From the NCBI RefSeq assembly GCF_000170835.1, contig NZ_ABCP01000017.1, positions 1 to 64,000 on the forward strand: a stretch of 64,000 nt of DNA. The letters run 5' to 3'. Positions 1 to 64,000 of this stretch are shown piece after piece. Made by a program: the position numbers and the translations under genes. A model generated the notes under the pieces. It worked only from the letters and a program-made list of their open reading frames with translations, was not told the DNA's origin and ran no database searches. Numbering within the stretch: position 1 is the stretch's first letter; each line of letters starts with the position of its first letter. Source of the stretch: Marinobacter algicola DG893. GTDB taxonomy: Bacteria; Pseudomonadota; Gammaproteobacteria; Pseudomonadales; Oleiphilaceae.

Positions 1-68
1 CGGCCAGCAGCGGCTTTGGAGATATCTGCGGATTCTGCAATTGCATCGATCAGTTCGGACTTGTTCAC
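1..68 (-). CDS. hupB: DNA-binding protein HU-beta (N-terminal part, cut by window edge)
   Basis: The reverse strand from position 68 reads V-N-K-S-E-L-I-D-A-I-A-E-S, the typical N-terminus of the small histone-like protein HU, which bends and compacts DNA as a dimer. Only about 22 codons lie in the window, so length and the DNA-binding arm cannot be checked. The start is a GTG preceded by an AAGGGG ribosome site about six bases upstream. hupB directly downstream of lon is the usual order in Pseudomonas-like bacteria, which supports the call. The 238 bases between it and lon hold no gene; I assume a separate hupB promoter there but did not find a convincing one. Confidence 0.85.
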   Translation of the reverse strand, partial: MNKSELIDAIAESADISKAAAG

Positions 69-306
69 ACTAAACCCCTTCGATTTCAGGTTGAAGATGT
101 TATAGGTTGGTTTGTTGTTTCCTGGACGTTCCCGACTATCGCATAAGCGGTCAGAGAATTCCATTCTTCACTATTTTTATTCCTTTCGGTTACTAACCGG
201 TGTTCGGAATAGGCATTAACTGCGCGGGAGCCCTTGATATTGGCTGCTTCACGGCGAAACAGTTATACCAATGGGCTCTCTCGCATGTCAACAATACAAC
301 GCGTGT

Positions 307-2724
307 TTAATGTGTATTTATGCGCTCTGCAGCGTCGCCGTCTTCGTCACGGGGCTTACCTGCCCCCGTTTCTGAGGACGAATCTTCGGTGCGCGGTTCC
401 GGCGGATAGGCCAGTGCAATATCGAGCACCTCGTCAATCCATTTGACCGGTCGGATTTCCAGTGACTCCTTGATATTGTCCGGTATCTCTTTGAGATCAC
501 GAGCATTTTCATCAGGGATAATAACTGTCTTTATACCACCTCTGTGGGCCGCCAGGAGCTTCTCCTTTAGCCCTCCGATGGGCAGAACCCGACCGCGAAG
601 GGTGATCTCACCCGTCATCGCCACGTCGGCCCGAACCGGAATCTGGGTCAATGAAGAAACCAGTGCCGTGCACATGCCGATACCGGCACTCGGGCCATCT
701 TTTGGCGTCGCGCCCTCGGGAACGTGGACGTGCAAATCGTGCTTTTCATGAAAATCGTCACTGATACCCAACCCCAACGCACGACTTCTGACCACTGTCA
801 GGGCAGCCTGGATAGACTCCTGCATCACATCACCCAGGGAGCCGGTCTTGACCACACGTCCCTTGCCTTTGGTCAGGGCGCATTCAAGAGTCAGCAGCTC
901 ACCACCAACCTGGGTCCAGGCAAGGCCTGTCACCTGTCCGACCTGATTCTTCTCCTCGGCCAGGCCATACTTGAATTTTTTAACACCTGAATAGTCCTCA
1001 AGCATCTCAGGCGAGAGCGTCACAGTGGCCTTGGCACCGCTTTCAACATGATCCCGAACCACTTTACGGCAGATCTTGGCAATCTCACGCTCAAGGCCGC
1101 GTACGCCGGCCTCACGGGTATAGTAGCGAATCAGGTCACGAAGCGTTTGCTCTGGCATGTCGAGTTCGTTCTTACGCAGGCCGTTGGCCTTTACCTGCTT
1201 GGGCAACAGATATTTCAGCGCAATATTGACCTTCTCGTCCTCGGTGTACCCCGGGATGCGGATAATTTCCATGCGATCCAGCAGCGCCGGCGGAATGTCC
1301 ATGGAGTTCGACGTACACACGAACATCACATCCGAAAGATCGTAGTCGACCTCCAGGTAATGGTCGTTGAAGGTGTGGTTCTGTTCCGGGTCGAGCACTT
1401 CCAGCAACGCTGACGCCGGGTCGCCACGATGATCCATGCCCATTTTGTCGATTTCATCGAACAGGAACAGCGGGTTCTTCACACCCACCTTGGACAGCTT
1501 CTGCAGCAACTTGCCCGGCAAAGCCCCGATATAGGTTTTGCGATGGCCGCGGATCTCCGCTTCGTCACGGACGCCGCCCAACGCCATACGCGTATACTTG
1601 CGATTGGTCGCGCGGGCGATCGATTGGCCAAGAGAGGTCTTACCAACACCGGGAGGACCTACCAGACAGAGAACCGGACCCTTCACTTTTTTCACCCGAC
1701 TCTGGACAGCCAGATACTCCAGAATCCGCTTCTTCACTTCGTCCAGGCCGTAGTGATCCTCATCCAGGATGTCGCGGGCCTTTTCGATGTCGTGGCGAAC
1801 ACGGCTGCGCTTTTTCCAGGGAATGGCCAGCATCCAGTCGATGTAACCACGCACAACCGTTGCCTCTGCAGACATCGGTGACATCATCTTGAGCTTGTTC
1901 AGCTCCGCTTCGGTTTTCTTGCGGGCCTCTTCGGGCAGGCCGGCTTCTTCCAGCTTTTGCTCAAGCTCTTCAAAATCGTTATTGCCCTCACCGAGACTGC
2001 CCATCTCTTTCTGGATGGCCTTCATCTGCTCGTTGAGATAGTACTCCCGCTGGCTGCGCTCCATCTGTTTCTTGACGCGGCCGCGAATGCGTTTTTCCAC
2101 TTCAATCAGATCGATTTCACCGTCCAGCTTGCCCAGCAGCAAGTCAACACGCTGACGAATCTCGAGGGCTTCAAGAAGCTCCTGCTTCTCGGGAATCTTC
2201 AGCTCCAGATGGGCCGCCATGGTATCTGCAAGGCGTTCAAGCTCATTAATGCCGGTCAATGCATTGGAGACTTCCGAGGGCACTTTCCTGGAGAGCTTCA
2301 CGTACTTCTCGAACTCGTCCATCAGGGTTTTGACCAGCACGTCCTCTTCCCTGGCAGGCAGCGAGTCCTCATCCATCAGCATGGCCGTACCGGCGAGATA
2401 CTCGCCATCAGCGATGCCGGTAATGGTTGCACGGGCGTTGCCCTCAACCAGGACCTTGACGGTGCCATCCGGCAACCTGAGCATTTGCAGCACTGTGGCT
2501 ACGGTACCCATGGCAAACACATCATCCGGGCCCGGTTCGTCCGTTGACGCATCTCTCTGGGCCACCAGCAGGATTTCCTTGTTGCCCTCCATGGCCGCTT
2601 CCAGCGCCTGTATGGACTTCTCCCGGCCCACAAACAGCGGTACCACCATGTGCGGGAACACCACCACATCTCTCAGCGGCAACAGCGGGTATTCTTGCAC
2701 GGACTCTTCAGGTATCAGGGTCAT
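307..2724 (-). CDS. lon: ATP-dependent protease Lon
   Basis: Cytoplasmic AAA+ serine protease that degrades misfolded and short-lived regulatory proteins. The 805-residue protein has the N-terminal substrate domain beginning with the typical [12 protein letters not shown] stretch, a helical linker, an AAA+ module with Walker A GPPGVGKT (around residues 356-363), and a C-terminal protease domain with the catalytic serine in KDGPSAG (near residue 680) and a downstream lysine. Length is normal; the charged tail after about residue 780 is typically variable. The ATG has an AGAGGA ribosome site. It follows clpX on the same strand, separated by a terminator-like hairpin, so it probably has its own promoter, as expected for a heat-shock-responsive gene; I could not assign a sigma32 site. 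Confidence 0.98.
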
Positions 2725-2835
2725 AGAAAATCCTCTGACGATGTTTGATTCAGCATATCACCCTTCATTGGGGCGACAGCAAAAATTGCAACTTTTTACG
2801 CTCTCAGGCATTACTTCCCGGCCCGGTGCGGGCAT

Positions 2836-2862
2836 AAAAAAAGGGCGTTTCCGCCCTTTTTT
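2836..2862 (-). terminator. Intrinsic terminator after clpX
   Basis: A GGGCG/CGCCC stem with a 4-base loop, flanked by A-runs and T-runs on both sides. It lies 22 bases past the clpX stop and upstream of lon, so it should limit read-through from clpX into lon. It would work in either direction. Confidence 0.85.
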
Positions 2863-2883
2863 AAACGCCGACTGACCGGAGCA

Positions 2884-4167
2884 TCAATCCTCCGGCACCG
2901 CCTTGGCGTGGTCGCTGCTTGCATAAATCTTGAAAGGCTCGGATTGGCCGCTGATGACGCTCTCGTCAATCACCACCTTGGAGACATCATGCTCAGACGG
3001 TATCTGATACATGGTGTCCAGCAATGTCGCCTCCATGATCGAACGAAGACCACGGGCGCCGGTTTTCCGCTCCATGGCCTTACGAGCAACTGCCCGCAGT
3101 GCGTCTTCGCGAAAGTCCAGTTCCACGCCTTCCATGTCAAACAGCTTCTGATACTGTTTGGTCAGAGCGTTCTTGGGCTCGGTCAATATCTGTACAAGCG
3201 CCTCTTCGTCCAGTTCCGTCAGAGTCGCCACTACCGGCAGACGACCGACGAACTCCGGAATCAAGCCATACTTGACCAGATCCTCGGTTTCGACATCCTT
3301 AATGATATCGCCCGTGTTCTTGGTGTCGTCCGGACTCTTCACCAGCGCAGAGAAGCCAATGCTGCTGCGTTCTGAGCGCTCCTGAATCACCTTATCCAGG
3401 CCAGCAAAGGCGCCGCCGCAGATAAACAGCATGTTACCGGTGTCCACCTGCAGGAATTCCTGCTGCGGGTGTTTGCGGCCACCCTGCGGAGGAACGGACG
3501 CCACAGTGCCCTCAATCAGCTTGAGCAGCGCCTGCTGAACGCCTTCACCGGACACATCCCGGGTGATGGACGGGTTGTCAGACTTGCGGGAAATCTTGTC
3601 AATTTCGTCGATGTACACAATGCCTCGCTGGGCCTTGTCGACATCGTAGTCGCATTTCTGCAGAAGTTTCTGGATGATGTTCTCGACGTCTTCACCGACA
3701 TAGCCGGCTTCGGTCAACGTGGTTGCATCGGCAATGGTGAAGGGAACATTGAGCATCCGAGCCAGAGTTTCGGCAAGCAGAGTCTTACCACTACCGGTCG
3801 GGCCGATCAGCAGGATATTACTTTTGCCCAGTTCCACTTCGGCCTTGCCCTCACCATAGCGAAGGCGCTTGTAGTGGTTGTAAACCGCTACGGATAGCAC
3901 CACCTTGGCCCGGTCCTGGCCGATCACGTATTCATTCAGCGTGTCGCGGATTTCAGCGGGTGTCGGAAGACGATCACTGGCCTCTTCCTGTGCATTTTCC
4001 TGGATTTCCTCCCGGATAATATCGTTGCACAGATCGACGCACTCGTCGCAGATGAACACCGAGGGCCCTGCAATGAGCTTACGGACTTCATGCTGGCTCT
4101 TTCCACAAAACGAGCAGTACAGCAACTTGCCGTTATCGTCGCCCCTGCCGTTTCTTTCATCTGCCAT
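2884..4167 (-). CDS. clpX: ATP-dependent Clp protease ATP-binding subunit ClpX
   Basis: AAA+ unfoldase that recognises substrates and feeds them to ClpP. From the chosen start the protein has 427 residues. It shows the N-terminal zinc-binding domain (CSFC and later CDEC cysteine pairs), Walker A GPTGSGKT, Walker B with DEIDK, and the IGF loop (RSSIGFSA) that docks on ClpP. The reading frame is open further upstream, but the ATG at 4167 gives the family's usual MADE-like N-terminus and has an AGAGG ribosome site. The gene lies 77 bases after clpP on the same strand, the standard clpP-clpX pair. Confidence 0.97.
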
Positions 4168-4244
4168 TGAAATACCTCTGAGCTTGGTTTGCCGGCGCAC
4201 TCACCTCAATACGCCAGCAGGGAATGTTGCGATTACCTTCAGTA

Positions 4245-4880
4245 TTATTTATTCGGTACACGCTTATCAAGTATAGAATCAATCAGCCCGTAGTCCTTCG
4301 CCTGCTGCGGATCCATGAAATTATCACGGTCCGTGTCCTTGGCGATGGTGTCGAGCTTCTGGCCGGTGTGATGGGCCAGGATGGAGTTCAGGGTGTGGCG
4401 GATCTTCAGGATCTCACGTGTGTGGATCTCAATATCCGTTGCCTGGCCCTGGTAACCGCCTAACGGCTGATGAATCATAACCCGCGAATTCGGCAGGCAG
4501 GCACGCTTGCCTTCTGCACCGCCCGCCAGCAGAAACGCGCCCATGCTGGCAGCTTGTCCCACACACAGCGTGGCCACATCGGGCTTGATGAACTGCATGG
4601 TGTCGTAGATAGACATACCCGCAGTAACGGAGCCGCCCGGGCTGTTGATGTACAGATGAATGTCCTTGTCCGGGTTCTCGGACTCCAGGAACAGCAACTG
4701 AGCCACGATCAGGTTGGCCATATGGTCTTCGACCGGGCCCACCAGGAAGATTACCCGCTCCTTTAACAGACGGGAAAAGATGTCAAAAGAACGTTCGCCT
4801 CGTGCGGTCTGCTCGATAACGATTGGTACCAGGCCGGAATTGGTAACCATTGCGGGACCATCAATTGGTGTCTGCGTCAT
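4245..4880 (-). CDS. clpP: ATP-dependent Clp protease proteolytic subunit ClpP
   Basis: Self-compartmentalised serine protease that works with ClpX. The catalytic serine is in GQAASMGA, the histidine in MIHQPLGG, and a conserved aspartate follows in the C-terminal third. I use the ATG at 4880 (211 residues, starting MTQTPIDG), which matches the family length. An in-frame ATG at 4928 would add 16 residues; the AAGGAG stretch 12 bases upstream of 4880 favours the shorter form, though that spacing is long. The family carries a short processed propeptide, so the start matters little for the mature protein. It lies downstream of tig behind a terminator-like hairpin. Confidence 0.96.
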
Positions 4881-5021
4881 GATGCGCGTGAACTCCTTCT
4901 GGACAATGAAGTGGCGTTTTTTCGCCACCGCTTATAAATCAGCTACGCCTCGTTTTTCTTATCGCTACTAATCAGAGCTATTGCTGTGTTGGCTATTACT
5001 GTGCCAGCACCGGGCCAAGAT

Positions 5022-5045
5022 GAAAACAGCCGGACGTACCGGCTG
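5022..5045 (-). terminator. Probable intrinsic terminator after tig
   Basis: On the minus strand CAGCCGG and CCGGCTG form a perfect 7-bp stem with a 5-base loop, followed by TTTTC. It lies 48 bases past the tig stop and before clpP, so clpP may be transcribed mainly from its own promoter. Confidence 0.6.
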
Positions 5046-5093
5046 CTCTACTTCCCAGGCATGCGGGGCCAATCTGCAATGGCCCTGCTGTCT

Positions 5094-6398
5094 TTAACGC
5101 TGCTGCTGACCGGCCTGGATAGCCTCTTCGTACTTGAGCTTCTTCTCCTTGACCTTAGCCTGGTCAAGAATCAGATCAACGACCGCATCTTCGAGAACAG
5201 ACGACTCGATCTGCTGCTTCTGCTCCGGGCTGCTGTTGAAATGCGCCACAACCTCTTCAGGCTGTTCATACGTTGACGCAATTTCCTGGATCTTTTCATC
5301 CACTTTAGCAGGATCTGCCTTCAGGTCATTCTGCTTGACCACTTCCTGGAACAGAAGGCCTGTTTTCACACGACGACGAGCCTGCTCTTCGAAGATTTCC
5401 TTGGGCAACTGCTGGAAGTCTACCTGGCCGCCGAACCGCTGTACTGCGTCCTGGCGCAGGCGATCGATTTCCTGATCCACCAGAGCCGTGGGCACTTCAA
5501 GCTCGGTGCTTTCAAGAAGCCCCTCAACCACGTCATTCTTGACCTTGTTTGAGACCGCCTGCTTGAGCTCACGCTCCATGTTCTTCTGCACTTCTTCACG
5601 GAACGTGCCTTCGTCTTCAGCGTCGATACCAAACTTCTTGAAGAATTCCGCGTCCAGCTCCGGCAGCTGCGGCTCCTGAACGTCGTGAATCTTGATGTCG
5701 AACTTGGCCGGCTTGCCCGCCAGATCTTCGTTCTGGTAGTCCTCAGGGAAAGTCACTTCGATTTCAAGCTCTTCACCGGCTTTACCGCCAACAATGCCTT
5801 TCTCGAAACCGGGGATCATCTGGCCCGAACCGAGGGTCAGTTTGTGATTTTCGGCAGCACCGCCTTCGAACTCTTCGCCATCAACAGTGCCCTTGAAATC
5901 GATCAGTACAACATCCTTGTTCTTGGACTTGCGTTTGACCGACTTCATGGTGGCCTGCTGGCGACGCAGGTTGTCAATCATGGTGTCGACGTCTTTATCG
6001 GCAATCTCGGCCTTCGGCTTTTCCACGGAGATCTTGCTGAAATCACCCAGCTCCACTTCCGGCAATACTTCGAAAATGGCCACGAACTCGAGGTCCTTGC
6101 CCTCTTCCATGGTTTTCGGCTCGAACTTCGGCCAACCTGCAGGGTTGATGTCCTGCTCCTGCAACGCCTTGATGTAGTTGTCGCGCATAACCTCGCCGAC
6201 AATCTCCTGCCGGACGCTGTCACCAAAACGACGCTTCACCACACGCATGGGCACCTTGCCCGGGCGGAAACCGTTCATTTTTACCGTGCGAGCGGTTTCC
6301 TGCAGGCGTTTCTGAACCGCCTGGTCGATTTCCTGGGCGGGCACACCGATTGTCATCCGACGTTCGATGTTGGAGGTCGTTTCAACAGACACTTGCAT
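5094..6398 (-). CDS. tig: Trigger factor, ribosome-associated chaperone and peptidyl-prolyl isomerase
   Basis: Binds at the ribosome exit tunnel and holds nascent chains. The 434-residue length is normal. The ribosome-docking signature GFRPGKVP lies near residues 44-51, followed by an FKBP-like isomerase domain (about 150-245) and a long helical C-terminal chaperone domain rich in Glu, Lys and Gln. The ATG is preceded by GAGGA at good spacing. It heads the tig-clpP-clpX-lon-hupB block, so nascent-chain folding and protein degradation genes are clustered. Confidence 0.97.
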   Translation of the reverse strand: MQVSVETTSNIERRMTIGVPAQEIDQAVQKRLQETARTVKMNGFRPGKVPMRVVKRRFGDSVRQEIVGEVMRDNYIKALQEQDINPAGWPKFEPKTMEEGKDLEFVAIFEVLPEVELGDFSKISVEKPKAEIADKDVDTMIDNLRRQQATMKSVKRKSKNKDVVLIDFKGTVDGEEFEGGAAENHKLTLGSGQMIPGFEKGIVGGKAGEELEIEVTFPEDYQNEDLAGKPAKFDIKIHDVQEPQLPELDAEFFKKFGIDAEDEGTFREEVQKNMERELKQAVSNKVKNDVVEGLLESTELEVPTALVDQEIDRLRQDAVQRFGGQVDFQQLPKEIFEEQARRRVKTGLLFQEVVKQNDLKADPAKVDEKIQEIASTYEQPEEVVAHFNSSPEQKQQIESSVLEDAVVDLILDQAKVKEKKLKYEEAIQAGQQQR

Positions 6399-6712
6399 GG
6401 AAGATCCTCAAATTACAGGTTCGGTATGTGAATGAAAGTAAAAGCTAAATTCGATTTCAGGACAAATACCCTGAAAAGGACGAAAATTTAAAAGCGGGTA
6501 GTTTATCACGGTTTGCCGTGCCGAGAGAATCCACCTGTTACAGGCAACTTCCGGGAATATGGGCGCCCCGCTCTTTTATCTGAAACGAGAGTTGGGGATT
6601 AAAACCAAAAAAGAAAGGGGGCTATAAACATCAATGTGACAGGAATCACTCTCCAGCCACTTCTGTAACCCATAAAAAAACCCCCTCAGAGTTTCTGAGA
6701 GGGTTTCTGATT
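6399..6712. other. Gene-free stretch between tig and the tRNA cluster
   Basis: About 314 bases without a supportable gene. It holds the tRNA-operon terminator at 6674-6703 and, between that and tig, an AT-rich part (6430-6520) that presumably carries the tig promoter. I could not pick unambiguous -35/-10 boxes. Short open frames here are not supported by any family resemblance. Confidence 0.6.
6674..6703 (-). terminator. Intrinsic terminator of the tRNA operon
   Basis: On the minus strand CCCTCTCAGA pairs with TCTGAGGG around a 3-base loop, followed by a run of seven T. It begins 10 bases after the encoded CCA of tRNA-Leu. Confidence 0.92.
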
Positions 6713-6797
6713 TGGTACCTCGGGAGGGACTTGAACCCCCACGCCTTGCGGCAACAGGACCTAAACCTATCGTGTCTACCAATTCCACCACCGAGGC
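6713..6797 (-). tRNA. tRNA-Leu (anticodon TAG)
   Basis: An 85-base class II tRNA with a long variable arm. The acceptor GCCTCGG pairs with CCGAGGT (one G-U at the end), the anticodon loop is TTTAGGT, the T loop is GTTCAAGTC and CCA is encoded. It is the last gene of the four-tRNA operon and reads CTA-type leucine codons. Confidence 0.96.
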
Positions 6798-6852
6798 AAA
6801 AAAATCGGAATTCTGTTCCTAAAGGAGCCATAGATCACTGCAAGCAGGAAAG

Positions 6853-6929
6853 TGGGGTGGACGAAGGGGTTCGAACCCTCGACCGCAGGAGTCACAATCC
6901 TGAGCTCTACCAACTGAGCTACGTCCACC
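6853..6929 (-). tRNA. tRNA-His (anticodon GTG)
   Basis: A 77-base tRNA including the extra 5' G at position -1 paired to C73, the identity mark of tRNA-His. The anticodon loop contains GTG, the T arm is GGTTCGAACCC-like and CCA is encoded. Third gene in the operon. Confidence 0.97.
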
Positions 6930-7024
6930 ACATCCAGACTACTGCCGGGCAGAGACCCCAACAGGCACTTCAGGTAAACTTTGCTGATTCGGTGTCTCCG
7001 GGACGGATCAAACCGTCTGCGGTA

Positions 7025-7101
7025 TGGCGCGCCCGGCAGGACTCGAACCTGCGACCACCGGCTTAGAAGGCCGATGCTCTATCCAGCTGAGCTACGAGCG
7101 C
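7025..7101 (-). tRNA. tRNA-Arg (anticodon TCT)
   Basis: A 77-base tRNA with acceptor GCGCTCG opposite CGGGCGC (some non-Watson-Crick pairing), anticodon loop CTTCTAA giving TCT, and an encoded CCA. It reads AGA/AGG codons. Second gene in the operon. Confidence 0.95.
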
Positions 7102-7151
7102 ATAAACCGTTCGCCCACCTGACTGTTCAATATCCTGGACTGACCAGAAAG

Positions 7152-7228
7152 TGGTCGGGGTAGAGAGATTCGAACTCCCGACATCCTGCTCCCAAAGCAG
7201 GCGCGCTACCAGACTGCGCTATACCCCG
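7152..7228 (-). tRNA. tRNA-Pro (anticodon TGG)
   Basis: A 77-base tRNA with acceptor CGGGGTA opposite TACCCCG, anticodon loop TTTGGGA giving TGG, and an encoded CCA. It is the promoter-proximal gene of the Pro-Arg-His-Leu operon. Confidence 0.97.
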
Positions 7229-7268
7229 TCTCAACTGAACAACAGATACCTCAGCAAAGTTGGCGCGC

Positions 7269-7297
7269 ATATTACCGGCGCCGAACCGGTCCGTCAA
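7269..7297 (-). promoter_or_regulatory. Sigma70 promoter of the tRNA operon
   Basis: On the minus strand TTGACG (7292-7297), a 17-base spacer and TATAAT-like TAATAT (7269-7274) lie about 40 bases upstream of tRNA-Pro. A GC-rich discriminator (GCGCGCC) follows the -10 box, as in stringently controlled stable-RNA promoters. Confidence 0.85.
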
Positions 7298-7392
7298 CAC
7301 GCATTTCGGGTTTTCGCCCTTCGATTGGCGACGGAGCCCAAGCATGAGACAATGCTGCGCCTTTATTCTCGCACAACCGACAAGACAAAGAC

Positions 7393-8250
7393 ATGAGCGC
7401 CAAACTGATCAACGGAAAAGACATCGCCGCCACTGTGCGACAACAGGTTGCGGCAGGAACTGAAGCCCGCAGGCAACAGGGGCTTCGCGCGCCCGGGCTG
7501 GCTGTGGTGCTGGTAGGCAATGACCCGGCCTCGCACGTGTACGTAGGCAACAAGCGCAGGGCCTGTGACGAGGCGGGCATCATGTCGCTCTCCTACGACC
7601 TTCCGGAAGACACCTCACAGGAAGCCCTGGAGGCTCTGGTTGACGAGCTCAATGAGAACCCAGACGTGGACGGCATCCTGGTGCAGCTTCCCCTGCCCGA
7701 CCACATGGACGCTGACCCCATTCTGGTAAAGATTCGCCCTGACAAGGACGTGGACGGCTTCCACCCCTACAATATCGGACGCCTGATGCAGCGCAAGCCG
7801 GCCCTGAGACCCTGCACACCAGCAGGCGTCATCACCCTGCTGGACAGCGTAGACACCCCTTATAAGGGCCAGCACGCCGTTATCGTGGGCGCATCCAACA
7901 TCGTCGGTCGCCCCATGACCATGGAGTTGTTGCTCAAAGGCGCCACCGTGACAATATGCCACCGGTTTACCGACGACCTCGAGAAGTTTGTGCGGGAAGC
8001 GGACATTCTGATTGCCGCGGTCGGAAAGCCGGGGCTGATCAAGGGTGAGTGGGTCAAACCCGGAGCAACCGTGATTGATGTGGGAATCAATCGAATGGAA
8101 GACGGCAAGCTGCGTGGTGATGTCGATTTCGAAGCGGCTTCGGAGCGGGCTGCGTACATTACTCCAGTGCCCGGCGGCGTAGGCCCCATGACGATTGCGA
8201 CGCTGCTACAGAACACGCTCTATGCAGCGAACGAGCTACACAAGGATTAA
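7393..8250 (+). CDS. folD: Bifunctional methylenetetrahydrofolate dehydrogenase/cyclohydrolase FolD
   Basis: Interconverts 5,10-methylene-, methenyl- and 10-formyl-tetrahydrofolate with NADP, feeding purine, thymidylate and formyl-Met synthesis. At 285 residues it is full length. The catalytic region has the [14 protein letters not shown] stretch with the conserved Tyr and Lys, QLPLP, and PCTPAGVI. The NADP-binding part has [11 protein letters not shown]-like residues and a C-terminal [11 protein letters not shown] motif. No strong ribosome site precedes the ATG. It diverges from the tRNA operon, an arrangement also known in Pseudomonas, and converges on glcB with a shared terminator. Confidence 0.98.
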
Positions 8251-8261
8251 TCCGGCCCCAC

Positions 8262-8289
8262 AAAAAACCCCGCATTCGCGGGGTTTTTT
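8262..8289. terminator. Bidirectional terminator between folD and glcB
   Basis: CCCCGC and GCGGGG form a stem with a 4-base loop, flanked by six A and six T. It sits between the two convergent stops (8250 and 8305) and can serve both genes. Confidence 0.93.
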
Positions 8290-8304
8290 GATCGTCGGCC
8301 CTGA

Positions 8305-10485
8305 TTACTGACCGTACTTCTCTTTCGCCTTCAGACGATAGGCGTGCAGAAGCGGCTCGGTGTAACCATTCGGCTGCTCGCGGCCCTTGAGAACCAGATC
8401 CATGGCAGCCTGGAAGGCAATGCTGCCCTCGAACTCCGGCGCCATGTCACGGTAGGACGGGTCGTTCGCATTCTGGCGATCAACCACTGCCGCCATGCGC
8501 TTCATGGTTTCGTTGATCTGCTCTTCGGTGCAGATACCGTGGTAGAGCCAGTTGGTCAGCAACTGCGAAGCGATACGCAAGGTAGCGCGGTCTTCCATCA
8601 GGCCCACATCGTTGATGTCGGGAACCTTGGAGCAGCCGACACCGCTGTCGATCCAACGCACCACGTAACCGAGAATACCCTGGGCGTTGTTGTCCAGCTC
8701 CTGCTGAATTTCTTCCGCCGACAGGGATTTCGGGTCGTCCATTACAGGCACGGTCAGGATGTCATCCAGGTTGGCACGGGTGCGGCTTTCCAGCTCTTGC
8801 TGGATATCCGCAACGCTCACCTGATGGTAGTGGGTGGCGTGCAACGTAGCCGCTGTTGGTGACGGCACCCATGCGGTATTGGCGCCGGCTTTCGGGTGAC
8901 CGATCTTGGCTTCGAGCATACCCGCCATCAGGTCCGGCATGGCCCACATTCCTTTACCGATCTGGGCAACACCACGGAAACCGGTTTCCAGGCCGATATC
9001 CACGTTCCACTGTTCGTAGGCCTGGATCCAGGCAGCCTGCTTCATCGGCCCCTTACGGATAAACGGCCCCAATTCCATGGAGGTGTGGATCTCGTCACCA
9101 GTGCGATCCAGGAAACCAGTATTGATGAAGACGGCACGCTCTCTGGCGGCATAGATGCAGGACTTGAGGTTAACGGTGGTACGCCGCTCCTCGTCCATAA
9201 TGCCCACTTTCAGGGTGAACGCCGGCAGACCAAGCGCATCTTCAACGCGACCGAAAAACTCGTTGGTAAACGCCACTTCTTCAGGCCCGTGCATCTTCGG
9301 TTTAACAATGTAAACCGAGCCGGTGGTGCTGTTCTGCAGCTTGCCAGTGCCTTTGAGGTCGTGGATTGCGATCAGTGAGGTCATGAGTCCGTCCATCAAC
9401 CCCTCAGGCACTTCACTGCCGTCTTTCAGCAGGATGGCCGGGTTGGTCATCAGGTGACCCACGTTACGCACGAACATCAGGCTGCGGCCTTTCAGCACCA
9501 ACTCTCCGCCTTCCGGCTTGGTGTAGGCACGATCACCGTGCATCTTGCGAGTGGTTTGCTGGCCGCCTTTCTCGAAGGTTTCTTCCAGGTCGCCTTTCAT
9601 CAGACCCAACCAGTTGCGGTAGGCCAGCGCCTTGTCATCGGCATCCACGGCAGCGACGGAATCCTCACAGTCCATGATGGTGGTCAGGGCTGACTCCATC
9701 AGCACATCTTTTACATGTGCCCCGTCATCCTTTCCGATGGGGTGGCTGGCATCGACCTGAATTTCAAAGTGCATGCCATTCTTGACCAGCAGCACGCCAG
9801 TAGGTGCATCGGCGGCGCCGGTGTAACCCACAAAGCCGGACTCGTCTTTCAGGCCAGTAGACTCACCGTTCTGCAACTTGACCACCAGCTTGCCACTCTC
9901 AACCAGATACTGGGCTGCGTCTTTATGGCTGCCAGAAGCCAGCGGAGCGGAACTGTCCAGAAGGTTGCGCGCAAATTCAATGACCTTGGCACCACGAACC
10001 GGGTTGTAGCCACGGCCTTTTTCGGCGCCGTTTTCCTCGGAGATCGCATCGGTGCCGTACAGTGCGTCGTAAAGACTACCCCAACGGGCGTTGGCAGCGT
10101 TCAGCGCAAAACGGGCGTTCATCACCGGAACAACAAGCTGGGGACCAGCCATGGTGGCCACTTCCGGATCCACGTTTGAAGTGGAGATCTTGAAGTCACC
10201 GGGCTCGTCAACCAGGTAGCCGATATCCTTCAGGAACGACTTGTACTCGGCCATGTCGAGCTTCTGGCCCTTGTGGTCACGATTCCAGGTGTCCATTTTC
10301 TCCTGGATGTCATCGCGCTTGGCCAGCAGCTCTTTGTTACGCGGAGCCAATTCGTGAACAATCTTGTCGAACTCGGCCCAGAATTTGTCAGCGTCGACAC
10401 CCGTGCCCGGAATTGCTTCGTTGTTAACGAAATCGAACAGGTTCTTTGCGACCTGAAGGTCGCCGACTTGTACGCGTTCTGTCAT
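8305..10485 (-). CDS. glcB: Malate synthase G
   Basis: Condenses glyoxylate with acetyl-CoA to malate, the second step of the glyoxylate shunt or the exit of glycolate use. The 726-residue length is the G isoform's; the A isoform is about 530. The catalytic core has the [14 protein letters not shown] segment, the [10 protein letters not shown] segment and the conserved GKGMWAMPD motif. The ATG has a GAGG ribosome site. It lies between cysS and folD, genes that are neighbours in Pseudomonas, so it looks inserted relative to that order. No glycolate oxidase (glcDEF), glcC or aceA lies nearby, so I cannot tell which pathway controls it. A palindrome upstream is listed separately. Confidence 0.97.
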
Positions 10486-10527
10486 CGTTGTTTGCCTCAG
10501 TGGGTTACTGTATTCCCTGCCCTTTTT

Positions 10528-10554
10528 ACGGGTTTACCCGTCAGGGCCGTTATA
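10528..10554 (-). promoter_or_regulatory. Candidate glcB promoter with palindrome
   Basis: On the minus strand a TATAAC -10-like box (10549-10554) is followed about seven bases later by the palindrome ACGGGT-2-ACCCGT (10528-10541), around the expected transcription start. Upstream, CCGTA-3-TACGG (10564-10576) and the palindromic GGGAATTTCCC follow. The palindrome lacks a downstream T-run in the cysS direction, so it is not a cysS terminator. An operator role is inferred. Confidence 0.4.
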
Positions 10555-10628
10555 ATTCGAGGGCCGTATTGTACGGGAATTTCCCTACAAGGTCATTCCC
10601 ATGCCAACAACACGACCTTTGGTGGACA

Positions 10629-12011
10629 TCATCCCCTGCGCCAGCTGGTGCCTTCGCGACTGTCGTCCAGGATAACGCCTTTATCGGCCAGCTCATCCCT
10701 TATACGGTCCGCTTCGGCGAAATCTTTCTGCTTGCGCGCATCGGCACGGGCCTGGATCATCGCCGCGATGTCGTCAGCACTGAGCTCACCGCCAGTATCG
10801 GCCTGAAAGAAAGCTTCCGGGTCCTGCTGCAACAGCCCCAGAACACCGCCAAGCCTCACAAGCACCGCAGCTTGCTCGTTAGCCTTTTCGTCGCGCCCTT
10901 CCCTACGGTGCAGGTTGATCTCATTAGCGACTGCATGAAGAACCGCCGTGGCTCCTGCAGTGTTGAAGTCGTCATCCATGGCCTCGGCAAAGCGCTGATC
11001 GTGTTCTGTTTCCGCCACGTTCTTGGCGGGCACCAGGCCACGCAGAGCATGGTAGAGACGGGTGAGCGTGCGCCCAGCTTCCGCGAGATTGTCTTCCGAG
11101 TAGTCCACCTGACTGCGGTAATGGCTGGATACAAGGAAGTAACGCACCACCTCCGGCGCATACTTCTCAAAGATCTCACGGATGGTGAAGAAATTGCCCA
11201 GGGACTTGGACATTTTCTCCTTGTTCACCCGAATTGCGCCAGCGTGCATCCAGGTGTTCACAAAGGTATGGCCATTGGCGCATTCGGACTGGGCAATTTC
11301 GTTCTCATGATGCGGGAACAGCAAATCCGGCCCGCCGCCGTGGATATCAAAGGTCTCGCCGAGGCAACGATTGGACATGGCAGAGCATTCGATATGCCAA
11401 CCCGGCCGACCGTCACCCCAAGGTGAAGGCCAACTTACCTCACCCTCTTTAGCGGCCTTCCAAAGCACAAAATCCGCCGGGCTGCGCTTCGCTTCCTGAA
11501 CATCCACCCTTGCGCCAGCCACAAGATCCTCAAGCTTTTTCTTGCTGAGTTTGCCGTAATCGGAGTACGACTCGACGGAAAAGTAGACGTCGCCGTTATC
11601 GGCGGCATAGGCATGACCGCCCGAAACGAGCTTGTGGATCATGGCCACGATGTCATTAATGTAGTCGGTCGCGCACGGCTCTTCGGTAGGCGACAAAACG
11701 CCCAGCTTGGCCTCATCCTCGTGCATGGCCTTGATCATGCGCTGGGTGAGGTCGCTATAAACTTCGCCATTCTCGTCCGCGCGGCGCAGGATCTTGTCGT
11801 CGATGTCGGTGATGTTGCGCACGTAGTGGACATCGTAGCCGCTGTGACGCAGGTACCGCGTGATCACATCAAACGCCACCAACACCCGCGCATGTCCCAG
11901 ATGACAGTAGTCATACACCGTCATGCCACAGACATACATGCGAACCTTTCCTGGCTCTATCGGCTGAAACTCTTCCTTTTGCTGACTAAGGGTGTTGTAG
12001 ATTCTAATCAC
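10629..12011 (-). CDS. cysS: Cysteinyl-tRNA synthetase
   Basis: Class I aminoacyl-tRNA synthetase charging tRNA-Cys. The 460-residue protein shows the zinc/cysteine-binding [16 protein letters not shown]-type region with the HIGH-like HLGH (near residue 36), a [10 protein letters not shown] zinc-binding segment, and KMSKSLGN near residue 267. The start codon is GTG with only a weak ribosome site. It lies 39 bases after glnS on the same strand, so the two synthetases probably form an operon, as in Pseudomonas. Confidence 0.98.
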
Positions 12012-12050
12012 GCGTCGCTCGTTAAAAATTGAATGAATGTATCACCGAAC

Positions 12051-13727
12051 TTACTTGCCCTTGCCCCAGGAATCCCTGAGGGTCACGGTACGGTTAAACA
12101 CCGGACGGCCTGCTGCCGCAGTCAGTTCCTGATCGCAGAAGAAGTAACCTTCCCGTTCAAACTGATACGGCAGGTCGGTCCCCGGAGAGGCCAGATTTTT
12201 CTCGGCTCGTGCGCCTTTGAGAACCACCAGCGATTCCGGGTTAATGGATTCCACAAAGTCGGTGTCTTTGTCGCTGTCCGGCGACTCTTCGACAAAGAGC
12301 CGGTCATACTGGTTGATGTCAACTTCCACGCTGTCGGCCGCCGATACCCAGTGGATCACGCCGTTGGGCTTGTAGCCCTCCGGATTCACACCGAGTGTGT
12401 TCTGGTCGAATTCGCACTTCAGCTCAACAATTTCACCATTGTCATTGCGAATCACCTCACGGCAAGTCATCACATAGCCGCCACGCAGACGAACCGCCTG
12501 ATCAGGCGCCAACCGTTTCCACTTTCGCGGAGGTTCCTCGGCGAAATCTTCACGGTCGATGAACAGGGTCTGGCTCCAGGTGACTTCACGCTCGCCCATG
12601 TCCGGGTTCTGGGGGTGAAGCGGCAACACCAGGGTTTCGGTCTTGTCTTCCGGGTAATTAGTCAGTGTTACCTTCAGCGGGCGCATTACGCACATGGCGC
12701 GGGGCGCACGGGTATTCAGGTCTTCGCGAATGGCGTGCTCCAGCATGCCCATATCCACGGTGCCGCCGGCCTTGTTGACACCGATCATGTCACAGAAGGT
12801 GCGGATGGACTCCGGGGTATAACCACGGCGGCGCATGCCGGAGATGGTGGGCATGCGTGGATCGTTCCAGCTATCGACAAAGCCTTCGTCCACCAAACGC
12901 TTGAGTTTGCGCTTGCTGGTGATGGTGTAATTGAGATTCAGCCGGGCAAACTCGATCTGCCTTGGCTGGCACGGAGCGGAGATGTTTTCCAGCACCCAAT
13001 CATACAACGGGCGATGATCCTCGAATTCCAGGGTGCACAGGGAGTGCGTAATCCCCTCCATGGCGTCGGAAATCGGGTGGGTGAAGTCGTACATCGGATA
13101 GATGCACCATTTATCGCCAGTCTGGTGATGGTCGGCATAACGAATCCGGTACAAAATCGGGTCCCGCAGATTGATGTTCGGGGAGGCCATATCGATTTTG
13201 GCGCGCAGCACCAGCTCACCGTTCTGATACTTACCGGCGCGCATATCGCGGAACAGCTGAAGGTTTTCTTCCACCGGACGGTCGCGGTAGGGACTGTTCT
13301 GGCCCGGTTCTTTAAGCGTACCCCGGTACTCGGCCATCTGATCGGCAGTCAGCGCGCACACATAGGCTTTGCCTTTTTCAATCAACTCAACGGCAAAGTC
13401 GTAAATGGCGTCAAAATAGTCCGAAGCGTAGCGAACCTCTCCGCTCCATTCACAACCCAGCCAATGAACATCCTGCTTGATGGAGTCAATGTACTCCTGG
13501 GATTCTTTTTCAGGATTAGTATCGTCAAACCGCAACGTGCATTCACCGCCAAAGGTTTCCGCAATGCCGAAATTCAGGCAAATGGATTTGGCGTGGCCGA
13601 TGTGCAGGTAACCGTTCGGCTCGGGTGGAAAACGGGTCACAACCTTACCCGTGTGTTCGCCTTTGGCAACGGCGTCTTCGATCAGGCTCTGGATGAAGTT
13701 ATGGGCTTTCTTGGACTCGGCGCTCAT
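12051..13727 (-). CDS. glnS: Glutaminyl-tRNA synthetase
   Basis: Class I synthetase charging tRNA-Gln directly. At 558 residues it is normal. [13 protein letters not shown] carries the HIGH motif near residue 43, and the KMSKS-equivalent is the ITSKRKL segment near residue 270. The C-terminal anticodon-binding beta-barrels cover about 340-558. Direct Gln-tRNA charging fits a gammaproteobacterium. A -10-like ATTATA lies 38 bases upstream on the shared promoter region with ppiB. Confidence 0.98.
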
Positions 13728-13764
13728 ACAATCTCAATCGTAGGGTGTGTATCTGAAACCGCGT

Positions 13765-13770
13765 ATTATA
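13765..13770 (-). promoter_or_regulatory. Candidate -10 box of the glnS-cysS operon
   Basis: The minus strand reads TATAAT, 38 bases upstream of the glnS ATG. No good -35 box is found at 16-18 bases, so only the -10 match supports this site. Confidence 0.35.
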
Positions 13771-13865
13771 CTCACAAATCATTGCCTAACTCATGCACGC
13801 GTACAAACTCTTCAGTACAATAACTGCCACGTTGCTTTTAATACCTACTTGAACAGGAAACCCTG

Positions 13866-14375
13866 ATGATTCTGCTGAAAACCTCCCACGGTGACATCAC
13901 ACTGGAACTGGATTACGACAAGGCCCCCGAGACCGCCAAAAACTTTGAGCAATATGTTCGCGACGGATTCTATGATGGGCTGATCTTTCACCGTGTGATC
14001 AGCAACTTCATGATTCAGGGTGGCGGCTTTGAACCCGGCATGACCCCTCGAAAGACCCGCGAGCCCATTCAGAACGAAGCCAACAATGGCCTCAGCAATA
14101 TGCAGGGCACCGTTGCCATGGCCCGCACCATGGACCCACACTCCGCCACCGCGCAGTTCTTCATTAACGTCGAGAACAACGGCTTTCTCGATCACACCGC
14201 GGAGAATGCCGAAGGCTGGGGCTACTGCGTCTTCGGCAAGGTTGTGGATGGTATGGAAACGGTAAACGCCATTCGCGCGATACGTACCACCATGCGTGCT
14301 GGGCATCAGGATGTGCCCGCTGAAGACGTGGTGATCGAAAAAGCCGAAATTACAGAGGATGGAGGCGCGGCGTGA
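13866..14375 (+). CDS. ppiB: Cytoplasmic cyclophilin-type peptidyl-prolyl cis-trans isomerase B
   Basis: Catalyses proline isomerisation in folding proteins. The 169-residue protein has no signal peptide, so the cytoplasmic PpiB form fits better than the periplasmic PpiA. Cyclophilin core motifs include FHRVISNFMIQGG (with the catalytic Arg), GTVAMAR and FFIN. AGGAAACCCTG precedes the ATG. Its stop overlaps the lpxH GTG start by four bases, so the two genes are translationally coupled. It diverges from glnS. Confidence 0.96.
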   Translation: MILLKTSHGDITLELDYDKAPETAKNFEQYVRDGFYDGLIFHRVISNFMIQGGGFEPGMTPRKTREPIQNEANNGLSNMQGTVAMARTMDPHSATAQFFINVENNGFLDHTAENAEGWGYCVFGKVVDGMETVNAIRAIRTTMRAGHQDVPAEDVVIEKAEITEDGGAA

Positions 14376-15097
14376 CCACGCTGTTCATCTCAGATTTACA
14401 CCTGGAAGAGTCCCGCCCGGACATCACCAATGCGTTTTTGGGGTTTCTTGAAGAGAAGGCCCGCGGTGTGGAGCAGCTCTACATTCTCGGCGACTTTTTC
14501 GAGGCCTGGATTGGCGATGACGAGCGAACGCCCTTGCAGGAACGGATTGCGACAGCACTGCACGCGGTCAGCGACTCGGGCACCAGGTTGTTCCTGATGC
14601 ACGGAAACCGGGACTTTCTGATCGGCGAGGAGTACTGCAATCGAATTGGCGCCACTCTACTGGATGACCCAACGGTGGTGGACCTTTACGGCACGCCCAC
14701 CCTGCTGATGCACGGTGACAGCCTGTGTACCGCGGATGTGGAGTATCAGAAATTCCGCGCCAACATGCGCAACCCGCAATGGCAGCAGATGATTCTCCAA
14801 CGCCCCCTGGCCGAGCGTCAGCAGATGGCCCGTCAGTTACGGGAAATCAGCATGGCCAAGAACCAGGGCAAGGAAGAGTTCATCATGGACGTCACCAAAG
14901 ATGAGGTGGTGAAGGAAATGGAAGCGCACGGGGTGCAACGGCTGATTCACGGCCACACCCACCGCCCGGCGATTCACGAACTGGAGGCAGGCGGTAAACC
15001 GGCAAAGCGGATTGTGCTGGGAGATTGGGACGAAAACGTCTGGTGGCTGGTGGTGGAACCGGACAAGGAACCGGTTCTTACCAAACAACCGCTGTAA
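14372..15097 (+). CDS. lpxH: UDP-2,3-diacylglucosamine pyrophosphatase
   Basis: Hydrolyses UDP-2,3-diacylglucosamine to lipid X and UMP in lipid A synthesis, at the inner face of the inner membrane. The 241-residue protein carries the calcineurin-type metal motifs: DLHL at residues 8-11, GDFFEAWIGDD, GNRD, HGD and the C-terminal GHTHRP. The start is GTG with a GGAGG ribosome site inside the end of ppiB, overlapping its stop. Its presence confirms an LPS-bearing Gram-negative cell. Confidence 0.97.
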   Translation: MTTLFISDLHLEESRPDITNAFLGFLEEKARGVEQLYILGDFFEAWIGDDERTPLQERIATALHAVSDSGTRLFLMHGNRDFLIGEEYCNRIGATLLDDPTVVDLYGTPTLLMHGDSLCTADVEYQKFRANMRNPQWQQMILQRPLAERQQMARQLREISMAKNQGKEEFIMDVTKDEVVKEMEAHGVQRLIHGHTHRPAIHELEAGGKPAKRIVLGDWDENVWWLVVEPDKEPVLTKQPL

Positions 15098-15125
15098 AAA
15101 GAGCCGGGCATCGCCCGGCTCTTTT
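15096..15125. terminator. Bidirectional terminator between lpxH and aapP
   Basis: GAGCCGGGC and GCCCGGCTC form a 9-bp stem with a 3-base loop, flanked by A5 and T4. It lies between the convergent stops of lpxH (15097) and aapP (15129). Confidence 0.92.
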
Positions 15126-15128
15126 CGT

Positions 15129-15935
15129 TCAGTGCTGCAGGATCTGCTTCAGGAACTTCTGGGTTCTGGGCTCCTGCGGGTTGGTGAAGAAATCGTGGGG
15201 CGGCGCCTCTTCAACAATTTCACCGCCATCCATGAAAATCACCCGGTCGGCCACCGTCTTGGCGAAGCCCATTTCATGGGTAACGCACAACATGGTCATG
15301 CCGCTGCCGGCCAACTCAATCATGACGTCCAGCACTTCCTTGATCATCTCCGGGTCCAGCGCCGATGTCGGCTCGTCAAACAGCATGATTTTCGGTTTCA
15401 TGCACAGCGCCCGGGCAATCGCGACCCGCTGTTGCTGGCCACCGGAAAGCTGGCCTGGAAACTTATTGGCCTGGTCCGGAATTTTCACTCGTTCCAGGTA
15501 TTCCATCGCCGTAGCCTCGGCTTCCTTACGGGGCGTTTTCCGCACCCAGATCGGCGACAGGCAGCAGTTCTCAAGCACCGTCAGATGCGGGAACAGGTTG
15601 AAATGCTGAAACACCATACCAACCTCACGTCGCACGCTGTCGATCTGACGTACGTCGTCCGTCAGCTCCACGTCGTCGACAATGATTTTGCCTTGCTGGT
15701 GTTCCTCTAACCGGTTGATACAACGAATAAACGTGGATTTGCCCGAACCGGAGGGGCCACATATAACAATGCGCTCGCCATGGCGAACTGTCAGGTTAAG
15801 GTCCTTCAGCACGTGGAAATCGCCGTACCACTTGTGCATGCCCTCCACCCGAATAATGTCAGACTTGCCCACGTCTGTGGACGGTGACGACTGTGTTTCA
15901 GGAGTTTGCGTTTGTTCTGTCATTGGTTTACCCAT
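15129..15935 (-). CDS. aapP: Amino-acid ABC transporter ATP-binding protein
   Basis: ATPase of a polar amino-acid uptake system. The 268-residue protein contains Walker [10 protein letters not shown], the Q loop [10 protein letters not shown], signature LSGGQQQR, Walker B IMLFDEP and the H-switch VTHEM. An N-terminal tail rich in Thr, Ser and Gln precedes the domain. The start is either the ATG at 15935, which overlaps the aapM stop, or the ATG at 15923; neither has a strong ribosome site. It is the last gene of the aapJQMP operon. The nearest alternative is a GlnQ/GltL-type ATPase, but the operon architecture points to the general L-amino-acid (Aap) type. Confidence 0.93.
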
Positions 15936-17023
15936 CAGGTTCTGTGACCGGTATCGAGTTTGCGCTCAAGGTTCTGGCTGTATCGGGAGATGCCGAAGCA
16001 AAACACCCAGAAACAGAACGCCACAAAGACATACCCCTCCACGGCCACGTTCTGCCAGGCGGGGTCCGTAACCGTCGATTGAACGGTGCCGAGAATATCG
16101 AACAGCCCGATAATCAGCACCAGCGTTGTGTCCTTGAACAACGAGATAAACGTGTTAACGATGCCGGGAATAACGAGCTTGAGCGCTTGAGGCAGGATGA
16201 TCAGCCCCATTTTCTTCCAGTACCCAAGGCCCAGGGCACTGGCGGCTTCGTACTGCCCACGGGGGATGGCCTGCAGGCCGCCACGAATGACTTCCGCCAT
16301 ATATGCGGACTGCCAGAGCGTGATGCCGATGAGCGCACGCGCTAGTTTCTCGAAGTTCATGCCTTCCGGGAGGAACAACGGCAGCATCACCGAGGCCATG
16401 AACAGTACCGTGATTAACGGGACTGCTCGCCACACTTCGATGAAAACCACACAAAGCCCACGAATGATCGGCATCTCGGAGCGCCGCCCCAGTGCCAGCA
16501 AGGTCCCGATCGGCAACGAGGCAATGATGCCGATGTACGCCAGAATCAGCGTCAGCATCAGCCCACCCCACTTCGAGCTCTGAACCTCCTCCAGGCCAAA
16601 TAGGCCACCCGGAATCAGGAAATAGCCGACAATCGGCAGCCCTGTCAGTCCGAACAACCCCAGCCACTTACGGCCAGGAAAGCGTTCAATGAACTGAGGC
16701 GCGAAAGACAGTGCCAGCAGGCCGAACATAATGTCCACGCGCCACTGGAACTCCTCGGGATAAAACCCGTAGATAAAGAAATTAAGCCGCTGATTGATAA
16801 ACAGCCAGCAGGCCCCCGCTCCGGTGCAGTCACTCGGGTCACTGCCCTGGAAGTTCGCATCCAGCAACACCCAATTAAGCAAGGGACCCACACTGGTCAC
16901 GATCAGGTAGCCCACCAAGAGCGTCAGAATCGTGTTGTGCCAGCTTGAAAACAGGTTTTCCCGCGCCCACCGGACCGGATCAATGCGCTTTTTTGGCGCT
17001 TTCATGGTTGACTCAGCCATCAT
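15935..17023 (-). CDS. aapM: General L-amino-acid ABC transporter permease AapM
   Basis: Inner-membrane permease of the amino-acid uptake system. The 362 residues are longer than GlnP-type permeases (about 220), as usual for AapM: an N-terminal cytoplasmic part and one TM, a large insert, then the permease core. The EAA loop for ATPase contact reads [17 protein letters not shown] followed by LPQALK. It overlaps aapQ by four bases and aapP by one, so all three are co-translated. AAGGAG inside the end of aapQ serves as ribosome site. Confidence 0.93.
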
Positions 17024-18207
17024 CGCTCCTTAATCGCTACAGCCCGGTTATAGATATTCATAAACAGGGAGATCAACAGGCTGATGGTGAGATAAACGGC
17101 CATGGTAATGGCCACAACTTCCACGGCCTGGCCGGTCTGGTTCAGCGTAGTTCCCATGAACACCGCAACCAGATCGGGATAACCGATGGCCGTAGCGAGC
17201 GAGGAGTTCTTCACCAGGTTGAGATATTGGCTCGTCAACGGCGGGATAATCACCCGCATCGCCTGGGGAATCACCACCAGTCTGAGCGTAAGGCCATTCG
17301 GAAGGCCCAGTGCCTTCGACGCCTCAGTCTGCCCCTTACTGACCGAAAGAATGCCGGACCGCACGATTTCCGCGATGAAGCTGGCGGTGTACAGGGACAA
17401 GGCAATCCATAGAGCGGCCAGTTCCGGAATGATGGAAATGCCACCACCGAAATTGAAGCCCTTCAACGCTGGCAAATCCCATTCCAGAGGCTGACCGGCG
17501 AGGAAGTACGACATTATCGGAACCAGAAACAGAATTCCCACGCCCACCTTGAAGGTCGGGAAAATCGCTCCGGTCGCCAGTTGGCGCCTCTTGGCCCATA
17601 TGCGAATGCCGATGACGGCTGCAATGGCCGCGAGAATGCCTCCCCACACCAGGCCAAAGCCATCCTGAGTCACCGGCTCCGGCACATACAGGCCACGATT
17701 GTTGAGGAAAAAGGCGCCGCCGACGTCCACGCTTTGTCGCGGTGAAGGCAGGCTACTGAGCACCGCAAAGTACCAGAAGAAAATCTGCAGCAGCAGGGGG
17801 ATGTTGCGGATCACTTCGATATACGCCAGAGAGACTTTGGCAACCAGCCAGTTACTTGAAAGCCTGGCGACACCGATGATGAAACCGAGGATAGTGGCGG
17901 TCACCACACCCATTGCCGATACCAGAAGGGTATTGGTCAGGCCGACCCAAAAAGTTCGACCGTACGACATGGTGGCGTCGTAGGGGACCAGGCTCATGAT
18001 GATGCCGAACCCGGCTGATTCATCAAGGAACCCGAAACCGGTGCTTATGCCACGGCTCTCCATATTGGAAAGCGTATTGTCGATAAGAACCCAGCCACCC
18101 CAGAAGACAAGGGCAATGGCTACTACCTGGAAAAAAATAGCGCGAACCCGCGGGTCGTACCAGGGCTTTGGCCCCGCAGGTTTGGAATCAAAGGTTTGTT
18201 TTTTCAT
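17020..18207 (-). CDS. aapQ: General L-amino-acid ABC transporter permease AapQ
   Basis: Second permease of the heterodimeric amino-acid channel. The 395-residue protein has an N-terminal TM around 28-48, a core permease domain with multiple TMs, and the EAA-like loop QTEASKALGLPNGLT followed by IPQAMR. The size and the insert between TMs fit AapQ rather than short His/Gln permeases. It is preceded by aapJ with a 93-base gap that contains a strong hairpin, and overlaps aapM by four bases. Confidence 0.93.
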   Translation of the reverse strand: MKKQTFDSKPAGPKPWYDPRVRAIFFQVVAIALVFWGGWVLIDNTLSNMESRGISTGFGFLDESAGFGIIMSLVPYDATMSYGRTFWVGLTNTLLVSAMGVVTATILGFIIGVARLSSNWLVAKVSLAYIEVIRNIPLLLQIFFWYFAVLSSLPSPRQSVDVGGAFFLNNRGLYVPEPVTQDGFGLVWGGILAAIAAVIGIRIWAKRRQLATGAIFPTFKVGVGILFLVPIMSYFLAGQPLEWDLPALKGFNFGGGISIIPELAALWIALSLYTASFIAEIVRSGILSVSKGQTEASKALGLPNGLTLRLVVIPQAMRVIIPPLTSQYLNLVKNSSLATAIGYPDLVAVFMGTTLNQTGQAVEVVAITMAVYLTISLLISLFMNIYNRAVAIKER

Positions 18208-18253
18208 GCATGTTCCCGGAAAGCTAGCCCGCGACGAAACGAATCACAGATGT

Positions 18254-18286
18254 CAGTGGGCGGCTCTACGAGGAGCGCGCCCACTG
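18254..18286 (-). promoter_or_regulatory. Intercistronic stem-loop between aapJ and aapQ
   Basis: CAGTGGGCG (18254-18262) pairs with CGCCCACTG (18278-18286), with an inner GCTC/GAGC stem and a single bulge. It lies 15 bases after the aapJ stop and lacks a T-run. Such hairpins after binding-protein genes usually protect the upstream message and leave the binding protein in excess over the permeases. That role is inferred here. Confidence 0.75.
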
Positions 18287-18300
18287 GGTGCTTTCAGGTA

Positions 18301-19326
18301 TTAACGTACCGGAGGCGCGTACATAACACCGCCTTCGGTCCACAGGGCGTTGATTCCCCGCTCCAGACCAAGCGGAGTGTCCGGGCCTACGTTACGATCG
18401 TACATCTCGCCGTAGTTACCGACCTGTTTGATGGCCTTGGCACCAAAATCAGCCGGCAGGCCGAGCTTGGCCCCCATATCACCGTCGGTGCCCAGCAGAC
18501 GCTGGATGTTCGGGTTGTCGGACTTCAGCATGTCATCAACGTTGGCGCTGGTAACGCCCAGCTCTTCAGCGTTGATTTGTACAGACAACACCCACTTCAC
18601 GATGTTGAACCACTGGTCATCGCCCTGGCGCACGACCGGTCCAAGCGGCTCCTTGGAGATGGTGTTGGGAAGGATCTTGGCGGAATCGGGATCGGACAGT
18701 TTGGAGCGAAGTGCCGCAAGCTGTGAACGGTCTGAAGTCAGCACGTCACAACGACCGGACGCAAAGCCCTGAACCGTCTGTTCAGAGGTGTCAAATACAA
18801 TCGGCTTGTATTCCATGCCCTTGGCGCGGAAGTAGTCCGACAGGTTGAGCTCCGTGGTTGTACCGGCCTGGATACAGACAGTTGCACCGTCCAGCTGGGT
18901 GGCATCGTCCACACCAATACCCTTGTTCACCAGGAAGCCCTGGCCGTCGTAGTAGTTAACACCGGCGAAGTTGAGACCCAGCGATGCATCCCGGGTAAGG
19001 GTCCACGTGGTATTACGGGACAGCATGTCTATTTCACCCGACTGGAGTGCGGTGAAACGCTCTTTGGCAGTCAAAGGGGTGAACTCGACCGCCTTGGCAT
19101 CCCCGAAAATCGCAGCGGCTACGGCACGACAGGTGTCAACGTCTATACCAGTCCAGTTGCCTTTGTCGTCCGGCTGTGAAAACCCCGGAAGACCACTTGT
19201 TACACCACACTGCAAATGCCCTTTTTCTTTGACGCTTTCGAGCGTCGTAGCCGCACTGGCAACCGAAGCGGTAAAAACTCCACACAGCATGGCTGCGCCG
19301 ACGGCAATCGACTTGGCGTTCTTCAT
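18301..19326 (-). CDS. aapJ: General L-amino-acid-binding periplasmic protein AapJ
   Basis: Periplasmic solute-binding protein delivering L-amino acids to AapQM. About 341 residues, starting with a signal peptide (MKNAKSIAVGAAMLCGVFTA, cleavage likely after ASVASA), then a family 3 binding fold with the GVTSGLPGFS ligand-site segment. I place the start at 19326 because GGAG sits eight bases upstream; the ATG six bases earlier is too close to it. Upstream are a TATAAA -10-like box and a palindrome. Confidence 0.95.
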   Translation of the reverse strand: MKNAKSIAVGAAMLCGVFTASVASAATTLESVKEKGHLQCGVTSGLPGFSQPDDKGNWTGIDVDTCRAVAAAIFGDAKAVEFTPLTAKERFTALQSGEIDMLSRNTTWTLTRDASLGLNFAGVNYYDGQGFLVNKGIGVDDATQLDGATVCIQAGTTTELNLSDYFRAKGMEYKPIVFDTSEQTVQGFASGRCDVLTSDRSQLAALRSKLSDPDSAKILPNTISKEPLGPVVRQGDDQWFNIVKWVLSVQINAEELGVTSANVDDMLKSDNPNIQRLLGTDGDMGAKLGLPADFGAKAIKQVGNYGEMYDRNVGPDTPLGLERGINALWTEGGVMYAPPVR

Positions 19327-19405
19327 TATCATATCTCCAAAATTCCGTTGGTTAGAGGTGCACTGAATATGAGCAATTTACGAGCCAGATATACCAACGT
19401 GTTGA

Positions 19406-19431
19406 TTTATAGTATTTGTTTTATCAAACAA
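19406..19431 (-). promoter_or_regulatory. Candidate aapJ promoter and operator palindrome
   Basis: On the minus strand a TATAAA -10-like hexamer (19406-19411) has immediately upstream the perfect palindrome TTGTTT-4-AAACAA (19416-19431). The palindrome would cover the -35/-10 spacer, a place where a repressor or activator could act. No consensus -35 is visible. Confidence 0.4.
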
Positions 19432-19607
19432 GTAGCCTCGAATACTGCCTTCAACCTCTACGGGCCACAACTTTGTGCAGCGAGTGCCTCACATCAGCAC
19501 GCGCTGACAGACCCAAGGGCAGGCAATTTCTCAACCACTTCCCTATAAAGTAGAAGGCGTTCGCGAATTGGACCAGTTTTCACGATTTATTTTGGTGCGA
19601 CAAAAGT

Positions 19608-20468
19608 CTAATTTGGCTCCCGATAACTTTCCAAACGCCGGAGCCATCCCTTTAGCCAGCGCTCCCGCTCGATCGGCGCATCGGCATTCTCGGCCCGCCG
19701 GGTCAATACCTCAGCGGCTGCGCTTCGGAATCGGTCAAGGATGGGCCGATCATCACCTTTCATGGCAAGAAGGACCTGTAACAGGCCCCAACCTTCACCG
19801 TTGTATTGTTCTGTGGCGGACAACCCCTCCCCCTTGAAGTTCACGTAGTCAATGACGGCGTAAACCCCGCCGGACGTGCTGACCAGCTCGTCAAGATGGC
19901 GCTTTACACGTGGTTGTTGAGCGTCAGGAGCTGCCTGTATAACACGTAACAGGGAGCTTCTGGCCCGCTGGACAATAAAGCCGGCCTGGAGGTCCCGGGT
20001 TGCCAGCAGAAACTCCCTCAGTTCGGCAACACGGGAGGAGTCCGCCACCTCGAGAAAAGCGGCTCTGTCAGGCCATGGCGCGTCAAATGGCTCTAACTGC
20101 GCAAGCCAATGGGGCAATGGTGCGTCACGCTTCTCCATGTACCGAATCAACGCGGGAAAGCTTTCTACGAAGCGCCCCTCCACTGCCGACGGATACCAGA
20201 TAAAATGCCCGATACCGAGCGACGGAAAGGCCTCACCTTCGTTCCAGTGCACAAGGCAGACTTTCTTCGCAGAACATTCATTTCGAAAAATCTGCTGCCC
20301 TACCCAGTCGAGTTCAGCCTTACTTAGCGCAATCTCAGGTACGCTTATGTCCTGCACGCTTTTCGATTCAGCCCCCGCCGGCGTGGGATCCATTTCATCG
20401 GAGCACCCTGCCAGGGTAAAAATGATCAGCCATCCGATTACCAGTGATTCATAAACGTTCCGCGACAT
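19608..20468 (-). CDS. Uncharacterised lipoprotein with a lysozyme-like motif
   Basis: I do not recognise a characterised family. From the ATG at 20468 the 286-residue protein has a lipoprotein signal with lipobox LAGC (Cys22), so it should be anchored to a membrane facing the periplasm; Ser23-Asp24 after the Cys might favour inner-membrane retention. Around residues 65-92 are two cysteines and a NEGE...SLGIGHFIWYP stretch, faintly like the Glu and G-x-GH core of lysozyme-type glycosidases, and around 223-234 NGEGWGLLQVL recalls the GLMQ region of transglycosylases. The rest is helical and charged. A peptidoglycan role is speculation. It diverges from the LtaS-like gene across 99 bases. The upstream extension to 20666 would overlap that gene and is unlikely. 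Confidence 0.75.
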   Translation of the reverse strand: MSRNVYESLVIGWLIIFTLAGCSDEMDPTPAGAESKSVQDISVPEIALSKAELDWVGQQIFRNECSAKKVCLVHWNEGEAFPSLGIGHFIWYPSAVEGRFVESFPALIRYMEKRDAPLPHWLAQLEPFDAPWPDRAAFLEVADSSRVAELREFLLATRDLQAGFIVQRARSSLLRVIQAAPDAQQPRVKRHLDELVSTSGGVYAVIDYVNFKGEGLSATEQYNGEGWGLLQVLLAMKGDDRPILDRFRSAAAEVLTRRAENADAPIERERWLKGWLRRLESYREPN

Positions 20469-20567
20469 TGCCAGCCTCCAGCCGGTGGCGATAACCTGTT
20501 TGTTTGGCGCCCGGCCTTTCACGCCAATTCTGACGATCTCAATCGCCGCTCGATACCGGACCACACT

Positions 20568-22436
20568 ATGACATTTTTCTCTGGGCTCATGGCCAGACAT
20601 TTCCGCCAAACACTGGTTTTGGCTTTCTGCTGGCTGGTTGTTGTCAGGGCGAGCTATGTGTTGCAAAGCGGGGTCGTTCCCAATCCTCTGGCGATGATTG
20701 CCGGCGATCTGGCCGGTGCGTTTGTTCTCGCAGTTTTGCTATGCATCACCAGAGGCATTTCCAGGGTTATTCTGGTCGTGGTCCTGGGATGCGCAACGTT
20801 TGTTGCCGGCATGCACCTCACCGTTCACGGAACCCTGTTCCAGCTGTCACTGATCGGCAAGGGCGTTGATCCGACCTTTGTAACCGGCAGCCTGATCAAC
20901 GTTCACGCGCTTTGGTTTCCCGTCTACCTTTCCCTTGCCGGGTTTCTTCATTGGCGGCACCGTCGGCTCGACCCCGAAGCAGTGCCGGCAGGCAGGACCG
21001 GGCAGGTGTTGGTTGCGGTCCTCGTAGCCGCGATCTATGGCGTGTCGTTCCAGAGCCTTACAACGCCCGCAAACAATGTTGTCGCCAGCTTCTTCGCCCA
21101 GATACCAGGGGCGATCATCGGGCCACTCGCCCCGACACTGTCCACGGAAGACGAGGACCTCAACGGGTCTGAAAAGGCCCTGAAAACCCTGCAGACGGCG
21201 AGCTTTTTTCGTCACCAGGTTGCCGCGCCTATCGTGAAGAACCACCCTAATGTGCTGCTGGTCATGATTGAGGGCATGTCAGGCGGCTATTTCCCAAGCC
21301 TGAGCCGCTATCACGGTCTTGACCCAACCGTTACCCTGGCCAGCCTTGAAGAAAACCTGCGCCGTCATGGATTTCGTCTCTACCGGAATTCGCTGAGCAT
21401 GGAACGTCAGACAGATCGCGGCACCTTTGCCATCCTGTGTGGCGCATACCCGGACTTCCGCCGGCAATCACGGAAAATGGTTGATGTGGCTGAGGGGCGC
21501 GTTGTGGTGGACTGCATGCCCAAACACCTGAAAGAACATGGCTACCGTACGGCCTACTGGCAGGCCGCGCCGCTGGATTATATGCAAAAGGGCGAGTTCA
21601 TGCCGCAGGCCGGATTTATCGATGTCACCGGCGCAAAGATCTTCAACGGCCCCGGAGAAGAAGTGGAAGGTTGGGGGCCACCGGATCCGATCTATTTCAA
21701 CAACGTTGCACAGCGGCTAAGACAGCTTGACGCGAAACCTGGCCCCTGGATGGTCACCTTGTTGAACGTGGGCACCCATCACCCGTTCAAAATCGGAAAA
21801 GAGGCGGAACAGCAACCACCGGACGATGAATTGAATGCCGAGGACATTACACCAGAGCCTCAGGAGGCTCGGAAAAAGGCCATGAAAACCATGGAAGATG
21901 CCTTGAATCAGTTTCTTGACGACCTGGCGTCCGACGGCATTCTTGACGACACTCTCGTCATTATCACTTCTGATGAGTCTGGAGGCTTCATTCGCAAAGA
22001 TCATGAATCAATGCCCCTGAACAGCAACGTTGGCGTGCTGGCGATACGTCCTCCGGACAGCGATTCGCTCGAGGACTATGCCAATCGCGACCAGATCGTG
22101 GCGCAAATCGATATTCCGCCCACCATCCTGGACGCAACGGGGCTCGGGACAAAGGCTGGCGACATGATTGGCCGGAGCCTGCTGGTCAAGCAACCAAAAC
22201 AGCAACGCGACCTGCTGTTGGCGGACACCTACACGGGGCTCAAGTACTTCCTTAGGGAGTCTGGGCAACTCCTGAGTTGCAGCGAACTGATGACTGACTG
22301 CACCACCTGGCGCTTTAATCCGGAGCGACTGTTTGGCACGCTTGAAGCGACGAATGCGGAACCTTTCCTGACATTCGATGAACGCACGGCATTGTTCAAC
22401 AGGGCAGCCCTCATGGAGCCTGCAGAGGACCCCTGA
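20568..22436 (+). CDS. LTA-synthase-like membrane sulfatase (phosphoglycerol-transferase family)
   Basis: 622 residues: about four to five TMs in 10-160, then an extracytoplasmic sulfatase/alkaline-phosphatase-fold domain from about 225. The family (LtaS, OpgB, phosphoethanolamine transferases) moves phospho-headgroups from phospholipids using a threonine nucleophile. I see metal-ligand E235 in MIEGMSGG, candidate nucleophile T282 in ERQTDRGT, H404-H405 in GTHHPF, and D469 in TSDESGG. LtaS proteins have Asp-His at the last site; here it is Asp-Glu (E470), which may alter metal binding. A linker rich in Glu and Pro lies at 412-435. Acceptor and product are unknown. The ATG has no clear ribosome site. 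The GDPD gene follows 33 bases downstream, suggesting co-transcription. Confidence 0.85.
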   Translation: MTFFSGLMARHFRQTLVLAFCWLVVVRASYVLQSGVVPNPLAMIAGDLAGAFVLAVLLCITRGISRVILVVVLGCATFVAGMHLTVHGTLFQLSLIGKGVDPTFVTGSLINVHALWFPVYLSLAGFLHWRHRRLDPEAVPAGRTGQVLVAVLVAAIYGVSFQSLTTPANNVVASFFAQIPGAIIGPLAPTLSTEDEDLNGSEKALKTLQTASFFRHQVAAPIVKNHPNVLLVMIEGMSGGYFPSLSRYHGLDPTVTLASLEENLRRHGFRLYRNSLSMERQTDRGTFAILCGAYPDFRRQSRKMVDVAEGRVVVDCMPKHLKEHGYRTAYWQAAPLDYMQKGEFMPQAGFIDVTGAKIFNGPGEEVEGWGPPDPIYFNNVAQRLRQLDAKPGPWMVTLLNVGTHHPFKIGKEAEQQPPDDELNAEDITPEPQEARKKAMKTMEDALNQFLDDLASDGILDDTLVIITSDESGGFIRKDHESMPLNSNVGVLAIRPPDSDSLEDYANRDQIVAQIDIPPTILDATGLGTKAGDMIGRSLLVKQPKQQRDLLLADTYTGLKYFLRESGQLLSCSELMTDCTTWRFNPERLFGTLEATNAEPFLTFDERTALFNRAALMEPAEDP

Positions 22437-22469
22437 GCTTGAAACTTCGACACGGGGACGATTGCCTGA

Positions 22470-24266
22470 ATGAAGATTCTTGCACTGCACACGCTGGCAT
22501 TCCTGCACGTTCATCGCCGGGCGCTGTTGGTCTTTTACCTGTTTTTCACCGGCCTCGTTCTGGCCGCCATTGCACCGCTCTTTTCCAGCGCCCTGGCAGC
22601 GCTTCGGCCGATAACCGGTCACGCTGCCATCAGCACTGGTGGGCTGGTGCAGTTTGTGGTGTCCCCTGGCGGCTTGCTGTGGCTCAGCGCAACGGCGACC
22701 CTGACCGCCTTCCTGGTGATCCTGCAACAAGCGGGCATGACCTGGATTGCCGCCTCCGGCGGAGGCCGCGAATACCGGATAGCCATTGCCACGCTGTGGG
22801 CTCTTGCGCAACGTTTCAAACAACTACTCACCCTCACCCTGCTGCAATTGGGCGGCCATGCACTGATCGCCGTGCCTTTCCTGCTGGCCATAGTGGCGAG
22901 TTACCAGTGGCTGATCTCACCCCACGACATCTACTATCTGAAGCTGGAACGGCCACCCGAAGTCTGGTGGTTCCTGGGCATATCTGGGGTCGCAGCGCTG
23001 GGAATCGCCGTATGTAACGGCTGGCTTTACCTGCGCTGGGCACTGTCAGTTCCCCTGCTCCTGCTGGAGCGCATGGGTGCGCGCGACGCTCTCAGGCAGA
23101 GTAGCCATTATGTTCACGGCCAGCGCCTGCCCGTGATGGGCGCACTCATCGCCGGCCTGGTCGGCCTGGCCCTGACCCCAATTGCGGTTACATGGCTGTT
23201 CCAGGCGGCGGGAGGCGAGATCCTAACAAGCCTGCCTGAGCGGATGGGCGTGCTGATGCCCGTCACCCTGGGCCTGATCGCGCTCTATACACTGTTCACC
23301 CTCACCGCCGCCTTTGCTGGCATAGCGGCCTACAGCATGCTGACATACAGCGTGTATAGGCAGGCAACGGGTCACCACCGTCACAGCACCGCCCAAAACC
23401 TGCCCCGGCGGGCGTCACCATTGGCGTGGTCGGCCGAACTTTTGATCATCATTCTGGCCGCCACGCAGGCCTGGTTTGTCCTGCAATCCTTCGACCACAG
23501 GGACGATGTTTCCATCACTGCCCATCGTGGCAGTGCTTTCAAGGCGCCGGAAAACACCATGAGCGCCATAGAACAGGCCATCGAGGATGGCGCTGACTAC
23601 ATTGAAGTGGATATCCGCATGACCGCGGACGGCGTGCCGGTGCTTTGGCACGATACCGACATGCGACGTGTCTTCGGCCTGAGCGGCAGGATCTCCGATA
23701 TCACCCTGGAACAGGCCCGTGCCCGGGACGCTGGTTCGTGGTTCGGCCCGGCGTTCAGCGATGAGCGGATTGCCACCCTGGAACGGGTCATCGAAACCAC
23801 CAGAGGGCGAGCCCATTTATACCTCGATCTGAAGCCCGCCCCGGAGACGCCCGACCTGACCAGGGAGGTCGTCCATATGCTGCAGCGCATGGACGCCGTG
23901 GAGAACACGGTGATTGCGGCCGCCGAATGGCGAGTCCTGGCGGAAGCGCGACAACTGGAGCCTTCGCTGAAAACCAGCCTGCTGGCACAATTCATCGTTG
24001 GTCCGCTGTGGGAACAAGACTTTGACATACTGGGCCTGCGACAGAACCGTGTCACTCCTGCCACGGTGGCTCGCACCCACCGTGCTGGCAACGAACTCCA
24101 TGTATGGACGGTCAATACGCCGCAGGCGATGTCACGCTTTATCGACATGGGCGTGGACAATATCATTACCGACCGGCCAGCTATGTTGGCGCAACTGCTA
24201 CAACGCCGGCAGGCACTGACCGACGCAGAACTTCTGGTGATCAAGCTCCGGAACTGGCTGCGCTAG
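22470..24266 (+). CDS. Membrane-anchored glycerophosphodiester phosphodiesterase
   Basis: 598 residues in two parts. Residues 1-345 form a multi-TM membrane domain (about seven to eight helices) of the type often fused to GDPDs. Residues 346-575 form a GDPD barrel: catalytic HRG at 352-354, PEN at 360-362, the acidic pair EVD at 379-381 and the second catalytic His in LWHD at 394. It hydrolyses glycerophosphodiesters to glycerol-3-phosphate and an alcohol; the last TM (around 322-340) probably places the enzyme outside the cytoplasm. It lies 33 bases after the LtaS-like gene on the same strand. That pairing suggests recycling or trimming of glycerophosphate groups, which is inference. Confidence 0.92.
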   Translation: MKILALHTLAFLHVHRRALLVFYLFFTGLVLAAIAPLFSSALAALRPITGHAAISTGGLVQFVVSPGGLLWLSATATLTAFLVILQQAGMTWIAASGGGREYRIAIATLWALAQRFKQLLTLTLLQLGGHALIAVPFLLAIVASYQWLISPHDIYYLKLERPPEVWWFLGISGVAALGIAVCNGWLYLRWALSVPLLLLERMGARDALRQSSHYVHGQRLPVMGALIAGLVGLALTPIAVTWLFQAAGGEILTSLPERMGVLMPVTLGLIALYTLFTLTAAFAGIAAYSMLTYSVYRQATGHHRHSTAQNLPRRASPLAWSAELLIIILAATQAWFVLQSFDHRDDVSITAHRGSAFKAPENTMSAIEQAIEDGADYIEVDIRMTADGVPVLWHDTDMRRVFGLSGRISDITLEQARARDAGSWFGPAFSDERIATLERVIETTRGRAHLYLDLKPAPETPDLTREVVHMLQRMDAVENTVIAAAEWRVLAEARQLEPSLKTSLLAQFIVGPLWEQDFDILGLRQNRVTPATVARTHRAGNELHVWTVNTPQAMSRFIDMGVDNIITDRPAMLAQLLQRRQALTDAELLVIKLRNWLR

Positions 24267-24302
24267 TCTCTTGAACGAGCAAACGCGATACGAGACAACA
24301 AC

Positions 24303-25412
24303 CTACTGAAGGCCGGAAAAATAACCGGGCCTGCGGCCAGCAAGCCGGTAGAGAAACGCAAGAAGCCCCCTCAAGAGCGCAATGGCGGGCCAAAGTAACC
24401 AACTTGCCAGATAAAGCAGCGGCACAAGAATCAGCAACCAGCCCACGAGCTGGACCATCATCGGGGAGACACCCAACACATCGGCGACGCCGGCAAAAAA
24501 GTCGTTGATGATGCTGGGGTGGGCGACCACCAGGTAGCCAGCGCCAATGATCAGAGGCCACTTCGCATAGCGGGCACTGCGGAGAATCAAGCGCCCGCTG
24601 CCGGTAATACGGGCAGCCAACGCTGCGGAGCGGGTTGAAAGTCTGGCGCCCTGGGTCGCCTTTGCCGCCGTACGACCGACCCGAAGCACCTTGACTGCGC
24701 TGGCAAACACCAACACATCCACCGATGCCCAGCCTATGTCACTGGCGGAGATATCCTCTCCGGTTCGGTAATCCGCCTCCAGCTGTCGCACGCCGCTAGT
24801 GAAGAACTGGGCAAGCCCTTCTGTAATCCTCTCGGTCTGCACCCACTGGGTTTCGCCATTGGCATCCACCACGAACTGCCCGAGAAAATCGTGACCCTCG
24901 TTGCGGATGAAGTTCACTGCGTACCAGCCCCGCTGTTCGGGCGTCATAGGCTCTGTTTTTTCCGGCTTCTGTTCGCTCGGGTCCTTGCCACGGAGCTCAG
25001 CGATATAGTTCCGGGCGCGTTCATATTGACGGGCAGCCTTGTTCATCCATTCAATGGAGCTGACAGGCTGGCGAAGGAAGTAGTAAATCGGTGGCAGGGC
25101 GCTCTCTCCATAGGTGCGCAACACCTCCTGGAATTCCGGCTCGGACGCATAAAGCGGAAAAATGGCGCGGGCCATGTCAGGGTGTGCCATCAACGCTGCC
25201 TGGGCCTTGAGGAGCAGAAGAGGATCGCCCCCCAGGTCCAGAATGGCGGCCTGGACGTCAACAGGCTCATCCCCGATATCCTCAAAACCTGGCAATGCCT
25301 CCCGGGCCTGAATCGAAATCAGTTTCTGCTCAATGGGTACCGGATCGGAGGCGACACTGGCGATTGCGGCAACCAGCAGCGCGATACCCAGAATCACCAT
25401 GGCCTTCTTCAA
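24303..25412 (-). CDS. Uncharacterised membrane protein
   Basis: I do not recognise the family. 369 residues: an N-terminal hydrophobic segment (5-21), likely a signal or anchor; a soluble region to about 275, acidic at first, with a Lys/Glu/Pro-rich patch (143-158); a basic Ala/Arg-rich stretch at 243-283; and two to three TMs (about 285-298, 317-358) near the C-terminus. Codon use looks like that of its neighbours. It converges on the GDPD gene (stops 36 bases apart) and is preceded by emrE on the same strand 15 bases away, so the two may be co-transcribed. Confidence 0.75.
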   Translation of the reverse strand: MKKAMVILGIALLVAAIASVASDPVPIEQKLISIQAREALPGFEDIGDEPVDVQAAILDLGGDPLLLLKAQAALMAHPDMARAIFPLYASEPEFQEVLRTYGESALPPIYYFLRQPVSSIEWMNKAARQYERARNYIAELRGKDPSEQKPEKTEPMTPEQRGWYAVNFIRNEGHDFLGQFVVDANGETQWVQTERITEGLAQFFTSGVRQLEADYRTGEDISASDIGWASVDVLVFASAVKVLRVGRTAAKATQGARLSTRSAALAARITGSGRLILRSARYAKWPLIIGAGYLVVAHPSIINDFFAGVADVLGVSPMMVQLVGWLLILVPLLYLASWLLWPAIALLRGLLAFLYRLAGRRPGYFSGLQ

Positions 25413-25427
25413 ACGTCCACCTCGGGC

Positions 25428-25766
25428 TCAATGCGTTGATCCTATACTGCCTGAGAATACGTTGATTACCATAACGCCGGCAACGATGAGGCCGATGCCG
25501 AGGATGGCGGGAAGGTCCAGCGTCTGCCCGAAAAACAGATAACCCGCCAGCGCAATCAAGGCCACACCAGCGCCGGCCCACACCGCATAGGCCACTCCCA
25601 CTGGCAAGGTTTTCAGGGTCAACGCCAGGAAGTAGAACGCCAGGATGTAGGACACCACAACAACCAGCGACGGCCCCAGGCGGGTGAAGCCCTCAGAACT
25701 CTTTAAAAAGGAGGTTCCGATAACCTCCGCAACGATAGCCACCGACAAATATACCCACTGAATCAT
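25428..25766 (-). CDS. emrE: Small multidrug resistance efflux protein, EmrE type
   Basis: A 112-residue, four-TM proton/drug antiporter that exports quaternary cations as an antiparallel dimer. The essential Glu is at residue 14 in AIVAEVIGTS, followed by SEGFTRL, YAVWAGAG and FGQTLDLPAILG, closely resembling EmrE. The start at 25766 gives the family N-terminus; the frame is open 18 codons further upstream, but that would run toward the fpr terminator. It is separated from fpr by that terminator, so it should have its own promoter or a low level of read-through. Confidence 0.93.
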   Translation of the reverse strand: MIQWVYLSVAIVAEVIGTSFLKSSEGFTRLGPSLVVVVSYILAFYFLALTLKTLPVGVAYAVWAGAGVALIALAGYLFFGQTLDLPAILGIGLIVAGVMVINVFSGSIGSTH

Positions 25767-25800
25767 TCTACAGTTCACCTTTCTGACGGGCGCAAAATGC

Positions 25801-25830
25801 AAAAACCCCGAAGCTCTCACTTCGGGGTTT
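25801..25830 (-). terminator. Intrinsic terminator after fpr
   Basis: CCCCGAAG and CTTCGGGG form an 8-bp stem with a 6-base loop, flanked by A4 and T4. It lies 38 bases past the fpr stop and upstream of emrE. Confidence 0.9.
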
Positions 25831-25867
25831 TGCGGACATTGGGATCAACCCTGGCGACGCGGAGAAT

Positions 25868-26638
25868 TTACTGCTCCACGAAGGCCCTCTCGATCACGTA
25901 GTGACCAAGGTTACCATGGCGTGCTTCCTTGAACCCCATGTTATTGAGGATGGAGCAGGTGTCCTTCAGCATGCTGGGGCTGCCACACACCATGAAACGA
26001 TCATTTTCCAGGTCAAACTCCGGCAGGTCCAGATCCTTCGTCAGCTTTCCGTTTTCCATAGCGTCGGTCAGCCGCCCGGTGTTACGGAAGTCCTCACGGG
26101 TGACCGTGGGATAATAAAGCAGCTTGCCATCAACCATTTCACCGAAGAATTCGTTATTCGGCAGTTCCTCAATCTCGGACTGGTACGCCAGCTCGGACTT
26201 GTAGCGAACGCCATGGGTCACGATGACTTTATCAAAAGCCTCATAAACTTCCGGGTCCTTGATGATGCTGATAAACGGTGCCAGGCCGGTACCCGTGCTG
26301 ATCAGCCAGAGATTTTTACCCGGCAGCAGGTTGTCCATAATCAGGGTACCGGTGGGCTTGCGACTGACCATGATCTCGTCGCCAACCTCAATTTTTTGCA
26401 GACGTGATGTCAGCGGGCCGTCCTGAACCTTGATCGAGAAGAACTCCAGCTCTTCTTCATAGTTGGCACTGGCAATGCTGTAGGCACGCATCAGAGGCTT
26501 GCCGTCGGTTTCCAGGCCAATCATTGTGAAGTGGCCATTCTTGAACCGGAAGCCCGGATCACGGGTGGTGGTGAAGCTGAAGAGTGTGTCGTTCCAGTGA
26601 CGAACACTTGTTACACGCTCTTTATTCAGGTTGCTCAT
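25868..26638 (-). CDS. fpr: Ferredoxin/flavodoxin-NADP+ reductase
   Basis: FAD enzyme that passes electrons between NADPH and ferredoxin or flavodoxin, used in redox stress and iron-sulfur repair. 256 residues is the bacterial Fpr length. It has the FAD-binding RAYSIAS motif, the NADP-binding GTGLAPF segment and a C-terminal VCGSPSM motif. It ends in YVIERAFVEQ; this kind of C-terminal extension lies over the flavin in the Pseudomonas/Azotobacter type. It diverges from a LysR-type gene over 119 bases, the arrangement known for fpr and finR, so superoxide- or iron-responsive control by that neighbour is likely. Confidence 0.97.
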   Translation of the reverse strand: MSNLNKERVTSVRHWNDTLFSFTTTRDPGFRFKNGHFTMIGLETDGKPLMRAYSIASANYEEELEFFSIKVQDGPLTSRLQKIEVGDEIMVSRKPTGTLIMDNLLPGKNLWLISTGTGLAPFISIIKDPEVYEAFDKVIVTHGVRYKSELAYQSEIEELPNNEFFGEMVDGKLLYYPTVTREDFRNTGRLTDAMENGKLTKDLDLPEFDLENDRFMVCGSPSMLKDTCSILNNMGFKEARHGNLGHYVIERAFVEQ

Positions 26639-26757
26639 GGTATCGCCCGTTCGTTAGCCGTTAGCAAATAAGTAAAAATCATTGTGTAAATAGTAACCCA
26701 GGGGTAACCTATCGACAAAATGGGATATTTTCATAACCTTATTCGGAATTATCGATT
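26639..26757. promoter_or_regulatory. Divergent fpr/finR control region
   Basis: A 119-base AT-rich intergenic region between divergent fpr and the LysR-type gene. A finR-direction promoter candidate is TCGACA, 16 bases, TAACCT just upstream of the ATG. A LysR-type ATAA-N12-TTAT dyad overlaps it. Individual boxes are uncertain; the shared regulatory role follows from the arrangement. Confidence 0.5.
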
Positions 26758-27693
26758 ATGAAGTTTAGCTTCCGCCAACTCGAGGTCTTCCTGGCTGCGG
26801 CGCACTTCCAGAACATCACCCGTGCGGCGGATTCCCTGGCAATGTCTCAGTCTGCGGCCAGTAGCGCCCTGAAAGAACTGGAGAGCCAGTTCGATATCCA
26901 GCTCTTCGACCGGGTCGGGAAACGACTGCAGCTCAATGAGCTCGGCCGTCTCTATCGGCCAAAGGTCGAGGCTTTGCTGGCGCAGGCCGGGGAGCTGGAA
27001 CAGGCATTCAGCAAGCATACTGAAGTCGGCGCCCTGAAAGTCGGCGCAACCCTCACTATTGGTAACTATCTGGCTGTTGGTGTCATGGCCCAATACATGA
27101 ATACCCCTACCCACCCGAAAGTGGCGCTTGAAGTGGCCAACACCCGCACCATTGCCCAGCGCGTCAAGGATTTTGAACTGGACATCGGGCTGATTGAAGG
27201 TGAACTGCAATCCTCTGAGCTGGAAGTTATACCCTGGCGGGGCGACGAGCTGGTGGTCTTTTGCTCCCCCGACCACCCCTTTGCCCAGAAGGGTAGGCTT
27301 TCGGATGCAGACCTTCGCTCGGCAACCTGGGTGATGCGTGAACAGGGGTCCGGCACCCGGCAGACCTTCGAACGCGGCATGCACGGCCTGCTTCCAGACC
27401 TGGACATACTGCTGGAACTCGAGCATACCGAGGCGATCAAACGAGCAGTGGAAGCCAATCTTGGGATCGGATGCCTGTCACGGGTGTGTCTTGCAGATGC
27501 GTTCAGGCGGGGCAGCCTCGTTCCCCTGAAGGTTCCCGAGGAGCGGCAGTTCGACCGGACTTTTTACTTTATCCTGCACAAACAGAAGTATCGGAGCGCC
27601 GGCATCGACCGCTGGATTGACCTGTGCGAGCAACTTCAGGACCCACCGCTTCCTGAGGAGCGTGGCTTGTTGTACGACAGGACATCCTCCTGA
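26758..27693 (+). CDS. finR: LysR-family regulator, FinR-like
   Basis: 311 residues with an N-terminal winged helix-turn-helix (residues 1-60, starting MKFSFRQLEVFLAAA, with the ADSLAMSQSAASSALKELE recognition region) and a periplasmic-binding-like effector domain (about 90-295). Its position divergent from fpr matches FinR, the activator of fpr under oxidative stress in Pseudomonas; the name rests on that context and general similarity. It converges on miaE with a 13-base gap. Confidence 0.8.
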   Translation: MKFSFRQLEVFLAAAHFQNITRAADSLAMSQSAASSALKELESQFDIQLFDRVGKRLQLNELGRLYRPKVEALLAQAGELEQAFSKHTEVGALKVGATLTIGNYLAVGVMAQYMNTPTHPKVALEVANTRTIAQRVKDFELDIGLIEGELQSSELEVIPWRGDELVVFCSPDHPFAQKGRLSDADLRSATWVMREQGSGTRQTFERGMHGLLPDLDILLELEHTEAIKRAVEANLGIGCLSRVCLADAFRRGSLVPLKVPEERQFDRTFYFILHKQKYRSAGIDRWIDLCEQLQDPPLPEERGLLYDRTSS

Positions 27694-27706
27694 TCCCGCC
27701 TTGCAG

Positions 27707-28309
27707 TCAGACTGGCCCGCCGTGAAACCGGAACTCGGTGTCCGGTGTCTCAATCAGTTGTTGCTCCAGCGCGAGGAAGGTCGCCACCCGATCCTCCACC
27801 GAGCTCGCTGCGGCCTGCTCGGCTAATGTCAGGTAGTCACGGTAGTGTCGGGCTTCGGACTTCAGGAGTCCGGTGTAGAAATCTGACAGTGTCGCATCCA
27901 GATGCGGTGCCAGAGCTGCGAACCGCTCACAGGAACGGGCCTCGATAATGGCACCCACGATCAGCACATCCACCAGCCGACCGGGATCTTCTGTACGTAC
28001 TTCCTGCCGTAACCCGGCTGCGTATCGAGCTGGGCTCAGGTGGCCATAACTCACTCCCCGCTTTTTCATGATAGCCAGCACCTGCTCAAAATGGCGCAAC
28101 TCTTCCCGCGCAAGACGCGACATCCTGTTGAGCAAGTCCGTGTTGTCCACGTAGCGATACATCAAACTCAGGGCCGTGGACGCTGCTTTTTTCTCACAAT
28201 GAGCATGATCAATCAGCATCAGATCCTGATTGGCCACGGCATTTTCAATCCATCGCTGTGGCGTTCTGCAGGGCAGGAAATCGTGAATCTGGTCGAGGGA
28301 ATCGGTCAT
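27707..28309 (-). CDS. miaE: tRNA 2-methylthio-N6-isopentenyladenosine hydroxylase
   Basis: Di-iron monooxygenase that hydroxylates the isopentenyl group of ms2i6A37 in tRNAs reading U-starting codons, using O2. The 200-residue protein has a ferritin-like four-helix layout with metal ligands in EELRHFE, EARSCERF and EARHYRDY. Length is normal. The ribosome site is weak. It diverges from acnB across 194 bases. Its presence implies that miaA and miaB exist elsewhere. Confidence 0.95.
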   Translation of the reverse strand: MTDSLDQIHDFLPCRTPQRWIENAVANQDLMLIDHAHCEKKAASTALSLMYRYVDNTDLLNRMSRLAREELRHFEQVLAIMKKRGVSYGHLSPARYAAGLRQEVRTEDPGRLVDVLIVGAIIEARSCERFAALAPHLDATLSDFYTGLLKSEARHYRDYLTLAEQAAASSVEDRVATFLALEQQLIETPDTEFRFHGGPV

Positions 28310-28503
28310 TGTTTACAGCAGGTCGGGTTCTCGGGCACGGCAGTATACCGCAACAAACCACAATATCCGACCACAGTCCAACTTAACTTTATAAGGGGTT
28401 TCCTATAGAATGCAGCGCCAACTTAGCGCCTTTTCGCCATAAAACTCCCGCCAGGCAACGACGCCCACGGCGCGGGACATTCCAACTGATGAGGGTCCAT
28501 ATC

Positions 28504-31098
28504 GTGTTAGAAGCCTATCGTGAACACGTTGCAGAACGCGAGGCTCTGGGCATTCCCCCGAAGCCTCTGAACGCTGAGCAGACCGCCGCTCTGGTCGATC
28601 TCCTTAAAAACCCGCCGGCCGGCGAAGAAGAGACGCTGGTCTATTTGCTTGAAAACCGCGTTCCGCCGGGTGTGGACGAAGCCGCTTATGTAAAAGCTGC
28701 TTTCCTGACCGCCATTGTTAAGGGTGAAGCAACGTCTCCCCTGCTGGACAAGCCGAAGGCCGTTGATCTGCTGGGCATGATGCAGGGTGGCTATAACATC
28801 GCGACCCTGGTCGACCTGCTGGACGATTCTGAACTGGCCGAACAGGCCGGCGAGAAGCTCAAGCGCACCCTGCTGATGTTCGATGCCTTCAACGACGTGA
28901 AGGAAAAGATGGACGCAGGCAACGCCGTTGCCAAGGCCGTCATCGAATCCTGGGCCAACGCCGAATGGTTCACCAAAAGGAAGAAGGTACCGGAAAGCAC
29001 CAAAATGGTGGTATTCAAGGTGACCGGTGAAACCAACACCGACGATCTTTCTCCGGCTCCAGATGCCTGGTCCCGCCCGGACATCCCGCTGCACGCCCGC
29101 GCCGCCTACAAAATGGAGCGTGATGGCCTGAAGCCGGAAGAACCCGGCGTTACCGGCCCGATGAGCCAGATCGACGACATCAAGTCCAAAGGCCTGCCCG
29201 TTGCCTTCGTTGGTGACGTGGTCGGCACCGGCTCCTCACGCAAGTCTGCCACCAACTCTGTGCTTTGGTTCTTCGGTGAAGACGTTCCGGGTGTGCCGAA
29301 CAAGCGCGCCGGCGGCGTGTGCATTGGCAACAAGGTTGCTCCGATCTTCTTCAATACCATGGAAGATGCTGGCGCTCTGGTTTTCGAGGCCCCGGTTGAC
29401 GATCTGAACATGGGCGACGTTATCGACATTCGCCCCTACGAAGGCAAAATCCTGAACGAAGCCGGCGAAACCATCTCTGAGTTTGGCTTCAAGTCCGACG
29501 TTATCCTGGACGAAGTTCAGGCCGGCGGTCGTATTCCGCTGATCATTGGCCGTGGCCTGACCGCCAAGGCCCGCACAGCACTGGGCATGGGCGCCACTGA
29601 CATCTTCCGTTTGCCGAATGACCCGGAAGAAGGCACCAAGGGCTTCACCCTGGGCCAGAAGATGGTCGGCAAGGCCTGCGGCCTGGAAGAAGGTAAAGGC
29701 GTTCGCCCCGGCACCTACTGCGAGCCACACATGACCACTGTTGGCTCCCAGGATACTACTGGTCCGATGACCCGTGACGAGCTGAAAGACCTGGCGTGCC
29801 TGGGCTTCCAGGCTGATCTGGTGATGCAGTCCTTCTGTCACACCGCGGCTTATCCGAAGCCGGTCGACGTGGAAATGCAGCACACCATGCCGGACTTCAT
29901 CCGCACCCGCGGTGGCGTATCCCTGCGCCCGGGCGATGGCATCATCCACTCCTGGCTGAACCGTATGCTGTTGCCGGACACGGTCGGCACCGGTGGCGAT
30001 TCCCACACCCGCTTCCCGATGGGCATCTCCTTCCCGGCCGGTTCCGGCCTGGTGGCGTTTGCTGCAGCGACTGGCGTTATGCCCCTGGATATGCCGGAAT
30101 CCGTTCTGGTTCGCTTCAAGGGCGAGATGCAGCCGGGCATCACGCTGCGCGATCTGGTACATGCGATCCCGCTGTACGGCATCAAGCAAGGCATGTTGAC
30201 CGTTGAGAAGAAGGGCAAGATCAACGAGTTCTCCGGTCGCATCCTGGAAATCGAAGGTCTTGAGCACCTGACCGTTGAGCAGGCGTTCGAGCTGTCTGAC
30301 GCTTCTGCTGAGCGCTCCGCAGCCGGTTGTACGATCAACCTGTCTGAAGAGTCCGTGGCTGAGTACCTGCGTTCCAACATCACCATGCTGCGCTGGATGA
30401 TCGCCGAAGGTTATGGCGACCCGCGTACCCTGGAGCGTCGCGCCCAGCAGATGGAAGAGTGGATTGCCGATCCCAAACTGATGCGTGCCGACAAGGACGC
30501 CGAGTACTCTCATGTTGTGGAAATCGATCTGGCTGACATCAAGGAGCCGATCGTATGCTGCCCGAACGACCCGGACGATGCCAAGTTCCTGTCTGAGGTT
30601 GCTGGCGACAAGGTCGACGAAGTGTTCATCGGTTCCTGCATGACCAACATCGGCCACTTCCGCGCTGCGGGCAAGCTGCTGGAGATGAACAAGGAGCCGC
30701 TGAAGACCCGCCTGTGGATGTCTCCGCCTACCAAGATGGACCAGGCGCAGCTGATGGAAGAGGGCTACTTCAACACCTACGGCACCGCCGGGGTTCGCAC
30801 CGAAATGCCGGGCTGCTCCCTGTGCATGGGTAACCAGGCACGCGTAAACGCCAAGTCTACAGTGCTGTCCACATCCACCCGTAACTTCCCCAACCGTCTG
30901 GGCGATGGTGCCAATGTGTACCTGACCTCCGCGGAACTGGCAGCGGTTGGTGCGGTACTGGGCAAACTCCCGTCTCCGGCGGAGTACATGGAGTACGCCA
31001 AGGACCTGAACAGCATGTCGAAAGAGATCTACAAGTATCTCAACTTCGACCAGATGGAGAACTACACCAAGAAGGCGTCTGAAGCGAACGTTGCTTAA
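28504..31098 (+). CDS. acnB: Aconitate hydratase B
   Basis: Iron-sulfur TCA-cycle enzyme isomerising citrate and isocitrate; the B form can bind mRNA when its cluster is lost. From the GTG at 28504 the protein has 864 residues, almost the E. coli length, and starts VLEAYREHVAER like the family. GAGGG lies eight bases upstream. The ATG at 28489 overlaps that ribosome site and is unlikely to be used. Cluster cysteines are in GSCMTNIGH and PGCSLCMGN near the C-terminus. A terminator follows the stop. Confidence 0.97.
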   Translation: MLEAYREHVAEREALGIPPKPLNAEQTAALVDLLKNPPAGEEETLVYLLENRVPPGVDEAAYVKAAFLTAIVKGEATSPLLDKPKAVDLLGMMQGGYNIATLVDLLDDSELAEQAGEKLKRTLLMFDAFNDVKEKMDAGNAVAKAVIESWANAEWFTKRKKVPESTKMVVFKVTGETNTDDLSPAPDAWSRPDIPLHARAAYKMERDGLKPEEPGVTGPMSQIDDIKSKGLPVAFVGDVVGTGSSRKSATNSVLWFFGEDVPGVPNKRAGGVCIGNKVAPIFFNTMEDAGALVFEAPVDDLNMGDVIDIRPYEGKILNEAGETISEFGFKSDVILDEVQAGGRIPLIIGRGLTAKARTALGMGATDIFRLPNDPEEGTKGFTLGQKMVGKACGLEEGKGVRPGTYCEPHMTTVGSQDTTGPMTRDELKDLACLGFQADLVMQSFCHTAAYPKPVDVEMQHTMPDFIRTRGGVSLRPGDGIIHSWLNRMLLPDTVGTGGDSHTRFPMGISFPAGSGLVAFAAATGVMPLDMPESVLVRFKGEMQPGITLRDLVHAIPLYGIKQGMLTVEKKGKINEFSGRILEIEGLEHLTVEQAFELSDASAERSAAGCTINLSEESVAEYLRSNITMLRWMIAEGYGDPRTLERRAQQMEEWIADPKLMRADKDAEYSHVVEIDLADIKEPIVCCPNDPDDAKFLSEVAGDKVDEVFIGSCMTNIGHFRAAGKLLEMNKEPLKTRLWMSPPTKMDQAQLMEEGYFNTYGTAGVRTEMPGCSLCMGNQARVNAKSTVLSTSTRNFPNRLGDGANVYLTSAELAAVGAVLGKLPSPAEYMEYAKDLNSMSKEIYKYLNFDQMENYTKKASEANVA

Positions 31099-31126
31099 GA
31101 TCTGACCTTCTGGTTTAGCTCCATGA

Positions 31127-31158
31127 AAACGCCAGCCTCCGGGCTGGCGTTTTTTTTG
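31127..31158 (+). terminator. Intrinsic terminator after acnB
   Basis: AACGCCAGCC pairs with GGCTGGCGTT around a short loop, followed by eight T. Confidence 0.94.
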
Positions 31159-31202
31159 GTTTTACCTAAGTAGCCTGCTTGAGACGGGGCGGGGCCCGTC
31201 GC

Positions 31203-31274
31203 GGGGTACCTTTTCCTCTGGGAAAAAGAACTCGCTGCGCTCAGACACCTTTTTCCCGGCAGAAAAGGTACCCC
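31203..31274. repeat. 72-base imperfect inverted repeat between acnB and putP
   Basis: Arms 31203-31228 and 31249-31274 match at 22 of 26 positions, beginning GGGGTACCTTTTC and ending GGGAAAAAG, with four mismatches in the middle. The 20-base centre contains CTCGCTGCGCTCAGA. It lies between two terminators and codes for nothing. It looks like a REP/MITE-type intergenic repeat, but I cannot see copies elsewhere, so the class is inferred. Confidence 0.75.
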
Positions 31275-31323
31275 ACACCGTGCCCGAGCTGATGACTCAG
31301 ATATTTCAGGAAGGGAGAAGCAT

Positions 31324-31350
31324 AAAAAAGGGGCTCCCGAAGGAGCCCCT
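31324..31350 (-). terminator. Intrinsic terminator after putP
   Basis: GGGGCTCC and GGAGCCCC form an 8-bp stem with a CGAA loop; on the minus strand six T follow. It lies 33 bases past the putP stop. Confidence 0.92.
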
Positions 31351-31382
31351 GTTCTTACTCAGAGCGTTGGAAACGCGTCTGT

Positions 31383-32873
31383 TTAGCGGGTGATGTGCTG
31401 ATACTCACCAGCATCTTCAGTCACCGAGCTCACCACCATAATGGCAATGAAAGCAGCAACGAAGCCAGGAATGATCTCGTACACGCCAGGACCACCCATG
31501 AACTCACCGTTCCAGCCCAGAGAGATCCAGATCATGACAGTGGCAGCGCCCACAACCATGCCTGCGATGGCGCCAGCGCCGTTTGTGCGTGGCCACATCA
31601 GCGACAGGATAATCAGCGGGCCAAACGCGGCGCCAAAGCCTGCCCAGGCGTTACTGACCAGGGCCAGAACCTGAGAGTTCGGGTCGGAGGCAATAACCGC
31701 GGCAACCAGGCCAACCAGTACAACACACACACGGCCTACGCCGACGCATTCTTTGTCGGTCGCTTCTTTACGCAGGAACAGGCGATAGAAGTCTTCGGTC
31801 AGTGAAGAAGATGACACCAGCAGCTGGCTGGAGATGGTACTCATGACCGCAGCAAGCAGTGCCGCGTAGAGGAAGCCAGTGATCAGCGGATGGAACAGCA
31901 GGTCCGAAAGCAGGATAAAGATCGTTTCCGGATCTTCGATATTCATACCATTGCGAACCGCATACGCCCGGCCAAACACACCAAGGGATACTGCGCCAAT
32001 CAGGGAAATCAACATCCAGGACATGCCAATGTTGCGGGCAGTCGGTACTTCTTCCAGTGTACGGATGGCCATGAAACGCACGATGATGTGTGGCTGACCA
32101 AAATAGCCCAAGCCCCAGGTAACGGCAGACAACCAGCCGATGACCGTCAGGCCTTCCGTCCACGACAGTAGCGTGGGGTCGACTTCGTTCAGTGTTTGCG
32201 ACGCCTGGGCGAACCCACCACCGCCTTCACCGAAGAGGACAACTGCCGGCATGATGACCAGTGCCAGCATCATGATGCAGCCCTGCACGAAGTCCGTCAT
32301 GCTCACGGCCAGGAACCCGCCGACCACGGTATAGGCCAGTACCACACCCAGAGTGATAACAATACCAACCGCATAGTCACTCAAACCGCCGAAGTTGAAG
32401 ATTCCGGAGAACGCACTCTCAAACAGCTTACCGCCCGCAACCAGACCGGATGCAGTGTAGACGGCGAAGAAGATAACGATGACGATGGCTGACACGGTAC
32501 GCAGGGAAAGCGCCTGTGTCGGGAACCGGTTTGCCAGGAAGGACGGGATGGTGATCGCATTGCCATAGTGAACCGTCTGTTCACGAAGACGCGGTGCTAC
32601 CAGAGTCCAGTTAAAGAACGCGCCCACGAGCAGACCAATACCGATCCAGGCCGAACCCAGGCCCGATGCAAACAGCGCCCCGGGTAGACCGAGAAGCAAC
32701 CAGCCACTCATATCCGAAGCACCAGCGGACAGGGCCGCCACCTTTGGACTGAGGGCTCGCCCACCCAACATGTAATCTTCAGATGAAGACGTAGCTCTGC
32801 GCATGGCATAAACGCCTATGGCGATCATGAGCGCAAAGTAAGCAAATAGACTGATCCAAACACCAATAGCCAT
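31383..32873 (-). CDS. putP: Sodium/proline symporter
   Basis: Inner-membrane Na+-coupled proline importer of the SSS family. From the ATG at 32873 it has 496 residues with about 13 TMs. Family features include SSEDYMLGGRAL after TM1, ASDMSGWLLLGLPG in TM2 with the Na+/substrate-site residues, and GYFGQPHIIVRFMA. GGAGGAG precedes this ATG by six bases; an in-frame ATG at 32891 overlaps the ribosome site and is not preferred. It lies downstream of putA on the same strand with a 214-base gap, so it likely has its own promoter. Confidence 0.96.
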   Translation of the reverse strand: MAIGVWISLFAYFALMIAIGVYAMRRATSSSEDYMLGGRALSPKVAALSAGASDMSGWLLLGLPGALFASGLGSAWIGIGLLVGAFFNWTLVAPRLREQTVHYGNAITIPSFLANRFPTQALSLRTVSAIVIVIFFAVYTASGLVAGGKLFESAFSGIFNFGGLSDYAVGIVITLGVVLAYTVVGGFLAVSMTDFVQGCIMMLALVIMPAVVLFGEGGGGFAQASQTLNEVDPTLLSWTEGLTVIGWLSAVTWGLGYFGQPHIIVRFMAIRTLEEVPTARNIGMSWMLISLIGAVSLGVFGRAYAVRNGMNIEDPETIFILLSDLLFHPLITGFLYAALLAAVMSTISSQLLVSSSSLTEDFYRLFLRKEATDKECVGVGRVCVVLVGLVAAVIASDPNSQVLALVSNAWAGFGAAFGPLIILSLMWPRTNGAGAIAGMVVGAATVMIWISLGWNGEFMGGPGVYEIIPGFVAAFIAIMVVSSVTEDAGEYQHITR

Positions 32874-33087
32874 GAAACTCCTCCAGTTCAAATGGACGGA
32901 ATCAACTCCGACCGTTTAGCGCGCTTACCATGGTGAACCCGGTAGTCGCACCCTTTGTTTTTTTTACTCCCCAAACTACTCACGTTATCAAGGCGCTACG
33001 GCTTACAACGCCAACCTCCCCTTCTCAATACTTACCTCCTATCGTTCAGGTTTTCGTTCCGCACTGCCTCGTGAGCAAAGCGCCCTA

Positions 33088-36000
33088 TCAAACCTTTTCA
33101 ATGCCAAGCGACAAAAGTGACGCGTTTCCACCCACCGCCGTGGTGTTGATGGTGCGGGTTCTCTCCGTGGCAAACCGCAGCAGGTAGTGCGGCCCGCCAG
33201 CTTTTGGACCGGTACCGGAAAGCCCTCGCCCCCCGAACGGCTGAACACCCACAACCGCGCCAATCTGGTTTCGGTTTACGTAGGTATTGCCCACTTTGAC
33301 CCGCCGCTCAATATAGGCCGCTGTGGACTCACTTCTGCTGTGGATACCCAGGGTAAGCCCATAACCCGCCGCATTAATTTCATCAATCAGATCGTCCAGC
33401 TTCTCTGCAGTGTAGCGGACAATGTGAAGAACGGGGCCGAAGTGTTCGCCTTTCAACTCGTTGATACTTGAAATAGCGTAGGCGGACGGTGGAACAAAGT
33501 AGCCCCCGCGGCAGGCCTCCGGTAATGGTGTCTGAGATACCAACCTCGCCTGCTTGCCCAGGTCGGTCAGGTGGGTTTCCAGAGCATCCCGCGCTGCTTG
33601 GTCGATCACCGGTCCCACATCGGTACTGTGACGCTCAGGGTTACCGACCGACAATTCCTGCATGGCGCCCGCCAGCAGGTTTTCTGTGCGATCAGCGACC
33701 TCTTTCTGGATATAGAGCACACGCAGTGCCGAACAACGCTGTCCGGCACTGGCGAAAGCGGACTGGATAACATCCCTGACCACCTGTTCCGGCAGTGCAC
33801 TGCTGTCCACAATCATGGCATTCTGTCCGCCGGTCTCGGCGATGAGGGGCACAATCGCCCCTTCACGCTGCGCCAGAGTGCGATTGAGGATGTGCGCTAC
33901 CTGTGTAGAGCCGGTGAAGGCGACGCCGGCAATTCTGGGGTCCGGGGTCAGTTTGCCGCCGATTGTTGCGCCATCACCGGGTAAAAATTGAATCACGTCG
34001 GGCGGGAAGCCCGCTTCCAGCATCAGCTCAAAAGCCCGTTGAGCAACCAGGCTTGTCTGTTCCGCAGGCTTGGCGATAACAGCATTCCCTGCCACCAACG
34101 CCGCCATCACCTGGCCGGTAAAAATAGCCAGAGGGAAGTTCCAGGGGCTGATACAGAGGAAAACGCCCCGCCCTTCCATGTATAGCTCATTGCTCTCTCC
34201 CGTGGGGCCAGGCAGAGCCATGGCCTTGCCAAAGCGGGATCGGCCTTGAAGGGCATAATAGCGACAGAAGTCGACGGCTTCGCGCACCTCGTCGATACCA
34301 TCCTGCATGGTTTTCCCGGCTTCACGGCAGCAGATCGCCATGAGCTCCTGCATATTCACTTCCATCAGATCGGCGTATCGCTCGAGACAGCCGGCGCGGT
34401 CCTCCACCGGGCGCTCCCGCCATGAGACGAAGCCTTCCGTTGCAACGGCCAGTGCTTCTTCCGCCATGGCCTCGGTCGCCCAGAACACCTGACCAACGTG
34501 CTGGGCACTGTCGTAGGGCGCGTGGATATCATTCCGCGCGCCATCCCGGCGCTTTTCACCACCAATGACGGGTGCAGCTTCCCAGCGGGTCGTTGCCCAT
34601 TGCCCAAGATGATTCAGCAACGGGTCCAGATGAGCCGCTACATGGATATTTATTCCCTTGGAGTTGCGCCGCTCGTCGCCAAAGATGTCGATGGGCAGTG
34701 GAATACGGTCGTTGGGCAATGAGTCGTATCCCTGCAATTCCTGAACCGGATTCTGCACCAGGGCTTCAATGGGCGTTGCCGCATCTACCAATCGGTGAAC
34801 AAACGAGGAGTTTGCGCCATTCTCCAGGAGCCGTCGTACCAGATACGGCAACAGATCTTTGTGAGCACCCACAGGGGCATAGATACGAACCGGAAGATTG
34901 TTGTCCTCGAGGATGCTGTTGTATAGGGCGTCCCCCATACCGTGCAGGCGCTGGAACTCGATCTTGCGCCCTTTGTTCCTCGCCATGGTCAGAACCGAGG
35001 AAACCGTATGGGCGTTGTGGCTCGCAAGCTGCGGGTACAATGCTCCTTCTGTGTAGTCACTGAGCAAATAACGCAGACACGCCAGGTAGGACGTATCGGT
35101 GGCCTCTTTGCGCGTGAATACGGGGTAGCCCTCCAAACCCAACTGTTGGCAGATTTTGATCTCGGTGTCCCAGTAGGCCCCTTTGACCAGGCGAATGGGA
35201 ACCTCGTCACCCTGCTGTTTCGCCAGCTTGGTCAACCAGCACAACACCGGCAAGGCTCGCTTGGAATAGGCCTGGATAACCAGGCCAAAACCACCCCACC
35301 CCTTTGCAACCGGTGATGTAAACGCCTTCTCAAACAGCTTTAGCGAGATTTCCAGCCGGTCCATTTCCTCGGCATCGATGGTAATGGATACCTTCTTTTC
35401 CCGCGCAAACGTCAGTAAGTCAATAACCGTTACATAGAGCTCATCCAGAACCCGCTCTTCCTGGGACGCCTCGTATCGAGGATGCAGGGCTGACAGCTTG
35501 ATGGAAATCGAAGGCGCTGGCGCCCTGCTGTCCAGGTAAGTATCGTTCCCCACGGACTCAATGGCATCCATGTAGTCCTTCAGGTAACGGTCGGCGTCGT
35601 CCTTGGTCAAGGCCGCTTCGCCGAGCATGTCGAAGGAGTAGGTGTAGCCCAAATCCCGGTATTCGCGGGCGTTCCTCAATGCCTCGTCGATATCCCGTCC
35701 CAGCACGAACTGTTTGCCCATAATGGCCATGGCCTGGTACATCGCACTCCGGATGACCGGCTCGCCGCTGCGCTTGATAAGGCGCTTCCAGATACTGGAC
35801 GGGGAACCATCCAGCCGTTTATCCATCCTGACCACACGACCGGTCAGCAGCAGGCCCCAGGTGGAGGCGTTGACCAGTGTCGACTCGCTGCGGCCCACGT
35901 GTTTCTTCCAGTCAGCGTCCGACAGCTTGTCCTGAATCAACGCATCGGCGGTGTATTTGTCGGGTATACGCATCAATGCCTCGGCCAGACACATCAGCAG

Positions 36001-36267
36001 GATGCCTTCTTCGGTATCAAGGCTGTATTCCTGCAGCAGTGCGTCGACCATATGGACGGAGTCGTCCTGCTCGCGGACTTTTCTGATCAGGCTCGTTGCC
36101 GTTTCAGTGACGTCTCGAAGCTCAGACGCATCGCTCTGGGCAAGGGGGATCAGTTCGTTGAGATAACGTGTTTCGTCGACGGCGTAGTTGGCAGTGATCG
36201 CTTGCCAGAAGAATGACTTTGGCTGTTCCTGAAATGCAGGCTCGAGCACCTTGCTTGCATTGAACAT
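33088..36267 (-). CDS. putA: Bifunctional proline dehydrogenase / P5C dehydrogenase PutA (short form)
   Basis: Oxidises proline to glutamate in two steps at the membrane with FAD and NAD+. Of 1059 residues, the N-terminal part up to about 500 is the proline dehydrogenase barrel, with RLVKGAYWDTE and YAPVGAHKDLLPYLVRR. The second half is an aldehyde dehydrogenase with GSTQVAH, catalytic-site E811 in AETGG and nucleophile C845 in GQRCSALR. The N-terminal ribbon-helix-helix repressor domain and C-terminal extension of the 1300-residue E. coli protein are absent, so this PutA should not regulate itself. The upstream AraC-type gene is the likely regulator. GAGG lies eight bases before the ATG. Confidence 0.97.
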   Translation of the reverse strand: MFNASKVLEPAFQEQPKSFFWQAITANYAVDETRYLNELIPLAQSDASELRDVTETATSLIRKVREQDDSVHMVDALLQEYSLDTEEGILLMCLAEALMRIPDKYTADALIQDKLSDADWKKHVGRSESTLVNASTWGLLLTGRVVRMDKRLDGSPSSIWKRLIKRSGEPVIRSAMYQAMAIMGKQFVLGRDIDEALRNAREYRDLGYTYSFDMLGEAALTKDDADRYLKDYMDAIESVGNDTYLDSRAPAPSISIKLSALHPRYEASQEERVLDELYVTVIDLLTFAREKKVSITIDAEEMDRLEISLKLFEKAFTSPVAKGWGGFGLVIQAYSKRALPVLCWLTKLAKQQGDEVPIRLVKGAYWDTEIKICQQLGLEGYPVFTRKEATDTSYLACLRYLLSDYTEGALYPQLASHNAHTVSSVLTMARNKGRKIEFQRLHGMGDALYNSILEDNNLPVRIYAPVGAHKDLLPYLVRRLLENGANSSFVHRLVDAATPIEALVQNPVQELQGYDSLPNDRIPLPIDIFGDERRNSKGINIHVAAHLDPLLNHLGQWATTRWEAAPVIGGEKRRDGARNDIHAPYDSAQHVGQVFWATEAMAEEALAVATEGFVSWRERPVEDRAGCLERYADLMEVNMQELMAICCREAGKTMQDGIDEVREAVDFCRYYALQGRSRFGKAMALPGPTGESNELYMEGRGVFLCISPWNFPLAIFTGQVMAALVAGNAVIAKPAEQTSLVAQRAFELMLEAGFPPDVIQFLPGDGATIGGKLTPDPRIAGVAFTGSTQVAHILNRTLAQREGAIVPLIAETGGQNAMIVDSSALPEQVVRDVIQSAFASAGQRCSALRVLYIQKEVADRTENLLAGAMQELSVGNPERHSTDVGPVIDQAARDALETHLTDLGKQARLVSQTPLPEACRGGYFVPPSAYAISSINELKGEHFGPVLHIVRYTAEKLDDLIDEINAAGYGLTLGIHSRSESTAAYIERRVKVGNTYVNRNQIGAVVGVQPFGGRGLSGTGPKAGGPHYLLRFATERTRTINTTAVGGNASLLSLGIEKV

Positions 36268-36409
36268 CTGAGCGCCTCGCCGACGGTTCCCGTCAATGGC
36301 CGGGCCCCTCGAACTTTTTTATGGTTAGGTCAGACAACGCGTACGCACCGTACTGCGCTGTGACGTGATCAGCTACCCTGTTAAGTTAGTATTACTACGG
36401 ACGCCAGGC

Positions 36410-36436
36410 TTACAAAATCCTACGATTATTTTGTAA
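36410..36436 (-). promoter_or_regulatory. Palindrome upstream of putA
   Basis: TTACAAAAT-9-ATTTTGTAA is a perfect dyad, about 145 bases before the putA ATG and 32 bases past the regulator's stop. In the putA direction its second arm ends in TTGTAA, which could be a -35 for a TAATAC box 15 bases on. There is no T-run, so it is not a typical terminator. It is a candidate operator for putA. Confidence 0.5.
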
Positions 36437-36467
36437 ATTCGTCCGAAAATGAGGTTTTTTTAACAAA

Positions 36468-37247
36468 TCAGGCGACTTTTTCACCAAAACGCAATCTGGA
36501 GGGGGTCGTACCCTTGTGTTTCCTGAGCGCGTTGGTAAGGGCACTTTGGGAGGAAAATCCGGTCCGGTAACTGATTTCGGAGACCGAAAGGGAGGTCAGA
36601 GTCAGGAATTGCACGGCCTGGTCAAGCCGGGTCTGGAGCAGAAACTGGTGGGGGGTAATACCCGTCACGTCACGGAACATCTCGTGGAACCGGCTGACAC
36701 TCAGGCAGGCCACACTGGCAAGGTCGCTCACCGTTATCTTGCGCTGAATATTCTCCATGATGTAACGGCGGATTGTGTCGGGGCTGATGGCATGGCGGTT
36801 CTGGCGAACCTCCCTGCCTTCGTTCAGACGTTCGGCCATGCAGTGCAGGATGCTTGCCCCCATGTGGCGCTGCATATCCTGATTGTCCGGCGAGCGATCG
36901 AACTCTCCCGCCACGAACTGAACCAACCCTTGGAGCTTATTGTCCAGAACCAGTGTGCGCGGACGCTCAAACAAAGGCGCGAGCGTTTCATACTCACTGT
37001 GGCCTGGACTATTTATGGCCGGCATGTAGGGATCGAGATTGATAACCAGAACGTGGTTTTGCAGATCACCACAGTAATCATGGCGGGCTTCGGTGGGAAC
37101 CAGGCAGGCTCGCCAGGTGTCCAGGTGCGAACCTGTTCCGTCCACACTCAGGTCGGCCTCCCCACGAACACCAACAACGATTTGGTGATGCTCATGGCGA
37201 TGGTGATGTGAAGCGGTGGGAAGCTTGAGCAAACGTGCGTCCAACAT
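36468..37247 (-). CDS. pruR: AraC-family regulator, PruR-like
   Basis: 259 residues: an N-terminal cupin-type sensor domain with a His-rich HHHRHEHHQIVVG stretch (residues 14-27), then two helix-turn-helix motifs at about 160-255, including ISYRTGFSSQSALTNALRKH and ending TPSRLRF. It lies directly upstream of putA on the same strand. In Pseudomonas an AraC-type PruR activates putA and putP; the name is applied here by context. The His-rich stretch could bind a metal or simply be part of the cupin site. Only weak ribosome-site sequence precedes the ATG. Confidence 0.82.
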   Translation of the reverse strand: MLDARLLKLPTASHHHRHEHHQIVVGVRGEADLSVDGTGSHLDTWRACLVPTEARHDYCGDLQNHVLVINLDPYMPAINSPGHSEYETLAPLFERPRTLVLDNKLQGLVQFVAGEFDRSPDNQDMQRHMGASILHCMAERLNEGREVRQNRHAISPDTIRRYIMENIQRKITVSDLASVACLSVSRFHEMFRDVTGITPHQFLLQTRLDQAVQFLTLTSLSVSEISYRTGFSSQSALTNALRKHKGTTPSRLRFGEKVA

Positions 37248-37314
37248 GCCCGCGATCCGGAGATTTCCTGAGAATGTAGCTCAATTAAAGCAGATCATCG
37301 GCAAACTTGCACGA

Positions 37315-39011
<1,697 letters not shown>

Positions 39012-39015
39012 GCTT

Positions 39016-39834
39016 TTATTCCAAAGTTTTCAGAGGGTCGCAGATTGTCTCAAGCCCATCGTCAACAGGCAAATCAACGCTGCCCAATCTGCGAACCGCG
39101 ACAATACCCACTACGCTGTTGACGAGATACAGTCCACGCAGCCCGCACGATGACAGCAACGCGGGCGGGATAACCTGCTCCTGGATGGTGTGGCCTGCCG
39201 CGCGCAGACACTCAAGGGCGTACTGCCGCATGACGCCGGCTACTGCAAGGCTCTCAACCGGAGGGGTTACCCACTCGCCTTCCATCCTGACAATGAGGTT
39301 GGTTCGCGTACCCTCGAGCAACTGCCCGTCGGCATTCGCCATGATCAGTTCGAATTCCTCACCAGTGAATTCACGGCTTGCCATCACCTGTTCCAGTCGG
39401 TTCAGGCTCTTGATCCCAGCGAGCCTCGGATTGACGGTGAGAGGAAACTGCGAGAACGCCGCAACCACGCCTCCGGACGGGGGGAGCATGGGCATAGGAG
39501 AAGAGGTGACAATCAGGTTTGGTTCACACTCGACAGGCCACCGGTAACCTCGCCCGCCGTCTCCTCGAGTGAGGACCAGCTTCAGTACCCAGTCACCATC
39601 GCCATATTCGGAGACCATATCGCGACCCGAGCGACTGATTTCAGCATCCAGGTCACTGCGCTCGACCGGAATGCCCAGGCGACCGGCATCGGCCACCATG
39701 CGATCCAGATGATGTGAGCGCAATACGGCTTGCCGGCCCCGCATGCGAATGGTTTCAAATAGCCCATCACCGTAGGCCACCCCCCGGTCCGTCGCGGAAA
39801 CACCATTGCCGTCAGGGCGAATAACGTTCAACAC
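39016..39834 (-). CDS. pabC: Aminodeoxychorismate lyase
   Basis: PLP enzyme of fold type IV that makes 4-aminobenzoate for folate synthesis. 272 residues. The DRGVAYGDGLFETIR region near residues 17-31 is the family N-terminal signature, and a Lys in GIKSLNRLEQV is the likely PLP lysine. The start codon is GTG. It lies seven bases after fabF in the usual fabF-pabC-mltG-tmk order. Confidence 0.95.
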   Translation of the reverse strand: MLNVIRPDGNGVSATDRGVAYGDGLFETIRMRGRQAVLRSHHLDRMVADAGRLGIPVERSDLDAEISRSGRDMVSEYGDGDWVLKLVLTRGDGGRGYRWPVECEPNLIVTSSPMPMLPPSGGVVAAFSQFPLTVNPRLAGIKSLNRLEQVMASREFTGEEFELIMANADGQLLEGTRTNLIVRMEGEWVTPPVESLAVAGVMRQYALECLRAAGHTIQEQVIPPALLSSCGLRGLYLVNSVVGIVAVRRLGSVDLPVDDGLETICDPLKTLE

Positions 39835-39841
39835 AACCCGA

Positions 39842-41089
39842 TCAACCCTCGTAACGACGGAAAATCAGGGTGCCGTTTGTACCACCAAAGCCAAAAGAGT
39901 TGGACAACGCAACCCGGACATCGGCCTTGCGGCTCTTGCCAGCCACAAAATCCAGATCACAGCCGTCATCGGGATCGTCAAGGTTGATGGTCGGCGGCAG
40001 CACACCCTCCCGGATCGCCAATACCGAGAAAATAGCCTCAACGGCCCCAGCAGCGCCAAGCAGGTGCCCGGTCATGGACTTGGTACTGCTGACAGCCAAC
40101 GTGTGGGCGTGGTCGGCAAATACCGACTTCACTGCAGATACCTCTGCCAGATCCCCCACGAGCGTAGAGGTGCCATGGGCATTGATATAGTCAATATCGT
40201 TGGCGCCAAGCCCGGCGTCGCGAATCGCATTCTTCATGGAGCGCGCGGCACCCTCCCCGCTTTCAGGGGGCGCGGTTATATGGAACGCATCGTCGCTCAT
40301 ACCGAAACCGATGACTTCGCCATGAATGGTGGCTCCACGGCGTTTCGCATGCTCGAGATCCTCCAGCACCAGCACGCCGGCGCCGTCGCTGAGCACAAAG
40401 CCATCCCGACCACGATCCCACGGCCGGCTGGCCTTTTCCGGTTCGTCATTGCGGGTAGACAACGCACGCGCCGCTGAAAACGCGGCAATAGAGCTTCGGG
40501 TGGTGGCCATCTCCGAACCACCGGCCAACATCACATCGGCATCTCCGTAGGCAATGGTGCGCGCCGCATAGCCAATGTTATGGGTGCCGGTCGTGCAGGC
40601 TGTCACGATGGCGATGTTCGGGCCCTTGTAGCCAAAACGAATTGCCACGTTTCCTGAAATCATATTGATTACGGAGGCTGGCACGAAGAAGGGAGACACC
40701 TTTCGCGGCCCGGACTTCTCCATCGTGATCACGTTCTTCTCGATGTATTCAAGACCACCGATGCCCGAACCAATGGCAACCCCTACCCTTTCACGATCAA
40801 GATCGGTGTAATCATCGAGACCACTGGCATCTACCGCCTGTTGAGCGGCGATCAGGCCGTAATGAATGAAGGCATCCAGTTTTCTGGCATCCTTCGTGGA
40901 CAGGTACGGTTCAATATCCAGGTCCTTGATGCCACCGCCGATCCGTGTGTTGTATCCGGTGGTATCAAAGCGGTCGATCCCGGCAATGCCGCTGCGACCG
41001 GAACAAATGCCATCCCAGGACGAATCCACATCGTTACCCAGCGGCGAGAGCATTCCCATGCCTGTGATTACAACACGTCGTTTAGCCAT
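39842..41089 (-). CDS. fabF: 3-oxoacyl-ACP synthase II
   Basis: Condensing enzyme of fatty-acid elongation, needed for the palmitoleate to vaccenate step. The 415-residue protein has the Cys-His-His triad in TACTTGTHN, NAHGTSTLVGD and SMTGHLLGAAG. AAGGGG precedes the ATG. It follows acpP with a 115-base gap that contains a terminator-like hairpin, so it is expressed less than acpP. Confidence 0.97.
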   Translation of the reverse strand: MAKRRVVITGMGMLSPLGNDVDSSWDGICSGRSGIAGIDRFDTTGYNTRIGGGIKDLDIEPYLSTKDARKLDAFIHYGLIAAQQAVDASGLDDYTDLDRERVGVAIGSGIGGLEYIEKNVITMEKSGPRKVSPFFVPASVINMISGNVAIRFGYKGPNIAIVTACTTGTHNIGYAARTIAYGDADVMLAGGSEMATTRSSIAAFSAARALSTRNDEPEKASRPWDRGRDGFVLSDGAGVLVLEDLEHAKRRGATIHGEVIGFGMSDDAFHITAPPESGEGAARSMKNAIRDAGLGANDIDYINAHGTSTLVGDLAEVSAVKSVFADHAHTLAVSSTKSMTGHLLGAAGAVEAIFSVLAIREGVLPPTINLDDPDDGCDLDFVAGKSRKADVRVALSNSFGFGGTNGTLIFRRYEG

Positions 41090-41140
41090 ACCCCTTCACC
41101 TGAGTTCCTTGCTGATCATGAACTGGAATTCCTGCCAATA

Positions 41141-41179
41141 AAAAAGCCGTCCGATGTCTAGTCACATGGACGGCTTTTT
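41141..41179 (-). terminator. Terminator/attenuator between acpP and fabF
   Basis: AAAAAGCCGTCC pairs with GGACGGCTTTTT; the loop can extend the stem with ATGT/ACAT. T-runs occur on both strands. It probably ends most acpP transcripts and lets some read through into fabF. Confidence 0.85.
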
Positions 41180-41204
41180 GCCTGGCGATAAAGCGTGCAG
41201 AGTA

Positions 41205-41438
41205 TCAGGTATGCGCGACGATGTAGTCGATCGCGTCCTGGACACTCGCCAGCTTTTCCGCTTCCTCATCAGGAATCTCGGTCTCGAACTCTTCCTCGAG
41301 TGCCATGACCAGCTCAACGGTGTCCAGTGAGTCAGCGCCAAGGTCCTCTACAAAAGAAGATGTGTTCTGAACTTCGGACTCTTTAACGCCCAACTGCTCA
41401 CAAACGATCTTCTTCACGCGCTCTTCAACTGTACTCAT
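41205..41438 (-). CDS. acpP: Acyl carrier protein
   Basis: Carries acyl intermediates on a phosphopantetheine arm attached to the serine of [10 protein letters not shown] (residue 37 or so). A 77-residue acidic protein of the usual size. GAGGACATT precedes the ATG. It lies between fabG and fabF, with an isolated promoter-sized gap (133 bases) upstream and a terminator downstream, consistent with high separate expression. Confidence 0.98.
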
Positions 41439-41571
41439 AATGTCCTCACTTTTGTGTCAACCAAGCAACTTAAGTGCTGCCAGTTTAGTTTAAACCATAC
41501 CTGCAAACAAGCAGGGGTTCCATTCAAACATGTTGTGCGACAAGGGTTTGCGCACACGCCCCCCTCGGGGA

Positions 41572-42315
41572 CTATCCCATGTACATACCACCGTTCACGT
41601 GGATCGTTTCACCCGTCACGTAACCAGCGGCTTCCGACGCCAGGAAGGCAACCACCGCAGCCACTTCTTCCGGCTCACCCAGACGACCGGCAGGTATGAC
41701 TTCCATCATAGCCTCACGTTGCTTGTCGTCCAGTTTTCGGGTCATATCCGTATCGATAAAACCGGGGGCGACACAATTGGCCGTAATGCCCCGGTTCGAC
41801 ATTTCTTTCGCCAGGCTGCGGGTAAAACCCTCAACTCCGGCCTTGGCGGCACAATAATTGGCCTGTCCGGGGTTACCCATACCAGCCACAACCGAGCTGA
41901 TATTGATCACCCGACCCCATCGCGCCTTGGCCATACCGCGCAATACAGCCTTGCTGGTCCGGTAGACGCTGGACAAGTTGGTTTCCACAACCGACGCCCA
42001 GTCATCGTCCTTCAGCCGCATCAGCAGATTATCACGAGTGATCCCTGCGTTGTTGACAAGGATCGCCGGCGCACCGGCTTTCTCGTTGATTTCCTTCAGG
42101 CCAGCCTCGATGCTGTCCGGGTCGGCGACATTCATTACGATACCGAAACCCTTCGCACCTGCTGCTTTCAGGTCGGCGGAAATCGACTCGGCGCCATTCT
42201 CACTGGTTGCCGTGCCAACCACCATTGCGCCCTGATCTGCCAGCGCTTTTGCAATGGCCTTTCCGATCCCACGAGTTGCACCCGTTACCAGCGCTGTTTT
42301 GCCTTCAAGAGACAT
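41572..42315 (-). CDS. fabG: 3-oxoacyl-ACP reductase
   Basis: NADPH-dependent reductase of fatty-acid elongation, a short-chain dehydrogenase. The 247-residue protein has the cofactor motif TGATRGIGKA (residues 12-21), NNAG, and the Ser-Tyr-Lys triad in INISSVV and ANYCAAKAG. AGGAG lies before the ATG. It is 16 bases after fabD on the same strand. Confidence 0.97.
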   Translation of the reverse strand: MSLEGKTALVTGATRGIGKAIAKALADQGAMVVGTATSENGAESISADLKAAGAKGFGIVMNVADPDSIEAGLKEINEKAGAPAILVNNAGITRDNLLMRLKDDDWASVVETNLSSVYRTSKAVLRGMAKARWGRVINISSVVAGMGNPGQANYCAAKAGVEGFTRSLAKEMSNRGITANCVAPGFIDTDMTRKLDDKQREAMMEVIPAGRLGEPEEVAAVVAFLASEAAGYVTGETIHVNGGMYMG

Positions 42316-42331
42316 GTGTTGCTCCTATTTA

Positions 42332-43267
42332 TTACTGTCCAAATGCCTCTGACGCCTTTGCCAGCGCATCCGGCTCGTCAATGCCGTAAACCGACAATTC
42401 ACGGTCAATTCGCTTCGCCAGCCCTGCAAGGACTTTACCGGCGCCGCACTCTACAGCGATCCGAACATCATTTGCCACCAGTTTACGAACTGTATCGGTC
42501 CACAACACCGGAGAGTATAGCTGCTTGACCAGATTAGCCTTGAGGGACTCACTGTCCTGGGCGACGGAAGCGGTAACATTCTGTATGACCGGGATGACAG
42601 CATCGTTAAACGTTACTTCGTCCAACGCGGTTGCCAGCTCCTCTGCGGCTCCCTTCATCAGGGCACAGTGGGAAGGCACGCTCACTGGCAACGGCATGGC
42701 CTTGCGGGCGCCCCGGGCCTTGCAGGCTTCGATGGCGCGTTCAACCGCCTCTGCGGCACCAGCAATCACCACTTGCCCTGGAGCGTTGAAGTTGACGGCG
42801 GCCACCACATCACCATTCGCTGCTTCGGCACAGGCTGCTGTTACGTCTTCGTCTTCGAGACCAAGAATAGCTGCCATCTTGCCTTCGCCGGCTGGCACAG
42901 CGGCCTGCATGAGCTCGCCACGCAGTCGTACCAGCTTAATGGCATCAAAAAAGTTCAGGCTTTCCGCTGCAACCAGTGCGCTGTACTCACCCAAGCTGTG
43001 CCCGGCGACAAAGTCAGGCGCCTGACCTCCGGCTACAAACCACTGCCGCCAGAGTGCGACACTCGCCGCCAACAGCGCTGGCTGAGTAACTGTGGTCTGA
43101 TTAAGCTCTTCCGCAGGCCCATGCTGGCATAGATGCCAGAGATCATAGCCCAGTACATCGGAGGCTTCGGAAAACGTTTTTTCTATGATCGGCCAGTTCT
43201 CGGCAGCTGCTCCCAGCATACCGACAGACTGCGATCCTTGTCCGGGAAAAATAAAGGCTGATTTCAT
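42332..43267 (-). CDS. fabD: Malonyl-CoA:ACP transacylase
   Basis: Loads malonate onto ACP. The 311-residue protein has the nucleophile serine in GHSLGEYSAL (near residue 92), the GQGSQ N-terminal motif and a conserved His in VPSHCALM. The ribosome site is weak. It lies between plsX and fabG in the usual order. Confidence 0.97.
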   Translation of the reverse strand: MKSAFIFPGQGSQSVGMLGAAAENWPIIEKTFSEASDVLGYDLWHLCQHGPAEELNQTTVTQPALLAASVALWRQWFVAGGQAPDFVAGHSLGEYSALVAAESLNFFDAIKLVRLRGELMQAAVPAGEGKMAAILGLEDEDVTAACAEAANGDVVAAVNFNAPGQVVIAGAAEAVERAIEACKARGARKAMPLPVSVPSHCALMKGAAEELATALDEVTFNDAVIPVIQNVTASVAQDSESLKANLVKQLYSPVLWTDTVRKLVANDVRIAVECGAGKVLAGLAKRIDRELSVYGIDEPDALAKASEAFGQ

Positions 43268-43326
43268 AGTGGGAATCTTACCGTCAATGAGGGGTTACGG
43301 GAGATTAGCCAATAGTACAACCTGGG

Positions 43327-43372
43327 GGCCGATCCGGCCAATCTAGCAAAAATGGGGAGAGACTTTAGTCTC
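43327..43372. other. Two small dyads between plsX and fabD
   Basis: GGCCG-3-CGGCC (43327-43339) and GAGACT-2-AGTCTC (43359-43372) lie in the 129-base gap after plsX. Neither is followed by a T-run. They may affect message stability or be binding sites; the location upstream of fabD makes a fatty-acid regulator site possible but unproven. Confidence 0.35.
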
Positions 43373-43396
43373 AGGGAGAGGCCAAGGCTTGAGCGC

Positions 43397-44398
43397 TCAG
43401 ATCATCAGGTCATCGAGACGGTCGTTGATGCGGCTGGGCACTTCCAGCTCAACTTCACGAACGGCCTGACGTATGGCGGCCAGCATGGCACGCTCGTTGG
43501 CATTGCCATGACTCTTTATCACCACACCCTGAAGGCCCAGGAGACTGGCACCATTGTGCCTTGATGGATCCATAAGCCGAAGCAGCCGACCGATGATCGG
43601 CCGCGCCAAAAAGCCGACACACTTGCCGTACAACGTTTTGGTAAAGGCTTGCTCCAGAAGCTCAATCAGCAGGCCGGCAACACCCTCACCCGTCTTCAGG
43701 GCAATATTCCCGACAAAACCGTCGCACACCACCACATCCGCCACATCGCGAAACAGGTCACTGCCCTCAATGTATCCGATATAGTTGATGGTATCGCACT
43801 GAGCCAGCATGTGAGAGGCAAGCCGCACTTGCTCATTGCCCTTGATTTCCTCTTCGCCAACGTTAAGCAGAGCGACTCGCGGTTCTGGCTGATTGCAGAT
43901 GGCCGACGCCATCAGTGAGCCCATCAGTGCGTACTGATAGAGGTTCTCCGCGGTGGAGTCCACGTTGGCGCCCAGATCGAGCACGTGGCAACGCCCCCGA
44001 AGCGAAGGAATCAGTTTGGCGATTGCAGGGCGTTCAATACCCGGATACATGCGGATAACAGAACGGCCGAATGCCATGAGTGCCCCGGTGTTGCCGGCAC
44101 TGACGCAGCCTTGAGCTGCACCGTCGCGGACAAGCCCCAGCGCCACGGCCATGGACGAATTGCGTTTGTGGCGAAGCGCATGGGAGGGCCGCTCGTTCAT
44201 CCGCACGACATCTGCAGCTTCGACGATACGAATCCGCGGGTGCCCAGGATGCAACAAAGCCTCAAGCTCACTCCGGATACCTACCAGAACAAGACTCAAG
44301 GCTTCGTTTTCTTTCACCGCATCCAGTGCAGCGGAGGCCACAATATCGGCTCCGCGATCACCACTCATGGCGTCAATTGCGATGGTGACCGGCTTCAC
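43397..44398 (-). CDS. plsX: Phosphate acyltransferase PlsX
   Basis: Makes acyl-phosphate from acyl-ACP for glycerol-3-phosphate acylation, linking fatty-acid and phospholipid synthesis. I place the start at the GTG at 44398 (333 residues, starting VKPVTIAIDAMSGD), with GGAGG four bases upstream; an ATG at 44416 lies upstream of that site and is less likely. Family motifs include AMSGDRG and CVSAGNTGALMAF. It lies 44 bases after rpmF, the usual rpmF-plsX pair. Confidence 0.95.
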   Translation of the reverse strand: MKPVTIAIDAMSGDRGADIVASAALDAVKENEALSLVLVGIRSELEALLHPGHPRIRIVEAADVVRMNERPSHALRHKRNSSMAVALGLVRDGAAQGCVSAGNTGALMAFGRSVIRMYPGIERPAIAKLIPSLRGRCHVLDLGANVDSTAENLYQYALMGSLMASAICNQPEPRVALLNVGEEEIKGNEQVRLASHMLAQCDTINYIGYIEGSDLFRDVADVVVCDGFVGNIALKTGEGVAGLLIELLEQAFTKTLYGKCVGFLARPIIGRLLRLMDPSRHNGASLLGLQGVVIKSHGNANERAMLAAIRQAVREVELEVPSRINDRLDDLMI

Positions 44399-44442
44399 CG
44401 TTCCTCCATCTCGCACTGGCGGGTGGATTTGCGCGCGACGGT

Positions 44443-44622
44443 TTACTCGTCGCGAGCCTCAATTACCTGCTTGCCACGGTAAAAACCGTCCGGCGACACG
44501 TGGTGACGAAGATGCACTTCACCTGTCGTGGTGTCAGTGGACAGAGCCGCCGTGCTCAGAGCGTCATGTGAACGGCGCATACCGCGCTTTGAGCGGGTCT
44601 TTCGGTTTTTCTGTACAGCCAT
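44443..44622 (-). CDS. rpmF: 50S ribosomal protein L32
   Basis: A 59-codon gene not obvious from length alone. The translation begins [20 protein letters not shown], is Lys/Arg-rich and ends EARDE, as L32 does. The zinc-binding cysteines of some L32 forms are absent, making it a Cys-free type. It sits between yceD and plsX, its usual place. Confidence 0.96.
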
Positions 44623-44693
44623 GATTATGCTCCTGACCTGATAAACGTGTGTTCGTTAAATTCGCGACGGTTTCCAGGGAAAACGACGCCTGA

Positions 44694-45251
44694 TTAATGT
44701 TTCTTTGTCTTGAGATCCGCCAGCACACTGAACGGATTGTCTTCAGCCTTCCTGACCGGCTCCTCGTCCCCGGATTCATCCGGCTCAAAAGCTTCCAGTT
44801 CTTCTCGGGCGGGACATTCGTCACGCTCGTGAAGCGGAAACGGAGGCAGAACCAGCAACAGTTCGTCCTCAGTCAAGGACCACAAATCCGCGCTGAAATC
44901 GTCCGTCAGAAACGGTTCAAGCTCTTTTGGCAACTGCTGGGCCTGCTCGTCGCTGGTCACCAACCCCAACGTAAAGCGGGAGACCAGTGTCTTTTGCATG
45001 GGCCCCATGCAGCGCTGACACTCCAGGGTAACCGGTGCCTCGAGCTCACCTGTCACCATGCGTCGGCGTTCGCCGTCCATGGAGAATGACAGGCTTACCC
45101 GGCACACTGCGCCGTCCTCAAAACCGAATACAGAATCACCAAAACGAGACAATGCCTGCAGAGGGATTTCTCCCTCCAACACTATTTCTTGCTCTGCCAA
45201 CCGGTAAGGATCGACAGTTTTGGGCAGCTCGGTGCTTGAGGCTTTTGACAT
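44694..45251 (-). CDS. yceD: DUF177 protein YceD
   Basis: Conserved protein linked to 23S rRNA accumulation in plants and bacteria; biochemical role unclear. 185 residues with the family CQRCMGPM motif in the middle and an acidic C-terminal half rich in Glu and Asp. It starts the yceD-rpmF-plsX run and diverges from maf across 121 bases. Confidence 0.93.
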   Translation of the reverse strand: MSKASSTELPKTVDPYRLAEQEIVLEGEIPLQALSRFGDSVFGFEDGAVCRVSLSFSMDGERRRMVTGELEAPVTLECQRCMGPMQKTLVSRFTLGLVTSDEQAQQLPKELEPFLTDDFSADLWSLTEDELLLVLPPFPLHERDECPAREELEAFEPDESGDEEPVRKAEDNPFSVLADLKTKKH

Positions 45252-45372
45252 AGGCGCGCAATTTTAGGGACCTGGCCGCCTGCTGTCAAAGACTTCATGC
45301 GCTTTTGGCCAGGGGTTACGCTGCGGATAGGTGTATTCTACGATAATACCAAGCGATGACATAAGGAACCCA

Positions 45373-46008
45373 ATGCAACACCACCCACTTCTACTTGCCT
45401 CATCATCACCTTACCGGCGACAGCTGATGGAACGGCTGGGGCTGCCATTCCAGGCTGCATCACCGAACGTCGACGAAACGCCAGAGGTGAGCGAGAGCCC
45501 GGAACAGCTGGCCGTGCGCCTGGCGCTGAAGAAGGCCGAAGCGCTCGCCGGGGATTACCCGGATCACTGGATCATCGGCTCTGACCAGGTTGCCTGCCTC
45601 GATGATGACACCCTGCTGAACAAGCCGGAAACCCATGAGCGTGCCGTGCAGCAACTGAAGCGCAGCAGCGGCCGGAAAGTTTCATTCCTGACTGGCCTGG
45701 TACTATTGGATTCCGGGACCGGCGAACGGCAGAGCCACTGCGAACACTTCCATGCCCACTTCCGGGAGCTCGACGCGGACGAAATCGACAACTACCTGCA
45801 CGTTGAGAAGCCTTATGACTGCGCAGGCAGTTTCAAGATGGAAGGCCTGGGCATCACTCTGTTCAGGCGACTGGAGGGGGACGATCCGAACAGCCTGATC
45901 GGGCTGCCGTTGATCGCTCTCACCAGAATGCTCCTGCATTGGGGGCTGAACCCATTGCGCCAGCCCCGCAGCTCTCAGCGCAGCTCCAGTCGCGATTCAG
46001 CGAGATAG
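45373..46008 (+). CDS. maf: Maf-family nucleoside triphosphate pyrophosphatase (YceF type)
   Basis: Hydrolyses non-canonical nucleotides; the YceF branch prefers 7-methyl-GTP. From the ATG at 45373 (AAGGAA upstream) it has 211 residues: LLLASSSPYRRQL at the N-terminus, VDETPE, IIGSDQVACLDD, and CAGSFKMEGLG. The C-terminus (last ~15 residues) is a Ser/Arg-rich tail that overlaps the end of convergent sppA by 34 bases. Confidence 0.93.
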   Translation: MQHHPLLLASSSPYRRQLMERLGLPFQAASPNVDETPEVSESPEQLAVRLALKKAEALAGDYPDHWIIGSDQVACLDDDTLLNKPETHERAVQQLKRSSGRKVSFLTGLVLLDSGTGERQSHCEHFHAHFRELDADEIDNYLHVEKPYDCAGSFKMEGLGITLFRRLEGDDPNSLIGLPLIALTRMLLHWGLNPLRQPRSSQRSSSRDSAR

Positions 46009-47015
46009 CTGGCAATACCACTGCCCACGGAAACGCCGAACTGGTCAACGATATTCTGGAACGGCGATTCACGGCGACTGTAGTCCACAAGATCCTCCTG
46101 GCCAATAACCTGCCTTGCCACGTGAGATGAGCTACCAAGGCCATCGATCAGACCAAGCTCGAGCGCCTGTTCGCCACTCCAGACCAACCCTGAGAACAGT
46201 TGCTCGTCATCCGCGAGCCGATCACCCCGCCCTTTACGCACACTCTCGATAAACTGACTGTGAGTGGTTTCCAGAACGTCTTGCCAGAACTTCACCTCTT
46301 CTTCTTCCTCCGGTGAGAACGGGTCCAGGAAAGCCTTGTTCTCGCCCGCCGTGTATAGACGGCGATCGACTCCCAGCTTATCCATAATCCCGGTAAAACC
46401 GAAACCGCCGGCCACCACACCGATCGAACCCACCAGACTCGCCTTGTCGGCGTATATTTCATCCGCAGCAGCAGCGATGTAGTAGGCGCCAGAGGCTCCA
46501 ATATCGGAAATCACCGCGTACACCTTCTTTTCCGGATACTCGCCCCTCAACCGAACGATTTCGTCATAGACGTAACCGGACTGGACCGGGCTGCCGCCCG
46601 GACTGTTGATACGCAGGATCACCCCCACCGAATTCTCCGCCTCGAACGCTTCGCGCAGGGAACCTACGATGTTGTCGGCACTGGCAAGCTCGTCCGCCGC
46701 TATGGTGCCCTCAATCTCCACAAGCGCCGTGTGCTTTCCCTTGGCAGCGGATTCCAGCGCACCGCTGAGCGGGAACTGGATCATCAGTAGCAATGCAAAG
46801 AGATACCCAAATGTCAGCAGCTTGAAAAATATCCCCCAGCGGCGGCTTTTTCTCTGCTCCGACTGCAGCGACATCACCAGCTTTTCGATCAGCTTCCAAT
46901 CGCGAGCTGACTCCGGCGGCATCGCCGGTGTGCGGCGACTCCCCGCGGCTCTGTTCGCCCCACTTTCTGGCTCGCTACCCCAGCCGGGATGTTTATCTGA
47001 TTCCCACTCGCTCAT
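45975..47015 (-). CDS. sppA: Signal peptide peptidase SppA (short form)
   Basis: Membrane-bound serine protease that degrades cleaved signal peptides. The 346-residue, single-domain form has one TM at about 62-83, then the S49 fold with the catalytic Ser in GASGAYY and Lys in YADKASLVGS. The N-terminal 45 residues are polar. AGGAAG precedes the ATG. It overlaps the end of maf on the other strand by 34 bases and follows the HAD-phosphatase gene by 25 bases. Confidence 0.95.
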   Translation of the reverse strand: MSEWESDKHPGWGSEPESGANRAAGSRRTPAMPPESARDWKLIEKLVMSLQSEQRKSRRWGIFFKLLTFGYLFALLLMIQFPLSGALESAAKGKHTALVEIEGTIAADELASADNIVGSLREAFEAENSVGVILRINSPGGSPVQSGYVYDEIVRLRGEYPEKKVYAVISDIGASGAYYIAAAADEIYADKASLVGSIGVVAGGFGFTGIMDKLGVDRRLYTAGENKAFLDPFSPEEEEEVKFWQDVLETTHSQFIESVRKGRGDRLADDEQLFSGLVWSGEQALELGLIDGLGSSSHVARQVIGQEDLVDYSRRESPFQNIVDQFGVSVGSGIASYLAESRLELR

Positions 47016-47040
47016 TGCTACTTCCTGTTGCTGTTACGGT

Positions 47041-47688
47041 TCAGAGACAAAGGACGTCGCGCAGGTCTTTTACCGAATCGACGATCGCGTGCGGCGCGTA
47101 GTGCCCCAGCACATCCCGTTTATGCACACCCCACTCCACACCAATAGACGGCATTCCGATTCGCTGGGCCATCTCAAGATCGTACCGGGTATCGCCGATC
47201 ATAACCGCTTCCGCTGGCTCAATGCCGTAGAAGCGAATGATCTCTCCGAGCATCGCCGGATCGGGCTTGGACCGGGTTTCATCGGCGCAGCGGGTAATAT
47301 CGAAATGCGGGCCAAGGCCGCTGGACACCAGCGCACCCTCCAGACCACGACGGCTCTTGCCAGTGGCCACCGAACAGCCGCGACCGCCCAGACGCAGGTC
47401 AGCCAGTACATCTGCCATGCCTGCAAACACATTCTGGGGCGTGGTCACCTTGGCGAAAAAGTAACGGGCATAGCCCTCACGGATGGTGGTCATTTCCTCC
47501 CGCGTTATACCGGGATACAGTTTCTCCAGAGCCTCAATCATGCCCAGGCCGATGATATCGCGATAGGCTTCCCGCTCCAGTTCCGGATACCCCAATTCGG
47601 TGGCCGCCTGGTGAAGGCTGTCTGCAATATGATCAACGGAATCAACCAGCGTTCCGTCCCAGTCAAAAATCACGACCTTTACGTCCAT
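47041..47688 (-). CDS. HAD-superfamily phosphatase, phosphoglycolate-phosphatase-like
   Basis: 215 residues from the ATG at 47688 (AAGGTAG upstream). It has the nucleophile motif FDWDGTLVDS (residues 6-15), a helical cap, a Lys in the TRSKPDP segment and the GDTRYDLEMA acidic motif. Substrate is not determinable; Gph-like and other small-phosphate HADs share this form. It lies between rluC and sppA, as in Pseudomonas. Confidence 0.9.
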   Translation of the reverse strand: MDVKVVIFDWDGTLVDSVDHIADSLHQAATELGYPELEREAYRDIIGLGMIEALEKLYPGITREEMTTIREGYARYFFAKVTTPQNVFAGMADVLADLRLGGRGCSVATGKSRRGLEGALVSSGLGPHFDITRCADETRSKPDPAMLGEIIRFYGIEPAEAVMIGDTRYDLEMAQRIGMPSIGVEWGVHKRDVLGHYAPHAIVDSVKDLRDVLCL

Positions 47689-47738
47689 TGATACTACCTT
47701 GGTACGGTTATCCTGCCTGCGAGCCACAGAATAACGGA

Positions 47739-48788
47739 TTATTCGGATGCCTTCCGGCGCGCCGCCAGTTTGGCCATGAGTTCGCCGAAAGCCTCATCGT
47801 AGGGCGCCTCAAGATGAACAGACTCTCCCGAGGGGGGCAGCGTGAAATCCAGAGCACGGGCATGGAGCATCAAACGCTGACCGCCGGCGGAGCGAAATGC
47901 CCGCAGGCTTACATCATCCATATACTTGTCATCCCCGGCAATCGGATGACCGGCCCAGGCACTGTGCACGCGAATCTGATGGGTACGGCCGGTTACCGGT
48001 GAAGCCTCGACCAGGGTGTACCCTGAAAAAGACTCCAGCACCCGGAAGCGGGTGAGCGAGTCCTTTCCTGCGTCATCCACACGGACACGACGCTCACCGG
48101 AGCCAAGCTCAAACCGCAACAACGGCTCGCTGACTTTCTTCACAGATCCCGGCCAGTCACCCGCCACCAAGGCATGATAATGCTTACGAATACGCTTGTG
48201 ACGCAACTCGTCCTGCAGATAACGCAACGCAGAACGCTTTTTCGCGACCATCACCAGCCCTGAGGTATCCCGATCAAGCCGATGCACGAGTTCCAGGAAC
48301 CGAGCTTCCGGTCGTGCCGCCCGCAAGACTTCGATCAACCCGAAATCCAGACCGCTACCGCCGTGCACCGCGATACCCGACGGTTTGTTGACCACCAACA
48401 TCTGATCATTCTCAAACACCACTGCGCTCTGCATGACGCCCTGAACCCGGGACCCCGGAACAACCTGCGCCGGCTTTTCCTTTCGGGTAACGGGCGGAAT
48501 GCGCACCTCATCCCCCGTGTTCAGACGGGTGTCGGGCTTTACCCTGCCCTTGTTCACACGCACCTCGCCCTTGCGAATAATGCGATAGATAATACTGCGC
48601 GGCACATCTCGGATCTGCGCCATCAGGTAGTTGTCCACGCGCTGGCCGTGATTGTCCTCATCAACCACCACCTTTCGCACGCCCTGCTTAACCTCCCCGC
48701 CTCTGGGGCCGGGTGCAGCGCTGCTCTTGCCGCCACCGACAGACTGTGGTGAGGAAGGGGGACGTTTTTGCCTGGTCGATCTGGACAT
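47739..48788 (-). CDS. rluC: 23S rRNA pseudouridine synthase RluC
   Basis: Makes pseudouridines at positions 955, 2504 and 2580 of 23S rRNA (E. coli numbering). From the ATG at 48788 (AAGG upstream) it has 349 residues: a basic N-terminal tail, an S4 domain with QRVDNYLMAQ, and the RluA-type core with catalytic Asp in HRLDRDTSGL. The frame is open up to 48950, but those extra residues do not resemble the family. It diverges from rne across about 600 bases, as in E. coli and Pseudomonas. Confidence 0.94.
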   Translation of the reverse strand: MSRSTRQKRPPSSPQSVGGGKSSAAPGPRGGEVKQGVRKVVVDEDNHGQRVDNYLMAQIRDVPRSIIYRIIRKGEVRVNKGRVKPDTRLNTGDEVRIPPVTRKEKPAQVVPGSRVQGVMQSAVVFENDQMLVVNKPSGIAVHGGSGLDFGLIEVLRAARPEARFLELVHRLDRDTSGLVMVAKKRSALRYLQDELRHKRIRKHYHALVAGDWPGSVKKVSEPLLRFELGSGERRVRVDDAGKDSLTRFRVLESFSGYTLVEASPVTGRTHQIRVHSAWAGHPIAGDDKYMDDVSLRAFRSAGGQRLMLHARALDFTLPPSGESVHLEAPYDEAFGELMAKLAARRKASE

Positions 48789-49385
48789 GGATACCTTACC
48801 GCGGGAAACCCTGCGGGATTGAAGGAGCCGGCGAATACTGTTATATTCCGGCGTGCTCTGCCGTTTGTCTACGGCCTGGCCAGTATGCCAGAAGCCGGAG
48901 CGGCAGGAGTATACCGACACTATTTGAGAGTTTGAACGCCGAAAGCCCAATCATTACCGGGCTCGGCGATTGAAATCCTCCCGGATCAAAACGGAAGATG
49001 CTGATGACAGCCACTGTCCGGGAACCGGGAGAACAAGAAACCGTACGGAAAACCGTCGGGCGACATCGCGAAGAATCTTTACCAGCACGCAGGGCCGGGC
49101 CGTCCAGCATACGAATACGACGTGAGACCTAGGCACCAGCGTGAACCTGAAAACGGATAACATGCGCCAACAGACTCTGACCCTAAGCGACTCTTTCCTG
49201 CCCACAGGCAGGCGAACCGTCAGCGGTGGCCTCGGAACCCCGGGGAAATTCCCCGCTGGGATCTGATTCGTCTGGCCGCCGGATTGCCCCTGTTACAAGG
49301 GGTCCGCGGCACGCAAGTTCTGCTTCGCTGATGCCATTCCCCCAGGTTTTCTGTCCAAACCAAACGACAGGAACCATTTCTTTCC
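48789..49385. promoter_or_regulatory. Long rluC-rne intergenic region with structured rne leader
   Basis: About 597 bases without a supportable gene. In the 170 bases before rne are two strong stem-loops: CAGCGG/CCGCTG (49221-49258) enclosing a GGGGAAATTCCCC palindrome, and a long stem (49275-49310) pairing GCCGC-CGGA with TCC-GCGGC around CCCCT/AGGGG. The E. coli rne leader autoregulates RNase E through such hairpins, so the same is inferred here. The upstream 400 bases presumably hold both promoters; I could not fix them. Confidence 0.65.
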
Positions 49386-52300
49386 ATGAAAAGAATGCTA
49401 ATCAATGCAACTCATCCCGAAGAGTTGCGCGTAGCCCTGGTTGACGGCCAGCGCCTGTTTGACCTCGACATCGAATCCAGCTCCCGCGAGCAGAAAAAGG
49501 CCAATATCTACAAGGGACGCATTACCCGTGTAGAGCCCAGCCTGGAAGCCGCCTTTGTGGACTTCGGCGCGGAGCGCCACGGATTCCTCCCCCTCAAAGA
49601 AATCTCCAAGGAGTATTTCAAGAAATCCCCCGGCCAGATTGAAGGCAAGATCAACATCAAGGATGTGGTTGCTGAAGGTCAGGAAGTTATTATCCAGGTA
49701 GATAAGGAAGAACGTGGTAACAAGGGTGCCGCACTCACCACCTTTATCTCCCTTGCGGGCCGATACCTCGTGCTCATGCCCAACAATCCTCGCGCTGGCG
49801 GCATCTCCCGTCGCATCGAAGGTGAAGAACGGGCGCAACTGAAAGAGGCTATGAACGATGTACAGGTGCCCAAATCCATGGGCATCATTGTTCGCACTGC
49901 CGGCATTGGCCGCACCACGGAAGAATTGCAGTGGGACCTGGACTACCTGGTACAGTTCTGGGAAGCCATTTCCCAGGCCGCCGGCGAGCGCAAGGCGCCG
50001 TTCCTGATTCACCAGGAAAGCAACGTCATCATCCGCGCTGTACGCGATTACCTTCGCCAGGACATTGGTGAAGTTCTGATTGACGCCGGAACGGTTTACG
50101 AGGATGTATTGAACTTCGTTCGTGCCGTCATGCCATCGTTCGAAAACAAGATCAAGCTGTACAAGGACGAAATTCCCCTGTTCAGCCGCTACCAGATTGA
50201 AGGCCAGATCGAAACCGCTTTCCAGCGTGAAGTGAAGCTGCCATCCGGTGGTTCCATCGTAATCGATCCCACCGAGGCGCTCGTCTCCATCGACATCAAC
50301 TCCTCCCGTGCCACCAAGGGGCATGATATCGAGGAAACAGCGCTCCAGACCAACCTGGAAGCGGCGGAAGAGATTGCCCGTCAATTGCGCCTCAGGGACA
50401 TGGGCGGCTTGATCGTGATCGACTTCATCGACATGACCCCGGCCAAGCACCAGCGCGAAGTCGAGCAGAAGATGCGCGAAGCACTGGAAATCGACCGTGC
50501 CCGGGTCCAGGTGGGCAAGATTTCCCGCTTTGGCCTGCTCGAGATGTCGCGTCAGCGTTTGCGTCCATCCCTTGGTGAAACCCGCAGCGAAGTCTGCCCT
50601 CGCTGTGAAGGTCAGGGCACCATTCGGGGCATCGAATCTCTGGCCCTGAGCATCATGCGCCTGATCTACGAGGAATCTTCCAAGGAAAAAACCGGTCAGG
50701 TTCGCGCCGTGGTGCCCGTCGCCGTCGCCACATTCCTGCTGAATGAGAAGCGCAAACAGTTGGCCGACATCGAAGCCCGCCAGGAAGTGGAAGTGGTGGT
50801 GGTTCCCGCGCCTCATATGGAAACGCCGCACTTCGAAATCCTGCGCATGCGTGACGATGAGGCCGGCGTGGAGCACGTATCGAGCTACCAGGTGGCCCAG
50901 GAGTACAGTGAGCGGGAAGAGGAAATCTTCGAGGCTCCCGCTGCCCAGCCACCGGTTCGCGAACAGGCAGCCGTGAAAGCCATTCGTCCGGTTGCACCGG
51001 CGCCTACCCCGGAAAAAGCAGCGCAAGAGACACCAGCCGAACAGACCGAAGGCCTGTTCCGCAAGCTTGGTCGCAAGATCGCCGATTTCTTCAGCGGTGA
51101 GGAAGTCATCGGTGAGCCACCGGTGAAACGGGAACATACTGCCGGCTCCAACCGTGACGACCGCCGTACTCAGGACCGCCAGGACCGTCGCAAATCCAGG
51201 GTCGCACGTGACGACAATCGTTCCGGCAATCGTAGCGGTGCCGACCGTCGTCAGGCCGGCGCCAATCGCGGTGATAGCAGCCGTAGCGACGACAACCGAG
51301 GACGTAACCGAGGTGCAAACCGCAATCGCGGAGACGGCCAGAGCCAGCAGGGCGGTGCCGACAAGACAGCCGATAGCCGTAGGGACGGCAATCGCAAAGA
51401 CGGCCAACCTCAGGGCCAGGGTCGCGGACAGGGGCGCAACAAGCCTCAGACCAGAGACCAGAAGGACCGTCAGGAACCACAGGACACCGGAAGCCAGAAA
51501 AGCGCTGCTGCCGACAAGTCTGGCGCCGATGAAAAACGTCGCAAACCAAGACGCAACCGTAATCGCGACGGCTCCCCCGCTGAAAGCCCGGCGTCCACAC
51601 CGGCAGATCGGAAGTCCGCCCGCAGCGAGAAACATCAGAAGGATACTCAGCCGGAAGAGCTGGCCGATAAGCAACCTGCCACTCAACCCGCAGGAAAACC
51701 GGACGTAGCGGCGGCCAATACGGCAGAGCCGAAGCCGGTGGAAAACCTGGCTGAAAAGCGTGTCGAAGCGAAGTCGGCGGAAAGTACAACGGAGGCGCCA
51801 ATCGAGAAATCGCCGGAGAAGCCCGCTGAACCAACAGTCGATAGCGCAGAGCCCAGTGAAGCGCCCGAAAAGCAGCCGACGCCGGCAATGTCTGGCAATG
51901 CGAAGTCGGATCCGTCGGACACCGCTGGCAATGAGGCAGCGAAATCTGAGGCCGACACAAGCGTTGAGGAGAAACCGAAACGCCCTGCCCGGCCACGCCG
52001 GTCATCAAGGAAGCCAGCTGAAAAGAAAGCTGAAACCGCCAACGCAGATGCGACGGCGGACAAGGCTGAACAGGCAACTTCGGAAAAAGAGGCTCCAGAA
52101 GCCGCCGCAGAGACCGAGACCGCCAAGCAGGAAGTGGCCGCCAAGTCACAACCAGCAGAAGCTGACACCAAACCCAAGCCGGAATCCAAGGCCGACAGCA
52201 CTGCCGACGCAGAGCCAACGACACCCAAAGCCGAGAAAGCGGAACAACCCGAAACCGCTCCCCCGGCTACCGAGCCGGTAGCAGCGGGTAAGGCTGAAGA

Positions 52301-52529
52301 AGCGCAGGAAGCCACCAGCAAACCGGCTGCGAAACCAAAAGCCGAGGCTACCCCGGCAGAGGAAACTCAAAAGCCTGCAGAGAAGCCGGCTGAGCCCGCG
52401 ATCGAGCAAGAAAAGCCGAGTGAGCAGGTCAATGTACCGGTAACCCCGGGCCGCGCCTACAATGATCCGAGGGAAGTTCGTAAGCGTCAGCGGGCCGCCG
52501 AAGAGGCCAAAAAGGCCGGGAGTAATTAA
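49386..52529 (+). CDS. rne: Ribonuclease E
   Basis: Essential endonuclease and degradosome scaffold. The N-terminal catalytic half has an S1 domain (35-125), the DNase-I-like active site with D303 ([12 protein letters not shown]) and D346 (VIDFIDM), and the zinc-link CPRC at 404-407. Residues from about 515 to 1047 are low-complexity: first Arg/Asp/Asn-rich (RNA-binding-like, 580-720), then Ala/Glu/Lys/Pro-rich. The tail closes with [15 protein letters not shown]; an NDPR motif in Pseudomonas RNase E is, as I recall, a partner-binding element, so this may be one. 1047 residues is in the normal range. The UPF0149 gene follows four bases later. Confidence 0.97.
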
Positions 52530-52532
52530 CGA

Positions 52533-53072
52533 ATGCTATCAGATTCGGACATCGAAGCGCTGGAAGACATCCTTTTCGCAGAACCCTGGGGCGACGAAGC
52601 CCTGGATTTTTTCGGTTTGCATGGGGTTGTCTGCGCCAGCGTGGTAGGCCCGACATCCTTGAGCACTGAAGATATCTTCAGGCTGGCCACAGGCGCCGAA
52701 CAGGCGCCCAGCGGCCAGGTTCCGGATGTGTTCCGCCAAGCCGTTGAGCAACTCGGCAGGGATATGGCACACGCACTGGACATGGGCCAGCCCCTTGAGT
52801 TGCCGGAGCCTGAAGATGGCGACCCGATGAATGCGCTGGAGAACTGGTGTGCCGGGTTCGTGGACACCTTCCTCGAGAACGAGGAAGCCTGGCTGGAAGC
52901 CGGCGAAGAAGAAACCGCAGACCTGCTGGTGCCGATGCTCACGCTGTCCGGACTGTTCGAGGATGAAGACTTCCAGAATGTCCGAAACAGCGAGAAACTG
53001 TCCCGGCAAATGGCAGACGCGATCCCCGACTCGCTGACCGACCTGTACCTGCTGTTCCACGCACCGGATTAA
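52533..53072 (+). CDS. UPF0149/YecA-YgfB family protein
   Basis: 179-residue acidic cytoplasmic protein with the family's pattern: SDIEALEDILF at the start, LHGVVCA, and ENWCAGFVDTFL in the middle. Function unknown in general. No zinc-binding SEC-C tail, so it is the short YgfB-like form. It begins four bases after rne and may be co-transcribed. Its stop shares a TTAA with the convergent rnm stop. Confidence 0.85.
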   Translation: MLSDSDIEALEDILFAEPWGDEALDFFGLHGVVCASVVGPTSLSTEDIFRLATGAEQAPSGQVPDVFRQAVEQLGRDMAHALDMGQPLELPEPEDGDPMNALENWCAGFVDTFLENEEAWLEAGEEETADLLVPMLTLSGLFEDEDFQNVRNSEKLSRQMADAIPDSLTDLYLLFHAPD

Positions 53073-53947
53073 ACCGCTGCGGGAACCCCTGCCGGTTGTT
53101 TGAAATGATGCCAGACAGGCTCAAGCCCGTCTGGCATTTTCATGATGGCCCCAAGCTCACACCAGGGCGCACCGGGAAAATGGAAATCGCTGCCCTGGGA
53201 GGCAAGCAGATTTTCCCGACGACACAGTTCCGCCAGAAAGCCCAGATCACCACTGGACTGCCCTGACGTTGAGACTTCAATACTCCGGCCTCCCGCCTGA
53301 CGGAAGTCGGCAACGAGCGCACGCAGTTTGGTTGCGGTAAGCTTGTACTTCCTGGGATGAGCCAGCACGGCCACACCTCCGGCCTCTGTAATCCACCGGA
53401 CTACCTCCGGCAATTCAGGCCAGAAACCCTTTACATCCCCCGCCTTGCCAGCTCCAAGGTAGCGCTTGAACGCCTGGGCGATATCCTTTACCACCCCCTC
53501 TTCCACCAGCACCCTGGCAAAATGAGGCCGACCGGGCACGTCGCCGACCGCCTTATCCGTTGCCTTCTCGAGCAGGTTTTCAATTTTCAGCTTTGAAAGC
53601 TTGTCGGTAATGGTGCGGGCCCGGGACCAACGGTTCTTGTTCTGCCGCTCCAACGCCTGCTTCAGACGCTCATCATCAACGTCAAAATCAAGCCCGACGA
53701 CATGTATGGTGTGACTTTTCCAGAGGCAGGACAACTCGGTACCGGCGATCAGCGTAAGACCAGCCTCCCGTGCGGCCTCCGATGCTTCTTCAAGCCCGGC
53801 GATGGTATCGTGATCTGTTATGGCAAGGTGGGTAACACCTCTGGCGTGCGCACGTGCGACCAATTCCTTCGGTGGCAGCGCGCCGTCGGACGCCGTCGTG
53901 TGGCAATGCAGATCAATGCAGAAGTCAGCTTCTTGGGTTATAGTCAC
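53069..53947 (-). CDS. rnm: PHP-domain RNase AM / nucleoside 3',5'-bisphosphate phosphatase
   Basis: 292 residues of the PHP family: [12 protein letters not shown] at 12-23, [15 protein letters not shown], and later LAHPRKY and QGSDFHFP metal-ligand motifs. E. coli YciV/Rnm hydrolyses 5' ends of short RNAs and pAp and helps mature 5S and 23S rRNA. The start is GTG. It is convergent with the UPF0149 gene and divergent from the YciI gene. Confidence 0.92.
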
Positions 53948-54033
53948 ATCTTTCCCGATTTCAGAGTAAATACCATCAACGCCAGTGTACCAGCCAGGTA
54001 TTACACTGTGTCAGTAAATATCCGGAGAATATC

Positions 54034-54333
54034 ATGTACTACGCCATCATCAGCGAAGATGTCGAGAACAGCCTGCCGCTGAGGTCTTCTGCCCGTCCTG
54101 CCCACATTGAACGGCTAAAGCTGCTCAGAGACGAAGGCCGCCTTCTGGTCGCGGGCCCCCACCCGGCCCTGGACACACCGGAACCCGGTGACGCAGGGTT
54201 CACCGGCAGCCTGGTTGTAGCCGAATTTGATTCATTGGCATCGGCCCAGGCCTGGGCCGATGCCGACCCCTACGTGGATGCCGGTGTGTACCAGAAAGTG
54301 ATCGTCAAACCCTTCAAGGCTGTACTGCCCTGA
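54034..54333 (+). CDS. yciI: YciI family protein
   Basis: 99-residue protein with the YciI/ferredoxin-like fold: [10 protein letters not shown] at the start, [11 protein letters not shown], and [15 protein letters not shown] near the end, including the conserved His and Asp. Function unknown; some members are dehydrochlorinases or parts of fused enzymes. GGAGAATATC precedes the ATG. Neighbouring yciV-type (rnm) and yciI genes are also close in E. coli. Confidence 0.92.
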
Positions 54334-54375
54334 GGGCGCACGGTTGCCTGCACCTGGCACCATGAGCTTTTTGTA

Positions 54376-55122
54376 ATGAACTCCACCTTGTATGACCCGG
54401 CATCTATGACAAAATTGCGCCTTAAATCGCTGTTCCAGGGAATAAAACCAGTGACGCCTTTACGTCTGATTACCTGCATTATCGTTTTGATGGTGGCTGC
54501 AACGTCAACCCACGCCAAAACCGTTTATGTCGATGACACGCTCTACGCTCCGATCCGAAGTGGTGAAGGGACACAGTACCGAATTCTGCACTCAGGAGTC
54601 CGGAGCGGGACCTCGCTTGAGCTGCTGGAAACATCGGAATCAGGGTATAGCCGTGTACGCACGCCGGACGGCATCGAAGGCTGGATGGTGTCACGCTATC
54701 TCACCGACACTCCTATTGCGCGTCAGCGTCTGGAAGCCAACAACCGGCAACTGGAGCAGGCTCGCAATGAACTGAGCAATCTCAGAACTCAGCTTGAAGA
54801 AGTCACCAATGAGCGGAACGAACTCAGGAGTTCGGAAGAGTCCCTGGAGGCTCGCTCAGGGAGACTCAGCGAAGAGCTTCGTAATATCAAGGAAGTCGCC
54901 TCGGACTCCATCAATCTGAATCGGCGGAATAGCGAGCTTCGCGAAGAAAACCAGAGGCTGCGCAACGACCTGGAAGTACTCACCGCAGAAAAAGAGCGCC
55001 TGGAAGCCAAAAAGGAATCCGACTTCATGCTACTGGGTGCAGCCCTTGTGCTGCTCGGGGTAATTCTGGCCCTTGTCATCCCATTGCTCAAGCCTTCAAG
55101 GAAAACGGACAACTGGGCATAA
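54376..55122 (+). CDS. SH3-domain, coiled-coil membrane protein (TIGR04211/YgiM type)
   Basis: 248 residues: signal peptide or anchor (about 30-47, cleavage near THAK), a bacterial SH3 domain (48-110, with DTLYAPIRSG and GIEGWMVSRYL), a long coiled coil (115-215) and one C-terminal TM (217-237). This layout is that of a family of inner-membrane proteins with a periplasmic SH3 domain; role unknown, presumably envelope-related. The start may be the ATG at 54376 or the in-frame ATG at 54406; neither has a strong ribosome site. Confidence 0.88.
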   Translation: MNSTLYDPASMTKLRLKSLFQGIKPVTPLRLITCIIVLMVAATSTHAKTVYVDDTLYAPIRSGEGTQYRILHSGVRSGTSLELLETSESGYSRVRTPDGIEGWMVSRYLTDTPIARQRLEANNRQLEQARNELSNLRTQLEEVTNERNELRSSEESLEARSGRLSEELRNIKEVASDSINLNRRNSELREENQRLRNDLEVLTAEKERLEAKKESDFMLLGAALVLLGVILALVIPLLKPSRKTDNWA

Positions 55123-55124
55123 CG

Positions 55125-55168
55125 CATCTCCTCCACAGCGGGAGATGTCGGAGGAATCGCCCCTCCGA
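55125..55168. other. Tandem hairpins after the SH3-protein gene
   Basis: CATCTCC-9-GGAGATG (55125-55147) and TCGGAGG-7-CCTCCGA (55148-55168) are adjacent perfect stems just past the stop at 55122. The two share GGAG/CTCC pieces and could form alternative pairings. No T-run follows, so a Rho-independent terminator is unlikely. Confidence 0.6.
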
Positions 55169-55304
55169 AAGCCCACATATAGTGTTACTCGGGGAATCTA
55201 AATACTAAATATGAGGGTTTCCCGAATTTTTATTCCCATGAATTCTTTGACGCTTCCACCCTTAGCATTTATAACTAACAAAACAACAACCGCGAGGTGC
55301 CGGG

Positions 55305-55607
55305 ATGTCTGAAACCATGAAGGACTATTCAGAAAAACGCGATTTCCACCGCATGACAATGAACTCGGAAATCGAACTCACAGACAACAATGGCGTCGCG
55401 ATTCCTGGCATTTGCCGGGATCTCAGCGGCACTGGCATGCAGCTTTATGTGGAAAGGGCGTTTGCCGAAGGGGATGAAATCCACACCCTTCTCCCCTCCA
55501 CCAGCGAGCAGTTCCCGCCGTTCGAAACGGTTTGCCGCGTGCTTCGCTGCGTTCCTGACGGGGATGGATTTCTCTTGGGCATGGAGATTGTAAAGGTAAA
55601 ACGCTGA
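55305..55607 (+). CDS. PilZ domain protein
   Basis: A 100-residue single PilZ domain, the c-di-GMP receptor fold. The c-di-GMP ligands are present: RxxxR as R12-D-F-H-R16 and the DLSGTG motif (39-44). No other domain is visible, so it would act by binding a partner. GAGG precedes the ATG by seven bases. It sits alone between the SH3-protein gene and convergent rraA; no cyclase or phosphodiesterase lies in the window. Confidence 0.93.
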   Translation: MSETMKDYSEKRDFHRMTMNSEIELTDNNGVAIPGICRDLSGTGMQLYVERAFAEGDEIHTLLPSTSEQFPPFETVCRVLRCVPDGDGFLLGMEIVKVKR

Positions 55608-55630
55608 CCGGGACGGTCCAGGGAAATGTA

Positions 55631-55660
55631 GCCCGGTAGTGCGTGGTGGAACTACCGGGC
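55631..55660. other. Hairpin between convergent PilZ gene and rraA
   Basis: GCCCGGTAGT and ACTACCGGGC form a perfect 10-bp stem with a 10-base loop, between the stops at 55607 and 55672. No T-run on either side. It could block exonucleases on either message. Confidence 0.6.
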
Positions 55661-55671
55661 AAACGGCTGTA

Positions 55672-56154
55672 TCAGTCGATCTTCAGTGGCTTTTCGGAAA
55701 CCACGATGCCGTTGTTGTCTGCATAGATGTAATGGCCGGGGTGGAAGGTCACGCCTCCGAAGGTGACCGGCACGTCCAGGTCACCCACTCCACGCTTCTC
55801 GGTTTTGCGCGGGTGCGTACCCAGCGCCTGCACCCCCAGGGCCGTCTTTCCAATGACATCCACATCTCGAATGCAGCCATAGATCACCAGCCCGGCCCAG
55901 CCATTATCCGCCGCTTTCTCGGCCAGCATGTCGCCTAGCAGAGCGGCCCGCTTTGATCCGCCACCATCGACAACCATCACACGACCGTTACCCGGCAGGG
56001 CAACCTGTTCCTTTACGATAGAGTTGTCCTCGAAGCATTTTACCGTCACGATCTCGCCCCCGAAGGCGTCCACGCCACCAAAGTTGCGGAAACCCGGCTC
56101 TACCACCAGGATTTCGGGGTAATCGTCACACAGATCAGGGGTTACGATAGGCAC
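55672..56154 (-). CDS. rraA: RNase E activity regulator RraA
   Basis: 160-residue protein of the RraA family, a trimer that binds RNase E's C-terminal half and damps its action. The family motif [10 protein letters not shown] and the GSKRAAL-type loop are visible, and PDLCDDYPE near the start is typical. Some homologues are HMG/CHA aldolases, but the short length and the N-terminus fit RraA. The start is GTG with AAGGAG seven bases upstream. It is 26 bases after ppsA on the same strand. Confidence 0.93.
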
Positions 56155-56179
56155 GCACGCGCTCCTTTTCTCGAAATGG

Positions 56180-58552
56180 TCAGTCTATTTTCTCGTCCGC
56201 GAGGAAGAACCAGGTATCCAGTACCGAATCCGGATTCAGTGATACGGAATCGATCCCCTGATCCATCAGCCATTTGGCCAGATCAGGATGATCCGATGGC
56301 CCCTGGCCGCAGATACCAATGTACTTATTGGCCTTCTTGCAGGCCTGGATAGCACTGCCCAATAACGCCTTGACGGCATCATTTCGCTCGTCGAACAGAT
56401 GGGCAATGATGCCGGAGTCCCTGTCCAGCCCCAAGGTCAACTGGGTCAGGTCGTTAGAACCAATCGAGAAGCCGTCAAAGTGCTCCAGGAACTGCTCGGC
56501 CAACAGGGCGTTAGCGGGCAGCTCGCACATCATGATTACACGCAATCCGTTCTCGCCACGCTTGAGGCCATTTTCCGCCAACAGATTCACCACCTGCTCA
56601 GCTTCCCCCACAGTACGAACAAACGGCACCATGATCTCAACGTTGGTCAGCCCCATTTCATTGCGGACTTTCTTCAGAGCCCGGCATTCAAGCTCAAAAC
56701 AGTCGCGGAAGGTTTCGGAGATATACCGGGAAGCACCACGGAAGCCCAGCATCGGGTTTTCTTCGTCAGGCTCGTATAGGGTACCGCCGATCAGGTTGGC
56801 GTATTCATTGGACTTGAAGTCGGACAACCGCACAATCACCTTCTTGGGCGCAAAGGCAGCGGCAAGGGTGGATATTCCCTCGACCAGCTTATCGACGTAG
56901 AAGTCTACCGGCGAGCTGTACCCGGAAATCCGCTTCTCCACCGTCTGGCGGATATCCCTCGGCAGGCCGTCAAAGTTCAGCAGCGCCTTCGGGTGCACGC
57001 CAATCATGCGGTTGATAATGAACTCGAGCCTCGCCAGGCCGACACCTTCATTGGGCAAGGCCTGAAAGTCGAAGGCCCGGTCCGGGTTACCCACGTTCAT
57101 CATGATTTTGAACGGAATGGCGGGCATGGAGTCGACCGTGTTTTCCTTAAGCTCGAAATCCAGGCTGCCCTCGTAGATCATTCCGGTGTCGCCTTCGGCG
57201 CAGGACACGGTTACTTCCTGGCCGTCTTTCAGTAGTTCCGTGGCATCACCACAGCCCACCACGGCTGGAATACCAAGCTCCCGCGCAATAATCGCCGCGT
57301 GGCAGGTGCGCCCGCCGCGATCGGTAACAATGGCGGACGCCCGCTTCATCACCGGTTCCCAGTCCGGGTCAGTCATATCCGTAACGAGAACATCACCCGC
57401 CTGAACGCGGTCCATCTCTTTGATGCTGTTTACAATTTTTACAGGGCCACTGCCAATCTTGTGGCCGATACTGCGACCTTCCACCAGGATGGTGCCAGTC
57501 TCATTGAGCAGGTAGCGCTCCATGACGTTGGCGGAGGCACGGCTCTTAACGGTTTCCGGGCGGGCCTGCACAATGTAGATACGGCCATCATCACCGTCTT
57601 TCGCCCACTCGATGTCCATCGGGCGCTGGTAATGCTTTTCGATGATCATGGCCTGCTTGGCCAATTCTTCCACTTCTGCGTCGGTGATGCAGAAGCGATT
57701 ACGATCGTCCTGCTCAACCTTGACCGTTTCCACAAACTGCTCTGCGGCGGGGTCCGTATGATAGACCATCTTGATGGCCTTGCTGCCCAGGTTGCGGCGC
57801 AGAACGGCAGGCTTACCCGCAGTGAGCGTGGGCTTGTGAACGTAAAATTCATCGGGGTTCACAGCACCCTGCACCACTGTTTCGCCCAGGCCGTAGGAGC
57901 CGGTGATAAACACGACATCCCGGAAACCGGATTCCGTGTCCAGCGTGAACATAACCCCACTGGCAGCGGTCTCACTGCGCACCATCTTTTGAATGCCAGC
58001 CGATAACGCGACCTGTTTGTGATCAAACCCGTGGTGGACGCGGTAGGAAATGGCGCGGTCATTGAACAGAGAGGCAAAGACCTCCTTTACAGACGTCCGT
58101 ACCTGCTCCAGGCCCACAACGTTCAGGAAAGTCTCTTGCTGACCAGCGAAGGACGCATCCGGAAGATCTTCCGCAGTAGCTGAAGAACGCACCGCCACGG
58201 CGAGGTTGTCGTTACCATCGCGTAACTTTGCATAGGCATCCGCAAGCGGCTTCTCCAGTGCGTCCGGAAATGGCGTATCGAGAATCCACTGGCGAATTTC
58301 GGAGCCGACCCGCGCCAACTCGTTCACATCATTGATGTCCAGGGCATCCAGAGCAGTGTCGATCTTCTCGCGAAGACCATCCTTAGCCAGGAACTCGCGG
58401 TAGGCATGGGCGGTTGTGGCAAAGCCACCCGGAACGGTAACACCTGCGTTGGCAAGATTACTGATCATTTCACCGAGGGAGGCATTCTTCCCCCCGACCC
58501 GGTCAACGTCTGACATTCCCAGGTGATCAAACCAGATAATGTAATCTTCCAA
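56180..58552 (-). CDS. ppsA: Phosphoenolpyruvate synthase
   Basis: Converts pyruvate and ATP to PEP for gluconeogenesis. It has the ATP-grasp N-terminal domain ([13 protein letters not shown]), the phosphohistidine motif [15 protein letters not shown], and the PEP-binding C-terminal barrel ending near LGLDRDSG and [11 protein letters not shown] favour the TTG at 58552 (790 residues) because AAGGGAG lies seven bases upstream; the in-frame ATG at 58573 has no ribosome site. The enzyme is switched off by PpsR, encoded divergently. Confidence 0.95.
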
Positions 58553-58726
58553 AGCGTGTCTCCCTTGATTCATTGTAGCAAAGAGCCAAACCGGACAGGT
58601 GGAGCTGATTTCAACCCTGCAATTACTGCATTCTCCACTGCGGGCTCTCGAACTTGGCGTGTATGATACTGTAACCTGTGGAATTTACCTAGGGTAGCCG
58701 CCAAATACGGAGCCGGACCGCACACC

Positions 58727-59542
58727 ATGAAACGAACCGCTTTCTTTATATCCGATGGCACCGGCCTGACCGCCGAGGCCTTGGGGCACAGCCTTCTGGC
58801 ACAATTTGAGAAAATCGAGTTTGAACGCATTACGGTGCCATATATTGATGACGCTGACAAAGCCCGGGAGATGGTCAAGCGTATTAATAAAGCGGAGGAA
58901 ATCGATGGCATGAGACCGCTGGTGTTCGACACCATCGTTAATAGCGATATCCGTGATGTCATCGCCGGCGCAAATGGTTTCATGGTGGATATCTTCGGCA
59001 CGTTCCTGAATCCATTGGAACAGGAGCTGCAATCGTCGTCCTCCTATACCGTTGGCAAGTCACACGCCATCAACAACGAAGGCAGTTACGAGCGGCGCAT
59101 CCATGCCGTCAATTTCGCGCTGGATAACGATGACGGCGCCCGCACCCGTCATTACGACGAGGCAGACCTGATTCTCGTCGGTGCCTCCCGCAGCGGCAAG
59201 ACTCCCACCTGCCTGTATCTGGCCCTGCAATATGGAGTAAAGGCAGCCAACTATCCCATCACCGAGGAAGATCTGGACGACCAGCAGATGCCCGCTGCGC
59301 TGCGCCCTCACAAGGAGAAAATTTTCGGGCTGACCATCGAGCCGGAGCGGCTGGCCACCATCCGAAACGAACGCAGACCAAACTCCCGTTATTCGTCTAT
59401 GAAGCAGTGCATGCATGAAATTGAGGAGATTGAGCTGATGTACCGCCGGGAACGAATTCCTTACCTCAACACGACGGCGTATTCCGTGGAGGAAATTTCT
59501 ACGCGCATCATGGTCAGCACCGGGCTTAAACGGAACCGCTAA
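58727..59542 (+). CDS. ppsR: PEP synthase regulatory protein (bifunctional kinase/phosphorylase)
   Basis: 271-residue DUF299 protein that inactivates PEP synthase by ADP-dependent phosphorylation of a Thr next to the catalytic His, and reactivates it with Pi. It has the [11 protein letters not shown] start and P-loop-like [10 protein letters not shown] (residues 152-161). It is divergent from ppsA, the standard arrangement, so control by carbon status at the protein level is expected. Confidence 0.96.
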
Positions 59543-59552
59543 AGCAGATAAC

Positions 59553-59592
59553 AAAAAGGCCGGCGCCCTCTCCCATGAAGAGCGCCGGCCTT
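59553..59592. terminator. Terminator between ppsR and the M16 protease gene
   Basis: AAGGCCGGCGC pairs with GCGCCGGCCTT, with the loop partly paired. On the minus strand five T follow, so it best serves the protease gene that ends at 59618, and perhaps also ppsR. Confidence 0.85.
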
Positions 59593-59617
59593 CCGTTACG
59601 AGGTGCGTTCAGGCTCT

Positions 59618-62542
59618 TTATAGCTCCTGGATTTCCAGCCCCAGTTTTTCAGCGGTATCACGATTTTCGAAGCTGGTGACAACTGCCACACTGGCGCTCT
59701 CCGGCTTCAGCCACTCGCGGGCCACCCGCTTCATATCATCCAGGGTCACTGCCAGCACCCGCTCCCGGAAACGCGCGCGCTGCTCCGGCGTCCGGCCAAA
59801 CAACCTGTTGTGGAAGGCATGGCGGGCAGCACCGGCTGGTGACCGTGGGCGGTCCAGTTGCCCGATCACGCCGAGAATGGACTCTTCCAGTTCCTGAGGA
59901 TCGTGCTGCTCGGTCTGCAGCCACTCCAGGGCGTTGTCAAAATCCTCCAACGTCTCGCCCAACCGGGGATCACGGTAGGAAAAGAAACGGAAAGTACCGT
60001 TCACGCTGTCCTGGCCAGCACCACCACCATAGGCGCCACCCTTTTCACGGATGGCCCGGTGCAGGTAGCCGTTGCGCAGGAAACCACCCAAAACGGTCAG
60101 TGCCGCTGCGTCCGGGTGGTTGATCGCAACCGTACTGTAGGCTTTGGCGCAGAAGTTCACCTGGGTTGACGTTAGCCATGCCTGGCGCGCCTGGTAACTT
60201 ACGGGTTCAAGCTTCCAGACTGCTTCCTCTCCCGGACCAGAGTCACCCCAAACGGTCTTCAGCTCCGTCAGCATCGGGTCCAACTGCTCTTCCTCACCGA
60301 TCAGCAGGAATTGACGAGACTGGCTCCGAATACGTTCGTGCAGTGCTGCAAGCCGCTCACATAAGCTGTCGAGCTCAGCCGGATCGCTGATCGACTTGTC
60401 GAGTGCCTTGACACCACGAATAGCCTCCAGCCCGCCCAGACGGAACGACAGCCACGCCCCCGGACTGATTCCTTGCGATGCCGCTCCCATGGCCAATGCA
60501 TGGCCACTGCCTGTAACCGCCTGCTCACGGCGGGAACGAATCTGGGCAATCAGCTCGCGCACACGCTCTTTCTCATCAAAGCGGGCGCCATTAAAGACGT
60601 CGTTCAGCAGGCGGGTCAACGCCTCGCGGTTTCGAGCCAGCGCCTTGCCATTAAAGACGATATAACCCTCAAGATCCTGAACATCGTCGATTCTTCCCTT
60701 GGCGGAGAAAGACGCACTGATGCCACCGGATTCCGCCGAGATGCGGTCCTGCATCTGCAGGTAATCCAGTTCGCCGCAACCCACTTCCGGAATCAGGGTG
60801 GTGTAGTACGGCAGCAGCAACAGCTCTTCCTCTGTCAGGTTCGGTACCGGCAGGATCACCTGCTCGTACACCAGACCATTGGTGCCACGGGCATAAATGG
60901 TCGCAGGCATGTCGCCGGCGAACCGCGCCTCGGGTTCCGGCAACTGCAGGGGAACGTCGGTCAGGTCAACCTTCGGCAGGATGGAATCGTCGTCTTTCCG
61001 TGTCTGCCGCTCTTCCAGGGCCTGGGCGCGCTCGATAATCTGGCGAACCTCTTCGTCAGTCAACGAGGCCTTGCGGCGGGCAAGGGCATCGCGAATTGCC
61101 GCCTGACGACGACTCTCCAGCTTGTCATCCGGGCGCAGTGTCAGGGTGACGCGGTGTGGGTTTTCCAGCAGTTTGCGGCGGATCAGGCCTGGCACATACT
61201 TGGGGTCACGGATTTTTTCCCGCATATCGGCCAGGACAGGCTCCAGATCCAGAAGCTCAACCGGATCGCCGCCATGGACCATCGGCGAAATCGCGGTCAT
61301 GATCAGTTGCAGGCCATATGGGAAGCTGTCGCCGGCAATCTCGCGCTGGTGCAACTCCAACTGATGCAGAATGGCTTCCAGGCGATCTTCGCTGACGCCC
61401 TCTTCAACCACCTTGGCCAACGTCTGTTCGATCAGCGCTTCAAGGTCGTCCTGTTTCTCCGGGTCACTGCCTTCAATGCCGCAGACAAAGGTCATTTCAC
61501 GGTTGGAGTCTTCCAGGCCGCACATCGGAGACGGCGAATGACCAATATCGGTGGTTTCCAGCGCCCGCATCAGGGGCGACGCACTGTTCTCCAGCAGGAC
61601 GCTGGCAAGCAGTTGCCCCTCCAGGTTTTCCTGCAGGTCAAAGCTGTGTCCCAGCAACCAGCCCATCACGATATGGGTTTTGTGGTCGGTTTCCTCGCCT
61701 TCACTGACGGCGTAACTCTGGTCGACACGCACCGGTGAAAACATCCGTTTCTCATCCCGTACCGGCAGCTCCACATCCAGACGATCAAACCGCTTCAGGG
61801 CCAGCTCCTCCAAGCGTTCATGATGCTCGTGAGCGGGAATATCCCCGTAGGTCGCAAAGATCGCGTTGCTGGGGTGGTAATGATGACGGTAGAAGCGCAA
61901 CAGGTCGTCGTAGCTGAGGTCCACAATGTGGTCTGGCTCACCACCGCTGTTGTAGTGGTAGGTAGTAGTCGGGAACAAGTGGCTGGACAGGTTCTGCCAT
62001 AGCTGTGACGTGGGGGCACTCATGGCACCCTTCATTTCGTTGTAGACCACACCGCGGTAGACCAGGTCGGTGGACGGATCGTCTGGCGTATCGAATTCGA
62101 GGCGATGCCCTTCCTGCGCAAAGTCCAGCGGATCCAGGGAGGAAAAGAACACCGAGTCCAGATAAACCGTCAGCAGATTGTCGAAGTCCTTGCGGTTCAT
62201 ACTGGCAAAGGGGTAGGCCGTCCAGTCACTGCTGGTAAAGGCATTCATAAAGGTGTTCAGGGACCGGCGAATCATCATGAAAAACGGGTCGCGCACCGGA
62301 AAACGCTCGCTGCCACACAGCGCCGTATGTTCCAGAATATGGGCAACACCGGTGGAATCCATGGGGAAGGTTCGCAGGGCCACAAAGAACACGTTCTCAT
62401 CGTTATCCGCCGCCAGGTGCAAGTGCCGGGCACCGGTTTTGCGATGACGGTATTCCTCGACCGTCACGTTCAGCGTGCTGATCCGGTGACTGCGAAGCTT
62501 CTCAAAGGCCGGATGGACGGTGTTTTCGATCACTGCAGCCAT
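59618..62542 (-). CDS. M16C-family zinc metalloprotease (PreP/Cym1-like)
   Basis: 974 residues, the length of the PreP type with two linked halves. The N-terminal half carries the inverted zinc motif HILEH followed by TALCGSERFPVRDPF, and a Glu further on completes the site. The second half is degenerate, as is usual. Mitochondrial and plastid members degrade presequence peptides; bacterial members are little studied. No signal peptide, so it should be cytoplasmic. AGGACAG precedes the ATG. It is convergent with ppsR and divergent from the next gene. Confidence 0.92.
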   Translation of the reverse strand: MAAVIENTVHPAFEKLRSHRISTLNVTVEEYRHRKTGARHLHLAADNDENVFFVALRTFPMDSTGVAHILEHTALCGSERFPVRDPFFMMIRRSLNTFMNAFTSSDWTAYPFASMNRKDFDNLLTVYLDSVFFSSLDPLDFAQEGHRLEFDTPDDPSTDLVYRGVVYNEMKGAMSAPTSQLWQNLSSHLFPTTTYHYNSGGEPDHIVDLSYDDLLRFYRHHYHPSNAIFATYGDIPAHEHHERLEELALKRFDRLDVELPVRDEKRMFSPVRVDQSYAVSEGEETDHKTHIVMGWLLGHSFDLQENLEGQLLASVLLENSASPLMRALETTDIGHSPSPMCGLEDSNREMTFVCGIEGSDPEKQDDLEALIEQTLAKVVEEGVSEDRLEAILHQLELHQREIAGDSFPYGLQLIMTAISPMVHGGDPVELLDLEPVLADMREKIRDPKYVPGLIRRKLLENPHRVTLTLRPDDKLESRRQAAIRDALARRKASLTDEEVRQIIERAQALEERQTRKDDDSILPKVDLTDVPLQLPEPEARFAGDMPATIYARGTNGLVYEQVILPVPNLTEEELLLLPYYTTLIPEVGCGELDYLQMQDRISAESGGISASFSAKGRIDDVQDLEGYIVFNGKALARNREALTRLLNDVFNGARFDEKERVRELIAQIRSRREQAVTGSGHALAMGAASQGISPGAWLSFRLGGLEAIRGVKALDKSISDPAELDSLCERLAALHERIRSQSRQFLLIGEEEQLDPMLTELKTVWGDSGPGEEAVWKLEPVSYQARQAWLTSTQVNFCAKAYSTVAINHPDAAALTVLGGFLRNGYLHRAIREKGGAYGGGAGQDSVNGTFRFFSYRDPRLGETLEDFDNALEWLQTEQHDPQELEESILGVIGQLDRPRSPAGAARHAFHNRLFGRTPEQRARFRERVLAVTLDDMKRVAREWLKPESASVAVVTSFENRDTAEKLGLEIQEL

Positions 62543-62640
62543 TCAAACTGTCCTGTCTTTAACTAAATGGGGATTGTAGGGTAACACGTACTTTCTATTA
62601 TCATGCACTAACCAGAAGCGACAAGGCAGTACCCAATTCC

Positions 62641-63162
62641 ATGACCACCGAACCCCATGGCATCCACACATCGGACGCTCTGCCAAAGTCGGCCAAACCG
62701 GCTTCCAAGGCCACCAGTCATCGCCGCACAATCCATGCGCCGGAAGTAGCCGCCTACTGGGCCGAACGTCGCCGCTATCTGGAACGCATTCGCCGCGTTC
62801 CAGAAGTAAGGCAGCGTTACTGGCGCGCCATCGGTATGTATCTGCTTCGCAGGTTGCTCTGGTCCTTTGGTTTCTTTCCGGTTTTCATCGCGTTCTGGGT
62901 GCCTTTTGTGCTTTCCAGCTTCAACCCGGTGGTCATGGCATCCGACCTGATCCCGTTGCTCGAAGGGTTTGTCGACGCCAATCCGGAAATTCAGGCCAAC
63001 ACTCTGAGCACGCTGGTCATCGCCTGGGCGTCGATCGGGTTCTTCTTTCTGGTGTTCGATTTTGTGTTAACGCCGTTCAAATCCCCTTACGAATATGAAG
63101 CAGACGTGTACATGCGCTCCTGGGAACAGCTCAACCATGACCAGCTTCCGGACAAAGTGTGA
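62641..63162 (+). CDS. Uncharacterised two-TM protein
   Basis: I do not recognise the family. 173 residues: a basic, Arg-rich cytoplasmic N-terminus (1-70, with RRRYLERIRRVPEVRQRYW), TM1 at 72-93, a short acidic loop with NPVVMASDLIP, TM2 at 122-144, and a polar tail with FKSPYEYEADVYMRSWEQL. The positive-inside pattern puts both termini in the cytoplasm. It diverges from the M16 protease gene. Confidence 0.8.
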   Translation: MTTEPHGIHTSDALPKSAKPASKATSHRRTIHAPEVAAYWAERRRYLERIRRVPEVRQRYWRAIGMYLLRRLLWSFGFFPVFIAFWVPFVLSSFNPVVMASDLIPLLEGFVDANPEIQANTLSTLVIAWASIGFFFLVFDFVLTPFKSPYEYEADVYMRSWEQLNHDQLPDKV

Positions 63163-63321
63163 TTTGTCCTGCATTCTCGTGAACTTCAGTGACTTTGTGT
63201 TACATAACATTGCCCCGACTGGGTAAGATGAAGCGGTGCCATCCCCGCGCCCTGTTGAACAACAACGAAGAAACGGGCGGAATAGTGGCCGTTACACGAA
63301 TGCAGAATTGAGAGGTTGTCC

Positions 63322-64000
63322 ATGGTCGATTTCAGACCCCTCCTGTTTGTCAACGCACTGGCATTGATGCTTCTGGTGACGGCAGGCTTTGCGTCTGTTC
63401 GCGATGACCTGTCCAGGGAGATGAAACCGGTAGCCAGCGCGCCGGACGCCAAAGAGACCATCACCCGCGTGTCCAACGACTCTCCAGCACAAGCGCAGCG
63501 CTCGGACGAACTTTACCAACCGGATACCAGGGAAGACGTAGCTGAAAATGACCTCGAATTGCCTCTGGAAAACGACGCCCTGGCGGCAACCGGAGAAACG
63601 TCAGTCAACGGCTCTGAGACCGCGTCCGATACCAACCGCATTAACGCCGAACCTTTTACCGTACCCGATCTGCCGGAAGACCCCAAAATGCTGGCGATGG
63701 CAGAGCCAGTGGCTGCCATACCGGAAACCGAGACTCGAAGCGATGCGCCAGAGCCTCCCACAACCGGATTGCTGATCCTGCGCTCCAATGTCGTCGGCGA
63801 CAACGTCACCATCAATGGAAAGGACCACGGGGCCACACGACTGGACCTGGATCTGAAACCGGGCAAATACGACGTCACCATTCGCAAGGAGGGTTACAAG
63901 CCCTGGCAACAGACCGTAGCTATCGCCGCCGGCAACGAGAAAACCCTGGTGGGCAAACTGGAAGCCTATACGAAGGTCAAGTACAGGAACGGGACCTGGG
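63322..64000 (+). CDS. PEGA-domain protein with signal peptide (cut by window edge)
   Basis: The frame from the ATG at 63322 (GAGAGG upstream) is open to the window end, giving at least 226 residues. Residues 1-25 form a hydrophobic signal or anchor. Residues 26-147 are an acidic, Glu/Asp/Pro-rich linker. A PEGA-type beta domain follows at about 150-207 (LILRSNVVGDNVTINGKDHG and RKEGYKPW), a fold found in surface-layer-like and formylglycine-enzyme-like proteins. The sequence stops in TKVKYRNGTW, so a further domain may follow. Function not assigned. Confidence 0.85.
   Translation, partial: MVDFRPLLFVNALALMLLVTAGFASVRDDLSREMKPVASAPDAKETITRVSNDSPAQAQRSDELYQPDTREDVAENDLELPLENDALAATGETSVNGSETASDTNRINAEPFTVPDLPEDPKMLAMAEPVAAIPETETRSDAPEPPTTGLLILRSNVVGDNVTINGKDHGATRLDLDLKPGKYDVTIRKEGYKPWQQTVAIAAGNEKTLVGKLEAYTKVKYRNGTW

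Follow-up and report, generated by a model that had tools for sequence, protein, structure and literature searches.

The window is the whole stretch of 64,000 nucleotides of Marinobacter algicola DG893 DNA that was analysed. The features discussed here are, in order:

19608-20468, minus strand: lipoprotein gene, whose sequence shows a lipobox, LAGC, at residues 19-22
20469-20567, no strand: divergent intergenic stretch of 99 bases between the lipoprotein gene and LTAS
20568-22436, plus strand: gene of an LtaS-like enzyme (LTAS), 622 aa, PF00884
22437-22469, plus strand: gap of 33 bases within the LTAS-GDPD pair
22470-24266, plus strand: gene of a membrane GDPD, 598 aa, PF03009 and PF10110
24303-25412, minus strand: gene of a membrane protein with no assigned family, a neighbour outside the module
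25428-25766, minus strand: gene of an EmrE-like SMR transporter, PF00893, a neighbour outside the module

This five-gene layout had been read in an earlier note on the same DNA and was borne out, with each gene where it had been placed and both gap lengths exact. The 99-base stretch has the same length in all 8 genomes aligned; its left end follows from our choice of the ATG at 20468 as lipoprotein start, in an open reading frame that could begin further upstream. A consensus promoter scan of 20300-24500 returned one promoter-like site, against 1.4 in shuffled sequences, and none within the 99-base gap. The transporter matches the SMR family PF00893 with an E-value of 2.1e-32. For the lipoprotein and the membrane protein no Pfam family exceeds its cut-off; in PHROGs the former has no match and the latter a best E-value of 0.26.

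The two enzyme genes form a conserved, co-inherited pair, as the earlier note had supposed in linking them. Of 37 Marinobacter genomes, 19 carry LTAS. These 19 also have GDPD, intact in 18 and as a remnant in one, and the other 18 lack it, so that presence is concordant in 37/37 genomes, counting as present the remnant in G006, where the transferase is intact. In all 17 genomes measured the genes share a strand, at a distance of +48 to -4 nt, and in the more divergent genomes they overlap or nearly do so. On a Lon tree the presence of the pair requires at least five changes within the genus, common to both genes (six once three outgroup rows are counted), while LTAS and GDPD distances correlate with each other at r = 0.960, compared with 0.867 and 0.871 against Lon. 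The pair is retained though its position and neighbours shift within the genus, and it recurs in a genome of another family (G938), 36 nt apart, 56-60% identical and among different neighbours. Adjacency by itself makes joint loss of the two genes easy. Pairwise dN/dS of 0.079-0.160 (10 comparisons for the two genes), taken with the concordant presence, indicates that the gene pair reflects more than chance. Its joint retention and loss suggest a small system for modifying the envelope, whose general type is already known. In family f24, by contrast, six genomes have a membrane GDPD but no LTAS-type transferase, which counts against a strict partnership, and the stretches examined around far relatives of LTAS contain no comparable GDPD; neither enzyme therefore requires the other in general. 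The literature surveyed, thin on subscription papers, yielded nothing on an LtaS-like enzyme of Marinobacter or on an LTAS-GDPD pair.

The other genes do not belong to this module. The earlier note had proposed counting how often lipoprotein, LTAS and GDPD occur together: the two enzymes do so in 19 of the 37 genomes, split nowhere but for the remnant in G006, whereas the lipoprotein is independent of them. It is found in 37/37 genomes, 18 of them without the pair, and its position varies. In many genomes it adjoins the pair, either divergent from LTAS or convergent with GDPD (G030, G033). In G034 the distance is about 9 kb, in G006 and G027 lipoprotein and pair are on different contigs, and in the other family the surroundings of the pair showed no match to the lipoprotein. 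The idea that it is a partner of the two enzymes was accordingly abandoned. The lipoprotein is fused to a sugar-dehydrogenase (GSDH) domain in two genomes and lies near a separate GSDH in three more. Its profile against solved structures gave a best E-value of 4.2e-4 for a 46-position match, to a repeat-design protein, in which no single stretch passed by itself; the next matches were at 0.4 or worse, and we took the result as noise. The membrane protein and the SMR pump, which the note had listed in the same neighbourhood, occur in 8/40 and 4/40 stretches, do not follow the pair and were rejected as members; this neighbour survey dropped matches below 33% identity, except those to the lipoprotein and to an MscK-type mechanosensitive channel. 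A gene for this channel lies 3' of GDPD, co-oriented with it, in 7 of the 18 genomes with intact GDPD, and downstream of GDPD in G1116 too. As it also stands beside the lipoprotein in three pairless genomes (L112, L120, L122), we do not claim it as a third member.

LTAS belongs to the sulfatase/alkaline-phosphatase superfamily (PF00884, E 2.3e-24, 86.7 bits against a cut-off of 25). Hydropathy points to an N-terminal membrane part of five likely helices followed by a Sulfatase-type domain, predicted to be periplasmic; a sixth segment at the borderline (score 1.51, threshold 1.5) would, if accepted at face value, place the catalytic domain inside. Profile comparison identified VP1736, LtaP and LtaS as solved relatives, of which LtaS and LtaP are the best characterised (E 5.6e-11 to 2.2e-4). 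LTAS nevertheless scores far below the models of the named enzymes: 44.7 bits against a cut-off of 572 and 16.2 against 574 for OpgB (NF009027, NF003000), 47.2 against 970 for LtaS (NF053595) and 12.9 against 825 for LapC/YejM (NF038282). Conversely, OpgB reaches 43.2 bits with the LTAS family HMM, compared with 988-1134 for the Marinobacter rows. Residues E235, T282, H404/H405, D469 and E470 are invariant in 18/18 Marinobacter rows.

The metal site sets LTAS apart from these relatives. OpgB (MdoB, phosphoglycerol transferase I of E. coli) resembles it in having membrane helices and a periplasmic alkaline-phosphatase-type domain, in a shared T-H-H motif and in aligned Glu, Thr and Asp positions, but has SDH where LTAS has SDE. 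To our knowledge OpgB has no GDPD partner. For LtaS of Gram-positives, the accessible part of one report lists Glu255, Thr300, Asp475 and His476 at the metal site (PMC7576196); the first three have counterparts in LTAS (for E235 and T282 on the basis of the OpgB alignment), while His476 is replaced by Glu470 in 18/18 rows. We thus assign LTAS, from its alignment, to a subfamily with Asp-Glu (D469-E470) in place of the Asp-His of LtaS and OpgB, a change at one metal-site position through which the chemistry may differ. The 20 Asp-His rows of the alignment include a control (L246) that is poorly aligned, probably in a wrong reading frame, and can be dropped without effect; LapC shows Gly-Arg at this position. 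Far relatives, including a copy on a P. aeruginosa plasmid, carry the Asp-Glu signature too. LTAS matches five plasmid records, none reaching 80% coverage, and has no match in phages. Structure prediction with five close sequences each for LTAS and GDPD gave unusable models (mean pLDDT 35.4 and 43.9).

The GDPD gene product matches PF03009 (E 4.4e-43, 148.6 bits, cut-off 23.6) and the membrane domain GPDPase_memb, PF10110 (E 4.5e-11, 42.5 bits, cut-off 29.6), with solved GDPD structures among its relatives. Residues HRG352-354, E379, D381, H394 and K455 are invariant in 18/18 rows; all but K455 we take to be GDPD catalytic residues. The GDPD domain sits behind a membrane domain of seven helices, and the alternation of Lys plus Arg between the loops (3,1,4,2,5,1,4) implies an N-in topology with the GDPD domain outside, so that it is predicted to lie on the periplasmic side. 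The catalytic residues are shared with other membrane-domain GDPDs (PF10110) and with LpgD of S. aureus, which is described in the accessible part of its report as a lysophosphatidylglycerol phospholipase D with a single N-terminal helix (PMC10404611), compared with seven here. A full-length membrane GDPD, 27.5% identical, follows ABC-transporter genes, one named ugpA, on a plasmid of a marine alphaproteobacterium (Paracoccaceae); these transporter genes are of the sugar/glycerol-phosphate type.

We postulate, tentatively and with somewhat less than even confidence, that the pair is a two-gene operon whose products turn phosphoglycerol groups over on the periplasmic side of the inner membrane. 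Conserved residues and a crude topology fit LTAS as a periplasmic phosphoglycerol transferase and GDPD as a periplasmic glycerophosphodiester cleaver; to this extent the decorate-and-strip scheme of the earlier note holds up, shorn of its lipoprotein. LTAS would take sn-glycerol-1-phosphate from phosphatidylglycerol via Thr282, leaving diacylglycerol; Glu235, Asp469 and probably Glu470 would hold the metal. The recipient would be some envelope component, either in place of periplasmic glucans or in addition to them. Candidate acceptors are an O-chain, an exopolysaccharide or a glycolipid; there is no reason to expect lipoteichoic acid in Marinobacter. On the same side of the membrane the membrane-bound GDPD would cleave glycerophosphodiesters, either to strip the groups off again or to recycle by-products. 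Through such transfer and removal the pair would set the negative charge of the envelope, and it may have a role in salt adaptation. Consistent with this reading are the channel gene behind GDPD in 7/18 genomes, the ABC-transporter neighbours of the alphaproteobacterial GDPD and the lsfS phenotype in Stutzerimonas (below).

The strongest alternative, though in our view an unlikely one, is lipid housekeeping with no polymer involved. Here LTAS would release the phosphatidylglycerol head group to water or a small acceptor, in the manner of a phospholipase C, and GDPD would hydrolyse lysophosphatidylglycerol or glycerophosphoglycerol, so that diacylglycerol and glycerol 3-phosphate are recycled. 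The GDPD domain does score 56.3 bits (E 3e-15) with the LpgD model NF053857, well below its cut-off of 450, and the solitary GDPDs of f24 and the Paracoccaceae copy beside its transporter genes would suit such a role. Those LtaS/OpgB relatives whose function is known are transferases, however, and this account offers no reason for a simple hydrolase to be kept and lost with GDPD.

Decoration of osmoregulated periplasmic glucans by an OpgB-like transferase, with GDPD stripping the groups, is more doubtful still. OpgB shares the general design of LTAS and is reported, in the part of the source available, to place phosphoglycerol on glucans (PMC3818809). The glucan gene opgG is present in 30/37 genomes, and LTAS is the sole PF00884 protein found at E <= 1e-6 in 7 of the 19 pair-bearing genomes. 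However, opgG is about equally common with the pair (16/19) and without it (14/18), and LTAS falls far short of the OpgB models. Three of the 19 pair-bearing genomes (G005, G013, G031) lack both opgG and opgH, yet their pair is under purifying selection (dN/dS 0.079-0.108 for LTAS, 0.118-0.160 for GDPD), so glucans cannot be the only acceptor there; the three form one clade on the Lon tree and hence count as a single evolutionary instance. The note's further remark that such a modification is not standard for Gram-negatives is partly right, given OpgB and the phosphoglycerol on some O-antigens mentioned in the accessible part of a second source (PMC3210612). Lastly, that the genes are neighbours by descent only, a cassette joined by linkage in a variable chromosomal interval, is improbable: content between fpr and the lipoprotein does vary and far relatives of either gene occur without the other, but the two overlap or nearly overlap in divergent genomes and stay together through changes of position, neighbours and even family.

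Head-group transferases of the superfamily, among them LtaS, OpgB, EptA and MCR, govern the charge of the envelope. If one subfamily consistently has another metal ligand, is coupled in one genus to a periplasmic diesterase and persists where glucan genes are missing, an undescribed acceptor in Gram-negatives would be indicated. Marinobacter, with the pair in 19 genomes and absent from 18, is a genus in which to seek it by strain comparison. As a decidedly speculative extension, the pair would be a phosphoglycerol cycle dedicated to tuning charge in halophilic Gram-negatives, with a non-glucan acceptor and catalysed by a new Asp-Glu class of head-group transferases that extends from Marinobacter to Pseudomonadaceae, where a link to c-di-GMP and salt is possible. 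Pseudomonadaceae-type relatives widen the question beyond Marinobacter; they are longer than LTAS, and the stretches examined show no GDPD next to them. LsfS of Stutzerimonas stutzeri (U3Q39_RS04065), a possible member of the subfamily, is likewise an LTA-synthase-family sulfatase, and disruption of lsfS raises c-di-GMP and is tied to the salt response, according to the accessible part of the report (PMC12125118).

The earlier note placed five genes here correctly, and its intergenic gaps of 99 and 33 bases are exact:

19608-20468, minus strand, lipoprotein
20568-22436, plus strand, LtaS-like protein (LTAS, putative phosphoglycerol transferase, 622 aa)
22470-24266, plus strand, membrane GDPD (598 aa)
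24303-25412, minus strand, membrane protein
25428-25766, minus strand, EmrE-like SMR pump

The neighbourhood is ordinary-looking, with one real co-inherited two-gene module, the LtaS-like gene and the membrane GDPD, a pairing that the earlier note had proposed and that shared presence and a common strand uphold. The LtaS-like gene (cut-off E <= 1e-20) was found in 19 of 37 Marinobacter genomes and in none of 21 genomes from the order's other families in the same draw. Scored present only if the match spans nearly its full length, the membrane GDPD occurs in 18 of the 37, every one also carrying the LtaS-like gene, while the nineteenth carrier (G006) has a GDPD remnant (residues 71-122) directly 3' of an intact LtaS-like gene. 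It is absent from all 18 Marinobacter genomes without the LtaS-like gene, where only the common short GDPD (26-30% identity) was seen. The perfect 19/18 agreement has a chance of 5.7e-11 with genomes treated as independent, evidence that kinship and adjacency in reality weaken. On a Lon tree (G036 and G033 rows partial), pair presence changes at least five times within the genus, six with the outgroup rows included, indicating repeated gain or loss of the two genes as one unit. The two genes share one strand in 17 of 17 genomes measured, spaced by +48 to -4 nt, and touch or overlap in several more divergent genomes. Their protein distances correlate at r 0.960, against 0.867 and 0.871 with Lon.

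The locus is also present in named Marinobacter records, including M. salarius R9SW1 (94% identity), and the adjacent pair in two more Marinobacter genomes (G998, G1116). Across the order, 17 of 390 genomes match the LtaS-like protein at E <= 1e-35: seven Marinobacter, seven of another family (f20), one close ortholog in a different family (G938) and two distant relatives (G1002, G881). A spacing of 36 nt separates the LtaS-like gene of G938 from the GDPD that follows it, and the proteins are 56-60% identical to those of Marinobacter; matches to the lipoprotein, fpr, lysR and acnB were not found in the section covered, 3.5-16.5 kb of its 19.5-kb locus. Overall, an intact GDPD stands behind the ortholog in 21 of 22 ortholog-bearing genomes.

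The pair is most likely, judging from sequence, a phosphoglycerol transferase and a diesterase, both periplasmic. LtaS has five membrane segments; a crude hydropathy scan of the LtaS-like protein gave five and a borderline sixth (1.51 vs 1.5), and by analogy we take it as five-segment. Among solved structures it comes closest to VP1736, LtaP and LtaS. It scores far below each of the curated OpgB, LtaS and LapC models. All 18 Marinobacter rows share E235, T282, H404, H405, D469 and E470; E235 and T282 align with the OpgB Glu and Thr, and D469-E470 with the Asp-His of LtaS, whose metal site is described in PMC7576196 as Glu255, Thr300, Asp475 and His476. In one alignment Asp-Glu occurs in 10/10 Marinobacter and 10/10 distant relatives, whereas 30 other superfamily members have Asp-His (20, including OpgB and one doubtful row, L246), Asp-Asn (nine) or Gly-Arg (LapC). 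Five further members and one P. aeruginosa plasmid copy also have Asp-Glu. The position is variable between superfamily branches, since Arg451 of YejM sits where LtaS has His476 (PMC7576196), and Glu470 would bind metal. In the GDPD, HRG352-354, E379, D381, H394 and K455 are invariant, and a crude scan of its seven-segment membrane domain counted 3, 4, 5 and 4 K+R in loops 0, 2, 4 and 6 vs 1, 2 and 1 in loops 1, 3 and 5, an excess that predicts an outside location for the GDPD domain.

The earlier note suggested that the two enzymes may decorate and strip a periplasmic glycan or lipid. A PF10110 search of the phylum matched 28 of 398 genomes, and six genomes of another family (f24) carry a full-length GDPD relative (HMM E 2.9e-159 to 7.7e-185) with no LtaS-like gene beside it. 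None of the six is among the 13 LtaS-like matches, and explicit searches of three (G421, G497, G709) returned no match. An acnB match lies near the GDPD in five of the six, as in Marinobacter (window 28489-31098; f24 stretches L185, L186, L188, L189, L190), and this closeness suggests an old shared locus. The GDPD is thus probably older at the locus, with its own substrate, and this speaks against a pair that strictly decorates and strips.

Of the proposed periplasmic glycan target, the part concerning glucans did not hold as a requirement. Of 37 Marinobacter genomes, 30 have both of the periplasmic-glucan genes opgG and opgH and seven have neither; three of these seven (G005, G013, G031; 99-100% complete, one clade on the Lon tree), hence 3 of 19 pair-bearing genomes, carry the pair with motifs intact and dN/dS of 0.079-0.108 (transferase) and 0.118-0.160 (GDPD). 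This retention, together with a similar opgG frequency with the pair (16/19) and without it (14/18), indicates that glucans are not needed. Phosphoglycerol is known to occur on Gram-negative O-chains (PMC3210612). The general kind of system is already known; its unusual features are the Asp-Glu subfamily, the link to a membrane GDPD and that glucans can be dispensed with. Our literature search found no publication on the pair. The G036 chromosome has an opgH with two in-frame stop codons and a split opgG, reflecting either decay or sequencing error.

The lipoprotein, earlier suggested as a partner, was judged to lie outside the module: it proved to be in all 37 Marinobacter genomes, 18 of these without the pair. 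In G018 (L099:11123-13573) and G035 (L100:11250-13583) its domain forms the C-terminal part of a glucose/sorbosone dehydrogenase-domain protein (PF07995, E 3.2e-122 and 2.5e-118), and a separate such dehydrogenase gene lies near it in three further genomes; fusion and closeness point to another partner. The membrane protein (8 of 40 stretches compared) and the SMR pump (4 of 40) were rejected as module members. In the close relatives G036 and G003 the GDPD and the membrane protein are separated by some 3.4 kb that the window lacks (L024:11700-15147 vs window 24267-24302); it encodes a STAND-type ATPase that includes a DNA-binding domain, a PpoB2 copper-chaperone-type protein and a DUF1326-like protein. 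Identity to the window is mosaic in a Marinobacter sp. MAG (L025; LtaS-like gene, SMR pump and fpr 100%, GDPD 81%, membrane protein 85%), through either recombination or chimeric assembly.

Weak hints bear on physiological role. Of the 18 genomes with an intact GDPD, 7 have a mechanosensitive-channel gene 3' of it; a large MscK-type channel gene stands directly 3' on the same strand in stretches L092, L093, L094, L095, L097, L098, L107 and L278. In Stutzerimonas stutzeri, disruption of the LTA-synthase-family sulfatase gene lsfS raised c-di-GMP and thickened biofilm on glass, and the gene is tied to salt response; its authors call the role unclear and place glucan-gene homologues elsewhere in the genome (PMC12125118). 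LsfS may belong to the Asp-Glu subfamily. In the P. aeruginosa plasmid stretch, the LtaS-like gene with Asp-Glu (L266:4332-6656), whose annotation reads sulfatase-like hydrolase/transferase, sits some 2.9 kb behind the c-di-GMP control genes tpbB/yfiR.
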